64,000 nucleotides of DNA, from NCBI GenBank assembly GCA_022841745.1, contig JALHQW010000015.1:1-64000 (forward strand), written 5' to 3'. The DNA comes from Saprospiraceae bacterium. Its GTDB lineage: Bacteria; Bacteroidota; Bacteroidia; Chitinophagales; Saprospiraceae. Under the pieces are notes generated by a model, which ran no database searches, was not told the origin of the DNA, and saw only the letters and a program-made list of their open reading frames with translations. Below, one piece after another: positions 1-64,000 of this stretch; position 1 is the stretch's first letter, and each line of letters begins with the position of its first letter. The position numbers and the translations under genes were made by a program.

Positions 1-13
1 GCTTTTTCCGTTG

Positions 14-61
14 TTTTGAGTTGCCATCGGGTATTGCTCGTTTTTTGTTTCGCAACTCAAA
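14..61. repeat. Inverted repeat near the window edge
   Basis: TTTTGAGTTGC at 14-24 is matched by GCAACTCAAA at 52-61, with a 27-nt loop. It lies downstream of the minus-strand DUF4365 gene. It may be part of a cassette recombination site or a plain hairpin; no function can be assigned. The rest of 1-202 shows no gene. Confidence 0.4.
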
Positions 62-202
62 CATCGCAAGATTCGATGGCTTTCTTTTTTCCGTCACTAC
101 AATCCGTTATAGTCAGGAACCATGGTTGTATATTGCCTAATGCAATCTCGAATAGTTGTTTGCTGTTCATGACTTTTTTAAGGCGAATTTAGAAATCATG
201 AA

Positions 203-667
203 CTATACTACCCACACGAAATCACGAAGAACCATTTTTTTCCAATAAATTTTATCCTCATTCGGGTTATACAGAACTATTAAGACTGGAATTGAATGAA
301 ATTGCCAATAATTGAGATGCGTCTTTTCACCTCTGTAAATTATTGAGTCTTCAGTAGTTTCTTTAAAGTAACTTTCGCCAGATTTAATTTGTATCGCAAT
401 GAGTTGTCCTGTAGGTATTTCATCGTTCACAATTTCTATTTGCATATCAATTCCATAATCTGAAATTGTTTGCTCTCTTTCAATCCATTTGAATTCTTGT
501 AAAAAAGTCAATCCTACTTTTTGAACTCCGATTCTATTTGTTATATCTTTCAATTTTCGTTTTTTTAGTTCACTGGAACGATTGGCTTGCACCCGTGCCG
601 CCGAGCGTTGACTTTGTGGGCTTGCTATTCGGTGGAATAGACAGCAAGCTGTTGTTTGTGCATTCAA
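203..667 (-). CDS. DUF4365-like protein, start uncertain
   Basis: The open frame encodes up to 154 residues. From about residue 35 it resembles DUF4365 proteins: a stretch around SDYGIDMQIEI, then QLIAIQIKSGESYF (the Q-x-K-S-G motif typical of the nuclease-like fold), then W-x-FHSIPVLIVLYNP. DUF4365 proteins often occur in mobile or defence-associated loci; their biochemical role is unsettled. The only upstream start is TTG at 665-667. The first 30 or so residues read through an inverted repeat (612-650), so they are probably not real protein sequence and the true start may lie near residue 34 at a non-ATG codon. At about 120 residues the product would be shorter than many relatives. It lies 27 nt downstream of the minus-strand membrane-protein gene. 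Confidence 0.55.
   Translation of the reverse strand: MNAQTTACCLFHRIASPQSQRSAARVQANRSSELKKRKLKDITNRIGVQKVGLTFLQEFKWIEREQTISDYGIDMQIEIVNDEIPTGQLIAIQIKSGESYFKETTEDSIIYRGEKTHLNYWQFHSIPVLIVLYNPNEDKIYWKKMVLRDFVWVV
620..649. repeat. Imperfect hairpin, possible cassette-type recombination site
   Basis: GCTTGCTATTC (620-630) pairs with GAATAGACAGCAAGC (635-649), leaving a 4-nt bulge. The hairpin sits between two small minus-strand genes and inside the doubtful 5' end of the DUF4365 frame. Bulged hairpins between small unrelated genes are typical of integron attC sites, but no convincing pair of core boxes is visible here. Confidence 0.25.
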
Positions 668-694
668 TAGGTATTATCATTGAAATAGAACTGT

Positions 695-1246
695 TCATTT
701 CTTTAAATGTGCTGTAAGTATGTTCAGCCCCCAACCCCAAAACACAATGGCACTAAATACAAAAGCCAAAGCAATAATTCTCTCCCATTCTAATTGCCAA
801 GTTGGCGCTAATGATAAGAATAGGTAACTGCATATAATAGAAGCGAAAATTGCCAGTAGTATTTTCCAAAAAGGTTTCGTTTGAGCAATGAGCGATAAAA
901 AAATGCCTCCAACCAATCCAAAAAATAGGCTTGCAAAATAAGAGAAAACTTGGTCCCTTAAACTTCTTGGTTCGGGACCGTGTAGAAACATTTTATATGA
1001 AAAGAAATGATAAAAGCAAATACAATAAGTAAGTATTATTAATACAGAACGAGTTCTATGATTAATTATAGGTTCGCCACTCTTGACGAAATACTTTTCA
1101 TAGAAAAAAACCGCAGCAACAGCACCGATTAGGCTGATAATAGATTTTAAAAGTACATCATTGGTTGGATAAACAGACTCTCCAATCTCCTCTACCAATT
1201 TCGCCACAAATGCGCCAATTGCTATTTCGATTACTTTATCTTTCAT
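695..1246 (-). CDS. Small multi-pass membrane protein, unknown function
   Basis: The product is 183 residues. About five hydrophobic segments can be seen: roughly residues 33-50 (LKSIISLIGAVAAVFFY), 66-85 (SVLIILTYCICFYHFF), 100-120 (FSYFASLFFGLVGGIFLSLI), 127-147 (KILLAIFASIICSYLFLS) and 155-175 (IIALAFVFSAIVFWGWGL). No catalytic motif or known family was recognised. It starts with ATG at 1246, just downstream (minus-strand sense) of the box GTTAGTGC at 1278-1285, which resembles the core box that precedes gene cassettes. It reads in the same direction as the DUF4365 gene, with a 27-nt gap. Base composition is AT-richer than the core genes from 1.6 kb onward, consistent with acquired DNA. 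Confidence 0.6.
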   Translation of the reverse strand: MKDKVIEIAIGAFVAKLVEEIGESVYPTNDVLLKSIISLIGAVAAVFFYEKYFVKSGEPIINHRTRSVLIILTYCICFYHFFSYKMFLHGPEPRSLRDQVFSYFASLFFGLVGGIFLSLIAQTKPFWKILLAIFASIICSYLFLSLAPTWQLEWERIIALAFVFSAIVFWGWGLNILTAHLKK

Positions 1247-1277
1247 TTTTTTACTATATCTTTTTTTCTTTTAGTTG

Positions 1278-1393
1278 GCACTAACTTGTCTATGTACGCC
1301 ACTCCGCACATACACGTAGTAGCGGACATTTCCGCTTTGTACACCCTATCCACCTATAAAGTAGATAGGATGGAAATGTTAACGAGCTAACAC
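1278..1393 (-). other. attC-like structured region upstream of the membrane protein gene (candidate)
   Basis: On the minus strand this stretch begins with GTTAGCTCGTTAAC, contains nested palindromes (GCGGAAATGTCCGC; CTATCTAC paired with GGTGGATAG; TGTAC paired with GTACA) and ends with GTTAGTGC about 32 nt before the ATG of the membrane protein gene. Length (about 115 bp), internal dyads and position fit an integron attC site. The left core box does not match the RYYYAAC consensus well and no integrase gene is present, so this is only a candidate. Confidence 0.25.
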
Positions 1394-1450
1394 GTTTATC
1401 AGCTACCCCACAAACCTATTACAACCAACCCAAATTTCAAAGCCCCAAAC

Positions 1451-1489
1451 AAAAAAATCCGTGCTGCGCCCAAGCCCAACACGGATTTT
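1451..1489 (-). terminator. Rho-independent terminator after dTDP-glucose 4,6-dehydratase
   Basis: A perfect 10-bp stem (AAAATCCGTG at 1454-1463 with CACGGATTTT at 1480-1489) is followed on the minus strand by a run of seven T. It lies about 130 nt beyond the stop of the minus-strand gene ending at 1618. Confidence 0.7.
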
Positions 1490-1497
1490 CCCTTCCA

Positions 1498-1547
1498 TAA
1501 TGGAAAAAATTTGTCAAAAATCCTATTTTAATGGAAAAAATTTGTCA
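1498..1547. repeat. Two direct repeats of 19 bp, plus a degenerate third
   Basis: TAATGGAAAAAATTTGTCA occurs at 1498-1516 and again at 1529-1547. A degenerate copy (AGTGGAAAAAAATTG) begins at about 1571. All lie between the stop at 1618 and the terminator at 1451-1489. Function unknown. Confidence 0.7.
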
Positions 1548-1617
1548 TTTCAAGCTAAAACATAAGTTTTAGTGGAAAAAAATTGCTCCCAAAATTTAGG
1601 TGTCCATTGAATTTCCC

Positions 1618-2664
1618 TCAAGCATACTGCCCCTCATAATACTGTTGATAAGCCCCTGACGTCACATGCTCCAGCCACTCCTCGTTGTCAAGGTACCATT
1701 GTGCCGTGAGGCGCAAGCCCTCTTCGGGTTGGATGGTAGGCTGCCAGCCGAGTTCCGTTTGCAGCTTGGTGGAGTCAATGGCGTAGCGGCGGTCGTGGCC
1801 GGGGCGGTCCTTCACGTAGGTGATGAGGCCACGGCTGGTGCCAGGCGCTCGGCCCAGGAGTTCGTCCATGATATCGCAGAGGGTGGTCACAAGCTCGATG
1901 TTCTTGCGCTCGTTGTTCCCGCCGATATTGTAAGTCTCGCCGATTTTGCCCTTGTGGAAGATGGTGTCAATGGCGTCGGCATGGTCTTTTACCCAGAGCC
2001 AGTCACGGGTGTATTTACCATCACCATAAATCGGCAGCGGCTTGCTGTGCTTGATATTGTTGATGATCAACGGGATGAGCTTCTCCGGGAAGTGGTTCGG
2101 CCCATAGTTGTTCGAGCAATTGGACAGCAGCACGGGCAGATGGTAGGTATGGTGGAATGCCCGCACGAAATGGTCGCTGCTCGCCTTGGAAGCCGAGTAG
2201 GGCGAGCGGGGGTCGTAGGGTGTCGTTTCCACGAAGAAGCCCTCTTCGCCCAACGAGCCATAGACTTCGTCCGTAGAGACGTGGTAAAACACCCTGCCCT
2301 CCATATTGTCCTGCCAAGCCGTTTTGGCAGCATTCAATAGGTTGAACGTACCAATGACATTCGTCTCAATGAACTCCAGCGGATTGGTGATGGAGCGGTC
2401 CACATGCGACTCGGCTGCCAAGTGGATTACGCCATTAAAATCATGGTCTTTGAACAATTCCATGATAAATGCAGCATCGGTAATATCCCCTTTTATAAAG
2501 CTATAGTTCGGCTTGTGTTCAATATCCTTGAGGTTTTCCAAATTGCCAGCATAGGTCAACTTATCCAAGTTAACCACCTGATAGCCAGGGTATTTATTGA
2601 CAAAAAGGCGGACGAGATGCGAGCCAATGAAGCCTGCGCCGCCAGTGATTAGTAACTTTTTCAT
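1618..2664 (-). CDS. rfbB: dTDP-glucose 4,6-dehydratase
   Basis: This is an extended short-chain dehydrogenase of 348 residues, the usual length for RmlB/RfbB. It converts dTDP-glucose to dTDP-4-keto-6-deoxyglucose using bound NAD+, a cytoplasmic step toward dTDP-rhamnose and other deoxysugars for surface polysaccharide. Visible motifs are the Rossmann GGAGFIGS at residues 8-15, HLAAESHVDRS near 81-91, STDEVYG at 130-136 (Asp132 and Glu133 are the expected catalytic acids) and the YSASK catalytic Tyr156/Lys160. The ATG at 2662-2664 gives the expected N-terminus MKKLLITGG. It is followed by a terminator and preceded by a word-repeat hairpin separating it from another nucleotide-sugar enzyme. 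The other rml genes (A, C, D) are not in this window. Confidence 0.93.
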   Translation of the reverse strand: MKKLLITGGAGFIGSHLVRLFVNKYPGYQVVNLDKLTYAGNLENLKDIEHKPNYSFIKGDITDAAFIMELFKDHDFNGVIHLAAESHVDRSITNPLEFIETNVIGTFNLLNAAKTAWQDNMEGRVFYHVSTDEVYGSLGEEGFFVETTPYDPRSPYSASKASSDHFVRAFHHTYHLPVLLSNCSNNYGPNHFPEKLIPLIINNIKHSKPLPIYGDGKYTRDWLWVKDHADAIDTIFHKGKIGETYNIGGNNERKNIELVTTLCDIMDELLGRAPGTSRGLITYVKDRPGHDRRYAIDSTKLQTELGWQPTIQPEEGLRLTAQWYLDNEEWLEHVTSGAYQQYYEGQYA

Positions 2665-2678
2665 TTTTATGATTATTT

Positions 2679-2771
2679 GATTTCAGATATAAGATATAAG
2701 ATATAAGATTTTAGATTTAGCAGGGTCTCCCCAATCATAAATCTGAAATCTTATATCTTATATCTTAAATC
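2679..2771. repeat. Low-complexity inverted repeat (word GATATAA)
   Basis: Tandem copies of GATATAA at about 2685-2707 are mirrored by TTATATC copies at 2750-2765, with matching flanks (GATTTCAGATATAAG and CTTATATCTTAAATC). The whole can fold into a long imperfect hairpin. It fills the gap between the two minus-strand nucleotide-sugar genes and is one of a series of word hairpins in this window. Confidence 0.75.
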
Positions 2772-2807
2772 AAAAACCACCCATGAAAATCAAAGAATCA
2801 ATTTTCA

Positions 2808-3812
2808 TCAAACTTTTACTGCTTTTTTGAAGTACTCATACGTCAACTGAAGCCCCTCTGCCCGGTCGAATTTGGGTGCCCAGCCGAGGATGGTGGTGGC
2901 CTTCGTGATGTCAGGTTTCCGCTGCTTCGGGTCGTCGGTCGGCAGTGGGTTGTAGATGATATGCGCCTTGGGGTTTTTCACCAAATCGAGTATTTCGTGG
3001 GCGAATTGCATCACTGTGATTTCCTGCGGGTTGCCGATGTTCATCGGCTTGTCGTAGTCGCTCAAGAGCAGGCGATAAATCCCCTCCACGAGGTCGTCCA
3101 CGTAGCAGAAGCTGCGGGTCTGCAAGCCATCCCCAAACACGGTCAAGCCCTCGCCACGAATGGCCTGGGAGAAAAACGCAGGAAGCACCCGGCCATCATT
3201 GACCCTCATTCGTGGGCCGTAGGTGTTGAAAATGCGGATGATGCGGGTCTCTACGCCGTGATAGGTATGGTAACCCATCGTAATAGCTTCGAGGAAACGC
3301 TTGGCCTCGTCATATACCCCACGGGGGCCAACGGGGTTCACATTTCCCCAATATTCTTCTACTTGTGGGTGGATTAGCGGATCGCCATACACTTCTGAGG
3401 TGGAAGCCACAAGGATACGGGCACCCTTGGCTTTTGCCACACCGAGCATATTGTGGGTGCCCAATGCCCCAACTTTCAGGGTCTGTATCGGCATTTCCAG
3501 GTAGTCAATCGGGCTGGCAGGGCTGGCGAAGTGCAGGATGTAGTGGATTTCACCGGGCACATGGACGAATTTTGTGATGTCGTGGTGGTAGAACTCGAAG
3601 TCGTCCCGTGGGAACAGGTGCTCGATGTTTTCCAAGCTGCCCGTGAGCAGGTTATCCATGCCGATGACGTGGTAGCCTTCGGCCAACATGCGGTCGCAAA
3701 GGTGCGAGCCAATGAAACCGGCTGCACCGGTAATGAGAACTCTCTTTTTCAAGTCTTTAAGTTTTAATGGATGCTCTTGGTGGGAAGTTGGGAAGGGGAC
3801 AGCCTCACGCAC
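2808..3812 (-). CDS. UDP-glucuronate decarboxylase (UDP-xylose synthase family)
   Basis: This is an extended SDR enzyme predicted to oxidise and decarboxylate UDP-glucuronate to UDP-xylose for cell-surface glycans. Motifs are [10 protein letters not shown] (NAD binding), [11 protein letters not shown] (characteristic of UXS rather than of RmlB), [14 protein letters not shown] as the YxxxK pair, and [13 protein letters not shown]. About 315 residues is normal for the family. The ATG at 3812 adds a 20-residue leader that most relatives lack; a TTG at 3750-3752 would give the usual MKKRVLITG start, so the start is uncertain. A strong promoter candidate lies at 3857-3888, immediately downstream of the terminator of the adhesin gene, so this gene appears to begin its own transcript. 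Confidence 0.88.
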
Positions 3813-3856
3813 CGTTTGGTCAATAATTTGTCAACAAGGGGGAGAAATTTGCCGTG

Positions 3857-3888
3857 CAAAGTTAGTCCTTAATTTTTTCCAAAACAAA
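3857..3888 (-). promoter_or_regulatory. Bacteroidota-type promoter for UDP-glucuronate decarboxylase
   Basis: On the minus strand TTTG (3885-3888) is followed after 20 nt by TAACTTTG (3857-3864), a full match to the Bacteroidota -33/-7 consensus (TTTG, TAnnTTTG). It is 45 nt before the ATG at 3812 and just after the preceding terminator. Confidence 0.6.
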
Positions 3889-3903
3889 ATAATCACTAAA
3901 AGA

Positions 3904-3925
3904 GGGCCGCTGTTTCCAGCGGCCC
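3904..3925 (-). terminator. Terminator of the 1657-residue adhesin gene
   Basis: A perfect 9-bp GC-rich stem (GGGCCGCTG at 3904-3912 with CAGCGGCCC at 3917-3925) has a 4-nt loop and is followed on the minus strand by TCTTTTAG. It lies about 140 nt beyond the stop at 4065. Confidence 0.65.
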
Positions 3926-3974
3926 GCCAATTTTTAATAACTATGTATTGAAAAAACTATGGAGATTTTTGGTT

Positions 3975-4060
3975 GCTTCATGGTTTCATGGTTTCATGGT
4001 TTCATGGTTACCCTGTGGTGTAACAATGCAACAGTGAAGCCATGCAACAGTGAAGCCATG
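3975..4060. repeat. Low-complexity region (word TTTCATGG) with partial inverted arm
   Basis: Four tandem copies of an 8-bp word (GTTTCATG) run from 3975 to about 4007. They are followed by two copies of a 15-bp word containing GTGAAGCCATG, whose reverse complement CATGGCTTCAC resembles the first arm. It abuts the stop of the adhesin gene at 4065. Confidence 0.65.
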
Positions 4061-4064
4061 AACA

Positions 4065-7000
4065 TCATTCAGCCTTCACCACTTTCACCATCCTGTCCAT
4101 CACATTTTCGGAACTGATACGAACCATGTAGATGCCAAGTGGTTGGCGGCTCAAATCAAATTCCGTCCGCTCGGTTTTTGGTTCGATTTCCTTGACCATA
4201 ATCAGCTTGCCGTAAGCATTCCTTACCTCTACGATGGAAGGCTTGGGTGATTCCTTGACAAACTCTACCGTAACTGACCCAATGGTCGGGTTCGGGTAAA
4301 CCTGTACCTCATGGACACCAGCTGGTTTGTAGAAAACAGTGCTCGTATGCGAGACCACTTCCTGCGAGTTGCCCTCATTCCTGCGGCAAACGATACGATA
4401 AATATTGTCACCTAAGCGCAAGTCTTCGTCCTGTGCGAGGTAGTACCCGTCGGCATCGGCAGCGTTGCCAGCTACGGCGGCGATGTTCTCGAAATCAAGC
4501 CCGTTTTCGGAGCGTTGAACGAAGAACATGTCCTTGGTTGGCTCTCCGCCAGTTACTTTCCAGCGGATATTGGCCAATTCGCCATCCATTTCTGCAAACA
4601 CGTCATCGAAAATGACAATCAAAGGCGAGCCGCAGAGGTTCACTTGTACCGCCGTAGTGACGGTCACGGAGCAACCAAATCTTGTTACCGTCAAGGAGAT
4701 TGTTTTTACACCTGGACTTGACCACGACACAAGGTTAACTACCCTCGTATCGGCAGTGGGGATGCTTGCATCAACACCAAAGTCCCAAGCATAAGTGGCA
4801 CCACCACCAGCAATGGCTGCCTCAAATCGGTCGCCAACATTGTTGCAAATGACGATAGGCGCATCAATGATTTGAGCCAATGGGTTTGGCGTGATGGTCT
4901 TTGAAACGATATTGGTCTCACCCGGATAATCGGGGCAACCTGCCCGACGGGAACAACGGATATAGTACGTGGTCTGGTTGATAGGCCCAGGGTTGTAGTT
5001 GGGGCTGTTCGAGTTGGCAATTTGCGACCAGTTGGGGTCACCGGGGCCATTGTAAACCGGCGTGGTACTCTTCAACCAGAGGTATTGGATAGTACCATAA
5101 CCTCCTGAAGGTAGCTCCAAGCTCACGATTTCGGCAGGGTCGGCACCGACACCGCACAGCGATTCATTGTAGCCGATGAGGCCACCATCCGTCACGTTGT
5201 CACATTCTTTGTAAACCGCAGCATCAATTGTCAGGTTGTCGGCGGTGTAAGGATAAACGGTAAAAGTCGCAGTGCGTCCCGTGTTCGGGTTGGGGTCGCT
5301 GTCGAGGGCATCGTTGGTGCCTTGGTCTTGTGGCCCATACAATTGTCCGTTTGACAGGTTGCCGAGCGCAAACTCAACCTGGTATTGGCCGGGAAAAACA
5401 TCCGTGAACAGGTATTTGCCAAATGAGTTGGTCGCTTTGGTAGAAACCAAGGTATTGCCAGGCATGCTGTAAAGGCGAACCGTGAAATTGGCAAGTCCCT
5501 GCTCCTGTAGGTCTTGTATGCCGTCCCGGTCGGTATCGTACCAAACGAAATCGCCGATATTGATTTTCTCATCCAATTCAATCAAGCCAATATCCCAGTT
5601 GCTTTGGAAAGTGCCATTGGGAAGGTTGAACAAGGCCGTGAGGCTATCGGAAGGGTTGATGTCGCTGTCCGAGTTGTCGCTGCCAACATTGGCTGGCGAA
5701 AAAATGTGGATGCTCGGCAAATCGCATTTGATTTGATAAACACCACCAGCGATGCCATCAAAGGCATAGTAGCCGTTGGCATTGGAATAGGTCACCGAAT
5801 TGACTTGCGTACCAGTGAAAGTGGCGCCAATGAGGCGAACCCTCACACTGTCCAAGCCAGGTTCGTTGATATCCTGCACACCATTCTGGTTGAGGTCATG
5901 CCATACGAAATCACCTACTTTCGAAGGGTTCTGAAGGTTGAAAGCAGCAGTGGCCGTACAGCCATTCGCATCCGTCGTTGTAACGGCATAAGCCCCAGCC
6001 GATAAGTTGGTCAAGGTGGTCGCTGTGCTTGCATTTGACCAATGCACGCCATAAGGTGCCACACCACCAGCGGGTGTCACTTTTATAGAGCCGTTGCTAC
6101 CACCATAAGTAGTGATGGGAGCAACAAGTGAAATCGGCGAAGTCAGGAGCGATGGAGCGTTCAAGGTGGTTGAAGCAGACATAACGCAGCCATCTGCATC
6201 GGTGACGGTCACCGAATAGTTGCCGGACACTAAATTACCGTTCACTGCGGTCGTAGCGCCATTGCTCCAAATAATATTGAAAGGTGTGCTTCCGCCCGTG
6301 ATGATGGCCGTTGCGCTGCCATCATTGCTGGCGAAGCACTTTGCATCTACTTTTGAAGTGGAAAGCGCAAGTGTTGTCGTTGAAACAATTTGAACCGTGG
6401 CTGAGGCGGTACAGCCGTTGGCGTCGGTCACGGTGACCGAATAGGTGCCAGTGCCAAGGTTTGAGATATTGGCCGTCGTACTTCCATTTGACCAAAGATA
6501 ACTGAAAGGCGATGTGCCACCCGTAGGCAAGGCAATTGCCGATCCATCCGTATCGGGTGGGCAAATTACATCAAACTTGGACGTGGAAACCGCCAGTACG
6601 GCTGGCTGGGTAATGGTGACAGTGGCCGAAACCGTGCAGCCCACTCCATCCGTCACCACCACATTGTAATTCCCTGGGGCGAGGTTGCTAATGGAAGTAC
6701 CCGTTGAGGCACCTGGGTTGTTCCACAGATAGGTAAAGCTGCCTTCACCACCGCTTGCAGTTACGTTTAGTTGGCCATTGGCCAAACCATTGCAAGTCAC
6801 ATGAGTAGTGGTAAGCGTTGCTACAATTATAGGCGGCGAACCAATGGTTGCTGCACCCAAAATCGTACAGCCGTTGGCATCCGTCACTGTTACCGTGTAG
6901 TTTCCGGGAGCGCCGTTTTGCAGCATGGCTCCATTGGCTGTGCCGCCAGCACTCCATGCATAGGTGTACGACCCATTGCCGAAAGGCACCCCACCTGATA

Positions 7001-9038
7001 CAGTGGCGGTTATGCTGCCATCGCTACCGTTGCCACAGGTGGCAGCATCGGTTGCAAATGTGATTTGAAGCTGGGTCGGCTGGGTCAAGGTAATGGATTC
7101 TGTTACCAAGCAACCGTTGTTGTCCGTGATGGTTACGCCATGCGTACTAGCATTCAATCCCGTAGCAGTGGCCGTTGTAGCGCCATTGTCCCAGAAAAAA
7201 TTGTAGTTGGCTAGGCTACCGTTGGTAATCGTCACGGTCGCCGTTCCGTCGCTGCCATTGAAACAACTGATATTGGTTCCAGCGATGTCCACATCGGCGG
7301 GGATTGGCGCCTCCACCGTTTGGGTGCTGGTTGTTGTGCAACCGTTGGCATCGGTGATGGTAACGCTGTAGGTGCCCGCAGCGAGGTTGCTCGCCGTCGC
7401 TGTAGTCTGAGCTGCAGGGTCATTCCATTGGTAATTGTAGGGAGATACGCCTCCAGTAACGTTCAATGCAATTGAACCATCTGAAGAATAATTACAGGTT
7501 GCATCTGAGACGGTCGGATTCGGGAAAATTTGTGGCCCGTCGGCGACGAGGGCACTTGCGGTGCCAGAGCAGCCTTGGTCATTACTTACTGTCACCGTAT
7601 AGGTTCCTGCAAAAAGGTTGCTTATGCTCGAAGTAGTCGCACCACCCGGACTCCAAAGGTAGCTTAGGTTGGCTCCGCCATTAGTAGTACTGAAAACGCT
7701 CGCCGCTCCTGTGTTTTTACCAAAACAAATCACATCGGTGGCAGCCAGTGTAACCGCAATATTAGGCCCAGCATCAACCGATGCAGAAGCGGTGGCCGTG
7801 CAGCCATTCAAATCGGTAGCAGTTATCGTGTAGGTTCCGGGAGCCAAGTTGGTAGCAAAGGGCAAGGTTTGCAGCGGCGTTGTATTCCACTGATAAGTAT
7901 AGGGCAATGCTCCGCCAGTGGTGTTGGTGACAAAGGCAGTGCCGTTATCAGCGCCATTGCATGATTCATCGGTTGAGTTTATAATAACAACCACCTGGGC
8001 ACCATTCAACACAACCGCAGCGGCCGTAGTAGTGCAGCCATTAGCATCCGTCACGGTGACAGAATAGGAGCCAGCGGTCAGGTTGGCTGGGTCTTGAGAG
8101 GTTCCCGCATTCCCCGACCATGCATAGGTATAAGGTGTGGTTCCGCCCGTTGGCGTCAAATCAATGGAGCCATCGGAGCCGCCAAAGCAGGTTACTGCAT
8201 CCGATGTTGCGGTAGCAGCAAAATTGGTCGTCACCGAAATGGTAACCATGTTTGAAACGCCCGCATAATCCAAACAGCCATGCCTGCGGGATAATCGGAT
8301 AAAATAAGTGGTTTGGGAAATTGGCCCTGGATTGTAGGTCTCGGCATTTGCGCCAGCTATTTGCACCCAATCCGTGTTGGTGGGCGTGTAGGCAGTGCCG
8401 GTTGTGCTCATCACCCACTGGTACTCAAGCGCTAAGGTGCCGCCAGTTGGCAGCGTGACATTGGTAAGGGCATCGGGGTCGAATGGGGCAAGGCAAGCGG
8501 CTTGGTTGGCAGCAATGGTGCCGCCGGATGTGACGTTGTCGCAGCAAATGGCCTCCTTCACGACAATATTCGTTTCACCTATCCATTCGGAACAACCTGA
8601 ACGCCTGGAGCAACGACGGTAGTAGGTAGTGACCGTTATCGGCCCTGGGTCATAGCTGGGACTGGTTGAACCGGGTATCGGTGACCATTGAGAGACTGGA
8701 GTAGTTGGATCCCCGGTGGTGAACATCCAAATGTACTCAATGGTGCCAGAACCGCCAGATGGCAAGGTTACGTTGGTGATGGTGGAAGGATCCCAAGTGG
8801 GGCTGGGGCATCCAAATTCGTTCCCGGCAATGGTGCCGCCTGAGGTCAGATTGTCACAAGCCGTAACGATTGGATTCGTTGCTACCGCTAAAAAAGCGGG
8901 CAAGAGCATGACTGCAACAGCCAAAGCCCTGATATTCAATGGTTGCAATCGCTTGGTGGCACGGAGCGAGAAGAAGGTGTTGGTCAAAATCCCACACCAG
9001 TAATGGTTGTGAAGCACTCGCATAGTCGTCTTTTTCAA
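4065..9038 (-). CDS. SprB-repeat surface adhesin with T9SS type A sorting domain
   Basis: This 1657-residue protein is predicted to be a secreted or surface adhesin exported by the type IX system. In order: an N-terminal membrane/signal segment (hydrophobic about 37-54); two copies of a module beginning CDN-x-TSGGTI (about 61-165 and 167-275); ten SprB-type repeats of about 76 residues (about 275-1035), each with PYTYxW, GxYxVTVTDANGC and two conserved Cys; two SdrD B-like domains (GDFVWHDLNQNG near 1037 and GDFVWYDTDRDG near 1159); a third CDN module (about 1279-1385); a PKD-like domain; and a C-terminal sorting domain beginning VQVYPNP at about 1578. SprB in Flavobacterium is the mobile gliding adhesin, partnered by SprF; a PorP/SprF homologue lies at 10286-11317. 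Whether this organism glides cannot be told. Confidence 0.9.
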   Translation of the reverse strand: MKKTTMRVLHNHYWCGILTNTFFSLRATKRLQPLNIRALAVAVMLLPAFLAVATNPIVTACDNLTSGGTIAGNEFGCPSPTWDPSTITNVTLPSGGSGTIEYIWMFTTGDPTTPVSQWSPIPGSTSPSYDPGPITVTTYYRRCSRRSGCSEWIGETNIVVKEAICCDNVTSGGTIAANQAACLAPFDPDALTNVTLPTGGTLALEYQWVMSTTGTAYTPTNTDWVQIAGANAETYNPGPISQTTYFIRLSRRHGCLDYAGVSNMVTISVTTNFAATATSDAVTCFGGSDGSIDLTPTGGTTPYTYAWSGNAGTSQDPANLTAGSYSVTVTDANGCTTTAAAVVLNGAQVVVIINSTDESCNGADNGTAFVTNTTGGALPYTYQWNTTPLQTLPFATNLAPGTYTITATDLNGCTATASASVDAGPNIAVTLAATDVICFGKNTGAASVFSTTNGGANLSYLWSPGGATTSSISNLFAGTYTVTVSNDQGCSGTASALVADGPQIFPNPTVSDATCNYSSDGSIALNVTGGVSPYNYQWNDPAAQTTATASNLAAGTYSVTITDANGCTTTSTQTVEAPIPADVDIAGTNISCFNGSDGTATVTITNGSLANYNFFWDNGATTATATGLNASTHGVTITDNNGCLVTESITLTQPTQLQITFATDAATCGNGSDGSITATVSGGVPFGNGSYTYAWSAGGTANGAMLQNGAPGNYTVTVTDANGCTILGAATIGSPPIIVATLTTTHVTCNGLANGQLNVTASGGEGSFTYLWNNPGASTGTSISNLAPGNYNVVVTDGVGCTVSATVTITQPAVLAVSTSKFDVICPPDTDGSAIALPTGGTSPFSYLWSNGSTTANISNLGTGTYSVTVTDANGCTASATVQIVSTTTLALSTSKVDAKCFASNDGSATAIITGGSTPFNIIWSNGATTAVNGNLVSGNYSVTVTDADGCVMSASTTLNAPSLLTSPISLVAPITTYGGSNGSIKVTPAGGVAPYGVHWSNASTATTLTNLSAGAYAVTTTDANGCTATAAFNLQNPSKVGDFVWHDLNQNGVQDINEPGLDSVRVRLIGATFTGTQVNSVTYSNANGYYAFDGIAGGVYQIKCDLPSIHIFSPANVGSDNSDSDINPSDSLTALFNLPNGTFQSNWDIGLIELDEKINIGDFVWYDTDRDGIQDLQEQGLANFTVRLYSMPGNTLVSTKATNSFGKYLFTDVFPGQYQVEFALGNLSNGQLYGPQDQGTNDALDSDPNPNTGRTATFTVYPYTADNLTIDAAVYKECDNVTDGGLIGYNESLCGVGADPAEIVSLELPSGGYGTIQYLWLKSTTPVYNGPGDPNWSQIANSNSPNYNPGPINQTTYYIRCSRRAGCPDYPGETNIVSKTITPNPLAQIIDAPIVICNNVGDRFEAAIAGGGATYAWDFGVDASIPTADTRVVNLVSWSSPGVKTISLTVTRFGCSVTVTTAVQVNLCGSPLIVIFDDVFAEMDGELANIRWKVTGGEPTKDMFFVQRSENGLDFENIAAVAGNAADADGYYLAQDEDLRLGDNIYRIVCRRNEGNSQEVVSHTSTVFYKPAGVHEVQVYPNPTIGSVTVEFVKESPKPSIVEVRNAYGKLIMVKEIEPKTERTEFDLSRQPLGIYMVRISSENVMDRMVKVVKAE

Positions 9039-9485
9039 TACAATAGTAAAATGAAAGGCACGCAGGGCGGCAACTTGGGAATCGGCATAGGTTACCTAAG
9101 TTGACAGCTCAGAAGATTTAGCCAACAGGAGCAACTGATGCACATGTGATTTCCAACACCGACCATATCGGACGTTTCATCCAATCAACAAACAGTTATG
9201 GACGGAAAATAAGGAGGGGCAATTCAAATCTGGAGTGCTTGTCCCCGGCAGGAAATAAATAGGAAACGGTAGAGCCGGTGTGTCGTTTATGTCTTGGCTG
9301 CCTTAAAATTACGGCAGCAATCACGCTTGGTCAAAAACTGTACCATTTAAGAAAAATACTAATCTGTTTTCTACAAATTCATTTTGCAGCCTGTGGATTT
9401 AAAGGATTCTTGAGCTGAAGTAATGCACTGAAATGGCTTTTCATCGCTGTCAAAATGGTAAAAAATATAGCAGTCATTTAGCGTG
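9039..9485. other. Intergenic region between coaE and the adhesin gene
   Basis: No convincing gene is seen in this 447-bp stretch. It contains the candidate promoter at 9304-9335 and presumably a 5' leader of about 260 nt for the minus-strand adhesin. Confidence 0.6.
9304..9335 (-). promoter_or_regulatory. Candidate promoter for the 1657-residue adhesin
   Basis: On the minus strand TTTG (9332-9335) is followed after 20 nt by TAATTTTA (9304-9311), a match to TAnnTTTG except for the last base. It would give a leader of about 260 nt. Confidence 0.35.
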
Positions 9486-10088
9486 TCACTTCAACGCAGC
9501 CATGCCCAACAATTGCTCGTGCAAAGCCAACACTTGTTTTTCCAAGTCTTCCATGCCATCATTAACCAACACAAAATCGGCGAGAAGGCGCTTTTCTTCG
9601 TCGTCCATTTGTTGGCTCATCCTGGCCTCAACGGCCTCTTTTGTAAGCCCATCCCTTAGCATGGCCCTTTCCAACCGAATGGGCTTGGGGGCATATACCA
9701 TCACAATTTTATCGTAAAATCCCTGGCTGCTGATTTCAAATAAGATAGCCGATTCTTTGAGAGTGTAGGGCACTCCTTTTTGTTTTTGGTGCCATTTTTC
9801 GCCATCCTTAAGCACGGCTGGATGGACGATTTTGTTCAGTTCCTCCAATAGTTCGGCATGTTGGAACACCAAGCCGGCAATGTGTTTCCTGTTCAAACTC
9901 CCATCGGGCAGGTAGGCTTCTTCGCCAAACATCCGTTTTATCTTCTTGACCAAGGCCATGTCATTCACCATCAACGCCTTGGCTCGTTCATCGGCATAAT
10001 AAACAGGGATGCCCAACCGCTCGAACAGCTTGCAGGCTGTAGATTTTCCGCTACCGATTCCTCCCGTGATGCCGACCCTAATAGGCAT
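9486..10088 (-). CDS. coaE: Dephospho-CoA kinase
   Basis: CoaE phosphorylates the 3'-hydroxyl of dephospho-CoA with ATP, the last step of coenzyme A synthesis, in the cytoplasm. The P-loop GGIGSGKS is at residues 9-16, followed by YYADERAK (the conserved D-x-D/A region), the motif PAVLKDGEKW and the lid-region residues VYAPKPIRLERAMLRDG. The ATG at 10086-10088 (MPIRVGITGG) gives 200 residues, the normal CoaE length; an in-frame ATG at 10133 would add 15 residues that relatives do not have. It sits between the adhesin gene and the PorP/SprF gene without an obvious functional link to either. Confidence 0.93.
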   Translation of the reverse strand: MPIRVGITGGIGSGKSTACKLFERLGIPVYYADERAKALMVNDMALVKKIKRMFGEEAYLPDGSLNRKHIAGLVFQHAELLEELNKIVHPAVLKDGEKWHQKQKGVPYTLKESAILFEISSQGFYDKIVMVYAPKPIRLERAMLRDGLTKEAVEARMSQQMDDEEKRLLADFVLVNDGMEDLEKQVLALHEQLLGMAALK

Positions 10089-10285
10089 GTTTTTCAAACT
10101 CGAATTTTGAATGGTTTTTGACATAATCTTCATCAGGGCTTTTTGATGCCGTGCATCAAACCTAACTTGGGTGCAATTTCTGCGTAAATTGCAGTTCTAA
10201 GAAATCGCAACTGCGCAGAAAGGCATGTTTTTGGGGAAAATTTTTAATCCTACCCAAAAACAACCCCGATTTTCAAAAAATTAAG

Positions 10286-11317
10286 ATGAAACCAGCATTT
10301 CAAAAATGGATAAAATGGCTGCTCCTACCGTCACTGGTGGGCTGGTCATTTGTCGCCTTTTCGCAGGACATCCATTTTTCCCAGTTCTACAATGCCCCTA
10401 CCCTACTGAACCCCGCATTGACGGGCAATTTTGACGGGCATTTGCGTTTCATCGCCAATTACCGCAGCCAATGGCAGTCTGTTCCCGTTGATTATCGGAC
10501 TGTCGCTGCCGCATTGGATTCAAAGCTACAACGCAATTTTTTAGGGGAAAATGGTCAACTTGGGTACGGGCTGATGTTCAACAACGATGTGGCAGGCAAT
10601 GCCAACTTCGGCATGTCGAAACTTGCCGGGAGCCTTGCCTACCAAAGGCGATTGGGCGACGAAATTTCGGCATCAATTGGCCTCCAATTGGCGCTTGGCC
10701 AGCGATCATTAAGCCCTGACAAGCTCACCTACGAAGAACAATGGAACGGCGATGTCTTCGACCCCAACAGCAATCATACCGAAGCATTCAGCCAAACGAG
10801 CAAGTTCATTGGGAGCTTCGCAACGGGGCTGAACATTCGCTGGGCGGCGGACGACACCCGTTCGAGTATTGACATAGGTAGTAGCCTTTTCCATATCAAC
10901 GAACCCAATACCAGCTTTTTTGGGGAGCCTACCGTGCTGCTGCCCCGCAAATACAATGGTTACATCCTGTCCACTTTCGAACTTCAACCCAAATGGGATT
11001 TCAGGGCAAATATCCTTTTCTCCAAACAAACAGCCTATCGGGAATTGGTGCTCAACGCTGGCCTTCGCTACCACCTGAACACGGAGGTAGGCAAGGAACT
11101 ACAAGTACAACTGGGTATGTCCTACCGCTTTGGCGATGCGCTGGTACCTACCACCGAGGTCCAGTACCGCAACTGGGTTGCGGGGTTCAGCTATGACATC
11201 AACCTCTCCCCTTTCAAGGTGGCTACAAATCGCAGGGGTGGTCCTGAAATTTTTCTTCAGTATATTTTGAAAAAAGTTGAACCCCCAAAAGAATTCAAGG
11301 CTTGTCCAGTATTTTGA
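10286..11317 (+). CDS. PorP/SprF-family type IX secretion membrane protein
   Basis: This 343-residue outer-membrane protein belongs to the Bacteroidota PorP/SprF family. Evidence is a signal peptide ending FVAFSQ, then the family hallmark DIHFSQFYNAPTLLNPALTG, then repeated amphipathic beta-strands with YRSQWQSVP, and a C-terminal barrel-like region (YRFGDALVPTTEVQYRNW, GFSYDINLSPF). SprF is needed to secrete or attach SprB in Flavobacterium johnsoniae, and PorP-like proteins help anchor type B sorting-domain proteins. Here it lies near two SprB-repeat proteins, one with a type A and one with a type B sorting domain, so it may serve either. That pairing is inferred from position. Confidence 0.9.
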   Translation: MKPAFQKWIKWLLLPSLVGWSFVAFSQDIHFSQFYNAPTLLNPALTGNFDGHLRFIANYRSQWQSVPVDYRTVAAALDSKLQRNFLGENGQLGYGLMFNNDVAGNANFGMSKLAGSLAYQRRLGDEISASIGLQLALGQRSLSPDKLTYEEQWNGDVFDPNSNHTEAFSQTSKFIGSFATGLNIRWAADDTRSSIDIGSSLFHINEPNTSFFGEPTVLLPRKYNGYILSTFELQPKWDFRANILFSKQTAYRELVLNAGLRYHLNTEVGKELQVQLGMSYRFGDALVPTTEVQYRNWVAGFSYDINLSPFKVATNRRGGPEIFLQYILKKVEPPKEFKACPVF

Positions 11318-11481
11318 GCTAATATTCATCTTCACCGTAATTTATCTAACCATTTCCTTCCGGCCTATTTTTTTGTGTTGGCTTAGTATTTGCCAAAAGG
11401 GAATAAAACCTCCTTCTTACGAAATCTCTTTCTGAGAAAAAAAGGCTTTAAGTTTTCACACCCCCCCACAAAAACATACAC

Positions 11482-11997
11482 ATGGAAAAAGATATGCGGC
11501 TAGTACAGCCCATGCCACAGGATGGTGGCAGTGCCTTAAAAAAGATAACCGTACCACACTACTGGAAAGGAGGTACTTGCGGCGTTGAACACGATTGGAT
11601 GGAACCAATGAACTGGTACAATCGCCACGTACCCGAATGGTTTGATGAAGTAATCATCCCTACTGATATTGATGGACGCTGTTTCTACCCAGTCATTGAC
11701 TTGTTCGTCAATGACGTGGCCCAGCTAATTATTGAGCCAGGGGCTAGGTTAGTGATATCAAAATATGGCAGGTTGACCATTGATGGGCTTGAAAAAAAGG
11801 GAATCGGCATCATTAACGAAGGTGAGATTGTCATTGAAGGCGAACTTTCCATCAACCGTACCAACATTACCAACATTGAAAACAGAGGCCTCATCCATAA
11901 TTCTGGTTCAATAGCCTTCGACCAACCAATGAAAAAAGGCTTAATACAACAGGCTGGTGGTAGGTTCGAGAATTTTGGTGAGACCTTATTTTTTTGA
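11482..11997 (+). CDS. Hypothetical protein with beta-solenoid-like C-terminus
   Basis: The product is 171 residues without a signal peptide. The N-terminal half has a W/C-rich segment (HYWKGGTCGVEHDWMEPMNWYNRHVPEWFDEV). The C-terminal half (about residues 70-171) is built from short beta-strand repeats rich in I, N and G (ARLVISKYGRLTID, GIGIINEGEIVIEGEL, INRTNITNIENRGLI), as in parallel beta-helix proteins. The first half (WKGGTCGVEHDWMEPMNW) resembles the opening of G8- or filamentous-type extracellular repeats, but without an export signal its location is unclear. No family or function was recognised. Frame, length and start codon look genuine. Confidence 0.65.
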   Translation: MEKDMRLVQPMPQDGGSALKKITVPHYWKGGTCGVEHDWMEPMNWYNRHVPEWFDEVIIPTDIDGRCFYPVIDLFVNDVAQLIIEPGARLVISKYGRLTIDGLEKKGIGIINEGEIVIEGELSINRTNITNIENRGLIHNSGSIAFDQPMKKGLIQQAGGRFENFGETLFF

Positions 11998-12052
11998 TAA
12001 TCAAGCAATTAGGAAGTTTTTTTGTTAATTCCACACTTGTATAGCGCAAGTA

Positions 12053-12083
12053 TTGCGTTTGAAGCAAGCGTTTGTTACTTTTG
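12053..12083 (+). promoter_or_regulatory. Bacteroidota-type promoter for the DUF2795 gene
   Basis: TTG (12053-12055) is followed after 20 nt by TACTTTTG (12076-12083), a full match to TAnnTTTG. It lies about 100 nt upstream of the ATG at 12182. Confidence 0.6.
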
Positions 12084-12181
12084 CCCGCGAATTCAAAAAC
12101 ATTCCGTGCAACCGAACTTTTTGTATTCTCATCTTTTTTTAGAGGCGTAACAGCCTTTTTTAACCTAAATCTGCTTGTAAT

Positions 12182-12403
12182 ATGTACTGGACCCTTGATC
12201 TCGCTTCACACTTGGAAGATGCACCTTTCCCAGCTACCCGTGACGAGTTGATTGACTTTGCAATCCGCTCGGGAGCACCCCTTGAGGTTATCGAGAACCT
12301 TCAGGAGATGGAAGAAGAGGGTGAACTTTTCGAGAGCATTGAAGATATTTGGCCTGACTATCCTCGAAAGGACGACTTTCTTTTCAACGAAGACGAATAT
12401 TAA
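12182..12403 (+). CDS. DUF2795-family small acidic protein
   Basis: The 73-residue protein starts MYWTLDLASHLEDAPFPATRDELIDFAIR and continues SGAPLEVIENLQEMEEEGE, matching the short DUF2795 family conserved across Bacteroidota (length is normal). It is strongly acidic at the C-terminus (DIWPDYPRKDDFLFNEDEY) with no signal peptide or membrane segment, so it is cytoplasmic. The molecular function of the family is not established. It has its own promoter and a strong downstream terminator, so it forms a monocistronic unit; the short isolated transcript suggests high expression. Confidence 0.85.
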   Translation: MYWTLDLASHLEDAPFPATRDELIDFAIRSGAPLEVIENLQEMEEEGELFESIEDIWPDYPRKDDFLFNEDEY

Positions 12404-12518
12404 TCGCTGGTAACTGTTTAGCGAGTTGGTGAAAGGGGAAATTGAAAATTTTTCCCAAAAACACCTCGGTAAGTTGTTACCATTGCTGACAATCAGTCGT
12501 TTTTTGGCACTGGCCGTT

Positions 12519-12561
12519 AAAACAGGTTTTGCACAATTCTTGGGCAAAACCTGTTTTTTTT
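12519..12561 (+). terminator. Strong terminator after the DUF2795 gene
   Basis: A perfect 14-bp stem (AAAACAGGTTTTGC at 12519-12532 with GCAAAACCTGTTTT at 12544-12557) has an 11-nt loop and a T run at 12554-12561. It lies 12 nt upstream of the next start codon, which argues that the long upstream extension of that frame is not translated. Confidence 0.85.
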
Positions 12562-12572
12562 CCCGCATCCCG

Positions 12573-13283
12573 ATGCTCGAAATCCTTTTTCAAGACGAAT
12601 TCCTGGTTGCCATTAATAAGCCACATGGCTTATTGGTGCATAAATCCCCTATTGCAGCCGATGCCTCCGAGTTTGCAGTCCAGATGCTGCGTGACCAAAT
12701 CGGGCAGCGGGTGTTCCCCACGCACCGCCTTGACAGGAAGACCTCCGGGGTGCTGCTTTTCGCCTTGGATGCCAACACCAACTCCGCCATGCAGGGCAAG
12801 TTCGAGCAAAGGTTGGTCAACAAGACCTACCTCGCCATCGTCAGGGGTTTTATTCCTGAAAATGGAGAGATTGAATACTCACTCACCAATGACAGGGGCA
12901 CCATACAAGACGCCTTCACCCGCTATGAGCGCTTAGCTACGGCTGAAATCCCAGTGGCTTATGGGAAGCACCCAAGCTCCCGCTATTCCCTCGTAAAGCT
13001 GTTGCCAGAGACTGGGCGGCACCACCAATTGCGTAAGCACTTGGCACATATTTTCCACCCCATTATTGGCGATAGACCACATGGCTGTAATAAACAGAAC
13101 AGGCTTTGGTTGGAGAAATGGCAAATGAACAACATGCTGTTGCACGCTGCGAGCTTGGCATTTGAGCATCCCGTATCAAAAGTAGGTATAGCGATAAATG
13201 CTGGTTTTCAGCCGGAATTTGTTCGGGCAATGGAAATACTGGGATTGACATTTGATAATCCAATACCGCCCCTCATCGCTTGA
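12573..13283 (+). CDS. truC: TruC/RluA-type pseudouridine synthase
   Basis: The protein is 236 residues from the ATG at 12573. It carries the RluA-family signature HRLDRKTSG at residues 51-59, with Asp54 the catalytic nucleophile, after INKPHGLLVHKS, and later GRHHQLRKHLAHIFHPIIGD, the conserved substrate-binding region. Length and sequence best fit TruC, which makes pseudouridine at tRNA position 65; a short RluA relative acting on rRNA is possible. The open frame extends upstream to 12426 but crosses a strong terminator, so 12573 is preferred. The 3' end overlaps the convergent methyltransferase gene by 11 bp. Confidence 0.85.
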   Translation: MLEILFQDEFLVAINKPHGLLVHKSPIAADASEFAVQMLRDQIGQRVFPTHRLDRKTSGVLLFALDANTNSAMQGKFEQRLVNKTYLAIVRGFIPENGEIEYSLTNDRGTIQDAFTRYERLATAEIPVAYGKHPSSRYSLVKLLPETGRHHQLRKHLAHIFHPIIGDRPHGCNKQNRLWLEKWQMNNMLLHAASLAFEHPVSKVGIAINAGFQPEFVRAMEILGLTFDNPIPPLIA

Positions 13284-14109
13284 ACAAGTCCCAGAAGCCA
13301 ATCCGCCAAGGCTTCCACAGCCAAGGCACCAAGCGAAAATGCTCTTTGGTCTTATTTTCCTTTCTGAAAAAAACGATTCCAATGTAGAACAGGTCAACAC
13401 TGACCGTCACCCTTGGATGTGCTCGTATGTTATCCCATGCCTCCACCATCCCCGCCGACCAATGGATATCGTCAAAAACAAAGACGCTGCCTTCGTGGGC
13501 ATTCGCAAGGCATTGCTCAAAATAGTGCAGGGTCGGCTCCTTTCTGTGGTTGCCATCAATGAATACATAGTCTAACTGGCCAAGGTCGGCCAAAGCTGCT
13601 GGCAAACAGTCCTCGAACCGTCCCAGCCGCTGCTCCACGTTCTTCACCTTGAGCATTTCTAAGTTTTTGCGTGCGTACTTGGCTACGTTGGGGCAACCTT
13701 CTAAGGTAATGAACCTTGCATTGAGCGCCGCTGAAGCTTGGTAAGCTGTGCCTATTCCAAGCGAGGTGCCCAGTTCGAGCATGGTTTTGGGCTTGCAATG
13801 GTTCACTGTCCTGAACAGCCACTGGCAAATGAACGCTCGGCTGGCCGAGTGCTTCACCAAACTGCCGATGGTCCGCAGCTTTCCCGGCGTCAGTTCGGAG
13901 CCAGCACCGAGGTCGGTTATTTCAATTTGATGGGTATCTGGCAACAAGAACTCACGCAAAGCCTCTACTTCGCTGAAGGCATAGTACCAGCGGTCATCCT
14001 CTAGCACGGCTTCGGTGAAAGCAAATACAAAAGGTGAATGCACATTGTAGCGGGTCTGTGCCTGCCAATAAAATTTTAAGAATCTCAATATAATTTGAAC
14101 CCGTTGCAA
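13273..14109 (-). CDS. Class I SAM-dependent methyltransferase
   Basis: The 278-residue protein has a Rossmann-like methyltransferase core: KTMLELGTSLGIGTAYQA (motif I, about residues 110-127), FITLEGCPNVAKYARKNLE (motif II, acidic residue binding the ribose), and LDYVFIDGNHRKEPTLHYFE (motif IV/V), resembling Methyltransf_24-type enzymes. The substrate is unknown. The N-terminal FYWQAQTRYNVHSPFVFAF is conserved in Bacteroidota members and may mediate membrane contact. The start is a TTG (14107-14109) or another TTG at 14088; no ATG is available. Its 3' end overlaps the convergent truC gene by 11 bp, and the 5' end diverges from the secreted barrel-protein gene at 14260. Confidence 0.8.
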   Translation of the reverse strand: MQRVQIILRFLKFYWQAQTRYNVHSPFVFAFTEAVLEDDRWYYAFSEVEALREFLLPDTHQIEITDLGAGSELTPGKLRTIGSLVKHSASRAFICQWLFRTVNHCKPKTMLELGTSLGIGTAYQASAALNARFITLEGCPNVAKYARKNLEMLKVKNVEQRLGRFEDCLPAALADLGQLDYVFIDGNHRKEPTLHYFEQCLANAHEGSVFVFDDIHWSAGMVEAWDNIRAHPRVTVSVDLFYIGIVFFRKENKTKEHFRLVPWLWKPWRIGFWDLFKR

Positions 14110-14259
14110 TTTGAACGTTTTAGGAAAGGCGGCAAATTAGGGCAAAAGCAGGAATATTCAGGCCTCGAACTTTTAACGACCCATTAACCACCAGTTTTGG
14201 TGTTTGGGAAATAATATGTCCACAACTGCCGTTTTTTGCACCATTAAACTTACCACACC

Positions 14260-14808
14260 ATGAAAAAAATCATTCTGTCTGCCTTAGTTTTTCTTGGCCT
14301 TGCCAATTTCGCCGCTGCCCAATCCTACGTCACATCGGCGGGACTTCGCCTTGGAACCGATTGGGGATTAACCATCCAGCAACGGGTTCTGGAGAAGGTG
14401 ACTGTAGAGGGTATCGTGCAAAAAAGCTTTCAACGGGACGAATTCATGGTGACCGGCCTCGTTGAACGCCATTACAAGCTGCTTTTCAAAGGCATGAACC
14501 TTTACCTGGGTGCTGGCCTCCACAAGGGCTGGAACAACCAACCTTCAAGTTTTGAAAACCCAAATGGCTATGAAAACCCATTCGGGATTACGGGCGTCGG
14601 TGGGCTTGAACTCACGATTGCCCGGCTCAACCTTTCCTATGACTTCAAGCCAGCCATTAATCTGGTGGGCGGCGAACGGACAGTCTATGTCCAATCCGGC
14701 CTATCGCTGCGCTATGTGCTCCTGAGCAACCGTGATTTGAAAAAACGGGAAAGGGAAAAGAAAAGGGAGGAGAGAAGGGAAAAGCTGCGCTTCTGGGAAA
14801 AGGATTAG
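14260..14808 (+). CDS. Exported outer-membrane-barrel-like protein
   Basis: The product is 182 residues with a clear signal peptide (MKKIILSALVFLGLANFAAAQ). After it, alternating hydrophobic strands (GLRLGTDWGLTIQQRVL, VTVEGIVQKSF, MVTGLVERHYKLLF, MNLYLGAGLHKGW, GGLELTIARLNLSYDFKPAIN) suggest a small eight-strand outer-membrane barrel. The last 25 residues are extremely charged (KKREREKKREERREKLRFWEKD), unusual for a barrel and possibly a periplasmic tail. No function was recognised. It is convergent with the lipoprotein gene at 14875-15345, from which it is separated only by a 27-bp hairpin. Confidence 0.7.
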   Translation: MKKIILSALVFLGLANFAAAQSYVTSAGLRLGTDWGLTIQQRVLEKVTVEGIVQKSFQRDEFMVTGLVERHYKLLFKGMNLYLGAGLHKGWNNQPSSFENPNGYENPFGITGVGGLELTIARLNLSYDFKPAINLVGGERTVYVQSGLSLRYVLLSNRDLKKREREKKREERREKLRFWEKD

Positions 14809-14812
14809 GAGA

Positions 14813-14872
14813 TATGGAGGTATGAGGTATGGAGGTATGTGGGGCCATACCTTCATACCTCATACCTCCATA
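14813..14872. terminator. Bidirectional word hairpin (GAGGTATG)
   Basis: The arms 14813-14831 and 14854-14872 pair perfectly over 19 bp, then continue as a wobble pair plus 7 bp (AGGTATG at 14833-14839 with CATACCT at 14846-14852), closing on a 6-nt loop. It is built from the word GAGGTATG and exactly fills the gap between two convergent genes, so it probably terminates both. Confidence 0.75.
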
Positions 14873-14874
14873 CC

Positions 14875-15345
14875 TTAAAAAACCTCGTTTCCGTTTTTAT
14901 CGAAGGCCATGATGGTTTTATAGCCAAAATCGTTATTGGTCATTTCTTCGGCAGTTGCCCCTTGTTTGACCACGTAGTTTCCATCCTCTTCGATTACATA
15001 GAGGTAGTCGCCTGCCCCAGCCCACCAACCACCGACCGCTGCAAGGGCATTGGCGGGGATTTGATTTTGCTCGTATGACTCCTTATTAAGTATCTCGCAA
15101 TTGAGTATCTCAGCCACCTTAATTTTGGAACTGCCTAAGATTAGGAAAACCTCATGCCTTGGTGCATCGCCATCCGTGTTTGGTTCCGTCGAAGATTGGC
15201 ATAAGAACTTAATGGAAGATGGTTCAATGGCAGTTGTTGTGGTCTGCACATTTGTCCCATCCCCGTCTTTAGGCTCCTTTGTTTCATTTTTGCAACCGAC
15301 CATTAAGGCCATAAAAACGAGGCTCGCAATTATTGTTTTTTTCAT
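14875..15345 (-). CDS. Lipoprotein, unknown function
   Basis: From the ATG at 15343-15345 the product is 156 residues: MKKTIIASLVFMALMVGC is a lipoprotein signal with Cys18 as the lipidated residue, followed by an acidic linker (KNETKEPKDGDGTN) that may act as a surface-export signal in Bacteroidota. The mature part contains IKFLCQSSTEPNTDG, VFLILGSSKIKVAEI and WWAGAGDYLYVIEEDGNYVVKQG, with no recognised domain. The frame is open upstream to 15450, but that extension lacks a signal peptide and is not favoured. It follows the coiled-coil membrane protein gene by 64 nt on the same strand and may be cotranscribed. Confidence 0.75.
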   Translation of the reverse strand: MKKTIIASLVFMALMVGCKNETKEPKDGDGTNVQTTTTAIEPSSIKFLCQSSTEPNTDGDAPRHEVFLILGSSKIKVAEILNCEILNKESYEQNQIPANALAAVGGWWAGAGDYLYVIEEDGNYVVKQGATAEEMTNNDFGYKTIMAFDKNGNEVF

Positions 15346-15409
15346 GGTATGGATTGTGGTGAATGGTTTAAAACAGGTTTTAATTTGGGTAACGCTCTCG
15401 AAAAGACTG

Positions 15410-16432
15410 CTATTCAAAAAAACTGTCGTATTGGTTTCTATGCCCAACACGCTCTGGCATCTTGATAGGTTCGTTCAAGTCAAGCACCTCGGTATCGTCA
15501 TTGGCCTTGCTGATGAGGGTGCGCTTTTCCTCGCCAAGGAGTTTTGAAAAGGATTCCTTCTCCCATTTCTCCAGCATTTCCATGCCTTCTTGCTCAAACA
15601 CCCCATTTTGCAGGTCAATGCTATCCATGAAATTGGAGGAAACTTCCATGAAACGCTCCATTTCCCCAACTTTTTGGCTGACATCCTCGGCAACGGCTTC
15701 CAGCGCTTCATCGAACATGGCCCGCTTGTCCTTGTCCCCCTTGATGACATTCATTGCGGAACGCATCGCTGAATTGGAAGCATGAATGGCCTTCCGCTCT
15801 TGTTCTTTCAATTCCACCTGGTCTTTGATGTCTTCCATCAGCACCTCCGAGTTCTCGTACATGCGTTTGAGCACCCGGTATAGCACCTCCATTTTGTTGT
15901 ACAGTTCATCAAGGCGGATATTGGACTCTTGCAGGCGGCCAGCTTTACGGGATTTGAGCACCATCTGGGCTTGGTTGTTGGCGTCCTTAGCCTGACTTGC
16001 CAACTGTAGGTTGCTCTCAATTTCCCTTTTATTGTTGACAATAATTTCTTTCAATTGGTGCATTTGCCCCCGCAACTTGTTGATTTGCTTATTCATGTTG
16101 CGCAAATTGTCCTGCAAATGCTCCACATAACCCTTCAAGATTGCAATGGGGTCTATTCTTACAAACAACCCTGTAATCCAGCGCATGACGCTTTTATAGC
16201 TATACCCTACGAGCGCCCGCATCTTTGGGTCAAATGCCACATACAACAAAGCCGCCAAGACCATCAAGGTGATGACGAGGTTAACTGTATTGGCCAAAAA
16301 TGCTGCAATAGCCCCAACTGAGGTCAACAAGAAAATGCCAACGCCTATGCCTAGGGCTGACAAGAAGAGCATGCCCGTGACGCCCTCTGGGCGCTGCCAA
16401 AATGATTTTGGTTTGAAATCGCTTGAGTCCAT
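15410..16432 (-). CDS. Membrane-anchored coiled-coil protein
   Basis: This 340-residue protein (ATG at 16430-16432; a GTG at 16450 is also open) has two hydrophobic segments at about residues 20-45 (GMLFLSALGIGVGIFLLTSVG) and 47-68 (FLANTVNLVITLMVLAALLYVAF). A long predicted coiled coil follows at about 100-290 (VEHLQDNLRNMNKQINKLRGQ and later heptads), then a short acidic tail. The arrangement recalls membrane-anchored PspA- or TelA-like scaffolds but no family match is claimed. Another conserved coiled-coil protein of unknown role is encoded at 26473-27135; a functional link is only a guess. Confidence 0.7.
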   Translation of the reverse strand: MDSSDFKPKSFWQRPEGVTGMLFLSALGIGVGIFLLTSVGAIAAFLANTVNLVITLMVLAALLYVAFDPKMRALVGYSYKSVMRWITGLFVRIDPIAILKGYVEHLQDNLRNMNKQINKLRGQMHQLKEIIVNNKREIESNLQLASQAKDANNQAQMVLKSRKAGRLQESNIRLDELYNKMEVLYRVLKRMYENSEVLMEDIKDQVELKEQERKAIHASNSAMRSAMNVIKGDKDKRAMFDEALEAVAEDVSQKVGEMERFMEVSSNFMDSIDLQNGVFEQEGMEMLEKWEKESFSKLLGEEKRTLISKANDDTEVLDLNEPIKMPERVGHRNQYDSFFE

Positions 16433-16622
16433 TCTGAATGGTTTTAACACATATCCCCAGTATTGCGGAATTGCTGGGCAAGGTTAACGGAATATTGCCG
16501 CAATTGGCTACCCGCAACGACGAATTTTATGCAAAGGACGATAAAACGGTAGAATTCTACAAAACTACCTTACAATATAAAGTGGTCATAACATCTTAGC
16601 CGACAGTTGGGGGTGGAAATAC

Positions 16623-16790
16623 GTGTAGCGCACCGTAATATTTATAGCGACTCCATGGCCATCCGTTCAAGGTGTAGCGCACTGCAATATTTGTAGCGAC
16701 TCTATGGCCATCCGTTCAAGGTGCAGCGAACCGCAATATTTGTTGGAGAAAAACCGCCCTGCATTCAAGGTGCAGCGCACCTTAATATTC
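16623..16790. repeat. 49-bp tandem repeat with an internal palindrome
   Basis: Units start at 16623, 16672, 16721 and 16770, exactly 49 bp apart; the last is partial. Each begins GTGTAGCGCAC or GTGCAGCGCAC followed by AATATT, and ends with CATTCAAG or CGTTCAAG. In the last copy AGGTGCAGCGCACCT (16768-16782) is a perfect dyad with a 3-nt loop. Units one and two are nearly identical; unit three has a divergent middle. There are no unique spacers, so it is not a CRISPR array. The rest of 16433-16868 has no gene. Confidence 0.85.
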
Positions 16791-16811
16791 AAATCCTATT
16801 GCCAAAAACAA

Positions 16812-16843
16812 ACCGGGCAAGGCCAGAAATAGCCTTGCCCGGT
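16812..16843 (-). terminator. Terminator of the 3000-residue adhesin gene
   Basis: A perfect 12-bp stem (ACCGGGCAAGGC at 16812-16823 with GCCTTGCCCGGT at 16832-16843) has an 8-nt loop and is followed on the minus strand by TTGTTTTTG, 25 nt beyond the stop at 16869. Confidence 0.85.
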
Positions 16844-16868
16844 CGCATCTATCCAAACTGTCTTTTCG

Positions 16869-19800
16869 TTAACGAACCAGCGTCACATCGCCTTTAAATA
16901 ATTTCACGGTGCCGTCCTTGAACTCCACTTCTGCAAACCAGGCAAAAACGGCTGGGTTCATGATTTGGCCCCTCCACCTGCCGTCCCAACCATAAGCAGG
17001 GTTGTTAGGCACAAAATCGAAATATTCGAAAACGGCCTCTCCCCATCGGTCGAAAACAAGGAAGGAGTTGATTTTCTGGACCTCAGGCCCGGAAAAAATC
17101 ATGAACACGTCATTGGTGCCATCACCGTTCGGGGAAAATCCACTGGGCACGTAGATCGGATTGTCCTTTTCCACGAAAATGGTTAACAAATCATCGGCTG
17201 TGCAGCCATTTTCATCAATGATGGTCAAGGTGACGACCGTCTGTTGCGTCGGCGAAAACTCCTGCACGTCGCAGGGCATCTCAGGGCAGGGCAACTGGTC
17301 GGAAGGCGTCCAAATCATGGTGTCCAATTGCGAAGCAGGCACCGTGTATTGTGCAATGATGGTGGCAGTTTGGCCGAGTTCTATCAATAAATCAGCACCC
17401 AGGTTCACGATCAATTCTTCTGGTTCGTAAATGGTCACCTCTGTCGTCCAAACGCAGCCCTGGCCATCGGTCACCTCAATTTCATATACCCCAGGGGCAA
17501 GCGGTGCAAACAGGTTTTGCCCACCGTAGTCCTGTCCATTAAAATTGAAGGTATATGGCCCGTTTGCTGGGTCGGTGTTCAACTCAATGCTGCCATTGGT
17601 ATCGCCCAAGCAATCGGGGTTCTCGGCAATAACCTCCGCTTGGGGCACATTTTCATATTGGAAAACCTCTACGTCGTCGCTATCCGTGCAATGGTTGCCG
17701 AGGCTGGTCACGGTCAAGGTGTAGATGCCATCTGCATTCACGGTAATGACCGGCGAAGTCGGGTCGCTGATGGTCACCCCCGTCACGTTGGTCGTCCAAA
17801 AGAAACTAACGCCAAGGCCACTGCCCGTCAAATCCAAAGGCGTCTCATAGCAATCCAACACTTGGTCTTGGCCTGCATTGGCGGTAGGTGTTTCAAAATC
17901 GCCCAGCACTTCCACGGCCTCCCCGTTCTGGCAGCCATTAGGTGCGGTGCCAATAAGGTAGTAGGTGCCTGGCTCATTCACCTGCGCACTGGTGCCCGTT
18001 CCAATGATGGTCGTATCTGTTCCGACGATGCTCGCCCATTGGAAGGTGACCCCGTTCACTGGAGAACTTCCACTGATGGTAACTACCGTGTCCTGACAGT
18101 TCATCAATGGAGCCGGGTTGACCTGAACGGCTGGGTAATCGGTATTGTCGCTAATGGTGACGGTGGCCGTGCCCGTACAGCCACTGGCTGGGTCGGTCAC
18201 CAGCACTTGATATGTTCCACCACTCGATACCGGGTAGGTTGGGGCAGTGCCAATCTGCTGCCCGTTTTGTGTCCAAGAGAAGGTTGGATTAGTTGTGCCC
18301 GTGTAGGTTGCCGACAAGGTGATTTGCGAAACAACGCAGTCCAAAATCTCCCCGGGGGATGAAACGATATTGGCCGTCACGATAGTCCCGATGCTCGTTA
18401 CCTGTACCGAGGCAGTGGATTGGCAACCATTGTTGGTAACGGTCAGCGTATAAGTACCAGGCGCATTCACTTGGATATTCTGGGTAGTGCTGCTACCTAC
18501 GATGCTGCCGCCTTGTGTTGTCCAAGCATAGGTAGAACCTGACAGACTTGAACTTCCTTGCACCTGCACTTGCGATTGAACACAAGTGAGCGGGTTAGGC
18601 TGGGCTATGCTTGCCACAGGTAATTCATGAAAAACAATGGGCGTTCCCAAGGAAACCTGGGTACAAGCATCGGTCAGAATCACGTTACCATTGGCATCTG
18701 GGTCGCCAGCCACGGCTGAGATATAGTAGGTTACCCCGTAAGTCAAATTGGCATCCGTGAAACAGAAAGATGGCTGGTCGCTCCGCAATATTTCATTGAC
18801 GATTTGGTTGCTAGTGCCCGTGTGCAGCACGAATTGGAGCACGTCGTTGGTATCCAAATACGAGCCTATGGCTGAGTAAGTAGCTGTGATGCAATCCTCC
18901 CCACAGGTGGTCAAAAGGCTGTTCGACATGGTGCCAATGGCCGTGATACAATCGTCTGTCGTCACGTTGAAACCACAAATCTCGACGCAACCATTTGCAT
19001 CGGTGACGGTGACGGCATAATTGCCCAAGCCCAAGTTTCCAATGACAAAATCGCCTGCCGATACATTGGCCTGTTGGCCGCCGGGGTTCCAATCCACGGC
19101 GTAGGGTGCCGTGCCACCCGAAATTGTCACAGTACCCTCCCCGTCTGTTTGGCCGGGCAGGCTGACGTTCTCGGATTGGGTACAGAGCAATTGGGTCGCA
19201 GTGGCAGGTTCGCCAATATCAAATGAAGCAGTGCCTTCGCACCCGGAAGCATCCGTTACGGTCACCGCATAAGTTCCTGCCGTTAGGCCAGTTGGGTCTT
19301 CGGGGCTGCCGGGTATGCTCGGAGACCATTCGAATTCGTAGGGCACTACCCCACCCGATGGCGATAGGTTGATGGAGCCGTTGTTGCCGCCAAGGCAAAG
19401 CACGTCAGTAGGTACACCAGTCAGGTTAACAGTAGGTGCATTATTGCCCACTGTGAACTGTTGCGAAGCAGTACAAGAACCTGCGTCGCTCACGGTTACC
19501 TCGTAGCTTCCAGGCGCCAAACCGCTGATGTCTTCGGTGGTTTGGCCATTCGACCAATTGAAGGTATAGACGCCCACTGGCGTAACCGTCAAATTGATGC
19601 TCCCATTATCGCTGCCACAAAGGGTATTGGGCAATGGTGTACCCGTAAACGAGAAGGTATTGCTCTCCGATGGAACAAAATAGCTCCCTGTTGCCGTGCA
19701 ACCATTGGCTGCTGTTACAGTCACGAGGTAATCACCTGAAATAACGCCGATTATGTCTTCGGTCATTCCCCCATTCGACCATTCAAAGCTAAAGGGCATG

Positions 19801-22800
19801 GTACCTCCTGTCACGCTAATATTTACGCTGCCATCAGGCGCTCCGCAAATGGATGGGGCAACCTGGTTGGTCAGGCTTGGTTCGTTTGGCTGGTCAGGAA
19901 CTACTACGGTTGCCGTCGTCGTGCAAGAACCACCTGCACTCACGGTGACGGTATAGGTGCCGCCATTCAGCCCATTCAGGTCTTCCGTACTTTGAATTGT
20001 TGACCATGCATAAGTATAAGTGCCCGACGGCGAAACGGTCAGGTCTATGCTGCCATTCCCGCCTATGCAATTGGTATTGGGAGATGGTGTACCGCTTGCA
20101 CTTAATTGAAGCAGAACATCGGTGACTTCAATATCGCCCGTATTGGTGCAGCCATCGCTGCCCGTGATGGTTACTTGGTAGTCGCCGGGTGCAACACCTG
20201 AGAGGTCTTCCGTAATCGCACCATTCGACCATTGGAAAGTATAGGGTGTGTTGCCACCAGTTACGTTCAGGTTGATGCCGCCATTGGCAAGGCTACAAGT
20301 GGCAGGGTCAACGATTTGCGAGAAGTTGGGGGCATTGGTGTTGTTTCCAACCGTAAAATTGGCTTCGGCTGTGCAGTTCAAGCCTTCTGTAACTGTCACG
20401 TTGTAGGTGCCCGGTGGCAACCCAGTCAAATCCTCAACCGTCTGGCTGTTTGACCAAATAAAGTCATAACTGCCTGCTGGCGTGACGTTTAGGTTGATGC
20501 TGCCATTTGGGTTATCGCAAGAGGAATTTGCAACTGGCGTACCCGACACACTGAGCGGGATGCTGTTGTCCTGAACAGTGAAATTGGCCGTTGAGACGCA
20601 ACCATTGTCGCCCTCCACTTCCACAGAATAGGAGCCTGGAAGCAAATTGGTCAAATCCTCCGAGGTCTGGCCACCCGCCCAATCAAATGTGAAAGGAGCT
20701 ACCCCGCCACTGATGCTTAGGTTGATTGCCCCCACGCCTACGCCACACTCAGCTGGAATTATATCTGAAGAAATAACCGGGTCAAGCGTGGTGCTGCCCA
20801 CGGTGAAATCAGCGGTAGCCGTACAGTTGCCTCCTGCACTGACAGTAACAGCATAGGTGCCACCTGTCAATCCATTCAAGTCCTCAGTAATTGCTGTGGT
20901 TGACCATTCGTAAGTATAAGTGCCTGAGGGCGAAATCGTTAGGTTGATTCCACCATTGTTGATATCACAGGAAGTATTGGAGGCCGTGACGCCGTTGATA
21001 CTGAAAGCGATGGTATTGCCCGGCACGTTTGCTGAAGTAGTTGCGGAGCAACCATTCGCCCCTGTTACCGTCACGGTGTAGGTGCCTTCGGCAATGTTTG
21101 ACAGGTCTTCCGAACTGGCTGAATTCGACCAAGCGTAAGTATATGGTGTTGTGCTGCCGCTCACGCTGAGGTTGATACTCCCATTTACCAACCCACAAAC
21201 TTCTGCCGTGATGTTCTGGCCAAGGGTCGGCGATTCGGTGATATCTTCTACTACATAGCTGGCCGATGCGCTGCAACTACCCGACTCCGTGACGGTCACC
21301 GTATAAGTTCCCGGTGCCAGGTTGTTGATGTCCTCTGTAGTGGCGCTGTTCGACCATTGAAAGCTGTAATTACCGGAAGGCGTTATCGTCAAATTGACGC
21401 TGCCATTGTTGCTGGCACAACTGCTCAATGGCTGCTCCACCGCCGAAAGGGAGAAGGTGTTGCTATTGTTCGGAACGTTGTAGGTGGCGGTGCTTGAACA
21501 GCCATTCGCCCCCGTCACTGTGACGGAGTAATTACCGGGAGGCATGTTGCTGATGTCTTCCGTGTTGGCCGAATTTGACCAAGCAAAAATATATGGCGTC
21601 GTAGCTCCAGTTACGGTCAAATTGATGCCCCCGTTGCTCTGCGAGCAAATGGCAGGGGTAATGCTTTCCACTAAGTTTGGTGTAGAAACGGCGTCGGCTA
21701 CGGTGAAACTGGATGTAGCTGTGCAGCTCCCACCTGCGCTTACGGTGACGGTGTAGTTGCCTGCGGCAACGTTTGTGATGTCCTCCGTTGTAGCGCTGTT
21801 CGACCAAGTATAGGTATAAGTGCCGGAGGGCGTTACGCTCAGGTTCACACCACCATTATTGGCCGTGCATGAGCTGTTCGCTGTAGGCGTACCGGTGATG
21901 TTCGGGGCTGTAATGGTGTTTCCGACATTGGCACTGGCCGTTGCGGAGCAACCATTCCCCCCTGTTACGGTCACGGTATAGGTGCCTTCGGCAATGCTGG
22001 CCAAGTCTTCCGTGCTGGCGCTGTTTGACCAAACGATGGTGTAAGGCGTTGTGCCACCAGTCACCGTCAAATTCACTGCCCCATTCGGCAGGCCACAAGT
22101 AGCGGCGGTCGGGCTGGTGCTCAGTGTTGGTGGCACTGCGGTATTGGTCACCTGGAAAGTGGCCGTAGAACTACAAGAAGGGCCGTTGCTCACCGTTACG
22201 GTATAGTTGCCTACGGCAATATTGTTGAGGTTCTGGGTGGTAGCCCCATTTGACCACAAGAAAGTATAGTTGGCTACAGGCGACGGGGCCAAGGTAATGC
22301 CGCCATTGTTCACCGAACAAGAATTGACGGGCGTAGTAGTCCCATTCAAATTGATGGTGGCATTGTTGTTTGGCACGGTCATGCTGGCCGTGGTGGTGCA
22401 ACCTGTGGCAGTCGTCACAGTTACCGTATAGTTGCCGGGAGGCGTATCAAAGAGGTCTTCTAAAGGCCAACCATTTGACCAATTGTATTCATACGGGCCT
22501 TGGCCATTGGCAGCCGTGACATCTACGCCACCATTGGCTTGCCCACAAAAGCTGGGGGTTACCGTGTATTCAATCGTGGCGTTTTCAGACGAGTTGAAGA
22601 TGGTATAGTTGCCAACAAAAGTACAAGTGCCACCAGCGCTTACGGTCACCGAATAGTTGCCAGGGACAAGGTTGTCCAAGGAAGTGCTTGTCGAACCGTT
22701 CGACCAGTTGATGGACGCCGTTGGAGGGCTTACAACGATGCTAATGGCTCCATTGTTTGGCAAAATGCAGGAGGTGTTGTCCACCGTTGTCTCACTGACA

Positions 22801-25800
22801 TTAACCGGAATATCATCATCGAGAATATCCACCGAGGCTGAACCAGTGCATTGGTTAGCGGAGGTCACGGTCACCGTATAGTTTCCAGCCAAAACATTGC
22901 TGATAGTAGTGCTATTGCTCCCGTTCGACCAAGCATAAGTGTAAGGCGTGGTTCCCCCACTGCCGCTGGCTGTTGCACTTCCGTTTGGAAGGCCGCAATT
23001 GGCATTATCGGGGGTCACATTAACAGTAGGTTCATTCGGCTCATCGGGCACTGTATAGGTGCCAATCTCTTCACAGACACCGCCTGCGCTTACCGTCACG
23101 CTGTAGGTGCCCGGTGCAAGGTTGTTTTGCACCGAAGTATTTGTTGCACCCGTACTCCAAGTTATGGTATAGGAGGCGGGCGGGCTGATGGCGACGCTGA
23201 TGCTGCCATTGCCCGTTGCGGCACAGGTGGTATTCGGCGTAATATTCGGTGTGAGGATGATATTCAGGTTGTTGTTCGGGATATCAGCCGTAACCAAGCC
23301 GGAGCATCCATTGGCACCTGTCACGGTCACTACATAGCCACCACTTGGAACGTTGTCGATGCTGGGGCCGCTCGCCCCGTTCGACCATTCAAAAGTGTAG
23401 GGAGCCACGCCTCCCGTGGCATTTGCATTGGCCGAGCCGTTGCTCAGTTCGCAAGTGGTTGGTGTTGTTGTAACTGTCGGGGTAGGTGAGTTGGGCTGAA
23501 ATGGAACAGTAAAACTGGCGGTTTGCGTACAGCTTCCGCCACCATCAACCGTTACGCTATAGGAACCTTCTTCCAGGCCCGTTATCGTAGGGCCATTGCT
23601 TCCGTTCGACCAAGTGATGGTGTAATTGTTGGCAGGGGAAACCGAAATCGAAATAGAGCCATTGTTGGAACTACAGGCCGTATTCGGTGAGATGGTTGGC
23701 GTGATGGTGATGGTTGGGTCGTTGTTTTGCAGGTCAGCGCTTGCTGTAGCGGTGCATCCATTGGCACCCGTGACCGTCACCGTATAATTGCCGGCGAGCA
23801 CATCATTCAAATCCTCCGTTGTTGCACCATTAGACCAAGTAAAAGTGTAGGGCGCCACACCGCCAGCGGGGGTCAGGTTGATGTCGCCATTGGCAAGGTT
23901 GCAGCTTGAGGGCGTCGTGGATGTAGAGGCCGATGGGTTGTTCGGAATGGCGGTAACATTGAAGTTTTGGGAGGTGTTGCAGGCACCGTTGCCCGTCACG
24001 GTCACGGTATAGGTTCCTTCCTCCAGGTTGCTGATGTCTTCAGTGGTGGCCCCATTCGACCAGTTGAAGGTGTAGGAACCGCCTCCCGTGGGAGTAGCAG
24101 GAGAGACAGTGATATTGATGGAACCATTGCCGCCGTTGCAGGTCGTGTTGTTGACGATGATACCAGTCACCGAAATGGGTGGGTTATTGTTGCCGACGTT
24201 CGTGGTCTCCGTATCGGTACAGCCATTCGCCCCTGTTACGGTTACGGTGTATTGCCCGGAGGGTATGTTAGCCAAGTCCTCGGTGGTAGCGCCATTTGAC
24301 CAGCTAAAAGTATAAGGCGACATCCCTCCTGAAACACTTAGATTTATGGAACCATTGCTTAGTTCACAGGTACTTTCAGTCGGTGTAAGCGTTGCATTGG
24401 GGTTGTTGGGCACGTCGGGTACCGTGAAATTCCCTGTAGAAGAGCAGGTAGTGCCGAATGAGACGGTCACGGAATAACTGCCGGGAGCAAGGTTCGAAAT
24501 ATCTTGCGTGGTGGCCCCATTTGACCATAAATAGTTATAGCTGTTGTTCGGGGAAACGCTGATGTCAATGGCCCCATTGTCGGTACTGCAAGCCGTGTTG
24601 GCAGTGACTGTTCCAGTAATGGTCGGGTTGGTGATAATGTCTTGAACCGGATACGTACCAGTCACCGTACAACCTTGTGTGTTGGTAACAGTTACGGTAT
24701 AGGTGCCTGCGCCTATATTGGACAAATCCTCACTCGTACTGCCATTCGACCATTGAAAAGATGTACCGTTGGACGGCGTAGCGGTGATGTTGATGGCACC
24801 ATTGCCTTGCCCACAGGTTTCATTGGTTGGCGTGCCTGTCAAGGCGATACTCGCTTGGGAAACTGTTCCACTGCCTGAAACCGTCCCCACACAGTTGGAG
24901 CCCGGATACGTGACACTGCTCAAGGTATAGTTTGCGGTTTGGTTTACCGTCAGGGTATAAGGGTTGCTGCTGGTGGTAATAGGTGCTTGGTTTACCCCGT
25001 TTATTTGATAAACAAACGTCCACGGGCCGTCGCCACCTGTGAACGCTACCGATAAGTCAACAGTGCCACCACTTCCAGAACAAATAAGGCCTGAACCAGA
25101 AAGCGTGGCAGTTGGAAGTGGCAAGACCTCAATAGGAATACAGCTTGGATTCGGATTTGCGAAGCAAACATTGGCCACTGTAACACAAAGTTGGGTGGTG
25201 CCGGGCGTATTCCAAGTCACGGAAGCATTGTTGTTGTTGCTGGGTGCAACCGTTCCGATAGGTGGGTTCAGCGTCCATTGGTATTGCGTGGCACCAGAGA
25301 CGGGGGCTAAGGTGTAAGTAGTCGTTGTGTTCTGGCAAACAGTCTGGTTGCCAGTTATTGGCCCTGGATTGGCTGGCGGTTCGCCAACCGTAGAGCCTGC
25401 AACTACGTCCACCGAGTAGTCGCATACGTTGCCTGCACAGCCATCTATGACGACCCAGTAGATTTGCCCCACCACAAACTGGGAGGATGAAAGCAGAAAT
25501 GGGTTTTGCGTGCAGGGGCACTGCAATGAAAGTGCGCCAGTGATGCAACCCGTGTAAATAGCCCCTTGCAAGCCTTGGTTGCCGCCTGCATTACAGTTGC
25601 TGGGCGTTATCTGAAGTGTTATAGACGTAGTTCCAGCATAGAAGGCGAACCACTCATCGTTGTTCAAAACGTTGTTGGGACAACCAGGAAAAGGCTGCTG
25701 GATATTGTTGTTGTTGATGGTACCACAATACCCGTCAAGGTTAAGGCAGTTGGGCTGCGCCTCTGGACAAGTGTTGGTGGCTGTGGGAGTGCCGGGCGGT

Positions 25801-25871
25801 GGGCATTGGGCTTGTAGCAGGGTAGCGGCAAGCAAAAGGATGGGGAATGCAACCAAGTAAATTTTCCTCAT
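16869..25871 (-). CDS. Giant SprB-repeat adhesin with T9SS type B sorting domain
   Basis: This is a 3000-residue secreted protein. In order: signal peptide (residues 1-21, ending LLQAQ); a Cys-rich N-terminal beta-sandwich-like domain (about 25-165); PKD/Ig-like domains (about 170-335); about 26 SprB-type repeats of 73-80 residues (about 340-2290); four Ig-like domains (about 2300-2760); one more SprB repeat (about 2770-2840, CLGDTNGSIEL); and a gliding-motility-type C-terminal domain (last 95 residues: YVPSGFSPNGDGTNDVF, FDRWGEAVFE, GWDGRWRG), the type B T9SS signal. Repeats 2-24 alternate strictly between two subtypes. Type B proteins are typically surface-attached through PorV/PorP-like partners. 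A role in adhesion or gliding is inferred from the family. The single uninterrupted frame and adjacent terminator show an intact gene. Confidence 0.92.
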   Translation of the reverse strand: MRKIYLVAFPILLLAATLLQAQCPPPGTPTATNTCPEAQPNCLNLDGYCGTINNNNIQQPFPGCPNNVLNNDEWFAFYAGTTSITLQITPSNCNAGGNQGLQGAIYTGCITGALSLQCPCTQNPFLLSSSQFVVGQIYWVVIDGCAGNVCDYSVDVVAGSTVGEPPANPGPITGNQTVCQNTTTTYTLAPVSGATQYQWTLNPPIGTVAPSNNNNASVTWNTPGTTQLCVTVANVCFANPNPSCIPIEVLPLPTATLSGSGLICSGSGGTVDLSVAFTGGDGPWTFVYQINGVNQAPITTSSNPYTLTVNQTANYTLSSVTYPGSNCVGTVSGSGTVSQASIALTGTPTNETCGQGNGAINITATPSNGTSFQWSNGSTSEDLSNIGAGTYTVTVTNTQGCTVTGTYPVQDIITNPTITGTVTANTACSTDNGAIDISVSPNNSYNYLWSNGATTQDISNLAPGSYSVTVSFGTTCSSTGNFTVPDVPNNPNATLTPTESTCELSNGSINLSVSGGMSPYTFSWSNGATTEDLANIPSGQYTVTVTGANGCTDTETTNVGNNNPPISVTGIIVNNTTCNGGNGSINITVSPATPTGGGSYTFNWSNGATTEDISNLEEGTYTVTVTGNGACNTSQNFNVTAIPNNPSASTSTTPSSCNLANGDINLTPAGGVAPYTFTWSNGATTEDLNDVLAGNYTVTVTGANGCTATASADLQNNDPTITITPTISPNTACSSNNGSISISVSPANNYTITWSNGSNGPTITGLEEGSYSVTVDGGGSCTQTASFTVPFQPNSPTPTVTTTPTTCELSNGSANANATGGVAPYTFEWSNGASGPSIDNVPSGGYVVTVTGANGCSGLVTADIPNNNLNIILTPNITPNTTCAATGNGSISVAISPPASYTITWSTGATNTSVQNNLAPGTYSVTVSAGGVCEEIGTYTVPDEPNEPTVNVTPDNANCGLPNGSATASGSGGTTPYTYAWSNGSNSTTISNVLAGNYTVTVTSANQCTGSASVDILDDDIPVNVSETTVDNTSCILPNNGAISIVVSPPTASINWSNGSTSTSLDNLVPGNYSVTVSAGGTCTFVGNYTIFNSSENATIEYTVTPSFCGQANGGVDVTAANGQGPYEYNWSNGWPLEDLFDTPPGNYTVTVTTATGCTTTASMTVPNNNATINLNGTTTPVNSCSVNNGGITLAPSPVANYTFLWSNGATTQNLNNIAVGNYTVTVSNGPSCSSTATFQVTNTAVPPTLSTSPTAATCGLPNGAVNLTVTGGTTPYTIVWSNSASTEDLASIAEGTYTVTVTGGNGCSATASANVGNTITAPNITGTPTANSSCTANNGGVNLSVTPSGTYTYTWSNSATTEDITNVAAGNYTVTVSAGGSCTATSSFTVADAVSTPNLVESITPAICSQSNGGINLTVTGATTPYIFAWSNSANTEDISNMPPGNYSVTVTGANGCSSTATYNVPNNSNTFSLSAVEQPLSSCASNNGSVNLTITPSGNYSFQWSNSATTEDINNLAPGTYTVTVTESGSCSASASYVVEDITESPTLGQNITAEVCGLVNGSINLSVSGSTTPYTYAWSNSASSEDLSNIAEGTYTVTVTGANGCSATTSANVPGNTIAFSINGVTASNTSCDINNGGINLTISPSGTYTYEWSTTAITEDLNGLTGGTYAVTVSAGGNCTATADFTVGSTTLDPVISSDIIPAECGVGVGAINLSISGGVAPFTFDWAGGQTSEDLTNLLPGSYSVEVEGDNGCVSTANFTVQDNSIPLSVSGTPVANSSCDNPNGSINLNVTPAGSYDFIWSNSQTVEDLTGLPPGTYNVTVTEGLNCTAEANFTVGNNTNAPNFSQIVDPATCSLANGGINLNVTGGNTPYTFQWSNGAITEDLSGVAPGDYQVTITGSDGCTNTGDIEVTDVLLQLSASGTPSPNTNCIGGNGSIDLTVSPSGTYTYAWSTIQSTEDLNGLNGGTYTVTVSAGGSCTTTATVVVPDQPNEPSLTNQVAPSICGAPDGSVNISVTGGTMPFSFEWSNGGMTEDIIGVISGDYLVTVTAANGCTATGSYFVPSESNTFSFTGTPLPNTLCGSDNGSINLTVTPVGVYTFNWSNGQTTEDISGLAPGSYEVTVSDAGSCTASQQFTVGNNAPTVNLTGVPTDVLCLGGNNGSINLSPSGGVVPYEFEWSPSIPGSPEDPTGLTAGTYAVTVTDASGCEGTASFDIGEPATATQLLCTQSENVSLPGQTDGEGTVTISGGTAPYAVDWNPGGQQANVSAGDFVIGNLGLGNYAVTVTDANGCVEICGFNVTTDDCITAIGTMSNSLLTTCGEDCITATYSAIGSYLDTNDVLQFVLHTGTSNQIVNEILRSDQPSFCFTDANLTYGVTYYISAVAGDPDANGNVILTDACTQVSLGTPIVFHELPVASIAQPNPLTCVQSQVQVQGSSSLSGSTYAWTTQGGSIVGSSTTQNIQVNAPGTYTLTVTNNGCQSTASVQVTSIGTIVTANIVSSPGEILDCVVSQITLSATYTGTTNPTFSWTQNGQQIGTAPTYPVSSGGTYQVLVTDPASGCTGTATVTISDNTDYPAVQVNPAPLMNCQDTVVTISGSSPVNGVTFQWASIVGTDTTIIGTGTSAQVNEPGTYYLIGTAPNGCQNGEAVEVLGDFETPTANAGQDQVLDCYETPLDLTGSGLGVSFFWTTNVTGVTISDPTSPVITVNADGIYTLTVTSLGNHCTDSDDVEVFQYENVPQAEVIAENPDCLGDTNGSIELNTDPANGPYTFNFNGQDYGGQNLFAPLAPGVYEIEVTDGQGCVWTTEVTIYEPEELIVNLGADLLIELGQTATIIAQYTVPASQLDTMIWTPSDQLPCPEMPCDVQEFSPTQQTVVTLTIIDENGCTADDLLTIFVEKDNPIYVPSGFSPNGDGTNDVFMIFSGPEVQKINSFLVFDRWGEAVFEYFDFVPNNPAYGWDGRWRGQIMNPAVFAWFAEVEFKDGTVKLFKGDVTLVR

Positions 25872-26472
25872 GATGCAATTTTGGGTCAGGTGTGTGGAGG
25901 CTTTGGACCAACGTCGCTTGCCCTTTTGGAAGGGCTTAGTGTTTCGTTTTGTCCATAAAAGTTAAGCAATTTCAACAAGGCGACAGTCAATTAGGATGCG
26001 GATTTGTTTATGGAGAAATGGATAATATAACCTCAAAACTTACTTGCATTAGGAAGAAGTTAGAAAATTCAGATTCTACCATCATCTTCTTGCACGCTCC
26101 TAAACAGCTACAAAAGCCCTATCCTGTGATGCCACCATTTGAGTTCAATCTGTCAACTTGGAAATTTCAGGGCCAAAGAGCAGAGATTGGGAATGTTGCT
26201 ATCGATTTGCAGGATATGTCGCAAAGGGGAATGTTCTTAAAAGTAAAGCGGGTGGTTTGCAATAAGAAATATTGCATGGTGCAATTCTAAGGACAAAAAC
26301 TTGCATTGCATCACTATAGGTCGAATTCTGTAGATAAATGCCAAGAATCAGACAATTAAATTGCCGTATTATTTCTATAGCACGCCATTTTATTCCTGGC
26401 TCCAACTTATTGGCAGGGGTTCAGAGGGATTTTCAATTATTTCCCACAACCTCATGGATGCTTACCTTGGGT
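25872..26472. other. 600-bp intergenic region, no firm gene
   Basis: Only a 113-codon plus-strand frame (25949-26290) with a TTG start occurs here; it has no recognisable family and no ribosome-binding site. No promoter of the TAnnTTTG type was found upstream of the giant adhesin. A short dyad (GCCCTTCC paired with GGAAGGGC, about 25918-25938) lies in its leader. Confidence 0.5.
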
Positions 26473-27135
26473 TTACTTCAGGTAACGCTTCATGTTCTCA
26501 ACGTCTTTGCCGATCTGAGCAACCAATGCCTGATAGCTTGCCAAAAAGTCGTTTTTGGTAGTTTCCACTTTTGAAGTTGCATCCTTAATTTCCACGTCCA
26601 GTTTTTCCATCTCCACCCGGTGGGCCTCCATTTCTTGGGTGAGCTTTTTGATTTGCTCCGCTTTTTGTTTCAGGGTAGCATCCAAGTTTTTCAGCATTTC
26701 CTGTCGGTTGCCAATGCGGTCGGTCGTCTGCTTGCGCAATGCCTCGTCGAACTTCGATTGCTCTGTTTTGAGCACATCCATGTAATGTGTTGCTGATTCG
26801 ACCAACTTGGCCGGGGTGGCGCCCATGGCCTGTGCCATCGCAAAGGCAGACTGGTAACGGACAGCCTCATCCATCGGCATTTTTTCGAGGCTCTTCACGG
26901 ATTGGCGATACTCCAGGTAATCAACGCCCGGCAAGTTGGCGGCCTCCATCGCCTTCAGCAACACCTCTATAAATTTGGGGTTCGCTTCGCCTGCCTTGGC
27001 TGGTGTGGATGGGGCAGCAGGATTGGCGGCTCTCGGGGTCTGTTCAGTTGGCGCAATTTCCTGCTCCACTTGGTTGGCAGCGGCAGGGTCTTCTACGATG
27101 AAAAGGGATTTTATGCTTTTGAAATCTATCGGCAT
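26473..27135 (-). CDS. Coiled-coil protein, unknown function
   Basis: From the ATG at 27133-27135 the product is 220 residues (MPIDFKSIKSLFIVED). Residues 15-55 are a low-complexity A/P/E/T linker, 60-120 form a helical domain (FIEVLLKAMEAANLPGVDYLEYRQSVKSLE, AMAQAMGATPAKLVESATHY), and 120-215 a long coiled coil. There is no signal peptide or membrane segment, so it is cytoplasmic. The domain layout resembles conserved Bacteroidota proteins of unknown function. The longer open frame to 27645 overlaps the divergent glycosyltransferase gene and is not used. Confidence 0.7.
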   Translation of the reverse strand: MPIDFKSIKSLFIVEDPAAANQVEQEIAPTEQTPRAANPAAPSTPAKAGEANPKFIEVLLKAMEAANLPGVDYLEYRQSVKSLEKMPMDEAVRYQSAFAMAQAMGATPAKLVESATHYMDVLKTEQSKFDEALRKQTTDRIGNRQEMLKNLDATLKQKAEQIKKLTQEMEAHRVEMEKLDVEIKDATSKVETTKNDFLASYQALVAQIGKDVENMKRYLK

Positions 27136-27270
27136 GGCTTCAGAATTTTTTGTTGAACCTAATTTGCTCGCAAATAAAGTCAATGATAGTGGCAAACGCA
27201 ACCAATTCCTTTCTTTGCGGTAAAAAACGGTTGCCCATGTTTTAAAAAAGGCAATCCAATACTTCTTACA

Positions 27271-27993
27271 ATGACTTTCGACGTAACCATTCCAGTGCTC
27301 AATGAGGCCGAAACACTGGAGCGCCAAGTGCTTATCCTGCATGATTTTCTGCGCAAAAACTTCCCACAGACCGGCCAATGGCGCATCGTCATTGCCGACA
27401 ACGGCAGCACGGACGACACCTTCGCCATAGCGGAACAGCTGCATGCACTTCACGGCGAAATTGTACCGATAAGGGTTCCCAAAAAAGGCGTTGGATTGGC
27501 CTTGAAAACCAGTTGGGGACAGTCGCAAGCCGATATGGTAGGCTACATGGACCTTGACCTTGCCACCGACTTGCCCCATTTCTTGGAGGCTTATGAGGCT
27601 ATCGCAAATGGTGGTTACGACATCGTTTATGGAACCCGCCTGCACCCCAAGTCAAGGGTCGTTGGGCGCACCCTCAAACGGGAAATCACGAGCAGGGCCT
27701 TCAACCTGATTTTGAAGTTGTACCTGCGGGTCGGCTTTTCAGATGGCATGTGCGGTTTCAAATGGCTCAAACGGGAGGTCTATCCCCCACTCTACCAAGC
27801 GGGTGCCATGAGCGACGGCTGGTTTTTCAGCACCGAACTGTTGACCATTGCCGAATGGAAGCACTTGAAAATCAAGGAATTGCCCGTAAAATGGACGGAC
27901 GACGTGACCAGCAGCCGGGTGAAAATTGGGCCACTGGCAAAGCAATACTTAGCTGCGATGAAGGTGTTGAAAGGGAGGAGGGGTGATTTGTGA
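27271..27993 (+). CDS. Family 2 glycosyltransferase (DPM1-like)
   Basis: This 240-residue GT-A fold enzyme transfers a sugar from a nucleotide donor, likely to a lipid carrier or surface glycan. Motifs are VTIPVLNEAETL (nucleotide binding), IADNGSTDDT, GVGLALKTSWGQSQADMVGYMDLDLATDL (the D-x-D metal site) and DGMCGFKWLKREV. The absence of membrane helices and the overall pattern fit the dolichyl/undecaprenyl-phosphate mannosyl- or glucosyltransferase branch. The ATG at 27271 gives a normal N-terminus. It diverges from the coiled-coil gene at 26473-27135 and converges on galE, another sugar-nucleotide gene. Acceptor and donor cannot be told. Confidence 0.85.
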   Translation: MTFDVTIPVLNEAETLERQVLILHDFLRKNFPQTGQWRIVIADNGSTDDTFAIAEQLHALHGEIVPIRVPKKGVGLALKTSWGQSQADMVGYMDLDLATDLPHFLEAYEAIANGGYDIVYGTRLHPKSRVVGRTLKREITSRAFNLILKLYLRVGFSDGMCGFKWLKREVYPPLYQAGAMSDGWFFSTELLTIAEWKHLKIKELPVKWTDDVTSSRVKIGPLAKQYLAAMKVLKGRRGDL

Positions 27994-28149
27994 TAGGTGA
28001 TTCGTGATTGGTGACTAGGGCATGGTACACGGTAAACTATTTCTACCGAAGGTAAGAAACATAAAAAATCATAAAAAATCAGCGTCTTTCAGCGTCAAAA
28101 AAACTGTGTCAAATATTTCTTGCTCTCATATTCATCATTTATCATTCCA

Positions 28150-29175
28150 TCAAACCTTGGGTGTGCTCTTTACCTGCCAAGCCCATGCCGTCCGCATGAT
28201 TTCTTCAATTCCTCTTTTCGGAACCCATCCCAAAAGCCGCTCTGCTTTGTCCCGATTGGCATAGATGCTAACCACATCGCCCGCCCTACGAGGGCCGATG
28301 ATATAGTTCAGTTTCTGGCCCGTCACCTTCTCAAACGCATGAATGGCCTCCAGCACCGTCACCCCATCACCGATACCGACGTTGAAAATTTCGCTGGGTG
28401 AGGTGTTCTTGCCTTCCATTAAATACTTTAGGCAGGCGGTATGGGCTGCCGCAAGGTCCATCACATGAATATAGTCACGCACGCAGGAGCCGTCACGGGT
28501 ATTGTAGTCGCTGCCAAACACCGTCATGCTGTCCCGTTTGCCGATGGCCGTCTCCGTGATGACGGGCACTAGGTTGCTTGCCTTGTTGCGGGGCGATTCG
28601 CCGATGAGCGCCGACTCATGTGCCCCACCGGGATTGAAATAGCGAAGCGAAATGGCCCGAACCTCCTTGGTCACTTTGCAAAAATCCTCAATGATTTTCT
28701 CGCCCATCTGCTTCGTGCGGGCGTAGGGACACTCGGCCTCTTGGAAGGGTGTCGTCTCTGTTACTGGCAGTTCCTTGGCATTGCCATATACGGAGCAACT
28801 GCTGGAGAAAATGATATTGGAAACCCCGAACTCCTGCGCACAGCTTAGGATGTTCAAAAGGCTCTCATTGTTGTTGTGGAAATACCGCAGGGGCTGGAAT
28901 ACCGATTCCTCCACGCTTTTTAGCGCAGCAAAATGAATAACACCCACTATGCCCGGGTTCTGCTCGAAAACCTTTTGGGTCTTTTTTGCATCGCAAAGGT
29001 CAACACGGTAGTTCCTGACCGACTTGCCGGTTATTTTGCGAATGCCGGCCAGTGCCTTTTCATCGCTGTTCGATAGGTTGTCAATGGAAATGACCTCAAA
29101 GCCGTTGTTAATCAAATCAACAATGGTATGGCTGCCGATATAGCCGCAGCCGCCTGTCACGAGCACTTTTTGCAT
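28150..29175 (-). CDS. galE: UDP-glucose 4-epimerase
   Basis: GalE interconverts UDP-glucose and UDP-galactose with bound NAD+. The 341-residue product has GGCGYIGSHT (residues 7-16, Rossmann), VIHFAALKSVEES, FSSSCSVYG (catalytic Ser), YARTKQMGE (catalytic Tyr and Lys of YxxxK), LRYFNPGGAHESALIGE and RDYIHVMDLA, all typical of GalE at its normal length. The ATG at 29173-29175 is preferred to an upstream TTG at 29184. It lies convergent to the glycosyltransferase gene and separate from the rfbB/UXS pair. Confidence 0.93.
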   Translation of the reverse strand: MQKVLVTGGCGYIGSHTIVDLINNGFEVISIDNLSNSDEKALAGIRKITGKSVRNYRVDLCDAKKTQKVFEQNPGIVGVIHFAALKSVEESVFQPLRYFHNNNESLLNILSCAQEFGVSNIIFSSSCSVYGNAKELPVTETTPFQEAECPYARTKQMGEKIIEDFCKVTKEVRAISLRYFNPGGAHESALIGESPRNKASNLVPVITETAIGKRDSMTVFGSDYNTRDGSCVRDYIHVMDLAAAHTACLKYLMEGKNTSPSEIFNVGIGDGVTVLEAIHAFEKVTGQKLNYIIGPRRAGDVVSIYANRDKAERLLGWVPKRGIEEIMRTAWAWQVKSTPKV

Positions 29176-29225
29176 GGTTGTCAATTATAGTTAGCATCGC
29201 CAAGTTGGGCATGGCCAAACGTACA

Positions 29226-29272
29226 CCGAAACCCCAGTTTCGGTGTGACTACGCCGGAACTGGGGGTTCCGG
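29226..29272. repeat. REP-like double hairpin
   Basis: CCGAAACCCCAGTTTCGG (29226-29243) and CCGGAACTGGGGGTTCCGG (29254-29272) are each self-complementary hairpins with perfect 7-bp stems, and they are also nearly complementary to each other. Such paired palindromes resemble bacterial REP/BIME elements. It lies upstream of galE in a 292-bp gap that otherwise shows no gene. Confidence 0.7.
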
Positions 29273-29467
29273 CCTACATTTGACCTCCAAGCCCAAAACA
29301 TGGCGGCGTGAGCTATATAAAGCGTTTCAGTTTTTTGGGAACGGCTGCGAAATTAAAAAATCAAATTACTCCAAAATGGGTTCGAAGGATTTGCGTAGCA
29401 ACCGCTCTACTTAAAACTAAAACTATTCGGTCCGCATTGGCAAAATTGAAGCCGAAACAGGCCAATC

Positions 29468-30181
29468 CTATTTTTGAAATTTCGTCAACACCGACGAGCC
29501 TTCCAGTTTTCCGTTCTTGTCGTAGTTCTCCGTTTTCACCATTCCCACGCCCTTTGCATACCATGTGGTCGTCTTAACGTTCATCTTGAAAATGGACTGT
29601 ATATCGGTGTCTTGCGTCATTTTGATGCACTCGAAGGTGCCAGCGGGAGTCGTTACGGTTTCGGTTCCCTCCACTTTTCGATTGGTAATATTGAGCTTAA
29701 TGCCCATAATCTTCATGCCGTTCAAGCTGGTTTTCATTTCCATATTGCCATCTGGTAGGGTTTGGCCTGGAGTAAGCTCCATAGGAAATTCCATGGCATC
29801 GCCCGTGATTTCCATTTCCATATCAGGTTGATTGGCCGCATAGCTGGATTCTGGCCTCAACATGGAGCGCATATCAACGAAGACGGAATTTCCCTTGCAA
29901 GTGATGTCGAAATTGTTGTTGCTGGGTCGCTTTCCTTTTTCATCGGTATTTTCCATTTCAATAGTCGCCTTGAACCCATCAGCCTCATCACTGACCTCCA
30001 ACACTTTTTGCTTGGTGATGGCAGTAGGCTTTCCCTTCTTATCGTAGTGGGTCAATTCCATGCTGACGCCTTCCTTGAAGGCGAAATAGCTGTTTTCGCA
30101 GGCAGATGTTTGTGCGTAGGAAGTCGTCGAAGTGAGCAGCAGCAGGGCTGCAAAGAAGGTGAAGATTGCAAGCTTTTTCAT
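29468..30181 (-). CDS. Secreted TapB/DUF3108-like protein
   Basis: The 237-residue protein has a signal peptide (MKKLAIFTFFAALLLLTSTTSYAQ) and then a beta-rich domain like DUF3108-type proteins: YFAFKEGVSMELTHYDKKGK, a central region of paired strands, and the typical end TVTTPAGTFECIKMTQDT, TTTWYAKGVGMVKTENYDKNGKLEGSSVL. These proteins are periplasmic or outer-membrane associated, with unclear function. No lipobox is present. It stands alone, with its ATG at 30179-30181; the 5' gap to the desaturase gene is divergent. Confidence 0.75.
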   Translation of the reverse strand: MKKLAIFTFFAALLLLTSTTSYAQTSACENSYFAFKEGVSMELTHYDKKGKPTAITKQKVLEVSDEADGFKATIEMENTDEKGKRPSNNNFDITCKGNSVFVDMRSMLRPESSYAANQPDMEMEITGDAMEFPMELTPGQTLPDGNMEMKTSLNGMKIMGIKLNITNRKVEGTETVTTPAGTFECIKMTQDTDIQSIFKMNVKTTTWYAKGVGMVKTENYDKNGKLEGSSVLTKFQK

Positions 30182-30575
30182 GTTGTTTCAAATTTGGTTA
30201 AGCAAATGTTTTAGTCTAATCTTAAAAAATCGCAACTACTTAGCATCAGGTATGTTTTCTGGGAGAGTTTTGAAATCACCCTTAATAACAACCCAATATA
30301 CGGGAGGAGTGAAAAAAGGATTTCTTATCGTTCCTCCTGCATCCATCTAAATAGTCAATGCAAATCTACCATATAGGCAGTATTTGCTAGGCCACCAATA
30401 GAGGATGAATGGGCTTTTTTGGCATACCCTGAAAGATAACTATTGCTTAAAATCATTCAGACAATTTTCACCAGAAGCCTTTCCTTACCAAACTTCTTAT
30501 CACCTTTGCGCCTGCCAAGGGTCTGGGTTTGTCGGCAAAACCACAGCTTTGGCGAAAAAACACTATCAGCAATCA
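30182..30575. other. Intergenic region, no gene seen
   Basis: A plus-strand frame runs through this 394-bp gap into the desaturase gene, but its translation has no family similarity and precedes the natural desaturase start. No promoter matching TAnnTTTG was found. Confidence 0.5.
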
Positions 30576-31304
30576 ATGGCAATCCTTATTTTTTTTCTTG
30601 CACACTGGTTTATCTGCCTCTTCTTCCAAACCTTCTTCCATCACCGCTACGCTTCGCATAAGATGTTCACCATGAACAAGTTCTGGGAGCGGTTTTTCCA
30701 CCTGACCACCTATTTGGCACAAGGCTCGTCCTACCTGACGCCGAGCGCCTACGCCATCATGCACAGGATGCACCATGCTTTTTCCGACACGGAAAAAGAC
30801 CCCCACTCCCCCAATTTCTTCAAAGACGTGGTGGGCATGATGATACATACAAAAGAAATCTTTCACGGATTGGTCAACAAGACCATTCAGGTTTCGCCCA
30901 AGTTCCTTGGCAACTACCCGACCTGGGACTGGCTCGACCGCTTTGGCTATGGCTGGCCCAGCCGCATTTTCTGGATGGTAGGCTACACCGTTTTTTATGC
31001 CTTCTTCGCTACGGAGTGGTGGATGTACCTGTTGTTGCCTGTGCATTTTATGATGGGCCCAGTGCATGGCGCCATCGTGAACTGGTGCGGCCACAAATAC
31101 GGCTACCAGAACTACAACAACGATGACCATTCTAAAAACAGTTTGCCTTTTGACTTCCTGATGTTGGGCGAGCTGTTCCAAAACAACCACCATAAGCACC
31201 CCAACAGCCCTAATTTTGCGCAGCGCTGGTGGGAATTCGACCCGGTTTATCCGATTATGAGGTTATTGCATTGGGCGGGAGTGATACAGTTGCGAAGGGC
31301 TTAA
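30576..31304 (+). CDS. Fatty acid desaturase (acyl-CoA desaturase family)
   Basis: This is an integral-membrane di-iron desaturase of 242 residues from the ATG at 30576. It contains the three histidine boxes: HRYASH at 23-28, HRMHH at 63-67, and QNNHHKHPN with HH at 205-206, plus a further conserved His at 173 (CGHKYGYQNY). Hydrophobic segments flank the boxes (MAILIFFLAHWFICLFFQ; WMVGYTVFYAFFATEWWMYL). It is expected to introduce a double bond (probably delta-9) into acyl chains to adjust membrane fluidity. It is shorter than many delta-9 enzymes, having lost the first helix pair, but all metal ligands are present. The upstream frame extension to 30405 is not credible. Confidence 0.88.
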   Translation: MAILIFFLAHWFICLFFQTFFHHRYASHKMFTMNKFWERFFHLTTYLAQGSSYLTPSAYAIMHRMHHAFSDTEKDPHSPNFFKDVVGMMIHTKEIFHGLVNKTIQVSPKFLGNYPTWDWLDRFGYGWPSRIFWMVGYTVFYAFFATEWWMYLLLPVHFMMGPVHGAIVNWCGHKYGYQNYNNDDHSKNSLPFDFLMLGELFQNNHHKHPNSPNFAQRWWEFDPVYPIMRLLHWAGVIQLRRA

Positions 31305-31305
31305 T

Positions 31306-31719
31306 TTAAGCTATAGACTGATAGAACTCCTCTTCATTGACCACGCAGGTCGTCAACTCCACTTTATGCCCATCGGGGTCAAGGGTGTAAATTGAATGGA
31401 AAAAAATATGGTCTTGAAAATTGTATTCGATACCTAAAGCATCATAATGCTGCCGGGCAAGGTCGAAATTTTCACGATCCACATTGAAGGCAAAATGGTC
31501 AATTTTAACTCCCTTCAAATGGACTCCATCTACCGGATGTCCATCTTGGGAAGGGAAGATGGCAACCCCGCATTTGCCAGCGAAAAGGAAGATGGGAAAT
31601 GGCTTCCATTCTTCCGGCTGAAAGCGCTTCATACCTAAAACTGATTCATACCATCTGGCGGAACGCTCCATGTCCGTAGCCCGAATGGCAACGTGATCCA
31701 AGAATCGTAAGTGTATCAT
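31306..31719 (-). CDS. VOC-family (glyoxalase/bleomycin-resistance-like) protein
   Basis: The 137-residue protein shows the vicinal oxygen chelate pattern in two beta-alpha-beta-beta-beta halves: LDHVAIRATDMERSARWYESVLGMK at the N-terminus and KIDHFAFNV followed by YTLDPDGHKVELTT at the C-terminus. Candidate metal ligands are His9, His75 and the Glu in KVELT. VOC enzymes vary widely in activity, so substrate is unknown. It ends 2 nt from the convergent desaturase gene and lies 27 nt after the cystathionine beta-synthase gene on the same strand, so cotranscription is possible. Confidence 0.82.
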   Translation of the reverse strand: MIHLRFLDHVAIRATDMERSARWYESVLGMKRFQPEEWKPFPIFLFAGKCGVAIFPSQDGHPVDGVHLKGVKIDHFAFNVDRENFDLARQHYDALGIEYNFQDHIFFHSIYTLDPDGHKVELTTCVVNEEEFYQSIA

Positions 31720-31746
31720 TTTTTATGGTTTTAATCCATAACCCCA

Positions 31747-33102
31747 TTACACCGCCTGTATCACATCGTACTGCGTCAGCATGTGCAAGCTCCCAGCCCT
31801 GTCACGCACCACCACCGCCTGAATTTCCTTCGTCAAATACTTGCCCAATTGCCGGAACGGCATATCGTCCTCCACGATGGGGAAGGGCCGGCCCATGACG
31901 CTCGTCACGGGCTTTTCGGCGTGAAGCAGCGGGTTGTCGAGGAGGTATTTCAGCACCTCGGTTTCGGTGACACCGCCCACCATCTTGCCATCTTGGAGCA
32001 CGGGGAGTTGTGAAATATCCTTCTCTTTCATCAGGTTGAAGGCGCTGCGCACCGTGTCAGTCGGGCTGACGGAGTAAAAGGTCTTGCTGCTTTTCTGCGC
32101 CAATAAGTCCTTGATTTTCAGCTCGGTATCGAGGAAGCCCCGCTCCCGCATCCAGTCGTCGTTGTACAGCTTGCCGATGTAGCGGCTGCCGTGGTCGTGG
32201 AAGATGACCACTACTACGTCAGTTGGTTTGAGGCGGTCTTTGAGTTGGAGCAAGCCGCAGATGGCACTCCCGGCGGAGTAGCCGAGCAGGATGCCTTCTT
32301 CCCTCGCAATGCGGCGGGCCATCACGGCGGCGTCCTTGTCCGTCACTTTTTCAAAAAGGTCAATCAACGAGAAATCGTAGTTCTGCGGGATGATGTCCTC
32401 GCCGATACCCTCCGTGATATAGGAGTAGATTTCCTTGGGGTCAATCTTGCCCGTTTCGTGGTAGGCTTTCAGCGTGGAGCCGTAGGTATCAATGCCCCAT
32501 ATCTGGATGTCGGGGTTCTTTTCCTTCAAATATTTGGCGACGCCCGTGATCGTGCCACCCGTTCCAGCGCCCACCACGATATGGGTCACTTTGCCCTCAG
32601 TTTGCTCCCAAATCTCCGGCCCGGTGGTCTCGTAGTGCGCCTGGCGGTTGGCCAGGTTGTCGTATTGGTTGAACCAGTAGCTGTTGGGGATTTCGTTGCT
32701 CAGGCGCTCCGCAACGGAGTAGTAGCTACGTGGGTCGGTGGCCTCCACATTGGTCGGGCAGACAATGACCTCGGCGCCCATTGCCCGCAGCAAATCAAAC
32801 TTCTCCTTTGATTGCTTGTCGCTGGTAGTGAAGATGCAGCGGTAGCCCTTTACGCAAGCTGCAATGGCCAAGCCCATGCCCGTGTTGCCGCTCGTGCATT
32901 CGATGATGGTGCCGCCCGGCTTGATTTTGCCCTCGGCCTCGGCTACTTCGAGCATCTTTAACGCCATACGGTCCTTGATGCTGTGACCGGGGTTGAAGGT
33001 TTCGATTTTGCCGAGGACGAGGCAAGGTACATCGGCCACCACTTTGTTCAATTTGACGAGGGGCGTATTGCCGATGGTTTCGAGAATATTTTGGTAGTAC
33101 AT
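31747..33102 (-). CDS. Cystathionine beta-synthase-like PLP enzyme with CBS pair
   Basis: This 451-residue protein has a PLP-dependent beta-family catalytic domain (about 1-330) followed by two CBS domains (about 340-451). The PLP lysine is Lys43 in GHSIKDRMA; SGNTG is at 71-75, and GAGTGGTITG binds the phosphate. The two-domain layout is that of cystathionine beta-synthase, condensing serine and homocysteine; relatives act as O-acetylserine sulfhydrylases, so cysteine synthesis is the alternative. The CBS pair may bind an adenosyl ligand for regulation. The VOC gene follows on the same strand. A TACCTTTG box lies 94 nt upstream of the start. Confidence 0.88.
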   Translation of the reverse strand: MYYQNILETIGNTPLVKLNKVVADVPCLVLGKIETFNPGHSIKDRMALKMLEVAEAEGKIKPGGTIIECTSGNTGMGLAIAACVKGYRCIFTTSDKQSKEKFDLLRAMGAEVIVCPTNVEATDPRSYYSVAERLSNEIPNSYWFNQYDNLANRQAHYETTGPEIWEQTEGKVTHIVVGAGTGGTITGVAKYLKEKNPDIQIWGIDTYGSTLKAYHETGKIDPKEIYSYITEGIGEDIIPQNYDFSLIDLFEKVTDKDAAVMARRIAREEGILLGYSAGSAICGLLQLKDRLKPTDVVVVIFHDHGSRYIGKLYNDDWMRERGFLDTELKIKDLLAQKSSKTFYSVSPTDTVRSAFNLMKEKDISQLPVLQDGKMVGGVTETEVLKYLLDNPLLHAEKPVTSVMGRPFPIVEDDMPFRQLGKYLTKEIQAVVVRDRAGSLHMLTQYDVIQAV

Positions 33103-33105
33103 GGT

Positions 33106-33375
33106 TGGATGCTTTTGATGCTGGATGCTGGATGCTGTTGATACTGGATACTAGCAAAGCTGGACAAACATTCAACAAGTTTGAAATTGGGCTGCAAAGG
33201 TAAAGGAGTTGTACTGGAGGAACGAGGTTATTCCCTTTTTTGATTCATTCATTACACAAATCAACCAAGGGTTAAACCACAAAATCGCTGCTTAAATTTG
33301 AATCCCCAGCATCCAGTATGCAGCATTCCCCACAAGGGCAAGCAATATCCAGTATCCAGCATCCAGCATCCAGCC
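33106..33375. repeat. Word repeat region (TGGATGC/GCATCCA), inverted
   Basis: The left part (33106-33162) carries repeats of TGGATGC and TGGATAC; the right part (33305-33375) carries their reverse complements (GCATCCA, GTATCCA). They flank the gap between the cystathionine beta-synthase start and the lpxK stop and could pair over a long distance. The same words recur at 38699-38750. Confidence 0.7.
33196..33203 (-). promoter_or_regulatory. Candidate -7 box for the cystathionine beta-synthase gene
   Basis: TACCTTTG on the minus strand matches TAnnTTTG. No clear TTG or TTTG lies at the expected distance upstream, so support is moderate. Confidence 0.4.
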
Positions 33376-33376
33376 C

Positions 33377-34444
33377 TCACGCCTTAAAATTCATCAAAAA
33401 CTCCTTCACCAGCAGGTCGAACCTTGCCCCGTCTTGGCCGTGGAAAAAAACCTCGACTGGCAGCACGAAATAGGGCAAGCGATTTTGGGCCAATCGCTCT
33501 TTGTGCAGTTCGAGGCGCATGGCGTCCTTTTCGGTAGTGAGGATGATTTTTTTGCTGCCCGGCAATTGCTCGAACGCTTTTTCGATATCGTCCAAATCCT
33601 CTTCGGTGAAATAGTGGTGATCCTCAAACTCCCGCACCCGCACCGTGCCCGCCTTGGTCTCCAGCCAATCCCGGAGGTAATCGGCATTCGCTATGGCGCT
33701 GACCAGCAACACCGACATATCTTCCTGTAAATCAGCCTGATAGTTTGTGTTCAGGGCATAATACGGACGCAGGTATTTGTAGCTGGAAAAGAAAACCTGT
33801 TGGTGTGGAAAAGGCTTGATTTCGGCGAGCAACTTGGCCCGATCGTCGTCGTGCAGGTCTTCGGGGCATTTGCTCACCACGATGAGGTCGGCCCGGCGGT
33901 AGGCGCTGCGCCATTCCCGCAGCCGACCGCTGGGCAGGAGGAAATCACGGGTAAATGGCCTTCTAAATTCGGTCAACAAGATGTTCAAACCCGGCTTCAC
34001 GCCGCGGTGTTGGAAGGCATCGTCGAGGAGGATGACTTGGGTCTGTGGGGCATGTTGGAGCAGTTCTGGTATGCCGAGCGCCCGGTTTTCGTTTACGGCA
34101 GCGAACACCTCTGGGTACTTCCTTTTGAACATGAGCGGCTCATCACCCACTTGGTCGGCCTTGCTCCAGTATTGCACGATTTGGTGGCCGACTGTCTTGC
34201 GGCGGTAGCCCCGGCTGAGGGTGGAGACGTGCAGGTAGGGCATCAGCAACCGTATCAGGTACTCGATATGTGGCGTTTTGCCCGCACCGCCCACGGTTAG
34301 GTTGCCCACTGAAATCACGGGGAGGTCGAACTTGACGCTGAGCAGGATTTTCTGTCGGTACAGGAAGTCACGAATGCTAACGCCTAGCCCATAGAGCATT
34401 GAAAATGGGAGCAAAAGGATGCGTATGAGTGGGTCTTGAATCAA
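33377..34444 (-). CDS. lpxK: Tetraacyldisaccharide 4'-kinase
   Basis: LpxK phosphorylates the 4'-position of the lipid A disaccharide at the inner membrane. The 355-residue product has an N-terminal hydrophobic anchor (ILLLPFSMLYGLGVSI), the P-loop VGGAGKT at residues 51-57 within SVGNLTVGGAGKTPH, STLSRGYRRKT, GDEPLMFKRKYPEV and LLDDAFQHRGV, all LpxK hallmarks at the usual length. The start is a TTG at 34442-34444, lying inside a word repeat (CGGATT); the next ATG (codon 16) would cut the membrane anchor. It indicates a lipid A-bearing outer membrane. Confidence 0.92.
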   Translation of the reverse strand: MIQDPLIRILLLPFSMLYGLGVSIRDFLYRQKILLSVKFDLPVISVGNLTVGGAGKTPHIEYLIRLLMPYLHVSTLSRGYRRKTVGHQIVQYWSKADQVGDEPLMFKRKYPEVFAAVNENRALGIPELLQHAPQTQVILLDDAFQHRGVKPGLNILLTEFRRPFTRDFLLPSGRLREWRSAYRRADLIVVSKCPEDLHDDDRAKLLAEIKPFPHQQVFFSSYKYLRPYYALNTNYQADLQEDMSVLLVSAIANADYLRDWLETKAGTVRVREFEDHHYFTEEDLDDIEKAFEQLPGSKKIILTTEKDAMRLELHKERLAQNRLPYFVLPVEVFFHGQDGARFDLLVKEFLMNFKA

Positions 34445-34494
34445 CGGATTACGGATTGGAGATTGCGGATTGCGGATTAAGGGCCTTCCGTAAT
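34444..34494. repeat. Word repeat (GATTGCGGATT)
   Basis: Tandem CGGATT/GATTGCG words run from the lpxK start codon toward the exonuclease stop. The same GATTGCG word makes the perfect hairpin at 61681-61754. Confidence 0.65.
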
Positions 34495-34530
34495 CTTTTC
34501 AATGATTGGGCAAAAATAGGCAAACTGGCG

Positions 34531-35058
34531 CTATTTGCTTGGCAACTTCAAACCCATCGCTTTCATGGCGAGCAGGGCTTCGGCATTGCCTTTGGCATCG
34601 TTCACGGGGTGGTGGTCGTGCGAGGTTTTACGCAGCAGCCGTTTCCATTCCGCATTGAGGCCAGTGTCCATCTTCATGCCACAGTAAAGGTCGCCGATTC
34701 TACGGGCCGAGAAGCCAAAAGGATTCTTTCCCAAGAAATTATGGAAGTAAAAATTTATCCATTGCCAATCGAATGCCGGGTTGTCGCTGATGAATATCGG
34801 CTTGCCAATCGAGTTTTCCGAAAGCCAATTTGCGAAGTGTTCCATGACTGCTCTTGGTTCATCAAAACCTTCATGCTCCTGTCTTGTAAAACCACTGACG
34901 GCCAGCGCTTCAGGTATCCATTCTTTGGAAATTGGCTTAGTCTGCCCATAAAAACGCTTCGTTAAACTCGGCTCTACGACCACTGCGCCAAAGCAGACCA
35001 TCGAATATTTGTGGGGGATTGGGCCATCGGCCTCTACGTCCACGACGATGAAACTCAT
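34531..35058 (-). CDS. DEDD-family 3'-5' exonuclease
   Basis: The 175-residue product (ATG at 35056-35058) looks like an RNase T/DnaQ-type exonuclease. Exo I is FIVVDVEADGP with Asp7 and Glu9; Exo II is ISDNPAFDWQW; Exo III is HDHHPVNDAKGNAEA, with the general-base His and final Asp. It would remove nucleotides from single-stranded 3' ends of DNA or RNA; the exact substrate is unknown. The longer open frame to 35160 adds a sequence unlike the family. It diverges from the Omp85-like gene at 35148, their starts being about 90 nt apart. Confidence 0.82.
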   Translation of the reverse strand: MSFIVVDVEADGPIPHKYSMVCFGAVVVEPSLTKRFYGQTKPISKEWIPEALAVSGFTRQEHEGFDEPRAVMEHFANWLSENSIGKPIFISDNPAFDWQWINFYFHNFLGKNPFGFSARRIGDLYCGMKMDTGLNAEWKRLLRKTSHDHHPVNDAKGNAEALLAMKAMGLKLPSK

Positions 35059-35147
35059 ATTGATTGTTTTTTTTGATAAAGAAATCCCAAACACGGATTC
35101 CCTTAATTTCGTTTCAAACCCACGCCAACACCGTACCTTCGCCCTCG

Positions 35148-36620
35148 ATGAATCACTCATTTCATAGCTTTTTTTGGCAATCGTTGCTGCGCAACAGCCT
35201 GATTTTCAGCTTTTTGCTTAGCTGCAGGGGAGGTCTTGATGCACAATCCTCCTCAAGCCACGCCCCTACGAACCCTGAAACCCTCGACCATGTCATCGTC
35301 CGCAAAATAGGAGTAGAGGGCAACCAAAGAACCAAGACCGAAATCATCCTGCGGGAACTGGACTTCCAATTGAACGACTCCCTCTCCTTAGCCACGCTCA
35401 CGGCTCGCCTGGCAGAAAACGAACTGAACATATTGAACACAGGGCTTTTCACCTCCACCAAAATCAGTTTCAAGGAATGGACTGCGGCTACCAATGAGGT
35501 CGGACTGCTCATTACCGTACAGGAAGGATGGTACGTTTTCCCGTTTCCCATCCTCGAAATGGCCGACCGCAACTTCAACGTTTGGTGGGATACTTACGAC
35601 CACGACTTCAGCCGGCTCAATTGGGGCATTCGCTTCTACCACACCAACCTCACTGGACGGAAAGACCAGCTCAAAGCCGTGTTTCAGCAGGGTTTTACCA
35701 AAAAATACGAATTGATTTACACGCTGCCCTACCTTAACCGCCATCGGCGACTGGGGGCCAATATCAACTTCCTTTATACCCGTGAGCGCCAGATCGGCTA
35801 TGCGACCCAAGGCAACGAACTCATCTTCACCAATGACCGTGACCGCCTGTTGTTGCAGCGCTTTAGGCTGGGTGCTGCCGCACAGTATCGCCGCAACCTC
35901 GACATCACGCACCGCCTCAGCCTTACTTTCCACGATAACCTCATCCACGATTTCGTCCGAACGGAACTCAATCCCGACTTCTTTTTGGGCGGCACCGAGC
36001 AGCGCTACCTCGCCGCCACCTACCAGTTCACGGTGGACAAACGGGACATTCGCCCCTACCCCATGCACGGCTACCTGATTGATGCAAGCATTGCCCGAAA
36101 TGGCTTGTTGATAGGCGATGGAATGAATGCCTTGAACCTGCAGGCGAGCTTTCAGCAGTTTTTTTCCTTCGGTAAAAAATGGAGCACCGGCTTTGTGCTG
36201 AAAGGCGTATCGGGGTTGCTCCGCAACAAGCAGCCCTACTATGGCAGCCAAGCCCTTGGCTATGAACCTGATTTCATCCGGGGCTACGAATACTATGTGA
36301 TGGATGGGCTTGATTACGCCTACAACAAGTCCCTGGTGCGCTACCGTTTGTTCGACCGAACATTCAACCTGGGACCATATATGCGCCTTGAATCATTCCG
36401 TGAAATGCCCATCAAACTCTTCCTCGTGTTTCACAACGAGCTTGGCTATGCCAACAACCCATTCTATGGGCAAAACAACTCCCTCGCCAATGAATTGCTC
36501 TGGGGCACCACCCTTGGCCTGGATTTGGTCTTGTATTACGATAAGGTTTTTAACTTTGAGGTGAGTAGGAACCATCTGAACGAGTATGGTTTCTATTTGC
36601 ACTGGACTTTTAGTTTTTAG
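35148..36620 (+). CDS. Omp85/TamA-like outer-membrane barrel protein with POTRA
   Basis: The 490-residue protein (ATG at 35148) has a signal peptide-like N-terminus (SLIFSFLLSCRGGLDAQ), one POTRA domain at about 45-125 (IRRKIGVEGNQRTK-type strand, ending LLITVQEGWYVFP) and a C-terminal D15/surface-antigen barrel (about 140-490) with repeated aromatic strands, ending EYGFYLHWTFSF with the expected C-terminal Phe. Omp85 members insert or translocate outer-membrane proteins. A single POTRA and about 490 residues make this smaller than BamA and closer to TamA- or FhaC-like members or Bacteroidota-specific homologues; the true substrate is unknown. It is followed by a long word-repeat region. Confidence 0.8.
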   Translation: MNHSFHSFFWQSLLRNSLIFSFLLSCRGGLDAQSSSSHAPTNPETLDHVIVRKIGVEGNQRTKTEIILRELDFQLNDSLSLATLTARLAENELNILNTGLFTSTKISFKEWTAATNEVGLLITVQEGWYVFPFPILEMADRNFNVWWDTYDHDFSRLNWGIRFYHTNLTGRKDQLKAVFQQGFTKKYELIYTLPYLNRHRRLGANINFLYTRERQIGYATQGNELIFTNDRDRLLLQRFRLGAAAQYRRNLDITHRLSLTFHDNLIHDFVRTELNPDFFLGGTEQRYLAATYQFTVDKRDIRPYPMHGYLIDASIARNGLLIGDGMNALNLQASFQQFFSFGKKWSTGFVLKGVSGLLRNKQPYYGSQALGYEPDFIRGYEYYVMDGLDYAYNKSLVRYRLFDRTFNLGPYMRLESFREMPIKLFLVFHNELGYANNPFYGQNNSLANELLWGTTLGLDLVLYYDKVFNFEVSRNHLNEYGFYLHWTFSF

Positions 36621-36881
36621 AGAGTGAGAGGGTGAGAGGGGTGAGAGGGTGAGAGGGTGAGAGGGTGAGAGGTGTGAGAGGTGTGAGAGGTGTGAGAGGG
36701 TGAGAGGGGTGAGAGAGTGAGAGGGTGAGAGATGTGAGAGAGTGAGAGTCTCTCCCCCTTCTCACGTCTCACATCTCTCACTGTCTCACCCCTCTCACTT
36801 CTCTCACCCTCTCACCCCTCTCACCCCTCTCACCCTCTCACTCTCTCACTTCTCTCACCCTCTCACCCTCTCACCCTCTTA
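36619..36881. repeat. Long TGAGAG word repeat with inverted arms
   Basis: GTGAGAGG/GTGAGAGT words run from 36619 to about 36748 and their complement (CTCTCAC words) from about 36749 to 36881, giving a 260-bp mirrored low-complexity region. It starts at the stop codon of the Omp85-like gene and ends 2 bp before the ATG of nadK, leaving no separate leader for nadK. Confidence 0.85.
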
Positions 36882-36883
36882 TC

Positions 36884-37768
36884 ATGCAAGTAGTCGTTTT
36901 CAGTCAATATCTAAAAGAAGGAGACCTTCCGTACGTGCAGCAGCTATTTGATGCGCTGGCAGCGCATGGCATAGTGGCATACGTAAATGCGCCGTATCTG
37001 AAAGAGTTGGACGGGAAGATCAATTTCAAGACCAATGTTGGGGCTTTTGAGGGCTACCTTGACTTTAAGGTTCGGGAATTCGATTTTGTCATTACCCTTG
37101 GCGGCGACGGCACCATCCTTGCGGCAGCTACCCATGTACGTGATATGGGCGTTCCCATCTTGGGCATCAACTTGGGGCGATTGGGATTCCTCGCCACCGT
37201 GGGCAAGGAGCAGATTGCAGTCGCTATTTCACTGCTGGCGAAGGGCGAGTATTCCATTGGGCAGCGGAGCACCCTCCAATTGGAAAGCGAGCCAGCCCTG
37301 TTTGAGGAGATACCCTATGCGCTCAACGACTTCACCATCCTGAAAAGGGACACCACCTCCATGATTACCATCCACACATTTGTGAATGGCGCTTATTTGA
37401 ATACCTATTGGGCCGACGGCCTCATCGTGGCTACACCGACAGGAAGCACGGGCTATTCGCTCAGTTGCGGCGGCCCCATTGTATTTCCTGACTCCAACAA
37501 CTTTGTGCTCACGCCCGTTGCTCCACACAACCTCAATGTACGGCCGCTCGTCATCGCCGACTCTGCCACGATTTCATTTGAAGTGGAGGGCCGAGCCGAC
37601 AACTTCCTTTGCACCCTTGACTCCCGCCATGAAATCATCGCCTCCGACAACAAAATTGCCGTCCGAAAAGGAGATTTCAACATCAAGGTCGTGCAGTTGC
37701 TCGACGATAGTTTCTTGGATACGATACGGAAGAAGTTGGGATGGGGAGTTGACTTGAGGAATCACTGA
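36884..37768 (+). CDS. nadK: NAD kinase
   Basis: NadK phosphorylates NAD+ to NADP+ in the cytoplasm. The 294-residue protein, of normal length, has LGGDGTILAA with GGDG at 73-76 (Asp75 catalytic), the motif NLGRLGFLA, the NE/D-type motif NDFTILKRD, and TPTGSTGYSLSCGGPIVFPD. The ATG at 36884 lies 2 bp after a 260-bp repeat, so any ribosome-binding site would have to be in repeat DNA. The last 7 bp overlap the convergent AstE/aspartoacylase-family gene. Confidence 0.93.
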   Translation: MQVVVFSQYLKEGDLPYVQQLFDALAAHGIVAYVNAPYLKELDGKINFKTNVGAFEGYLDFKVREFDFVITLGGDGTILAAATHVRDMGVPILGINLGRLGFLATVGKEQIAVAISLLAKGEYSIGQRSTLQLESEPALFEEIPYALNDFTILKRDTTSMITIHTFVNGAYLNTYWADGLIVATPTGSTGYSLSCGGPIVFPDSNNFVLTPVAPHNLNVRPLVIADSATISFEVEGRADNFLCTLDSRHEIIASDNKIAVRKGDFNIKVVQLLDDSFLDTIRKKLGWGVDLRNH

Positions 37769-38694
37769 CCAATATGAAACAAGGCATCCCCCATACCTAC
37801 AACTGGCATGTTATTATGCCCAATTATATGCCCAGCTTTCTTTGCAATCACTGCTATTTCGTCCATCCCATAGGGGTCGTTTATCACTGCCAGCTTATCC
37901 CCAGCCTTTACAGTTTCACCAGATTGTTTTAGCCAGCGGAAAATGCCGGGGCGTTCTGCCCGTACCCATGCAGATTTACGGATTGGGATACATGGTTCCG
38001 GGGCCGGTACCTCATCGGACAACATGCCTTTGAGGTGCATCACCCGCCGGATACCAGCCAGCCCATGGTCAATGGAGAGTTGGTCAAAGCGGAGGTTTTC
38101 GCCACCTTCATATACGATGATGGGCTTGCCATGGTCAAAGGCTGCCTTTCGGAGCGATTTGGGGATGAACTTGCTGGTTACTATATAATGTGCCCCAAAG
38201 GCAGTTGCAAGTCCCTTGCTTTTGGGGTCAGTGGGAGCGTAACGGACTTGTGGGTAATTGTAATTGCCGTTGCCACCCGTGTGGAAGTCAACGCCAAAGT
38301 CAATGACTGGTAAGATATGCTTATTGAAAATATACGCCAACCGGGCGGCCATCGAGCCGTTCGCTGAGCCAGGAAAGCTCCGGTTCACATCTTTCCCATC
38401 CAAGGCATCACGGCTGAAACTGTTGAACCCCTGCATATTGACCAACGGCACGACAACGACACTGCCCCGTTGCAAGCCCTCAAACCAACGCATGGCCAAG
38501 GTGCGTCGCACGATTTCGATGCCGTTGATTTCATCGCCATGCACCCCGCCCATGAGGAGAAGGGTCGGCCCTTCTTCCATGCTCCTGAACACATGGACGT
38601 TCATGTAAACCTTGGTGTCGGATGGCAGTCGGCCTACGCTCAGTTTAAGGACTACGTTCTGGCCAGGCTCTATCGTATTGTTTTGTATAACCAT
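37762..38694 (-). CDS. Succinylglutamate desuccinylase/aspartoacylase-family protein
   Basis: This 310-residue M14-like zinc enzyme has MGGVHGDEINGIE with zinc ligands His52 and Glu55, VDFHTGGNGNYNYPQVRY with a third His, and the conserved Glu region in IIVYEGGENLRFD. The C-terminal part (about 225-310: RAERPGIFRWLKQSGETVKAGDKLAVINDPYG) resembles a lipoyl-like lid found in family members. Such enzymes deacylate N-acyl amino acids; those near RimK-type ligases act on glutamate tails, but no RimK gene is here, so the substrate is unknown. It overlaps nadK by 7 bp at the convergent ends. Confidence 0.83.
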   Translation of the reverse strand: MVIQNNTIEPGQNVVLKLSVGRLPSDTKVYMNVHVFRSMEEGPTLLLMGGVHGDEINGIEIVRRTLAMRWFEGLQRGSVVVVPLVNMQGFNSFSRDALDGKDVNRSFPGSANGSMAARLAYIFNKHILPVIDFGVDFHTGGNGNYNYPQVRYAPTDPKSKGLATAFGAHYIVTSKFIPKSLRKAAFDHGKPIIVYEGGENLRFDQLSIDHGLAGIRRVMHLKGMLSDEVPAPEPCIPIRKSAWVRAERPGIFRWLKQSGETVKAGDKLAVINDPYGMDEIAVIAKKAGHIIGHNNMPVVGMGDALFHIGQ

Positions 38695-39041
38695 GATTTT
38701 GGATGCTGGATACTGGATACTTGATGCTGGATTTTGGATGCAGAAGGATGCCTAACTTGGGCAATAACCTTGGCAAAGGTGGGAAGAAAAGGCGAGTTGG
38801 AAAAAACAAGGGATTTGCGGCAGCTAATTCAAGGATGTAGTTAAAATTAGTTCAGATTGCGATTTCACTTAATTACTTGAATTTTAAGCAGTTGTCCAAT
38901 CGTAATTTTTTGTGATTCCCGAAGGGAACCTAATCCTAAATCTACTTGCATGCGTTAAAATCCAACCTCCGGCACTTTATGCGCTGTCTATCCGTTTTTG
39001 AAACATCCGATTGAGATGGTGGCCCAATTTAGCACTAAGGC
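38695..39041. other. Intergenic region with a TGGATGC word repeat
   Basis: TGGATGC/TGGATAC words fill about 38699-38750, the same family as at 33106-33375. The remaining 290 bp are AT-rich, with no gene, clear promoter or terminator. Confidence 0.55.
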
Positions 39042-39713
39042 ATGAGAAACCAGCTGCTGATTCCTTTCCTACTTATATCTGCTGTGACCCTAAAGGCTCA
39101 GTTGGGCATTACTGTGTCCATCACCCAAGGTCGGGCCAGCAGGTGGCAGGTCATCCCTGAGAATTATATCACAAAACGCCGGACGGAGTTTTTGCACAAT
39201 GGCACTAATGGCGTCATTGATTTCGTCATCCCATTGAAAAAAGAAGGCATTAGGTTGCGACCAGCATTGGATTTGATGTTTGTCAACTCCGTCTATTACC
39301 CCCATTATTTCAAGTTGGGCATGTTGGGAGCACAGGGGAATATTGAGTTTGCGCTTTGGGGCAAGTTCGACCGCAACGGCAATCGCACCCCATTCCTACC
39401 CTTCCTGCAAATCTCGCCGGGTATCGCCTGTGCAAGGATGCACTACGACCGCCCGACCAATACAGAAAACACAGAATTCGAGCAGTTCAGCAGCCATTGC
39501 CTGGCACCCAGTATTGGTTCCAGCCTATTCTTGGAGTTCAAGTTGACGCCACTGCTAACTGTGGCACCCACTGCGGGGTTCCGCTATTATCACCGACTTT
39601 ACTGGAAAGATTTTACTGAAATCGTCACGAATGGCGTCATGGTGGGCAGCCATGACCGCTCCAATATGTGGCAATACACCTTTGGCTTAAGGGCTGGGCT
39701 GTCTTTCAAGTAG
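39042..39713 (+). CDS. Exported beta-barrel-like protein, unknown
   Basis: The 223-residue product has a short signal peptide (MRNQLLIPFLLISAVTLKAQ) and then amphipathic beta-strands (LGITVSITQGRASRWQVIP, DFVIPLKKEGIRLRPALDLMFV, FKLGMLGAQGNIEFALWGKFD, LFLEFKLTPLLTVAPTAGFRYYHRLY) ending YTFGLRAGLSFK, with an aromatic C-terminal residue minus one. This suggests a small outer-membrane barrel. No family name can be given. It starts at the ATG at 39042. Confidence 0.65.
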   Translation: MRNQLLIPFLLISAVTLKAQLGITVSITQGRASRWQVIPENYITKRRTEFLHNGTNGVIDFVIPLKKEGIRLRPALDLMFVNSVYYPHYFKLGMLGAQGNIEFALWGKFDRNGNRTPFLPFLQISPGIACARMHYDRPTNTENTEFEQFSSHCLAPSIGSSLFLEFKLTPLLTVAPTAGFRYYHRLYWKDFTEIVTNGVMVGSHDRSNMWQYTFGLRAGLSFK

Positions 39714-39792
39714 TAGCGAGTTGCAAGTTGCGAGCTTCGAGTTATGAGCAGCTTCAGACAACTCGAAGCTGGCTACTCGAAACTTGAAACTC
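39713..39792. repeat. Word hairpin between convergent genes (GAGTTGC/CTTCGAG)
   Basis: A left arm (GTAGCGAGTTGCAAGTTGCG... to about 39743) and a right arm (AACTCGAAGCTGGCTACTCG... to 39792) pair imperfectly. It spans exactly from the stop at 39713 to the stop of the mltA gene at 39791 and so may terminate both. Confidence 0.65.
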
Positions 39793-40975
39793 AATCCGCC
39801 AAAGCCAATTGCTCATTCCTCTTGGGCAGCAGCACCCAAAGTTTTCCGTAATGATGCAGGCCAGAGGCTCGTGACTGACCAAGTTGTCCATTCCCACAGT
39901 AAACATCAACGTGGCCTGCCCCTTTTATAGCCCCTCCCCTATCCTGTGGCAAGAGGATTTTATACTCATGGTGCGTGACACGACCGTTGTGATGAACTGG
40001 CACAGCAGCCAGCACCACACTTCCTAATGGGAAATACCGGGAATCGGCGGCGATGGAAATTTCTGACATGAGCGGTACATTGGCAGCACCTTTTGCCAGC
40101 CCTTTCTTGGGTTCAAAAAAAGTATAGGAAGGGTCGTAGTGGAGGACGCTGTCCGTTTTTTCCGGATGCTTCAACAGGAAGCGACGGATACCTTCTTGGG
40201 TCAAATTGGCAAGGTCAAGGTCGTCTCGCCCCCTGAAAAAACGTTGGATATTGCGGTAGCGATGGCCATTTTCTCCGGCATAGCGCAGCAACATCCTTTC
40301 TTTGGTGTCAACGTACTCTATTGTTCCAGAGCCTTGCAACTGCATGAAATAGACATCCAATGGATTGGTAGCGTAAGCCAAAACCAAGTTAAGGGAATCT
40401 AGGGCACCCTCTTTGTCAATTTCCTTCCGGCTCGGCAATTGGCCCTTCCAATCCTTCGGAAATGCATAAATCGGATATTTATACTTGCCCGATTGCTGTT
40501 TTTTTACCTTTAAAACAGGGGTGAAATAGCCCGTAAAATAGACGTTTCCTGCTTGGTCGTCGCCCCAGGACTGGTAAGCTTCGAGATACTGGTGTAGGTC
40601 GTTGGGCTGGGTGCCCACCCTTTGAATCAATAACTCAATTACGTCCCTCAACTCGCCGTAGCTTACCTCAAGGTTGGCTAATTTTTTTTGGTCTTTCAAA
40701 TCTGATTTATCGAGCACATGGAGTTGATGCTGTAAGGCGAGCTTCAATTCTTCGGTGATGACAGGGAAACCCAATTCCGTCCAACCCGCCTTCGTGAAAA
40801 TGCTGTCGTGAGCTATATCATTGGAAACTTTTCCGTTCCGTTCGATAGGGCTGTGTACCTCTGTCGGCAGTTCGAGGCAGGCCACAGGTGAGGTTTTGGA
40901 GCTTTTGAAATTGTAAAATGCCATAATAGCCAACAACCCAAGCACTCCGATGGATGCTTTTTTCAATATGTTCAT
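39791..40975 (-). CDS. mltA: MltA-type membrane-bound lytic transglycosylase
   Basis: MltA cleaves the beta-1,4 bond between MurNAc and GlcNAc with 1,6-anhydro ring formation, in the periplasm. The 394-residue form (ATG at 40975) begins with a signal/anchor (MNILKKASIGVLGLLAIMAFY). Family motifs are the MltA signature FTGYFTP, PLDVYFMQLQGSGTI, GHRYRNIQRFF and the C-terminal 3D domain QDRGGAIKGAGHVDVYCGNG, whose Asp is the catalytic acid. Another ATG at 41101 would add 42 charged residues and is less likely. No lipobox Cys follows the signal, unlike the E. coli protein. Confidence 0.88.
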   Translation of the reverse strand: MNILKKASIGVLGLLAIMAFYNFKSSKTSPVACLELPTEVHSPIERNGKVSNDIAHDSIFTKAGWTELGFPVITEELKLALQHQLHVLDKSDLKDQKKLANLEVSYGELRDVIELLIQRVGTQPNDLHQYLEAYQSWGDDQAGNVYFTGYFTPVLKVKKQQSGKYKYPIYAFPKDWKGQLPSRKEIDKEGALDSLNLVLAYATNPLDVYFMQLQGSGTIEYVDTKERMLLRYAGENGHRYRNIQRFFRGRDDLDLANLTQEGIRRFLLKHPEKTDSVLHYDPSYTFFEPKKGLAKGAANVPLMSEISIAADSRYFPLGSVVLAAVPVHHNGRVTHHEYKILLPQDRGGAIKGAGHVDVYCGNGQLGQSRASGLHHYGKLWVLLPKRNEQLALAD

Positions 40976-41368
40976 GGAAAACGTTACTGGGAAACTAAAT
41001 TTAGCCTTGGTAGAATTGCAACTTCGTTCGTGGTCGGCTTCAGGTGTACTTGCAGAATTTTGTACGTGAGTCTTGATGGAATGTTGTGCAGTGTTGTTCA
41101 TAGTAATTATTGGTAAAAGGTGTAGAAAACAAATCTCTAATTCTGGTAACGAGTTTGGCTTTCAAAATGTTGAGTAGTCACTTGAATTTTTTTTATTCAA
41201 CTATCTAATAATCAACTCTTTAACAAAATTATGCCGAATAAATGACAAGTAGCCGACAAAAAAGCAAGCCCCTAAACCTTCGCTTTCGCCATTTACCCCA
41301 AATTCTATTTTGATGAAAATCTCCTTTTTCGATTGCTCCTGTTAGCTTTGCCTTCAAAAAAATCACCC

Positions 41369-41935
41369 ATGTTGAACGACTACCTATCCAGCACCCGGAA
41401 ACAATTTGAGTACTACAAATCACTCGGCGAAAAGACATTCGAACAACTCACCGACGAGCAGCTTTTCTGGCAATACAATGCCGAAAGCAACAGCATAGCC
41501 ACCATCGTCAAGCACCTCTGGGGCAATATGGTGAGCCGCTGGACCGACTTCCTTACCGCCGACGGCGAGAAAGAATGGCGGGAGCGAGAAGCCGAGTTCG
41601 AGAACGACCTTCAGACCCGTGAGGTCATGCTCCGACTTTGGAATGAAGGTTGGGACTGCCTTTTTCAAGCCCTCGATTCAGTCAATGAGGAAAACATCAA
41701 CACCATTATCTTTATTCGAAATCAAGGGCACAGCATCGTGGAGGCCATCAATCGGCAGTTGGCTCATTACCCATATCACATCGGTCAAATCGTTTTCATC
41801 GGTAAGATGGTGAAGGATGCTTCTTGGACTTCTCTTTCCATCCCACGAGGTGGTTCGAAGGAGTACAACGCAGCCAAGTTTGAGCAGCCAAAACGCCGGA
41901 AACATTTTACGGATGAGTTTATCAAGAAGGACTAA
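41369..41935 (+). CDS. DUF1572 (DinB-like) protein
   Basis: The 188-residue product (ATG at 41369) matches the DUF1572 family of four-helix DinB-like proteins: EYYKSLGEKTFEQLTDEQLFWQYNAESNSIATIVKHLWGNMVSRWTDFLT, then INRQLAHYPYHIGQIVFIGKM. His residues near 50 (VKHLWGN), 135 (LAHYPYHIGQ) may bind a metal as in DinB proteins. Function is unknown; relatives are linked to thiol or stress responses. Its last 4 bp overlap the convergent patatin gene. Confidence 0.82.
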   Translation: MLNDYLSSTRKQFEYYKSLGEKTFEQLTDEQLFWQYNAESNSIATIVKHLWGNMVSRWTDFLTADGEKEWREREAEFENDLQTREVMLRLWNEGWDCLFQALDSVNEENINTIIFIRNQGHSIVEAINRQLAHYPYHIGQIVFIGKMVKDASWTSLSIPRGGSKEYNAAKFEQPKRRKHFTDEFIKKD

Positions 41936-44151
41936 AACCAATAACCAAGGTTGAAATACAAGGCTGCCCCCTCGTTCGATTGACCGTAGGTCAGTTCAAT
42001 CGGCCCCAGCACCGTATCTATTCCATAACCAATCCCAAGGCTGTAAATGCCCCGATTGCCTGCTTCGAACGCATTTTTCAGGTAGGCCGCATTCCCGCTG
42101 ATGGTCAGGTATTGGTTTTTGAAAAAACGCCGCTGCCAATAAAGCTGCGCCTGCGCCAAACGAGTGGCAGCCAGTTCGCCAAGGTTCAAGCCAATGAACG
42201 GCTTGAAATTATTGATGATATTCAAGTTGTTGCCACCGACGTAATAGCGGTACGGCGCTGCCTTTTCGCCCAAAAGCCCGCCCACCGTTACCGAGGCCCC
42301 GCCCGTCTGCCGCTCCCCCAACTCTTTGACGGCGAGGAAGTTAAGGTCGAGGTTATAGCCGAAATTACCAGCGGTTCCCTCATCGCCAGAAAAGACCGCT
42401 GCTGGAAAAATTACCCGGCCAAACAAGGTGGTCAGAATCCCTCTGCGTGGAAAATAGCGCCGGTCACGGGTGTCTTTCTTGAAATAAGTGGTAGCGGTCA
42501 GGTACAGGCCTTTTTCATCGAAAAACGGCGCATCCTCCACTTCGCCCTTGATTTGGTCTGTGCTAAATTTATAATACTTCACTTCCAGCCCCAGCCCAAA
42601 TGCATGGTCGCTGCCCGCTACGAGCTGGATATATGCCTCGTTGCTGAAATCGAGGAAACTGAACACCAAGCTTTCTATCTCGGTGGAATCTGGCCCCAAC
42701 AAGGGTTCGGGCAACCTAAAACGCACGTTATTGAAGTTAAGGCGGCTGTTCACGCCAAAGTCGGGCAAGGCACCCCGGTCTAGGTAGTAGTAGAAATTGT
42801 AGCGGAACTTGTCGCCGAGAATCACATCGAGCGAAGCCACGGAGTTCTCCAGCAACAAATCCTGGAAGGTGGCATTCATCAGCACACTGCTCCGGTACTC
42901 GTTGTCATAGTGCAGCGCTGCCCGGAACCTGCGGTCGAAACCCCGCCTAACGTGCGGTTTTAGTCGGAGGCCATATTTCGCATCAGGGGTTTTAAAGAAC
43001 TGATAATCAATGAAATCGTAGGCACCCGAGCCGTAAAGGTTGGTCAGCCCCTGGTAGAATTCGTCTGATGGGCACAAGCCAGGCAGGCTGCGTGGGAAAT
43101 TGCGCAGCACCACGTTCTTGTTGATGCCAGGGCCTTTTTCCACTACCACCGTGTCGAACTTCCAAGGATTAACGATTGGCGTAGGCAAATGCCGAACGGG
43201 GGCAGGCGACATTTTTTGCCGCTTCGCAATGTCAACCAGCACCTCCCAAAGCTCCCTTGCCGACCGCTCTCCCCGGTTGATGAGCGTATCCACCAGCTCA
43301 AAATCTGTCAGGCCAATACCCACCACATCGGGGCAGATAAGCACCTCGCAGTAGGGCAGTTGCTCAATTGACTTGGCGTTCATCTGGAACGAGCCGATTT
43401 GCGTGATGAGCTTTTCGAGCGAGGTAAGTTCATGGCGGCCATACAGCCCTTCCTCTACATTTACTCCAATCAAAATGTCCATACCCCGCTCCTTCACCTC
43501 CTTGGCGGGGAAGTTGTTCACGATGCCGCCGTCGGAGAGCAGACGGTAATTGACTTCAACCGGCGACATCAGGCCGGGAAAGGCGCCGCTTGCCCTAAGT
43601 GCGAGCGGCAAATTGCCCTGTTCGAGGATGATACTCTCCCCCGTGCTCACATCCGTACCTGTACAGAAAAAAGGAATGGAAAGCTGGCTGAAATCATTCA
43701 CATAGGCTACCCGTTCGGTGAGTTGGCTCAGCATGTTATAAACCAATTGCCCATCGGAATATGCCAAGGGCAGGCCCACCTTGCCATCCTTGACACCAAG
43801 CGTAAAGGCATATTTCTCCCCGTTCAATTTTTCAAAAATGGGCGTAACGCTGCGAGGAATCTGATCGGAAAGCAAGGCCGACATATCGGTATGGCGCAGG
43901 ATGCTGTCCAGCTCCGAAGCCGACCAGCCGCTGGCGTAAAGGCCGCCTACAATCGCCCCCATGCTCGCCCCGCCTATATAATCAATGCGGATACCAGCCT
44001 CTTCCAGCACCTTCAGCACACCAACATGTGCATAGCCTTTGGCCCCGCCGCCGCTCAGTACAAGGCCGACTCGGTAGGGTTGCTCGTTTTGTGCCAACAA
44101 AACCATACTAAGCACAAGAAAGAGTACAATTGATAAGGTTGTTTTCTTCAT
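41932..44151 (-). CDS. Patatin-like phospholipase fused to an outer-membrane barrel
   Basis: The 739-residue protein has a signal peptide (VLFLVLSMVLLAQ), a patatin domain (about 26-310: VLSGGGAKGYAHVGVLKVLEE oxyanion loop, GASMG with nucleophile Ser63, and LLSDGGIVNNFP with Asp207 completing the Ser-Asp dyad), a POTRA-like link (about 320-400) and a C-terminal surface-antigen (D15/BamA-like) barrel ending LYFNLGYWF. This is the architecture of type Vd autotransporters such as PlpD; in Bacteroidota relatives the lipase may stay attached. It would hydrolyse phospholipids at or outside the outer membrane. It lies directly upstream of, and divergent from, the caspase array. Confidence 0.88.
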   Translation of the reverse strand: MKKTTLSIVLFLVLSMVLLAQNEQPYRVGLVLSGGGAKGYAHVGVLKVLEEAGIRIDYIGGASMGAIVGGLYASGWSASELDSILRHTDMSALLSDQIPRSVTPIFEKLNGEKYAFTLGVKDGKVGLPLAYSDGQLVYNMLSQLTERVAYVNDFSQLSIPFFCTGTDVSTGESIILEQGNLPLALRASGAFPGLMSPVEVNYRLLSDGGIVNNFPAKEVKERGMDILIGVNVEEGLYGRHELTSLEKLITQIGSFQMNAKSIEQLPYCEVLICPDVVGIGLTDFELVDTLINRGERSARELWEVLVDIAKRQKMSPAPVRHLPTPIVNPWKFDTVVVEKGPGINKNVVLRNFPRSLPGLCPSDEFYQGLTNLYGSGAYDFIDYQFFKTPDAKYGLRLKPHVRRGFDRRFRAALHYDNEYRSSVLMNATFQDLLLENSVASLDVILGDKFRYNFYYYLDRGALPDFGVNSRLNFNNVRFRLPEPLLGPDSTEIESLVFSFLDFSNEAYIQLVAGSDHAFGLGLEVKYYKFSTDQIKGEVEDAPFFDEKGLYLTATTYFKKDTRDRRYFPRRGILTTLFGRVIFPAAVFSGDEGTAGNFGYNLDLNFLAVKELGERQTGGASVTVGGLLGEKAAPYRYYVGGNNLNIINNFKPFIGLNLGELAATRLAQAQLYWQRRFFKNQYLTISGNAAYLKNAFEAGNRGIYSLGIGYGIDTVLGPIELTYGQSNEGAALYFNLGYWF

Positions 44152-44310
44152 GGAGTTGGATTAAACAAAGTAAAATTATCAAAGTAAAAGCAATAGCGTT
44201 GGCAAGCAATTTTAATGTTGATAGAAAAACTTAGGAAAAATGTGGTAACCAATCCCTCTAATCGGGATATATTACCGCCAGAAATTGCAAACAGACCAAA
44301 TTGTAACAAT

Positions 44311-46350
44311 ATGAAACCTTATGCTTGCCTTCTATTGCTTTTGATTTCCTCGTTTGCTTTTTGCTTCGCAAATGATGGCGCAACAGCCGCCGCCCCTCCA
44401 AAAAAAGCCTTGCTTGTCGCTGTAGGCAATTACCCATTTGAAACAGGCTGGAAGAAAATCAGTTCCCTGAACGATATTGTATTGCTCCGCAAAGCACTTG
44501 CCAAGCAAGGCTTTTCTGACGCTGACATCCACGAGCTAACGGACGAGGCGGCGACAAAGCAAGGCATACTGGATGCCATTCGGCAATTCCTCATCGAAAC
44601 TGCGCAGCCCGGCGGCGTGGCTTTCTTTCACTTCAGCGGCCACGGCCAGCAGGTTGCTGACGACAACGGCGACGAACTCGACGGCTACGACGAGGCCCTT
44701 GTGCCCATCAACTCGCCCCTCGTTTTCAACCCCGGCGTTTACGAAGGCGAGAACTTGATCCGGGACGAGGAACTTGGCGATTTGCTCGACGAAGTGCGCC
44801 GCAAGCTCGGCCCTACAGGCCACCTAACCGTTGTGCTCGACGCTTGCCACTCCGGCACGGGTACCAGGGGCAGCGGCATTGCAAGGGGCAGCACCGAGAA
44901 AATGGCCAGCCCTTCCTTCATAGCTGGGAACGGCAAATCTGGAAAAGAAAAAGGGAACCTGGACGAAGGCGCCAAGGACGAACGCAACCTCGCCCCCATG
45001 GTCTCTTTTTTCGGTGCAGCACAGCACCAACTCAATTTTGAAACCAAGGACGAAGAAGATAGGGGCGTAGGTTCCTTGAGCTATGCGCTTTGCAAAAAGC
45101 TGTCGGCAGCAACGAAAAGCATGACCTACCGGGGGCTTTTCGAGCAAGTTAAAACGGAGATGTCCATCGTTGCGCCCACGCAAAACCCGCAAGTGGAAGG
45201 GCTGCTCGACCAGGAACTGATGGGTGGACAGTTGCTCGGTGCCCCAGAATTCCTAAGGGTGTTGAAATGGAACGACCCCGGCTCAGTCACACTGGAAGGT
45301 GGGTGGCTGCAAGGCATTTATGAAGGTACGGTGGTGGGGCTTTTCCCGCCCGAAACCCGCAGCATTGCAGGGAAAACACCCATTGCCAAAGGCAAAGTCA
45401 GCTACGCAGATGCGACCACTTGTAAAGTGATTTTGGAATCGGAGTTGGAAGAGCAGGGAACGGCAAAATCGGCCTGGGTTTTCATTCTGGAACAAAGCTT
45501 TGGCGATTTGAGCATTAGTTTCAGAAACGCATTGCCCGAAGGGCATCCTGTTTTGCCGATTTTGCGGAGCAGGCTCGAAAAAACGACCGTGGTGCAGGAA
45601 GCCGCCACCGCTGCCGACCTCGAACTGACCTTCAGCGACGATGCGAGCCGGGGCGGGGCTGTGCAATTACTTACAAACAGTGGCATGGTATGCACTACCT
45701 TTCAGGAAAACCTCCGGCCCGAAATATTGGCCGACCGAATCCTGCAGCAAATGATGAGCGTGGCACAGGTTCGCTTCCTCAAGTCCTTGGAAATGGAGAG
45801 CAGCCTTTTGCCCTTGACTTTTGAAATCATTCCCATAAAATACGACCCCCAAACCAAGCAATACCTCGGCGATTTGCCCAAGGAGGAGCGCATGGACGAG
45901 AATGGGAACTTTAGGTTAAAGGTGGGAGATGGTTTCCGGGTCGAGGTAACGAACCACGGCTTTCGGCCCGCCTACTTCACCCTGCTGGACATTCAGCCGG
46001 ACAACGTGATGAACGTGTTGATGCCGAGCCAATGGAATCCAAGGGAGACCGCCGCCGAATTCGTGGTGGATGCTGGTAGCACCTTGGCGCTTCCCGCCAA
46101 ATACTATAAAAAAATCGAGCCGCCGATGGGAACGGAAGTGTTCAAGCTCATCGCCACCGACCAACCCATTGACCTGCGCACTGTGACGAAAAGCCGAGGG
46201 CAGACCCGCTCTGCTTCCCAAAATCCATTTGAAAAACTGCTGGCCGACTCGTTTTTCAGCGATGGCACTTCGAGCCGGGGCGGAGGAAGCCTTTCCATGT
46301 CGGCGACGGAGGTGCATGTGGAGACGTTCACTTTCGTAATTGAGGAGTGA
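44311..46350 (+). CDS. Exported orthocaspase-like protease with DUF4384-like tail
   Basis: From the ATG at 44311 the protein has 679 residues. It has a signal peptide (MKPYACLLLLLISSFAFCFA), a caspase p20-type domain (about 31-290) with KALLVAVGNY, FHFSGHGQQ (catalytic His111), the DDNGDELDGYDEAL acidic pocket typical of metacaspases/orthocaspases, and VVLDACHSGTGTRG (catalytic Cys179). The C-terminal third (about 525-680: GDGFRVEVTNHGFRPAYFTLLDIQPDNVMNVLMPSQ) resembles DUF4384 domains. Orthocaspases cut after Arg or Lys; the acidic S1-type residues here fit. It is the first of the array, and its stop overlaps a word repeat. Export to the periplasm is inferred from the signal peptide. Confidence 0.88.
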   Translation: MKPYACLLLLLISSFAFCFANDGATAAAPPKKALLVAVGNYPFETGWKKISSLNDIVLLRKALAKQGFSDADIHELTDEAATKQGILDAIRQFLIETAQPGGVAFFHFSGHGQQVADDNGDELDGYDEALVPINSPLVFNPGVYEGENLIRDEELGDLLDEVRRKLGPTGHLTVVLDACHSGTGTRGSGIARGSTEKMASPSFIAGNGKSGKEKGNLDEGAKDERNLAPMVSFFGAAQHQLNFETKDEEDRGVGSLSYALCKKLSAATKSMTYRGLFEQVKTEMSIVAPTQNPQVEGLLDQELMGGQLLGAPEFLRVLKWNDPGSVTLEGGWLQGIYEGTVVGLFPPETRSIAGKTPIAKGKVSYADATTCKVILESELEEQGTAKSAWVFILEQSFGDLSISFRNALPEGHPVLPILRSRLEKTTVVQEAATAADLELTFSDDASRGGAVQLLTNSGMVCTTFQENLRPEILADRILQQMMSVAQVRFLKSLEMESSLLPLTFEIIPIKYDPQTKQYLGDLPKEERMDENGNFRLKVGDGFRVEVTNHGFRPAYFTLLDIQPDNVMNVLMPSQWNPRETAAEFVVDAGSTLALPAKYYKKIEPPMGTEVFKLIATDQPIDLRTVTKSRGQTRSASQNPFEKLLADSFFSDGTSSRGGGSLSMSATEVHVETFTFVIEE

Positions 46351-46400
46351 CGGTGGACGATGGACGAGTGACGGTGGACGGTTTACGGGGGACGGGGGAT
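46347..46400. repeat. Word repeat (GTGACGGTGGACG)
   Basis: Repeated GACGGTGGACG and GGACGGGGG words cover the last 4 bp of the orthocaspase gene and the following 50 bp. No inverted arm is seen. Belongs to the gene-end word series. Confidence 0.6.
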
Positions 46401-46465
46401 ATACGGACAGGGGCGCAAAGGCTACTTTTAGGGAAAACGATTCAAGTCAATTATTGAAGCATTTT

Positions 46466-48025
46466 ATGAAAAACTTTGTTCCATATTTCGCAATTTTCGG
46501 TTTTTGGGCCTTGGCAATACATGGCGCCGCCCAACGAAACGAGGTATTCTACAACCTTTTCAACGACAGTATCACTTACAAACGGGACGGCAAACCTGTT
46601 AAAGGCCTACGGCTGCGCAAAGGAGATGAAGTTAGGATTCATTTGACGGAATTCAACCCCTTTACCAGCGATGTACAATTGGACATTGAGGAAATAAACG
46701 AACCCACTGCGCTGGAACTCTCCGGCATGGCAGGACTGGGTGGGCTGATGCCTGACATGCCAGGTTTACCTGGACTGGAAAGCATATTGGGAGGAAAAGG
46801 TTTTGGATTGGGAGATGGCGGCATACCTGTACTCGATATTCCAGTATTGACTTTTGGTGGCGACACGGTTTCCATTTCCAAGCTCTTGGGCGTTTCAAGA
46901 GGAGGAGCGGACGTCAGCCAAGCAAATTCGATGATGGCAGAAATCACTTCGCTGCTGGCCGACATCAACGGGCTATACAATGAGGTGAAAGCCATTGAAA
47001 AATCGGCAATGGTGAGTAAAATGGCTGCCATGAACGTGCAATTGTTGCGGCAGCAACCAAACCTCCGGCCCTCATTGGTTCAACAGTTATGCAGGGAATA
47101 TTATGATATTGCTTTTGCGAAGTCGCCCGGTGAGGCACTCAGCCTAAACGACCTGCTGGCTTGGCAGTCCATGCCAAACAGGTTTGGGTTGTTGCATCAA
47201 AAGCTGAAGGGAAAACAAGGCGAACTCATCTCTAAAATTGGTGTATTGGAAGGCATCACAAAATCCATCTCCAGCATTCCGATGGACAATGCCAGTAGTC
47301 AGAAGTATTTTCGGGAACTCATTGATTTTCAATCAAAATCAAAAGGAGTGCGTGACCAATTAAAGGACTACACCGCCCACCCGATGAGTCTTGGCGATTT
47401 GCCAACGGTACAGGAAATGGCCGAACTGCAACTGCAATTGGCCGAAGTGATTTCCAATGATTTCACTTACCACACCACCCTACAGCCCTTGGCCGATCAG
47501 GTAGTGCTGCACATGAAATTGCAGCGCAAGGGCACCGATGGCGAAGAAATGGAGGTCGTGAAAGAACGCAACCTTCGCTTGGAGATTCGGGGAGGGCTGA
47601 AGGTTAGCGCCAGTGCTGGTATTGGGTTTGGGCAGTTCTTTGAGCCTGCGCAGGCCTATTCCGTGAACAATGGGAGCATTGTCGGGGATGACGATGGCTT
47701 TTTCACCCCATCGCTGGTCAGCTTCCTGCACTTCCACGGCTATCGGGGACAGAAGGCGACCTTGGGCGGCAGCTTCGGGGCAGGCTTTCCGATGCTCACC
47801 AACGGGGATGGGCAAAGCGTGGAGTTTTACCTTGGCCCAAGCCTGATTTTGGGTGCTTCGCAAAAACTGGTCATTTCCGCAGGGCTAAAGGGCGGTCGGG
47901 TGCAGCGGCTGGCCAAGGGCTACCAAATTGGCGACCTCTTTGATGTCAATTTCGGGGATATACCCACGGCAGGGAAATATGAGTTGGGATTGTTCTTGGG
48001 GGCGAGTTTTCATTTGGGGAATTGA
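46466..48025 (+). CDS. Exported protein of unknown function, possible barrel C-terminus
   Basis: From the ATG at 46466 the product is 519 residues, with a signal peptide (NFVPYFAIFGFWALAIHGAAQ). The first 100 residues include a strand-rich domain (NDSITYKRDGKPVKGLRLRKGDEVRIHLTEFNPF), a glycine/proline/methionine stretch (MPDMPGLPGLESILGGKGFGLGDGG), then a helical region about 140-370 and a C-terminal set of beta-strands (SASAGIGFGQFFEPAQAY, GYRGQKATLGGSFGAGFPML, VEFYLGPSLILGASQKLVISAGLKGG, KYELGLFLGASFHL) resembling an outer-membrane barrel. It lies 115 nt after the orthocaspase, in the same direction, and may form a functional pair with it as anchor or pore. No family is recognised. Confidence 0.7.
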   Translation: MKNFVPYFAIFGFWALAIHGAAQRNEVFYNLFNDSITYKRDGKPVKGLRLRKGDEVRIHLTEFNPFTSDVQLDIEEINEPTALELSGMAGLGGLMPDMPGLPGLESILGGKGFGLGDGGIPVLDIPVLTFGGDTVSISKLLGVSRGGADVSQANSMMAEITSLLADINGLYNEVKAIEKSAMVSKMAAMNVQLLRQQPNLRPSLVQQLCREYYDIAFAKSPGEALSLNDLLAWQSMPNRFGLLHQKLKGKQGELISKIGVLEGITKSISSIPMDNASSQKYFRELIDFQSKSKGVRDQLKDYTAHPMSLGDLPTVQEMAELQLQLAEVISNDFTYHTTLQPLADQVVLHMKLQRKGTDGEEMEVVKERNLRLEIRGGLKVSASAGIGFGQFFEPAQAYSVNNGSIVGDDDGFFTPSLVSFLHFHGYRGQKATLGGSFGAGFPMLTNGDGQSVEFYLGPSLILGASQKLVISAGLKGGRVQRLAKGYQIGDLFDVNFGDIPTAGKYELGLFLGASFHLGN

Positions 48026-48077
48026 GCGGAATTCGATTGCCATTTTTTTTGAGAAATAATTAATAATTCGGTATTTG

Positions 48078-48110
48078 TTTGTTGAATTAAAAAATAATTT
48101 GCTACTTTTG
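48078..48110 (+). promoter_or_regulatory. Bacteroidota-type promoter for the lipoprotein and CHAT genes
   Basis: TTTG (48078-48081) is followed after 21 nt by TACTTTTG (48103-48110), matching TAnnTTTG. It lies 44 nt upstream of the lipoprotein ATG at 48154. Confidence 0.6.
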
Positions 48111-48153
48111 AGGGATTTTAATTAATTATTTTTTACACTTAAAATCAAGCCAT

Positions 48154-48741
48154 ATGAAAAACAATTTCATTTCCATCCTTTTCCCTCTCTTGTTATTGTT
48201 TATTCTCTTTTGTAACCAAGGTTGTGGAGACAAAGCACCTACCAATTCTGAGGACACCACCAATACAGTACCGAGGGATACTGTTCAACCAGATGTTACA
48301 GGGCTGGTAGTCTCTAACGGCACAATATCCAATTCTGAAATTTCAGATGACCAGATTGTTTGCACGTCAAAAGGAGAAACTTTGTGGTCAAAATGCGTGG
48401 TAATAGAAGGTGCCCATAAGGGCGAATTGGATGCAAAACAATTGAGGATGTGCCTCCAATTGATTAATAACAACCAAACTGATATGTTAATTGATTCAGT
48501 GAAAATGTTAGTGAACTTGCCTGATTTCGCAAGCACTTGTCCAAACGATGGCGCAAAGAATGTAACTATTAAGTCAAACAGTTCCGTACTTTACGAATTA
48601 GACTATTGCTTCCTGAATGATAAAGCGATTCGTGCTGGAAATCCCATAGTTGTTAACGTCTATGCCCATGCTGATAGGGGCAGGCCCACTGCTATAAATT
48701 TGACTGCTTGTTTGAGTGGGGATGACACTTGCTGCCTATAA
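48154..48741 (+). CDS. Cys-rich lipoprotein
   Basis: The 195-residue product has a lipoprotein signal with the run ILFCNQGCGDK, where the Cys in QGC is the likely lipidation site (about residue 24), and an S/T/D-rich spacer (EDTTNTVPRDTVQPD). The mature part contains seven Cys (IVCTSKGETLWSKC, LRMCLQL, STCPND, LDYCFLND) and ends DDTCCL, suggesting disulfides. No family is recognised. It is the first gene after the promoter at 48103 and precedes the TPR-CHAT gene by 130 nt, with a small inverted repeat between. Confidence 0.7.
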   Translation: MKNNFISILFPLLLLFILFCNQGCGDKAPTNSEDTTNTVPRDTVQPDVTGLVVSNGTISNSEISDDQIVCTSKGETLWSKCVVIEGAHKGELDAKQLRMCLQLINNNQTDMLIDSVKMLVNLPDFASTCPNDGAKNVTIKSNSSVLYELDYCFLNDKAIRAGNPIVVNVYAHADRGRPTAINLTACLSGDDTCCL

Positions 48742-48792
48742 TTATCAATTTCGCTCATCCTCTCTTTATTATGAAACAAGTGTAAATCGAGA

Positions 48793-48818
48793 CCTGACAG
48801 GTTTTTAAACCTGTCGGG
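48793..48818. repeat. Small inverted repeat (CCTGACAGGTTT)
   Basis: CCTGACAGGTTT (48793-48804) pairs with AAACCTGTCGGG (48807-48818) with one mismatch. Similar CCTGACAGG palindromes are dispersed in many Bacteroidota genomes (recalled, not searched). It lies between the lipoprotein and TPR-CHAT genes and lacks a T run, so it is more likely a repeat than a terminator. Confidence 0.6.
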
Positions 48819-48870
48819 ACTGGCCCTATCCAATTGACATACTATCCAACCAACCCAAAACCTAACGACG

Positions 48871-51800
48871 ATGAAAATAATTTCCTTCTCCATCTTGTTG
48901 TTAATTCCAGTTCTATTAAATGCACAACCAACTGACAGTCTTGTAGTTGCAAAATTAGTAGACAGCCTGGTGTTGGCCTCCCGCAACCTGAGCAATGCTC
49001 GTGAATTCGACAAGGCAATGGACTTGAACATCAGAGCGGAGAACCTGGCTTTGGAGATGCTGGGCAGGGTATCGGTGAGTTATGGCAAAGCAAGTTTTAA
49101 TCATGGACGGATATATAATTTAAAAGCTGACTACCAAAATGCGGAAAAATGGTACATCATTAGCCGGGAAATACAGGAGCTGACCATTGGCAAAATGCAC
49201 CCCGATTACGCATCAACCTTGAACAACTTGGGTGTATTATACCTTAAAATTGGCTTAAAAGAAAAGGTAGAGCCTTTCTACTTAGAGGCCATGAGCATAA
49301 GGGAAAAAATATTCGGAGTTGAACATCCTGATTTTATTTCCAGCATAAATAACCTCGCTATTTATTATAAAGATATAGGCAAACCTGAACAAGCAGAACC
49401 ACTTTATTTAAAAGCCATGTCCCTGCGGGAAAAGGTGCTTGGAGTGGAGCATCCTGACTATGCGACAAGCCTTGCCAACCTAGCTGTACTGTACCTAGAA
49501 ACTGGCCGCTACGAATTGGCTGAACCAAAGCTGAAGCAGGCAACTTCAATCTGGAAAAGGGCATTGGGCGAAAAGCATCCGTTTTATGTTTCGGGCCTGA
49601 ACAACCTGGCCGTTCTGTACATGGAAACTGGCCGCTACGAACTAGCCGAACCAATTTACCTCGAATCAAAAGGCATTTATGAGAAAGCAGAAGCCAAGGG
49701 TGACCCCAATTATGCCGAATGTCTGAACAACTTCGCCAACCTCCACTGGAAGCTGGGCAATTACAGCAAAGTAGAGCCTAATTACAAAGCTGCCTTGGCC
49801 AATATTGAGGTCGGTTTAGGCAAAGAGCATCCGGATTTTTTGAGATACCTCAACAATTTAGCAATTTATTATACTGCTATTGGGGATTACGAAAAGGCCG
49901 AATCGGTTTATTTGGAAGTCATCAATATCCGGGAAAAATCATTGGGGCGAGAGCACCTTGATATTGCTTCAAGCCTTGGCAATTTGGCGATTTTATACGA
50001 CAATAACAAACAATCCGACAAAGCCTTGCCCTTGGCACTTGAAGCCAAGAATATACTAGAAAAAAATGGGGACTTGTCCAGTGCCATTTACACCATGCAA
50101 TTGGTTAATTTAGCTTTATTTTACCTTAAATCGGGCGAATTAAAAAAAGCAGAATCACTTGCAGTGAAAGCCGCTCAAATTTATGAAACCACGGTAGGCA
50201 AGCTGCACCCTGATTATGCAAACTGTTTGCATAAATTGGCCAAAATAAAACGTTCGCTTGGACAACCGGGCAGTGCTGAGAAATTATTTGATGAAGCACT
50301 TGCCATTTATGCAAAATCATTGGGCAAGGCCACAGCTGACTATACCGAATGCCTGTATGATTTGGTAAGCCTACACCAGTCCACTGGCCAATATGAAAAA
50401 GCATGGCAATTAGGTGTGGAATTATCCAATTTGAGCAAAACCGTCCTATTGCGTGGCGTGTATTTCATGCCTGAACTTGAGCTGAGCAAATTCCAGGGCT
50501 TATTTTCAAAAAACGAGTTACAGTTGTTGTCCTTAGTGCCAACCGATGAAAGTAGTGCTGCAGGAATTGTTGGTGCTTGCTACGACAATAGCCTGTTTAA
50601 CAAAGGATTCTTGTTGCAGGCAGTTAGTCAGGTCAGGCGACTGGCACTGGCAGACACTTCCCTAGCAGCGAATACTGACCTGCTGAAGTCTTACCAGCGC
50701 CGCCTCGCCGCTGAGTATGCAAAGCCCGCTTCGGAGCGGCAAGGTCTTAAAGATTTGGAAACGATGGCCAATGACCTCGAAAAAAGCCTAACCCGGCAAG
50801 TGGCAAACCAGGGGTTAAGTATGCAACAAGTGACCTGGCAGCAAGTGCAGTCAAAGCTTAAACTTGGCGAGGTCGCCATTGAGTTTGTCAATTATCAAAT
50901 CTCAAATAAAAGCCAGCCCGACAGTACGATGTATGCAGCCCTGTTGCTCAAGCCCGGCATGGCTCAGCCTGCATTTCTGCCACTCATTTCAGCGAAATCC
51001 TTGGACAGCATAATGGCATCAAATGGCCAACGCAAGGCCGACTACGTGAACAGCCTCTATGCTGTGGCCGAGCGAGGAGCCAAGCCAATCGGCAAGCCAG
51101 AAAAGACACTTTTCGAGATGCTCTGGCAGCCATTGGAAGCCATGCTAAACACATCGGGTGCGGCAACCAGTAGGGGCGGGCGCACCACTGTTTATTTTTC
51201 GCCAGTGGGCCTGCTCCACCGACTGAACCTCGCTGCGATACCCGTAAACGAGGATGAGATACTCGGCGACCGCTACCGGTTAATAGAACTAGGCAGCACC
51301 CGGCAATTGGCCTTGCCAAACATTGCCCCCTTTGCAAACAAAGATGCCTTGTTCTTTGGCGGAATTCAGTACGACGTGGACGGCCTTGCACTCAATATTG
51401 AGCGTGATCCCGATGAAGCATATGATGCCAAACGTGGGCAAGTAAGCACGGAAGACATTGACCCAAGCCTGCGGGGCAATACCTGGAGCTACCTGAAATG
51501 GACGGTGCAGGAGGTGGATGGAATTTCCGCCATTTTGACTGATAACGACTATAGCAGTAGTGTATTAAAAGGAAATGACGCAACCGAGACCGCTTTCAAA
51601 CAGCTTGGTGTCGTCGGTACCTCGCCGAAAGTGCTGCACGTCTCCACGCACGGTTATTTCTTCCCAGACCCAGCCCCCCAGCCCTCTATAGGGGAAGCGG
51701 GCGCAGGGCGTGCATTAGGGGCTGAGCATGAAACGGTGTTCAAAACATCGGAGCTGCCAATGATACGCTCAGGGCTGATAATGGCAGGCGCCAACTATGC

Positions 51801-52173
51801 ATGGGAAAATGGTCGGCCCATGTCCCCCGGCATGGACGACGGCATACTTACTGCCTACGAAATCAGCCAGATGAACCTCTCGAACACGGAGCTGGTGGTG
51901 TTGTCCGCCTGTGAGACTGGCCTTGGCGACATCCAAGGGAACGAGGGCGTCTATGGTCTTCAACGTGCCTTCAAGATTGCTGGGGCGAAGTACCTCGTGA
52001 TGTCGCTATGGCAAGTGCCCGACTTCCAGACGCAGGAGTTGATGACCACGTTTTACACTAAATGGCTAAAAAATAAAATGCCCTTGCCCGATGCCTTCCA
52101 TGCGGCGCAAAAGGACATGAAAGATAAATACCAGAACCCGTTTTTCTGGGCCGGCTTCGTGCTGGTTGAGTGA
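48871..52173 (+). CDS. Exported TPR-CHAT protein (caspase-HetF-type peptidase)
   Basis: The 1100-residue protein has a signal peptide (MKIISFSILLLIPVLLNAQ), about ten TPRs of the nephrocystin-3 type (about 35-560; repeated YLEAMSIREKIFGVEHPDF, LNNLAVLYMETGRYELAEP), a linker (about 560-790), and a CHAT peptidase domain (about 790-1100). The catalytic dyad is His927 in HVSTHGYFF and Cys1014 in VVLSACETGLGD, followed by EGVYGLQRAFKIAGAKYLVMSLWQV and the terminal PFFWAGFVLVE. TPR-CHAT proteins are cysteine proteases related to separases and to the partner protease of gRAMP type III-E CRISPR effectors. Here a signal peptide and no CRISPR genes argue for an envelope function. It is probably cotranscribed with the downstream small secreted gene (start 38 nt after the stop). 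Confidence 0.9.
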   Translation: MKIISFSILLLIPVLLNAQPTDSLVVAKLVDSLVLASRNLSNAREFDKAMDLNIRAENLALEMLGRVSVSYGKASFNHGRIYNLKADYQNAEKWYIISREIQELTIGKMHPDYASTLNNLGVLYLKIGLKEKVEPFYLEAMSIREKIFGVEHPDFISSINNLAIYYKDIGKPEQAEPLYLKAMSLREKVLGVEHPDYATSLANLAVLYLETGRYELAEPKLKQATSIWKRALGEKHPFYVSGLNNLAVLYMETGRYELAEPIYLESKGIYEKAEAKGDPNYAECLNNFANLHWKLGNYSKVEPNYKAALANIEVGLGKEHPDFLRYLNNLAIYYTAIGDYEKAESVYLEVINIREKSLGREHLDIASSLGNLAILYDNNKQSDKALPLALEAKNILEKNGDLSSAIYTMQLVNLALFYLKSGELKKAESLAVKAAQIYETTVGKLHPDYANCLHKLAKIKRSLGQPGSAEKLFDEALAIYAKSLGKATADYTECLYDLVSLHQSTGQYEKAWQLGVELSNLSKTVLLRGVYFMPELELSKFQGLFSKNELQLLSLVPTDESSAAGIVGACYDNSLFNKGFLLQAVSQVRRLALADTSLAANTDLLKSYQRRLAAEYAKPASERQGLKDLETMANDLEKSLTRQVANQGLSMQQVTWQQVQSKLKLGEVAIEFVNYQISNKSQPDSTMYAALLLKPGMAQPAFLPLISAKSLDSIMASNGQRKADYVNSLYAVAERGAKPIGKPEKTLFEMLWQPLEAMLNTSGAATSRGGRTTVYFSPVGLLHRLNLAAIPVNEDEILGDRYRLIELGSTRQLALPNIAPFANKDALFFGGIQYDVDGLALNIERDPDEAYDAKRGQVSTEDIDPSLRGNTWSYLKWTVQEVDGISAILTDNDYSSSVLKGNDATETAFKQLGVVGTSPKVLHVSTHGYFFPDPAPQPSIGEAGAGRALGAEHETVFKTSELPMIRSGLIMAGANYAWENGRPMSPGMDDGILTAYEISQMNLSNTELVVLSACETGLGDIQGNEGVYGLQRAFKIAGAKYLVMSLWQVPDFQTQELMTTFYTKWLKNKMPLPDAFHAAQKDMKDKYQNPFFWAGFVLVE

Positions 52174-52210
52174 GTTAATTCTTATTTTTTTCATCTATAA
52201 AACATTCAAC

Positions 52211-52819
52211 ATGAAAGTAATCTTTTTTAAATCAGTTGTTCTGTTAGCCATGTTCATGTGCTGTTTTGCCCACGTGGGCAATAGCCAGACCAAACAAACA
52301 GCAGAGAAAAAAGCATCAACCTCGCTGGCTCAAACCAACTACTGCGACCAAGTTATTACAGCGACGAACAAGAAACTCAAAGAGGAAGCAAATGCAACCT
52401 GTGCCTCCCAACACACTTGCGTGGAATGCACAGATCGAACAACCATGATGAAAATCTATGCGACCATGGTGGTGCAGCCCGACAAACCAAATTGCAAGAT
52501 GGTTTCAGAAATTGCCATTAGCGATGATGCCGTAAGCCGAGGGACAGAGACCAGAACCGGGTTCCGTGCCGAACTGCTCCAAAGCCCCTGCTTTGCTGGC
52601 GGCACCAACCTCGAAGTCTTTTTGCCGGGTTATGGCGAAGCAAGCCGGGAGTTCAGCTATCTTTGGGAGATAGATGGCGGCAAAGGCGGCCACCTGCCAA
52701 CCATTCAATGCGCCTGCGGCAAGGAAGCGAAGGTCAGGGTTACTCAATTGGCCACCGGGGAATCCATCACGTTGGTTGCCAAACTCGGTTCTACTTGCGG
52801 CGATTCGACCAGGAAATAG
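52211..52819 (+). CDS. Small secreted Cys-rich protein with LWEIDGG domain
   Basis: From the ATG at 52211 the product has 202 residues, with a signal peptide (FKSVVLLAMFMCCFAHVGNSQ). The middle (about 40-90) holds four Cys (NATCASQHTCVECTD, NYCDQ). The C-terminal half (about 125-200) has SPCFAGGTNLEVFLP, FSYLWEIDGGKGGHLPTIQCACGKEAKVRV and ITLVAKLGSTCGDS. This C-terminal part is clearly related to the next gene product (52994-53377), and its YLWEIDGG, Cys, VRV pattern recalls an SprB/PKD-like beta-sandwich. It follows the TPR-CHAT gene by 38 nt and precedes a strong terminator. Function unknown; a substrate or ligand of the envelope proteases is a possibility only. Confidence 0.75.
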   Translation: MKVIFFKSVVLLAMFMCCFAHVGNSQTKQTAEKKASTSLAQTNYCDQVITATNKKLKEEANATCASQHTCVECTDRTTMMKIYATMVVQPDKPNCKMVSEIAISDDAVSRGTETRTGFRAELLQSPCFAGGTNLEVFLPGYGEASREFSYLWEIDGGKGGHLPTIQCACGKEAKVRVTQLATGESITLVAKLGSTCGDSTRK

Positions 52820-52850
52820 AACCTCCTCATCTTTATTGCTTTGAAGCTTT

Positions 52851-52895
52851 GAAAAGGCCGTCAATCTCATATTGGCGGCCTTTTCCGTTTTTTTT
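52851..52895 (+). terminator. Terminator after the TPR-CHAT transcript
   Basis: A 15-bp stem with one mismatch (GAAAAGGCCGTCAAT at 52851-52865 with ATTGGCGGCCTTTTC at 52871-52885) has a 5-nt loop and a downstream T run to about 52896. Confidence 0.8.
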
Positions 52896-52993
52896 TGAAC
52901 TTTTTCAAACACTATTGATAACCAACGGAAGATGCAGGTATATATGGGCATGAAAGCAAACAACAATGTTTAATCTTTAAAAAGAAATGCCTT

Positions 52994-53377
52994 ATGAAAA
53001 AGTCAATGAAATCCAGCCTCGCAATGCTTATCGGCCTGTTATCAATGGTTGTTTTATTCACCAATAATAGCAATGCCCAAAGCGCCAAAAATCAGCCATT
53101 CGCTGAAAAAGCCTTTAAAAAAATAAACAAGGGTTTTTACTTCGATATTAAAGCGGTAACCTGTTTTGCCGGAGGCACTTCGCTGTATGTTGCCATTGAG
53201 AAATCGAACAACTACGCCTTCTTGTGGGAGATAGACGGCCAGCACGGAGGCCACCAAATGAACCAGGAGTGCATTTATGGAGAATATGCAAAACTGCGGG
53301 TCATGCGGTTGTCGGATGGGTTGCAGATAACCCGTACGGTTAGGCTAACTTATTACGGCGATAGTGACAACAATTAA
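52994..53377 (+). CDS. Small secreted protein, paralogue of the preceding gene's C-terminal half
   Basis: The 127-residue product has a signal peptide (SSLAMLIGLLSMVVLFTNNSNAQ) and a single domain (about 50-127): VTCFAGGTSLYVAIE, YAFLWEIDGQHGGHQMNQECIYGEYAKLRVMRLSDGLQITRTVRLT. Shared landmarks with the 52211-52819 product are CFAGGT, the aromatic-LWEIDG-x-x-GGH segment, a Cys, then AK-[LV]-RV. So the domain can stand alone. It sits between the TPR-CHAT terminator and the pseudo-caspase gene and has its own downstream terminator. Function unknown; an envelope or extracellular location is inferred. Confidence 0.72.
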   Translation: MKKSMKSSLAMLIGLLSMVVLFTNNSNAQSAKNQPFAEKAFKKINKGFYFDIKAVTCFAGGTSLYVAIEKSNNYAFLWEIDGQHGGHQMNQECIYGEYAKLRVMRLSDGLQITRTVRLTYYGDSDNN

Positions 53378-53511
53378 AAAACTGAATCGCAGCGTCCAAA
53401 TGAAAACAACCATCCGTAGCGAAGGGAAACGGGAAAACCAAGGATGTTTTTTACGCAACCCTGTCACTACCCAAAGTCATAGTTCGAGAAAAAAGCAGTG
53501 ATTTAGTTTTC

Positions 53512-53546
53512 CTCATCCCACCTTGCGGCGGGATGAGTTTTTTTTT
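53512..53546 (+). terminator. Terminator after the small secreted gene
   Basis: CTCATCCCACC (53512-53522) pairs with GGCGGGATGAG (53527-53537) with one mismatch, with a 4-nt loop and a run of nine or more T from 53538. Confidence 0.82.
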
Positions 53547-53774
53547 ATTTAATTCCAACCTATCAATTTTATAACGACCAATATATCAATCCCATACCTC
53601 AGTGCTGCTATACTTCACGCCATTGGGTTTTCTGTATGGGTTCAGCGAAGGGTTCTGAAATCTTTGAGATTTCGGAAATCTTGTTTGCACAAAACCTATT
53701 AGCGCTGAGTATAATTATTAATGCAGCAAGCAAATAAACAACTCCCTTCGACATAGAATTTGACATGGGAATTT

Positions 53775-53782
53775 TACCTTTG
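53775..53782 (+). promoter_or_regulatory. Candidate -7 box for the pseudo-caspase gene
   Basis: TACCTTTG matches TAnnTTTG. No TTG sits at the normal distance upstream, so this is weak. Confidence 0.35.
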
Positions 53783-53881
53783 TTCTTAAACTGGATGTCG
53801 AAAATTGGTCAGCGTACAATATTTTTGGGCCAACTGTAATCGTTTTTCACATTATACCCTATATTTCAAATGACACATGCA

Positions 53882-55786
53882 ATGAAAATCCTTTTTCTGG
53901 TTGCTTTCACAACTGTTAGCTTCCCACTCATCTCACAAACAGAGAAAGGTGAATCCCCCCTGAGCCCAACATACACAATCGCCAGTTCGAAATCAATCAG
54001 GGCCGTCGTCGTTGGCGTCTCCACCCAGCAGGACAGCCTGCTGACGCCCTTGCCGGACAACCAGCAAAATGCGGAAGTGTATGCCGCTTTTTTGCGCTCA
54101 AGGGGAGGCGGGCTGCTGCCTGCTGACCAACTGCAGTTGCTGACGGGCGAGCAGGCAACAATGGCCAGTTTCACCACTGCCATTGGTTGGCTGGAAGAGG
54201 AAAGCCAGCTTGGCGACCAAATCACGCTTTACTTTGCAGGAAACGCACGCCTGCTCAATTCCGATGACGGCCCAGCGCCCCATCTTTTTTTAGCTGATTC
54301 ACCGTTGGCCCTCGGCAGGACTGGCAGTATGCCTTTGGCGAGAATCTGTTATTTGATGCAGGAAATCGCATTGAAAAAAAGCCTGAAATATAGCCTTGTT
54401 TTTGACCTAAACATGGCTGCAATAACAGTTGATGAAGTTGAAATATGGTTGCAATGGCTCGAAGCCATTCAGAAATCATTTCCCTTTGCCTGGCTGGAAG
54501 AGACCCTGAAAAAGCCATGGGATTCCAAACAACGGTTGGCTGGTTTTTCGCCCATCCTTCTCGAAGGGCTGCTCGGTGAGGCGGACATCAACGGCAATGA
54601 ACTCATTTCCCCAAAGGAAGCGGGCAAGTATCTTCGTTTCAAGCATAAAAAAGCCCCTGGCGGCTATGCGATGCTTCTGGCTTTTTCTAATGAAAATGCC
54701 TTCTTTTCCAGTTTTGATGCTACTAAGCCGAGTAAAAATTATGCTGAAAATGGCACTGCCAGCCAGTTCCCAGCCTTGGTAAGCAAGGAACTGAGCCATT
54801 TGGAAGACTCCCTGCTCGCCGCAGCCGGTGATAAAACCCGTCAATGGTACCAGGATTTTATACTCACCATGAAGTTGGGCAAGCTGATGGAACCTGCGGG
54901 CCGCTGCACCTCCGACCTCTACGACAGCCTGCTCACACAGCTATCACTCCGCCCCCTGCACAGCCATTTGCGCCGACAGCTTGCCGCCGCTTTGCTGGAT
55001 GAAACGCAGCAAGTGCTCAACGACTACCTCCGAACAGATACCCGTGAACTGCAACGGCGTTGGAAATTCGGCGGCAACTACGCAGCTTATCCCAGGTATA
55101 TGGCAAGGTCGGTTGAACTGTTGGGCGATAAGCACTTCATGCACACCATCATCCAATGCAAACGCTCCTATTTCGAGGGGCTAACAGCGAGGCTGGATTT
55201 TCAAAAAAACCAGGACTCCCTGCTCCTTCAAACAGCTTTGGCTAACCAGCAGCTTGCCTTGCAATACGAGCCAGAAGCACCCTTTGTGCTCAATGAAATA
55301 GGCATTTTGCATTTTTTGACGAAATCCGATACCGCTAAATCCTATTACCTCAAAGCCATTCACCTTGCTCCACAATGGGGCATTCCATACCTTAATATCG
55401 CCTTGCTGCACCGTGAAAAGCAACAGTACGACAGCGCCCTGGTCTATGCACAATTGGCAGTTGACCTGACCCCCTGGAACCCTGTAGCCGTTGCCATTTT
55501 GGGAGGGATAAACGTGCGATTGAAGCATTACGCAGCCGCTGAATTTTGGCTTCGCAATGCAGCATCCTTAGACCCCCTGGAAGCCACCATTTACTATGAT
55601 CTGAGCTGTACCAAAGCCTTGCAAGACCAACCCATGGCTGCCCTACAATGGCTCGAACTGGCGTTCAAATATGGTTATAAAGACTACTCGAATCTAATGA
55701 AGGATGAAGATCTCATCACCCTTCAGCATACGGAACAGTTCGACGAATTAGTGAGAAAGTACTTCCCTGAACGAGACAAAGATTAA
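53882..55786 (+). CDS. Exported caspase-like protein lacking the catalytic dyad (pseudo-caspase), with TPR tail
   Basis: From the ATG at 53882 the product has 634 residues: a signal peptide ending PLISQ, then the same TEKG leader as the two active paralogues (QTEKGESPLSP), a caspase-like domain (about 40-270) with RAVVVGVS, FLRSRGGGLLPADQLQLLTGEQAT and LGDQITLYFAG, and a TPR region (about 440-634). Where the paralogues have YFSGHGD, this one has YFAGNAR (Asn121 replaces His), and where they have SDACRSG it has FDLNMAA (Asn177 replaces Cys). The C-terminus (DELVRKYFPERDKD) matches the paralogue ends. The frame is intact, which suggests a maintained non-catalytic role such as regulator, decoy or scaffold rather than decay. 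Confidence 0.85.
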   Translation: MKILFLVAFTTVSFPLISQTEKGESPLSPTYTIASSKSIRAVVVGVSTQQDSLLTPLPDNQQNAEVYAAFLRSRGGGLLPADQLQLLTGEQATMASFTTAIGWLEEESQLGDQITLYFAGNARLLNSDDGPAPHLFLADSPLALGRTGSMPLARICYLMQEIALKKSLKYSLVFDLNMAAITVDEVEIWLQWLEAIQKSFPFAWLEETLKKPWDSKQRLAGFSPILLEGLLGEADINGNELISPKEAGKYLRFKHKKAPGGYAMLLAFSNENAFFSSFDATKPSKNYAENGTASQFPALVSKELSHLEDSLLAAAGDKTRQWYQDFILTMKLGKLMEPAGRCTSDLYDSLLTQLSLRPLHSHLRRQLAAALLDETQQVLNDYLRTDTRELQRRWKFGGNYAAYPRYMARSVELLGDKHFMHTIIQCKRSYFEGLTARLDFQKNQDSLLLQTALANQQLALQYEPEAPFVLNEIGILHFLTKSDTAKSYYLKAIHLAPQWGIPYLNIALLHREKQQYDSALVYAQLAVDLTPWNPVAVAILGGINVRLKHYAAAEFWLRNAASLDPLEATIYYDLSCTKALQDQPMAALQWLELAFKYGYKDYSNLMKDEDLITLQHTEQFDELVRKYFPERDKD

Positions 55787-55915
55787 GCGCCATTAAAAAT
55801 CAATTAAAGTCGGTAAAAAAAAGCCCTCCCCTGATAACCAATAGGCTTCGCTGGTATAAAACCATATCCATTCATTTATTAATTTTTCATTTCATCAATC
55901 TTAAAAAGTTCATTT

Positions 55916-56314
55916 ATGAAAACAACAAATGTTAAATTCTTGGCTCCCCTGCTTGCCGTGGCCATCTTCATGTTGGTTTCCTCGGAAAGCTATTCACAGA
56001 CCAGAGGTTCCACTGTAAGGACAGAACCAACCCTTAGTTCCACAGACAACATCACTTCCGTGACTAAGGTGTTCGAGTTCAGTTCGGGTGGTATTGACAT
56101 TGACCCAATTTCGGGAGATATGACCTACACCGTTTACGAAAGGGCGACCCTTGGTACCACCTCCTGGACAAAAACAGACAGTGGCACCATTAAGTCAACC
56201 GAAGACAAAGAGATTGAGGTTTGCAAGACCTCCGCAGCAGCTGTAAAAGTCGAAATCAAGATGGAATGCGACGATTGCGTCATTGTACGACCCACGGACT
56301 GCGGCAAGGACTGA
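55916..56314 (+). CDS. Small secreted protein between caspase genes
   Basis: The 132-residue product has a signal peptide (LAPLLAVAIFMLVSSESYSQ). The mature part is Thr/Ser-rich with beta-strand character (TSVTKVFEFSSGGIDIDPISGDMTYTVYERATL) and ends with a Cys cluster (ICK-type EVCKTS, MECDDCVIVRPTDCGKD). No family is recognised. It sits between the pseudo-caspase and the first caspase-TPR gene and is followed by a terminator, so it seems to be a separate unit. A role as protease substrate or inhibitor is a guess based on position. Confidence 0.68.
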   Translation: MKTTNVKFLAPLLAVAIFMLVSSESYSQTRGSTVRTEPTLSSTDNITSVTKVFEFSSGGIDIDPISGDMTYTVYERATLGTTSWTKTDSGTIKSTEDKEIEVCKTSAAAVKVEIKMECDDCVIVRPTDCGKD

Positions 56315-56351
56315 CCTACAACCCCAAGCTATTCCAAATGCAGTTATTAGG

Positions 56352-56388
56352 AAAACCCTCGGCAAGAATACTTGCCGGGGTTTTTTTT
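56352..56388 (+). terminator. Terminator after the small secreted gene
   Basis: CCCTCGGCAAG (56356-56366) pairs with CTTGCCGGGG (56371-56380), with one bulged T, a 4-nt loop and eight T at 56381-56388. Confidence 0.82.
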
Positions 56389-56441
56389 CTTTATACTTTA
56401 AGCGATTTGGCAAAAAATCACTGAGTGCAAACATTCTAAAA

Positions 56442-56471
56442 TTGGGAAATTGGAATATCTGACTACCTTTA
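56442..56471 (+). promoter_or_regulatory. Candidate promoter for the caspase-TPR pair
   Basis: TTG (56442-56444) is followed after 19 nt by TACCTTTA (56464-56471), matching TAnnTTTG except the last base. The ATG at 56491 follows within about 20 nt, so the leader would be very short. Confidence 0.4.
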
Positions 56472-56490
56472 TTAATCAAAATTTCTCTGA

Positions 56491-59070
56491 ATGAAAAGCA
56501 ATTTATTGGTTGTTGCGGCATTCATCTGTACGTCAGTTTTTGCCCAAACCGAAAAAGGCGCCACTTCTCTCTCACCCGCTCACACTCTCACCGGCTCACC
56601 TTCTGTAACAAGGTCCGTCGTAATCGGCATCTCCGACTACGCCGACGACCGCATCCCCGACCTGCGCTTCGCCCACGTAGACGCCCAGGCATTTGCCGAC
56701 TACCTGCGCTCTCCAGCGGGCGGCTCCCTGCCCAACGAACAGTTGCTGCTGCTGACGAACACCCAGGCCACCGCCGGGAAAATCATCGCCGCTCTCACCT
56801 GGCTCATCGAGGAATGCAAGTCCGGCGATCGGGCCATCATCTACTTCAGCGGGCACGGTGACGTGGAGCAGGTCACCAAATTCCAGCGGGGCTACCTCCT
56901 CGCTCACGACTCCCCCGGCACCACCTACATGGCGGGCGGCTCGCTGCCGGTCGGGTTCCTCTCGGACGTGATTACCACACTGTCGGAGGCTGACGTGGAG
57001 GTCGTCATGGTCTCCGATGCCTGCCGCAGCGGCAAGTTGGCGGGCAGCGCCAATGGCGGCACACAGGCGACTTCGGCGGCGCTGGCGCAACAGTTTTCCA
57101 AGGAAATCAAAATCCTCTCCTGCCAGCCGGAGGAGTTCTCGCTCGAAGGCGAGCAGTGGGGCGGCGGCAGGGGCTGCTTCAGCTTCCACCTCGTAGACGC
57201 CCTGACGGGCATGGCGGACGGCAACGCCGACGGCTCAGTGAACCTCCTCGAAGCGGGCCGCTACCTCGAAGACCGGGTGCCCACTGAGACAGCCCCGCAC
57301 TCCCAAATCCCGATGACCATCGGCAACCGCAGCACCAGTCTCGCCACCGTGCAGCCGGAAGCGCTGGCGGCATTGCGCCAGCGAAAAACCGGACAGGTCT
57401 CGACGCTCACGCCCATTGACGCCAAGGGCTTCGAGGACATGGTGCTGGCCAAGGCGGACTCGTCTGTGCAGCAGCTCTATGCTGCCTTCACCGCTGCACT
57501 GGGGCGGGGCGATCTGATGTCCCCGGCAGGCGCTTCTGCCAACGACTACTACCTGCGCCTACTACCTGAACCTGGCATCGAAAAGCTGAAAGGGCTGATG
57601 ACCCGCAACCTTGCCGCCGCCTTGCAGGACGAGGCGCAGGTGGTCATCAACCAACTGCTGCGCACCGACCCGCAAATCGTGGATGATGCTTTCTCGCCCG
57701 TTTCAAAATACGACCACCTGCCGGGCTACCTGCACCGGGCGGGGGAACTGCTGGGCGAGGGGCATTATATGTGGCGGTATATCAAGGCGAGGGAATATTA
57801 TTTTAAGGCGAAGGCTTGTCGGAAGGAGAATTATCCTGAACTGACGCCGGATAGTTTGTTGAATTTGGCACTGGCGAGACTGGATACTGCGCTGGTGTTT
57901 GATGAAGAGGCGGCGTATGCCTGGTTTGACAAAGGGTATCTTTTGTTTTGGGGAAGCCAAATCCCACAATCGGTTCAATATTTTGAAAAAGCTGAACATG
58001 CCTCCCCGTTTTGGTTTTTGCCTAAGTATTATTCAGCAAGGGCATTGGTTCATGGTGACATTGATTATGAGAATGGAATGAGCAAACTAAAAAATTTAGT
58101 CGCAGAGGATTCTTCCTTTTTACCGCTCTACCGTGATATAGGTGTGTCAGTAAAGGATGGCCAGATTTGGTTTGAGACTTATATCCGAAAAATGAACGAA
58201 TACTTATCTGCCAATCCTCAGCAAGTGCCTGCCACTTATTACAATTATCTCGGTAGCAGTCTGATGCAATTAAATAGGAATGAAGAAGCTGTACAAGCTT
58301 TATTGACAGGAGCAGACTTGTCCAACCATCAACATCCATTAATTTATGTCAACCTGGCAAGGGCTTACAGTGCTATGGGGCGTTATGAAGATGCAGAAGC
58401 TACTTACGAGAAAAGCGTGGAATTAAGTCCTCTTAACTTTACAATTTACTTCGAATTAGGGATACTTAAACGAGTATATTTGGATAGACCACCTCAAGAA
58501 GCCATAGATTGTTTCTCCAAAGTTGTACAAATACTTCCAAATCATTGGCCCGCATGGATTGAATTGACTGCTGTTTATTTGCAATCTGGACAATTGGATA
58601 GTGCAGAACAGGTTTCCCGACAGTTCATATTCGCAAATCCAAACATCCAAGCAGCTTATCTGCGATTAGGCCAAGTATTGCGGCTTCAAGGCAAAATGGA
58701 CGCCTCCCGGCAGCAGTTCGAAAAAGTATTGACGCTTGCAGATGAGGATGCCGTTTTCGATATGTACTACAAGCTGTTTGCATTGGCTGGCTTAGGGGTA
58801 AAAGACAGCTTTGACATTGCTACTAAAAACTTCAGAACAGCACTTGGCGACGATGCCGATTATTACTTCAGTCTCGCTATTGTTCACGTTTTTAACATGC
58901 AAAACGACCTTGCGCTTGAATTCCTGGAAAAAGCCTTTATAAATGGTTGGAAACCAGACCCCAATGATGACTCCAATTCTTTCAATCATTCAGAACTATA
59001 CATGCTCCGGCAAACGCCGGAGTTCAAAGCATTGGTAAAAAAATACTTCCCCGACCAAACCAAAAACTAA
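56491..59070 (+). CDS. Exported caspase-TPR protein 1
   Basis: The 859-residue protein has a signal peptide (VVAAFICTSVFAQ), then TEKGATSLSPAHTLTGSPSV, a caspase domain (about 40-285) with VVIGISDY, IIYFSGHGDVE (catalytic His122), VMVSDACRSGKL (Cys178) and ILSCQPEEFSLEGEQWGGGRGCFS, a helical linker (about 300-430), and TPRs (about 450-830). It ends ALVKKYFPDQTKN, an ending shared with the paralogues. By eye the coding DNA is GC-rich up to about 57,770 and AT-rich after, exactly at the start of the TPR part. It precedes caspase-TPR protein 2 by 11 nt and is surely cotranscribed with it. Predicted to act as a Cys protease in the envelope, with the TPR part binding a partner. Confidence 0.88.
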   Translation: MKSNLLVVAAFICTSVFAQTEKGATSLSPAHTLTGSPSVTRSVVIGISDYADDRIPDLRFAHVDAQAFADYLRSPAGGSLPNEQLLLLTNTQATAGKIIAALTWLIEECKSGDRAIIYFSGHGDVEQVTKFQRGYLLAHDSPGTTYMAGGSLPVGFLSDVITTLSEADVEVVMVSDACRSGKLAGSANGGTQATSAALAQQFSKEIKILSCQPEEFSLEGEQWGGGRGCFSFHLVDALTGMADGNADGSVNLLEAGRYLEDRVPTETAPHSQIPMTIGNRSTSLATVQPEALAALRQRKTGQVSTLTPIDAKGFEDMVLAKADSSVQQLYAAFTAALGRGDLMSPAGASANDYYLRLLPEPGIEKLKGLMTRNLAAALQDEAQVVINQLLRTDPQIVDDAFSPVSKYDHLPGYLHRAGELLGEGHYMWRYIKAREYYFKAKACRKENYPELTPDSLLNLALARLDTALVFDEEAAYAWFDKGYLLFWGSQIPQSVQYFEKAEHASPFWFLPKYYSARALVHGDIDYENGMSKLKNLVAEDSSFLPLYRDIGVSVKDGQIWFETYIRKMNEYLSANPQQVPATYYNYLGSSLMQLNRNEEAVQALLTGADLSNHQHPLIYVNLARAYSAMGRYEDAEATYEKSVELSPLNFTIYFELGILKRVYLDRPPQEAIDCFSKVVQILPNHWPAWIELTAVYLQSGQLDSAEQVSRQFIFANPNIQAAYLRLGQVLRLQGKMDASRQQFEKVLTLADEDAVFDMYYKLFALAGLGVKDSFDIATKNFRTALGDDADYYFSLAIVHVFNMQNDLALEFLEKAFINGWKPDPNDDSNSFNHSELYMLRQTPEFKALVKKYFPDQTKN

Positions 59071-59081
59071 AACCCATAAAA

Positions 59082-61682
59082 ATGAAATACCACCTCACCA
59101 TCACCTTGATTGCCACCAGTATCGCCCTTTTCGCCCAAACCGAAAAAGGCGCCACCCCCATCTCACCTTCTCACACGCTCACCGGCTCACCTTCTGTGAC
59201 GAGGGCCGTCGTCATCGGCATCTCCGACTACCGGGAGCCGCTCATCCCCGATCTGCGCTTCGCCGACCGGGACGCACGGGCCTTCGCCGATTGGCTGCGC
59301 TCCGCCGAGGGGCTTGCCCTGCCCGATTCGAGCATCCATTTGCTCATCAACCAGCAGGCCACCACCGCCCAGATGATTGTCAACCTCGATTGGCTCATCG
59401 AGGCCAGCAAGCCGGGCGACCGGGCGTTCATCTATTTCAGCGGTCACGGTGACGTGGAGCGGGTCACGAAGTTCAACCTCGGCTACCTGCTCAGTTACGA
59501 CTCGCCGCCCGCCGTGTACGGTGCCGGGGCATTTTCGCTGCAATATTTGCAGGCCATCCTGAGCACCCTCTCCGAGAACGACGTGCAGGTTTTCATCATC
59601 ACCGACGCCTGCCGGGCGGGCAAGCTGGCGGGCAACAGCGTGAACGGTACACTGGTCACCGCCACCCAACTGTCGCAGCAGTTTGCCAACGAAATCAAGG
59701 TCCTGAGCTGCCAGCCCGACGAGTTCTCGCTGGAAGGCGAGCAGTGGGGCGGCGGGCGTGGCTGCTTCAGCTATCACCTCGAAGACGCCCTCTACGGCTT
59801 TGCCGACGACAACCACGACGCCTCGGTGGACCTGCTCGAACTGCGCCGCTACCTCGAAGACCATGTGAGCACCGAAGCCGCCCCGCAGAGCCAGGTGCCG
59901 ATGATTTCTGGGCCCGTGAAGACCAGGATTGTTGAAATACGGGAACCCGAGGTGGCTGCCCGAAAAGCCGCCAAAGGAAACCAACCAGTGGCTTTCAAAG
60001 CCATCGAAAACAAGGGCATGGAAAGCCGTTTGCTGGAAAAAATGGACACGAGCGGGCAACGTTTGTACGCCCAATTCCTCACAGCGATTGACTCCGGCCA
60101 CCTGATGTCACCCCTCGGACGGAGCGCCAACGACTACTTCAAGCTCTTGATAGAAAAACCTGAAATGGCGGCGCTGCAAGGCTCAATGAAACGCAAGCTG
60201 GCGGCGGCGCTGATGGACGAGGGGCAAGCCATCCTCAACAAAGTGCTGCAGACCGACCCACAGGTGCTGGACAATATCTGGGCGAACCGGGTGAACTACG
60301 ACCACCTGCCCTCCTATTTCGAGCGGGCGGCGGAGATTTTGGGCGAGAAACATTACGTCTGGCGGGACTTAAAGGCGAAGGAGTTTTACTTTCGGGCGAT
60401 GACGGTTCGGAAAGAGAATTATCCGGACAGTACACGTGATTGGAGAATTGGAGAAAAAAGGAGGTTGCTGGAAAACTCGCTGGAATGGGACAGCACATCG
60501 GCAGTGGCTCATTATGAATTGGGCTATACATTCCCAAATAGCTCACAAAAAAAATTTGAACATTTTAATAAGGCTGCTGAATTTTCACCGGATTGGGTGT
60601 TGATACATTATACAATGGGTAGTAATTCAACCAACCGACTTGATGCTATTACTCATTATAAAAAAGCTATCGAACTCGATTCTAATTTTCTAAAATCGTA
60701 CGTATGGCTTGCCAATACTTATGAACTGCTTAGGGAAAAAGATTTGGCTAACTTTTGGAGGAAATTGTATGTCCAGAAATTTTTCGAAAGAATCGCCAAA
60801 GATTCTACTTCTTTGAGGGCTTTTGAATGTTCCGACATTGGAAACGCACTTTGGGCGCTTCGTGACTACGAAAAAGCAAAAGATTTTTTGTTGAAGGGCG
60901 AAAAGATATCAAACGGAAAAATGGAAAGCATTTATGCCCACTTGATAGTTGTTTATACAGACTTATTAGATTTTGAAAGTTCAATAAACGCATGTAAATA
61001 TGGGATGGATATCTCGAATAATTCTAATTGGGATGAAGAAGGCATGGGTGATATCTATTTCTATTTCATGTACGACACTACAAGTGCCATGTCTGCATGG
61101 GAAAAAGGAGGTGATCGTGCAGACAACGACCGAATTATTGCATTGCATTCAATGGGGAATTTTGCCAAAGCCTATTCACTGGCCAAAAAAAATATTCAAC
61201 CTGGACAGTATTATGGAATAAAGGCTTTCTACATCGCAGAATCTGCCCTTCAAATGAATTTGGCCGACACAGCTCGGCACTATTTTAATTCAATCATAAA
61301 AAAGGCAAGACTGGAATACAAGCGGCACGAATTCTCATTACCAGATTATATTTTTGTTGCTATTGCCCTCGACCGCCTCGGCAAAAAGGAGGAATTTCAA
61401 GTAGTTCTTGACACTGCTCTTAGCCGGCTGGCTGGCGACCATTGGTTGTACTTCCACCTCGCCCGCATCTATGCACAGACCAATCAAGAAAAAGCCGCCA
61501 TCGCCTCCCTCCAAAAAGCCATTGAACTCGGCTGGCAACCCAACCCCCTGATTTGGATAGAGGGCACCCTCTGCGACCCCCTCCTCAATCCCATCCGGGA
61601 AACCGAAGCCTACAAAGCGCTGGTGCGGGAGCATTTTCCGAAGTATTACGACATCGCCACGAGGGTGCCGGGGAAGCATTGA
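59082..61682 (+). CDS. Exported caspase-TPR protein 2
   Basis: The 866-residue paralogue of the preceding gene has a signal peptide (TLIATSIALFAQ), TEKGATPISPSHTLTGSPSV, and a caspase domain (about 40-285) with FIYFSGHGDVE (His122), IITDACRAGKL (Cys177) and the motif LSCQPDEFSLEGEQWGGGRGCFSYH. A linker (RKENYPDSTRD near 445) and divergent TPRs (about 455-850) follow, ending ALVREHFPKYYD. The protease halves of the two paralogues are much more alike than the TPR halves, and the DNA composition drops in GC at the same aligned point (about 60,380), rising again near 61,360. The stop abuts a perfect 27-bp hairpin. Both catalytic residues are present. Confidence 0.88.
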   Translation: MKYHLTITLIATSIALFAQTEKGATPISPSHTLTGSPSVTRAVVIGISDYREPLIPDLRFADRDARAFADWLRSAEGLALPDSSIHLLINQQATTAQMIVNLDWLIEASKPGDRAFIYFSGHGDVERVTKFNLGYLLSYDSPPAVYGAGAFSLQYLQAILSTLSENDVQVFIITDACRAGKLAGNSVNGTLVTATQLSQQFANEIKVLSCQPDEFSLEGEQWGGGRGCFSYHLEDALYGFADDNHDASVDLLELRRYLEDHVSTEAAPQSQVPMISGPVKTRIVEIREPEVAARKAAKGNQPVAFKAIENKGMESRLLEKMDTSGQRLYAQFLTAIDSGHLMSPLGRSANDYFKLLIEKPEMAALQGSMKRKLAAALMDEGQAILNKVLQTDPQVLDNIWANRVNYDHLPSYFERAAEILGEKHYVWRDLKAKEFYFRAMTVRKENYPDSTRDWRIGEKRRLLENSLEWDSTSAVAHYELGYTFPNSSQKKFEHFNKAAEFSPDWVLIHYTMGSNSTNRLDAITHYKKAIELDSNFLKSYVWLANTYELLREKDLANFWRKLYVQKFFERIAKDSTSLRAFECSDIGNALWALRDYEKAKDFLLKGEKISNGKMESIYAHLIVVYTDLLDFESSINACKYGMDISNNSNWDEEGMGDIYFYFMYDTTSAMSAWEKGGDRADNDRIIALHSMGNFAKAYSLAKKNIQPGQYYGIKAFYIAESALQMNLADTARHYFNSIIKKARLEYKRHEFSLPDYIFVAIALDRLGKKEEFQVVLDTALSRLAGDHWLYFHLARIYAQTNQEKAAIASLQKAIELGWQPNPLIWIEGTLCDPLLNPIRETEAYKALVREHFPKYYDIATRVPGKH

Positions 61683-61754
61683 TTGCGGATTGCGGATTGC
61701 GGAATTCGGATTGGAGCGACACCTACGCCAATCCGAATTCCGCAATCCGCAATC
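61681..61754. terminator. Perfect 27-bp word hairpin (GATTGCG) between convergent genes
   Basis: Arms 61688-61714 and 61728-61754 are perfect reverse complements over 27 bp (GATTGCGGATTGCGG... and ...CCGCAATCCGCAATC), with a 13-nt loop; a third GATTGCG copy starts at 61681. It fills the gap between the caspase-TPR 2 stop and the HEPN stop and can terminate both transcripts. Confidence 0.85.
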
Positions 61755-61757
61755 GAA

Positions 61758-62162
61758 TCAGGCCGGGTTGGCTTCGAGCCATGCCTTGATGGTGGAGATG
61801 AAAAGTTTCATGTCGGCGAACATGGCTTCCAATTCGGCGGCCTCAGGCAGTTGGCTGGTTTTATAATCCGCATTCGTCCGGGTGTCAAAAGCCCTATTGA
61901 CCAATTGGCTGAATTGTTTGGAGAAAATGCCTGTGTGTATGAAGTTTTTATTGAACCAACCAATCATTTGTTGATGTTTGGAGGTCTCGAATTGACGCAA
62001 CAGGCCAAGCGCCAGCATAGCATAAAACATACCGTAATAGATGCGGTTCGCAGCGTTTCTGTACCGACTGTTTGCCATGGAAAGTTCTACATCGGCAATG
62101 CACTCTTCGGCTTGTTGAAGGCGCAAAGAAATAAGAAGGTTGCGTTGCTCGGAGGTTATCAT
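61758..62162 (-). CDS. HEPN-domain protein of a HEPN-MNT pair
   Basis: The 134-residue all-helical protein resembles HEPN (UPF0332-type) proteins: QQAEECIADVELSMANSRYRNAANRIYYGMFYAMLALGLL, then HQQMIGWFNKNFIHTGIFSK and ADYKTSQLPEAAELEAMF. HEPN partners of MNT nucleotidyltransferases act as toxin RNases controlled by AMPylation. In many members the R-x4-6-H motif is present; here Arg40 is followed six residues later by Tyr47 rather than His, so RNase activity is uncertain. The ATG overlaps the MNT stop by 4 bp (ATGA), giving translational coupling. It lies on the strand opposite the caspase genes. Confidence 0.85.
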   Translation of the reverse strand: MITSEQRNLLISLRLQQAEECIADVELSMANSRYRNAANRIYYGMFYAMLALGLLRQFETSKHQQMIGWFNKNFIHTGIFSKQFSQLVNRAFDTRTNADYKTSQLPEAAELEAMFADMKLFISTIKAWLEANPA

Positions 62163-62482
62163 GCGTAGATTCCTTGTGAAAGTGCTTTTACAAAGACGGG
62201 TTCATAGCCTTGAGAGGTGTTTTTCAACTCATCCTCTGACACTACTAGCGTCTGGATAAAGACATCATAATCAAGGTCTATATCGGTCATGATATCCGAA
62301 ATGGCCCAGCGAAACCGCCAATCGTATTCGCCCCGAACGACCACCACAAAATCCCAATCCGACCACCGGGTCGGTTTGCCCCAGGCCCGGGAGCCGAACA
62401 GGATGACATCCTTGATTTTGTCGCCGAACTGTGCCGTCAGGCGCTGTTTGGCTGCTTGCAGGATTTTATCACGTTTTTTCAT
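62159..62482 (-). CDS. MNT-type nucleotidyltransferase of a HEPN-MNT pair
   Basis: The 107-residue minimal nucleotidyltransferase has the active-site pattern GSRAWGKPTRWSDWDFVVVV, with Gly30-Ser31 and metal-binding Asp42 and Asp44; a third acidic residue likely lies in DIDLDYDVFI. MNT proteins act as antitoxins by AMPylating the partner HEPN toxin. It precedes the HEPN gene, as usual for such operons, overlapping it by 4 bp. The start is ATG at 62480-62482, 47 nt from the divergent truncated caspase gene. The pair may stabilise the locus or protect against phages; that is inference. Confidence 0.87.
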   Translation of the reverse strand: MKKRDKILQAAKQRLTAQFGDKIKDVILFGSRAWGKPTRWSDWDFVVVVRGEYDWRFRWAISDIMTDIDLDYDVFIQTLVVSEDELKNTSQGYEPVFVKALSQGIYA

Positions 62483-62529
62483 GAAAACTGAATCGTAATT
62501 TTCGCAAAAATACTGAAACCTGTTTTGCT

Positions 62530-62823
62530 ATGAAAGATTTCTTTTTCCTCCTCGCCCTGCTCACGGCCCTTTGTCATCGCGCAGGGACCCTCTCCGCCCA
62601 GACCCTCGACCTCGGCGGCACCTCCACCTACGCCGTCGGCATCGGCATCTCCGACTACCAGGCCGCCGCCATCCCTGACCTGCGCTTTGTGGATAGGGAC
62701 GTCGAGGCCTTCGCCAATTTCCGCTACCACCTATTTCCGATAACTTTTACTAACTTGCGACATCTATATCAGACTTGTTTTGCCAATGAAAACAATTTCA
62801 TTTTGCCTTGCCCTGAATTGTAG
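62530..62823 (+). pseudogene. Truncated caspase gene (N-terminal remnant)
   Basis: The frame encodes 97 residues. It starts with a signal peptide (MKDFFFLLALLTALCHRAGTLSAQ) and the beginning of a caspase domain (YAVGIGISDYQAAAIPDLRFVDRDVEAFANF), then turns at about 62,722 into sequence unlike any caspase and stops at 62,823. The catalytic His and Cys regions are absent. It overlaps the first 38 bp of the following intact caspase gene (start 62786) in another frame. The break falls at TTCGCCAATTTCC, which has a close counterpart (TTCGCCAACTTCC) in the next gene, so a deletion between paralogous copies is the likely cause. A translated secreted fragment is possible but not indicated. Confidence 0.75.
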
Positions 62824-64000
62824 CCTTTCTCTCTTCGCACAATCCTTTGACAAAGGCACTGCTACCCGTGCCGTCGTCGTCGGCATCTCCGACTACCAAG
62901 ATGCCAGCATTCCCGACCTGCGCTTCGCCGACAAAGACGCCGTAGCATTCGCCAACTTCCTCCGTTCACCTGCTGGCGGCTCGCTTGATGGCGACCACTT
63001 GAAACTGCTCACCAACCAACAGGCGACTGCAGCGCAGTTTGCTGCCGCACTTTCATGGTTGATTGATGAAACACAGGAGGACGACAAGGTCATCATCTAC
63101 TTCTCTGGCCACGGCGATGTGGAAAAAAAGACACTAAACCAGCCAGGCTACTTGCTTTGTTGGGATACGCCATCGAGGGTGTACATGGCAGGTGGGGCAT
63201 TCAATCTAAGGGACATTCAGGAGGTCATTTCCACCCTGTCCATTCAAAATAAAGCGAGGGTAATCGTCTTTGCCGATGCCTGCCATTCCGGCAAATTATC
63301 GGGAAGCGCAATCGGTGGGCCGCAGGCCACGGCTAACAACCTCTCCAAGCAGTACGCCAATGAAGTCAAAATTCTTTCCTGCCAGCCGAATGAGTTCAGC
63401 GTCGAGGGTGAGCAGTGGGGCGGTGGCAGGGGTGCCTTCAGCTACCACTTGTTGAACGGGATGTACGGCATGGCAGATGCCAATGAAGATCAAAGGGTCA
63501 ATATATTCGAAATAGGCAGGTACCTGGAAGACCATGTGAGTGCTGAAGTTGCTCCCATTAAGCAGTTGCCGCTCATTGTCGGCGACCGCTCAGAAGAAAT
63601 TGCACAGGTCGTTCCTTCGGTGCTGGAGGGCATTCGGAAAAACCGGTGGCCTCAAGGCCCCGTGATTTCCAAAACCGAAACGCATGGCTTGGAAGAACAG
63701 GTGCTGGAAGACTTGGACGAAGATACCCGGTCGCATTATTTTTCATTCCAAAAAGCCCTTTTGGAGAAGCGTTTACTGGAGCCAACCAACAAATGCGCAG
63801 AGTCATATTTTGGGCAATTGATGAAGGAGCCAAGACTTGCAGCGCTGCACGCTTCCATCCGGCGGAACTATGCGGCGGCGTTGCAGGACGAGGCGCAGCA
63901 GGCGGTGAATGCAATCATGGAGGTGAACGTGCAGGCGCTAACACGGTCAGTTCAGGAGCAGGTTTTGCTTTATCAGCGGACACCATCGCTGCTCGCTCGT
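62786..64000 (+). CDS. Exported caspase-like protease, 3' end outside the window
   Basis: The frame is open from the ATG at 62786 to the window end (405 codons, no stop seen). Signal peptide MKTISFCLALNCSLSLFAQ is followed directly by the caspase domain (about 27-270) without the TEKG leader of the neighbours. Motifs are RAVVVGISDY, VIIYFSGHGDVE (catalytic His109), VIVFADACHSGKL (Cys166), ILSCQPNEFSVEGEQWGGGRGAFSYH and a D-x-N-x-D segment (ADANEDQRVN) as in the paralogues. A helical linker (about 290-405) matches the caspase-TPR proteins, so a TPR tail beyond the window is expected. It lies downstream of the truncated caspase remnant. Confidence 0.87.
   Translation, partial: MKTISFCLALNCSLSLFAQSFDKGTATRAVVVGISDYQDASIPDLRFADKDAVAFANFLRSPAGGSLDGDHLKLLTNQQATAAQFAAALSWLIDETQEDDKVIIYFSGHGDVEKKTLNQPGYLLCWDTPSRVYMAGGAFNLRDIQEVISTLSIQNKARVIVFADACHSGKLSGSAIGGPQATANNLSKQYANEVKILSCQPNEFSVEGEQWGGGRGAFSYHLLNGMYGMADANEDQRVNIFEIGRYLEDHVSAEVAPIKQLPLIVGDRSEEIAQVVPSVLEGIRKNRWPQGPVISKTETHGLEEQVLEDLDEDTRSHYFSFQKALLEKRLLEPTNKCAESYFGQLMKEPRLAALHASIRRNYAAALQDEAQQAVNAIMEVNVQALTRSVQEQVLLYQRTPSLLAR

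Follow-up and report, generated by a model that had tools for sequence, protein, structure and literature searches.

A caspase-like gene without the catalytic dyad, lying among paralogues that keep it, raises the question of what its product may still do. Such a gene, P0001, is found in the stretch of DNA analysed here (64,000 nucleotides of a contig of a Saprospiraceae bacterium, called the window below). A preliminary description had aligned the product by eye with those of the genes starting at 56491 and 59082. It proposed that the replacement of both dyad residues by Asn, with the frame intact, reflects selection for a non-catalytic role such as inhibitor, decoy or activator of the active paralogues. 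The parts of the gene are as follows.

53882..55786, + strand: pseudo-caspase gene P0001, 634 amino acids plus stop, unbroken reading frame
53882..53938, + strand: probable Sec signal peptide, about residues 1-19, recognised by eye (MK, a hydrophobic stretch, then QTEKG)
53993..54706, + strand: caspase-like domain, residues 38-275 (AF2 model of residues 36-274: pLDDT 88.9, pTM 0.89)
54242..54244, + strand: Asn121, codon AAC, in the catalytic His column (hhalign)
54410..54412, + strand: Asn177, codon AAC, in the catalytic Cys column (hhalign; gapped in two MAFFT alignments)
54584..54619, + strand: EF-hand-like loop DINGNELISPKE, 12 residues (235-246), found by pattern, between predicted helices 223-233 and 244-253
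54779..55201, + strand: helical middle domain, residues 300-440 (bounds by eye), with the lowest dN/dS and common to the active paralogues
55202..55783, + strand: TPR region, residues 441-634 (Pfam TPR_8, E 4.8e-7; NCBIfam TPR_END_plus above its cut-off)

The dyad columns and the predicted fold

P0001 is 30% identical to the 56491 product (P0002) and 27% to the 59082 product (P0003), in each case over about 500 residues and the C-terminal end; P0002 and P0003 are 40% identical to each other. An hhalign comparison of 13 pseudo-caspase rows with 12 active rows (probability 100%, E 2e-111, 623 columns) placed N121 opposite H122 and N177 opposite C178 of the active paralogues. YFAGNAR was paired with YFSGHGD and FDLNMAA with SDACRSG by hhalign and by two MAFFT alignments. 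The coordinates and the two Asn residues at the His and Cys columns were thus borne out, and the frame of 634 codons, described as intact, is indeed open. The Cys column was gapped for P0001 in two further MAFFT alignments, so that the equivalence of Asn177 with the catalytic Cys depends on the alignment; a D[AS]C motif was not found in P0001 whichever alignment was used. With N121 and N177, P0001 is without the His-Cys dyad needed for an active C14 (caspase) peptidase. The TEKG leader and the C-terminal end, also described as kept, are common to P0001, P0002 and P0003 in MAFFT alignments, though TEKG itself is not conserved among the orthologues.

Pfam Peptidase_C14 (PF00656) gave no match to P0001 alone at E ≤ 0.1, its gathering score not being reached, and the NCBIfam caspase model NF047832 matched weakly (E 2.9e-5), far under its cut-off. 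Peptidase_C14 matched five of the ten aligned members of the pseudo-caspase lineage at E ≤ 0.01. The Pfam scan of P0001 returned only TPR models and two weak others; it contained no death-effector domain and, at E ≤ 0.1, no CHAT domain, the feature of TPR-CHAT (Craspase) proteins. PADLOC reported nothing for P0001, its 'caspase' model matching P0002, P0003 and the product of a further caspase gene, P0004.

The caspase fold of P0001 is argued for by a predicted model together with the hhalign match to dyad-bearing paralogues. When the full-length model (pLDDT 83.8) was submitted to Foldseek, only TPR-type proteins were found among the matches listed (best 50), and the caspase-like domain was therefore modelled alone. 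The best domain model reached a pLDDT of 88.9 against 73.5-77.2 in the other four models, from an alignment that includes active paralogues, which may steer the predicted fold. In VIA-align this model scored Z 17.1 to Arabidopsis metacaspase 4 (6w8s_C; 198 residues, rmsd 3.3), 15.4 to a Geobacter protein, 15.1 to MALT1 and 13.8 to caspase-7. P0001 is thus predicted to keep the caspase fold. The dyad residues of caspases come after the third and fourth core strands; in the full-length model, the long strand 113-127 contains Asn121, and Asn177 closes strand 169-177.

The loss extends beyond the two residues. Searched for anywhere in the first 400-450 residues, the GHG and DxC motifs were absent from all 14 rows of the pseudo-caspase lineage and present in 80 of 80 other family rows, the latter being those in the tree with 14 pseudo-caspase rows and partly hand-picked. 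Four further rows (L185, L186, L187 and L189) read ATHGD; these keep the dyad and would fail the GHG pattern. SCQP was likewise found in 0/14 against 63/80 rows, and EGEQWGGGRG in 0/14 against 44/80. The EF-hand-like loop pattern, by contrast, was found in 14/14 pseudo-caspase rows and 71/80 other rows. From its pattern, this loop may bind calcium.

The lineage across genomes and the selection on it

In the first set, drawn from eight genomes (seven of the genus, the eighth of a different one), 45 of 53 matched family members were aligned, the remaining eight being short fragments. His and Cys are both present in all 39 non-pseudo rows of this set, which include one gene twice and some rows cut by locus ends. 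Wider searches covered 14 genomes of the genus, 298 and 398 genomes of the family, named records and 298 genomes of the order. These added eight genomes with a pseudo-caspase (G118, G362, G312, G211, G095, G409, G392 and G382; G362 is the same as L127, judged from matching coordinates). A 78-row alignment held 66 rows with both dyad residues, 10 pseudo-caspases and 2 rows without the N-terminal part. In a 75-row alignment, where many rows are second copies of genes already counted, the numbers were 53, 19 and 3, respectively. Beyond the family, four genomes of the order also have caspase-TPR family members; in the one examined from each, the dyad is intact.

The lineage therefore comprises 14 genomes of six genera in one family, for which the nearest named records are Saprospiraceae. 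The frame is unbroken in 13 of the 14. The exception is G095, where a stop lies after the caspase-like part and before the middle part, leaving the former as a separate open frame. His is kept in one of the 14 genes and Cys in none. The His column reads N in five, Y in six and H, A and V in one each, while the exact residue at the Cys place in the distant members depends on the alignment. In the six members in the genus, the residue pairs at the His and Cys columns are N-N twice, N-Y three times and H-Q once. Asn at both columns is found in P0001 and one close relative only, so the double Asn that had been singled out is present but is not the conserved state, which is the lack of Cys. All six members in the genus share the loop G[N/H]ARL; outside this genus its ARL motif was not seen.

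A tree built without the caspase columns joined 11 pseudo-caspase rows in one group (SH-aLRT 96). With 14 rows, the best tree again showed one group, at a support of 63, 12 of them being held at 96; because of the value of 63, a single origin for all 14 genes is not established. A candidate second pseudo-caspase group, made up of other short caspase-TPR genes (G000 C15:67180 and kin), was rejected, as H and C are kept. The pseudo-caspase gene is mosaic among three of the orthologues. G001 (L055) is identical to G013 (L056) at 90% of bases in the caspase-like part and 61-62% in the TPR part, and to G008 (L051) at 64% and 79-84%, respectively, which points to recombination inside the pseudo-caspase gene among congeners.

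Selection was estimated from pairwise codon-model fits (GY type, F3x4). An omega of 1 was rejected in each of 16 pair-and-domain fits (2dlnL at least 29.5). The two unsaturated pairs gave an omega of 0.150 (dS 1.32) and 0.165 (dS 0.31) for the caspase-like part; two others, with dS of 2.7 and 3.5, gave 0.086 and 0.078. The middle domain gave 0.031-0.055 in four pairs and the TPR part 0.128-0.158 in three, the fourth being saturated; whole genes of active paralogues gave 0.076-0.200. These values are approximate, since the dS of the caspase-like part is high in all but two pairs and the gene is recombinant in at least one genome. Several whole-gene pairs were saturated, some with an absurd dS, and weight was placed on low-dS pairs and domain-wise values. 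Recombination also blurs the whole-gene values. The ratio of caspase-like to middle-domain dN was 1.14-4.11 in the pseudo-caspases (15 pairs) compared with 0.51-1.04 in active paralogues (8 pairs). In six genome pairs matched to one active orthologue group, the caspase-like dN was higher in the pseudo-caspase in 6/6 (in one by 0.194 to 0.191) and the middle-domain dN lower in 6/6. Two other active groups, with one pair each and at lower dS, gave middle-domain dN of 0.066 in the pseudo-caspase against 0.060, and 0.093 against 0.056. On our reading, constraint persists but has shifted away from the caspase-like part and towards the middle domain. Compared with active paralogues, the caspase-like part changes faster in relation to the middle domain, which suggests that its own role may be weak.

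These results bear directly on the proposal of a non-catalytic role. A dN/dS near 1, or a lack of orthologues with the frame intact, had been named as signs of a decaying gene; such orthologues do exist and dN/dS is far below 1, so that both tests speak against decay. Taken together, the dyad-less relatives in 14 genomes and the low dN/dS support selection for a function other than catalysis.

The neighbouring genes

The following genes surround P0001 in the window.

44215..46350, + strand: caspase with DUF4384, P0004 (Pfam; FSGHG and DACHSG intact), first gene of a recurrent set
46469..48025, + strand: partner gene, 518 amino acids, second gene of the set; C-terminal half barrel-like by eye only
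56491..59070, + strand: dyad-bearing caspase-TPR paralogue P0002 (Pfam; alignment)
59082..61682, + strand: dyad-bearing caspase-TPR paralogue P0003 (Pfam; alignment)
62780..64000, + strand: dyad-bearing caspase-TPR paralogue, continuing beyond the window end

The order caspase-DUF4384, partner of about 520 amino acids, pseudo-caspase recurs in 7 of the 14 genomes: six belong to the genus, and the seventh, G392, to a different one. It was not seen in the other seven, where the gene lies elsewhere or the contig ends. In the window, four other genes separate the partner from the pseudo-caspase. The first gene was recognised by eye in G013, where the contig end cuts it, and its DUF4384 match is under the cut-off in G004 and G009; both catalytic motifs are present in the six genomes where they can be read. 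The first two genes, identified from motifs and similarity, also form a pair in G382, G312 and G362, with the pseudo-caspase gene not adjacent; in G382 a dyad-bearing caspase-TPR gene comes after the pair. No Pfam family matched the partner at E ≤ 0.05.

Downstream of the pseudo-caspase, the start of a dyad-bearing caspase-TPR gene is no more than about 710 bases away in 7/14 genomes (G000, G008, G001, G004, G312, G211 and G409; in G211 and G409 it reaches the contig end), and every one of the 14 has a dyad-bearing caspase-TPR paralogue. The partner gene (E ≤ 1e-20) was found in 14/14 pseudo-caspase genomes, in 33 of 42 other caspase-TPR genomes (match at E ≤ 1e-90) and in 28 of 342 without caspase-TPR, from scans of 398 family genomes that scored at most three places per genome. 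Because it is also present in those 33 genomes, the partner marks the caspase-TPR system and not the pseudo-caspase form in particular. It occurs in 75 of the 398 genomes, often near caspase genes. Partner and caspase-TPR genes lie within 16 kb of each other in at least 29 genomes, out of 46 with both in the rows used; this is a lower bound, as the distances came from a hand-copied subset of rows. A candidate partner at L130:4752-6290 was dropped (16% identity, shared motifs missing).

Several side observations were made on these loci. A TPR-CHAT protein (CHAT E 8.8e-53), separate from P0001, is encoded at 48871-52173 between the partner and pseudo-caspase genes. It is followed by two small, apparently secreted products (52166-52819 and 52994-53377), alike by eye (CFAGGT, LWEIDG) and with no Pfam match at E ≤ 0.1. 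On the window contig and three others, the genome carries at least 12 dyad-bearing caspase-TPR paralogues, several in tandem, and 22 Peptidase_C14 matches; those outside the caspase-TPR family were assessed by motif search only, and several have no clear motif. Near caspase genes at L055 18492-19998 and L249 1115-2524, an ECF-type sigma factor (Pfam) is followed by what may be an anti-sigma factor (by eye), the L249 pair being recognised by eye only. At L054 1394-3376, G001 has a caspase-TPR paralogue with an in-frame TGA, while its pseudo-caspase gene is whole.

Possible roles and relation to known systems

The best explanation, with a probability of about 0.55, is that this dead caspase-fold protein under purifying selection works alongside active caspases in a secreted envelope module, as a scaffold or a regulatory subunit. 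P0001, apparently secreted judging by its N-terminus, would be exported and join the module, the EF-hand-like loop would bind calcium, the middle and TPR part would bind the partner or the active caspases, and P0001 would control their activity. Roles as inhibitor, activator or independent scaffold are all compatible with the present data. The earlier suggestion is partly supported: the selection results favour a non-catalytic role, and a partnership with active caspases is suggested by gene neighbourhood and co-occurrence. A more specific version is speculative and rather improbable as a whole: that a calcium-responsive, exported pseudo-caspase acts at the envelope as an on or off switch for the neighbouring caspase-DUF4384, an independently arisen bacterial counterpart of the regulatory pseudo-caspases of animals.

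The chief rival to the scaffold or regulatory-subunit reading, unlikely but to be taken seriously, is that the caspase-like domain is an inert structural remnant and that the function lies in the middle and TPR parts, forming a scaffold that does not depend on the active caspases. The shift in dN found in 6/6 pairs against one active group fits this, as does a partner gene that is not special to pseudo-caspase genomes, and excerpts of PMC6426788 hold that prokaryotic pseudo-orthocaspases most likely do not regulate true ones. However, purifying selection acts on the caspase-like part (omega 0.15-0.17), its predicted fold and its EF-hand-like loop are kept, and it is present in all 14 genomes, even as a separate open frame in G095; moreover, the middle domain is not slower in dN when compared with the two other active groups, whose pairs have lower dS.

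A substrate decoy, binding substrates of the active paralogues in a dominant-negative manner without cutting them, is improbable. A dead copy next to dyad-bearing ones would suit it, and excerpts of PMC7159879 raise dominant-negative action for inactive bacterial caspase domains. An unchanged substrate pocket is unlikely, however, because the motifs surrounding the active site (SCQP and EGEQWGGGRG as well as GHG and DxC) are missing from all 14 genes, and this part of the earlier suggestion has become less likely. An enzyme put to a new use, with other catalytic residues at the former active site, is very doubtful: the G[N/H]ARL loop would be a candidate within the genus, but no residue is common to the 14 genes at either dyad column. 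A decaying gene can practically be dismissed, since the split gene of G095 and the drifting dyad columns are outweighed by 13 unbroken frames, the rejection of omega = 1 and a whole pseudo-caspase in G001, where it is an active paralogue that carries the TGA.

Bacterial pseudo-orthocaspases are already in print (PMC6426788), and the present lineage is a variant of them: it has a homologous p20-type domain in which one or both dyad residues are replaced. As described in excerpts of that source, pseudo-orthocaspases have a C14-type domain with the same kind of replacement and are presumed inactive, and some carry C-terminal TPRs (Phe-Ser type, Rhizobiales). The Tyr-Asn type of cyanobacteria in the same excerpts gives a precedent for Asn at the Cys place. 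The survey in those pages assigns 90% of pseudo-orthocaspases to Alphaproteobacteria and Cyanobacteria and 10 of 1078 to Bacteroidetes, some of which may belong to the present lineage. In this lineage, unlike the types described there, the His place is N, Y, A, V or H and the residue at the Cys place varies; the EF-hand-like loop is found in 14/14, and the gene has a recurrent position after caspase-DUF4384 and the partner. 

In the conflict systems of PMC7159879, according to the portions consulted, about 70% of the caspase domains in one bacterial effector position are inactive, and dead domains likewise occur in systems that also hold live ones. Those domains are fused to vWA components of MoxR-vWA systems, whereas P0001 is apparently an exported protein, in which the caspase-like domain is joined to a helical middle domain and TPRs. 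According to excerpts of PMC6426788, cFLIP and MCA4 of Trypanosoma brucei are also caspase-fold pseudo-enzymes beside active relatives. P0001 differs in being bacterial and apparently secreted. Since the Pfam scan found no death-effector domain, the comparison with cFLIP drawn in the preliminary description holds as a functional analogy only. The dyad-bearing caspase-TPR paralogues of the same arrays have the same domain order, about 25-31% identity and mostly the same EF-hand-like loop; they differ in keeping GHG and DxC (80/80) and mostly in a longer TPR part.

Among titles and abstract beginnings in the open-access literature, no description of the lineage or its gene set was found, the papers listed for Saprospiraceae and caspase being unrelated by title; the passages of PMC8195603 that were searched hold nothing on exported pseudo-caspases. 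Haliscomenobacter hydrossis, noted in an excerpt of PMC3501461 for 28 metacaspases, belongs to the same order, Saprospirales.

For dead bacterial caspases, PMC6426788, in the parts consulted, leans to roles independent of active caspases. The dyad-bearing paralogues in 14/14 genomes and the recurrent order in half of them make the question of a regulator testable in a defined three-gene set, and an active site lost while the EF-hand-like loop is kept provides a test at the level of single residues.
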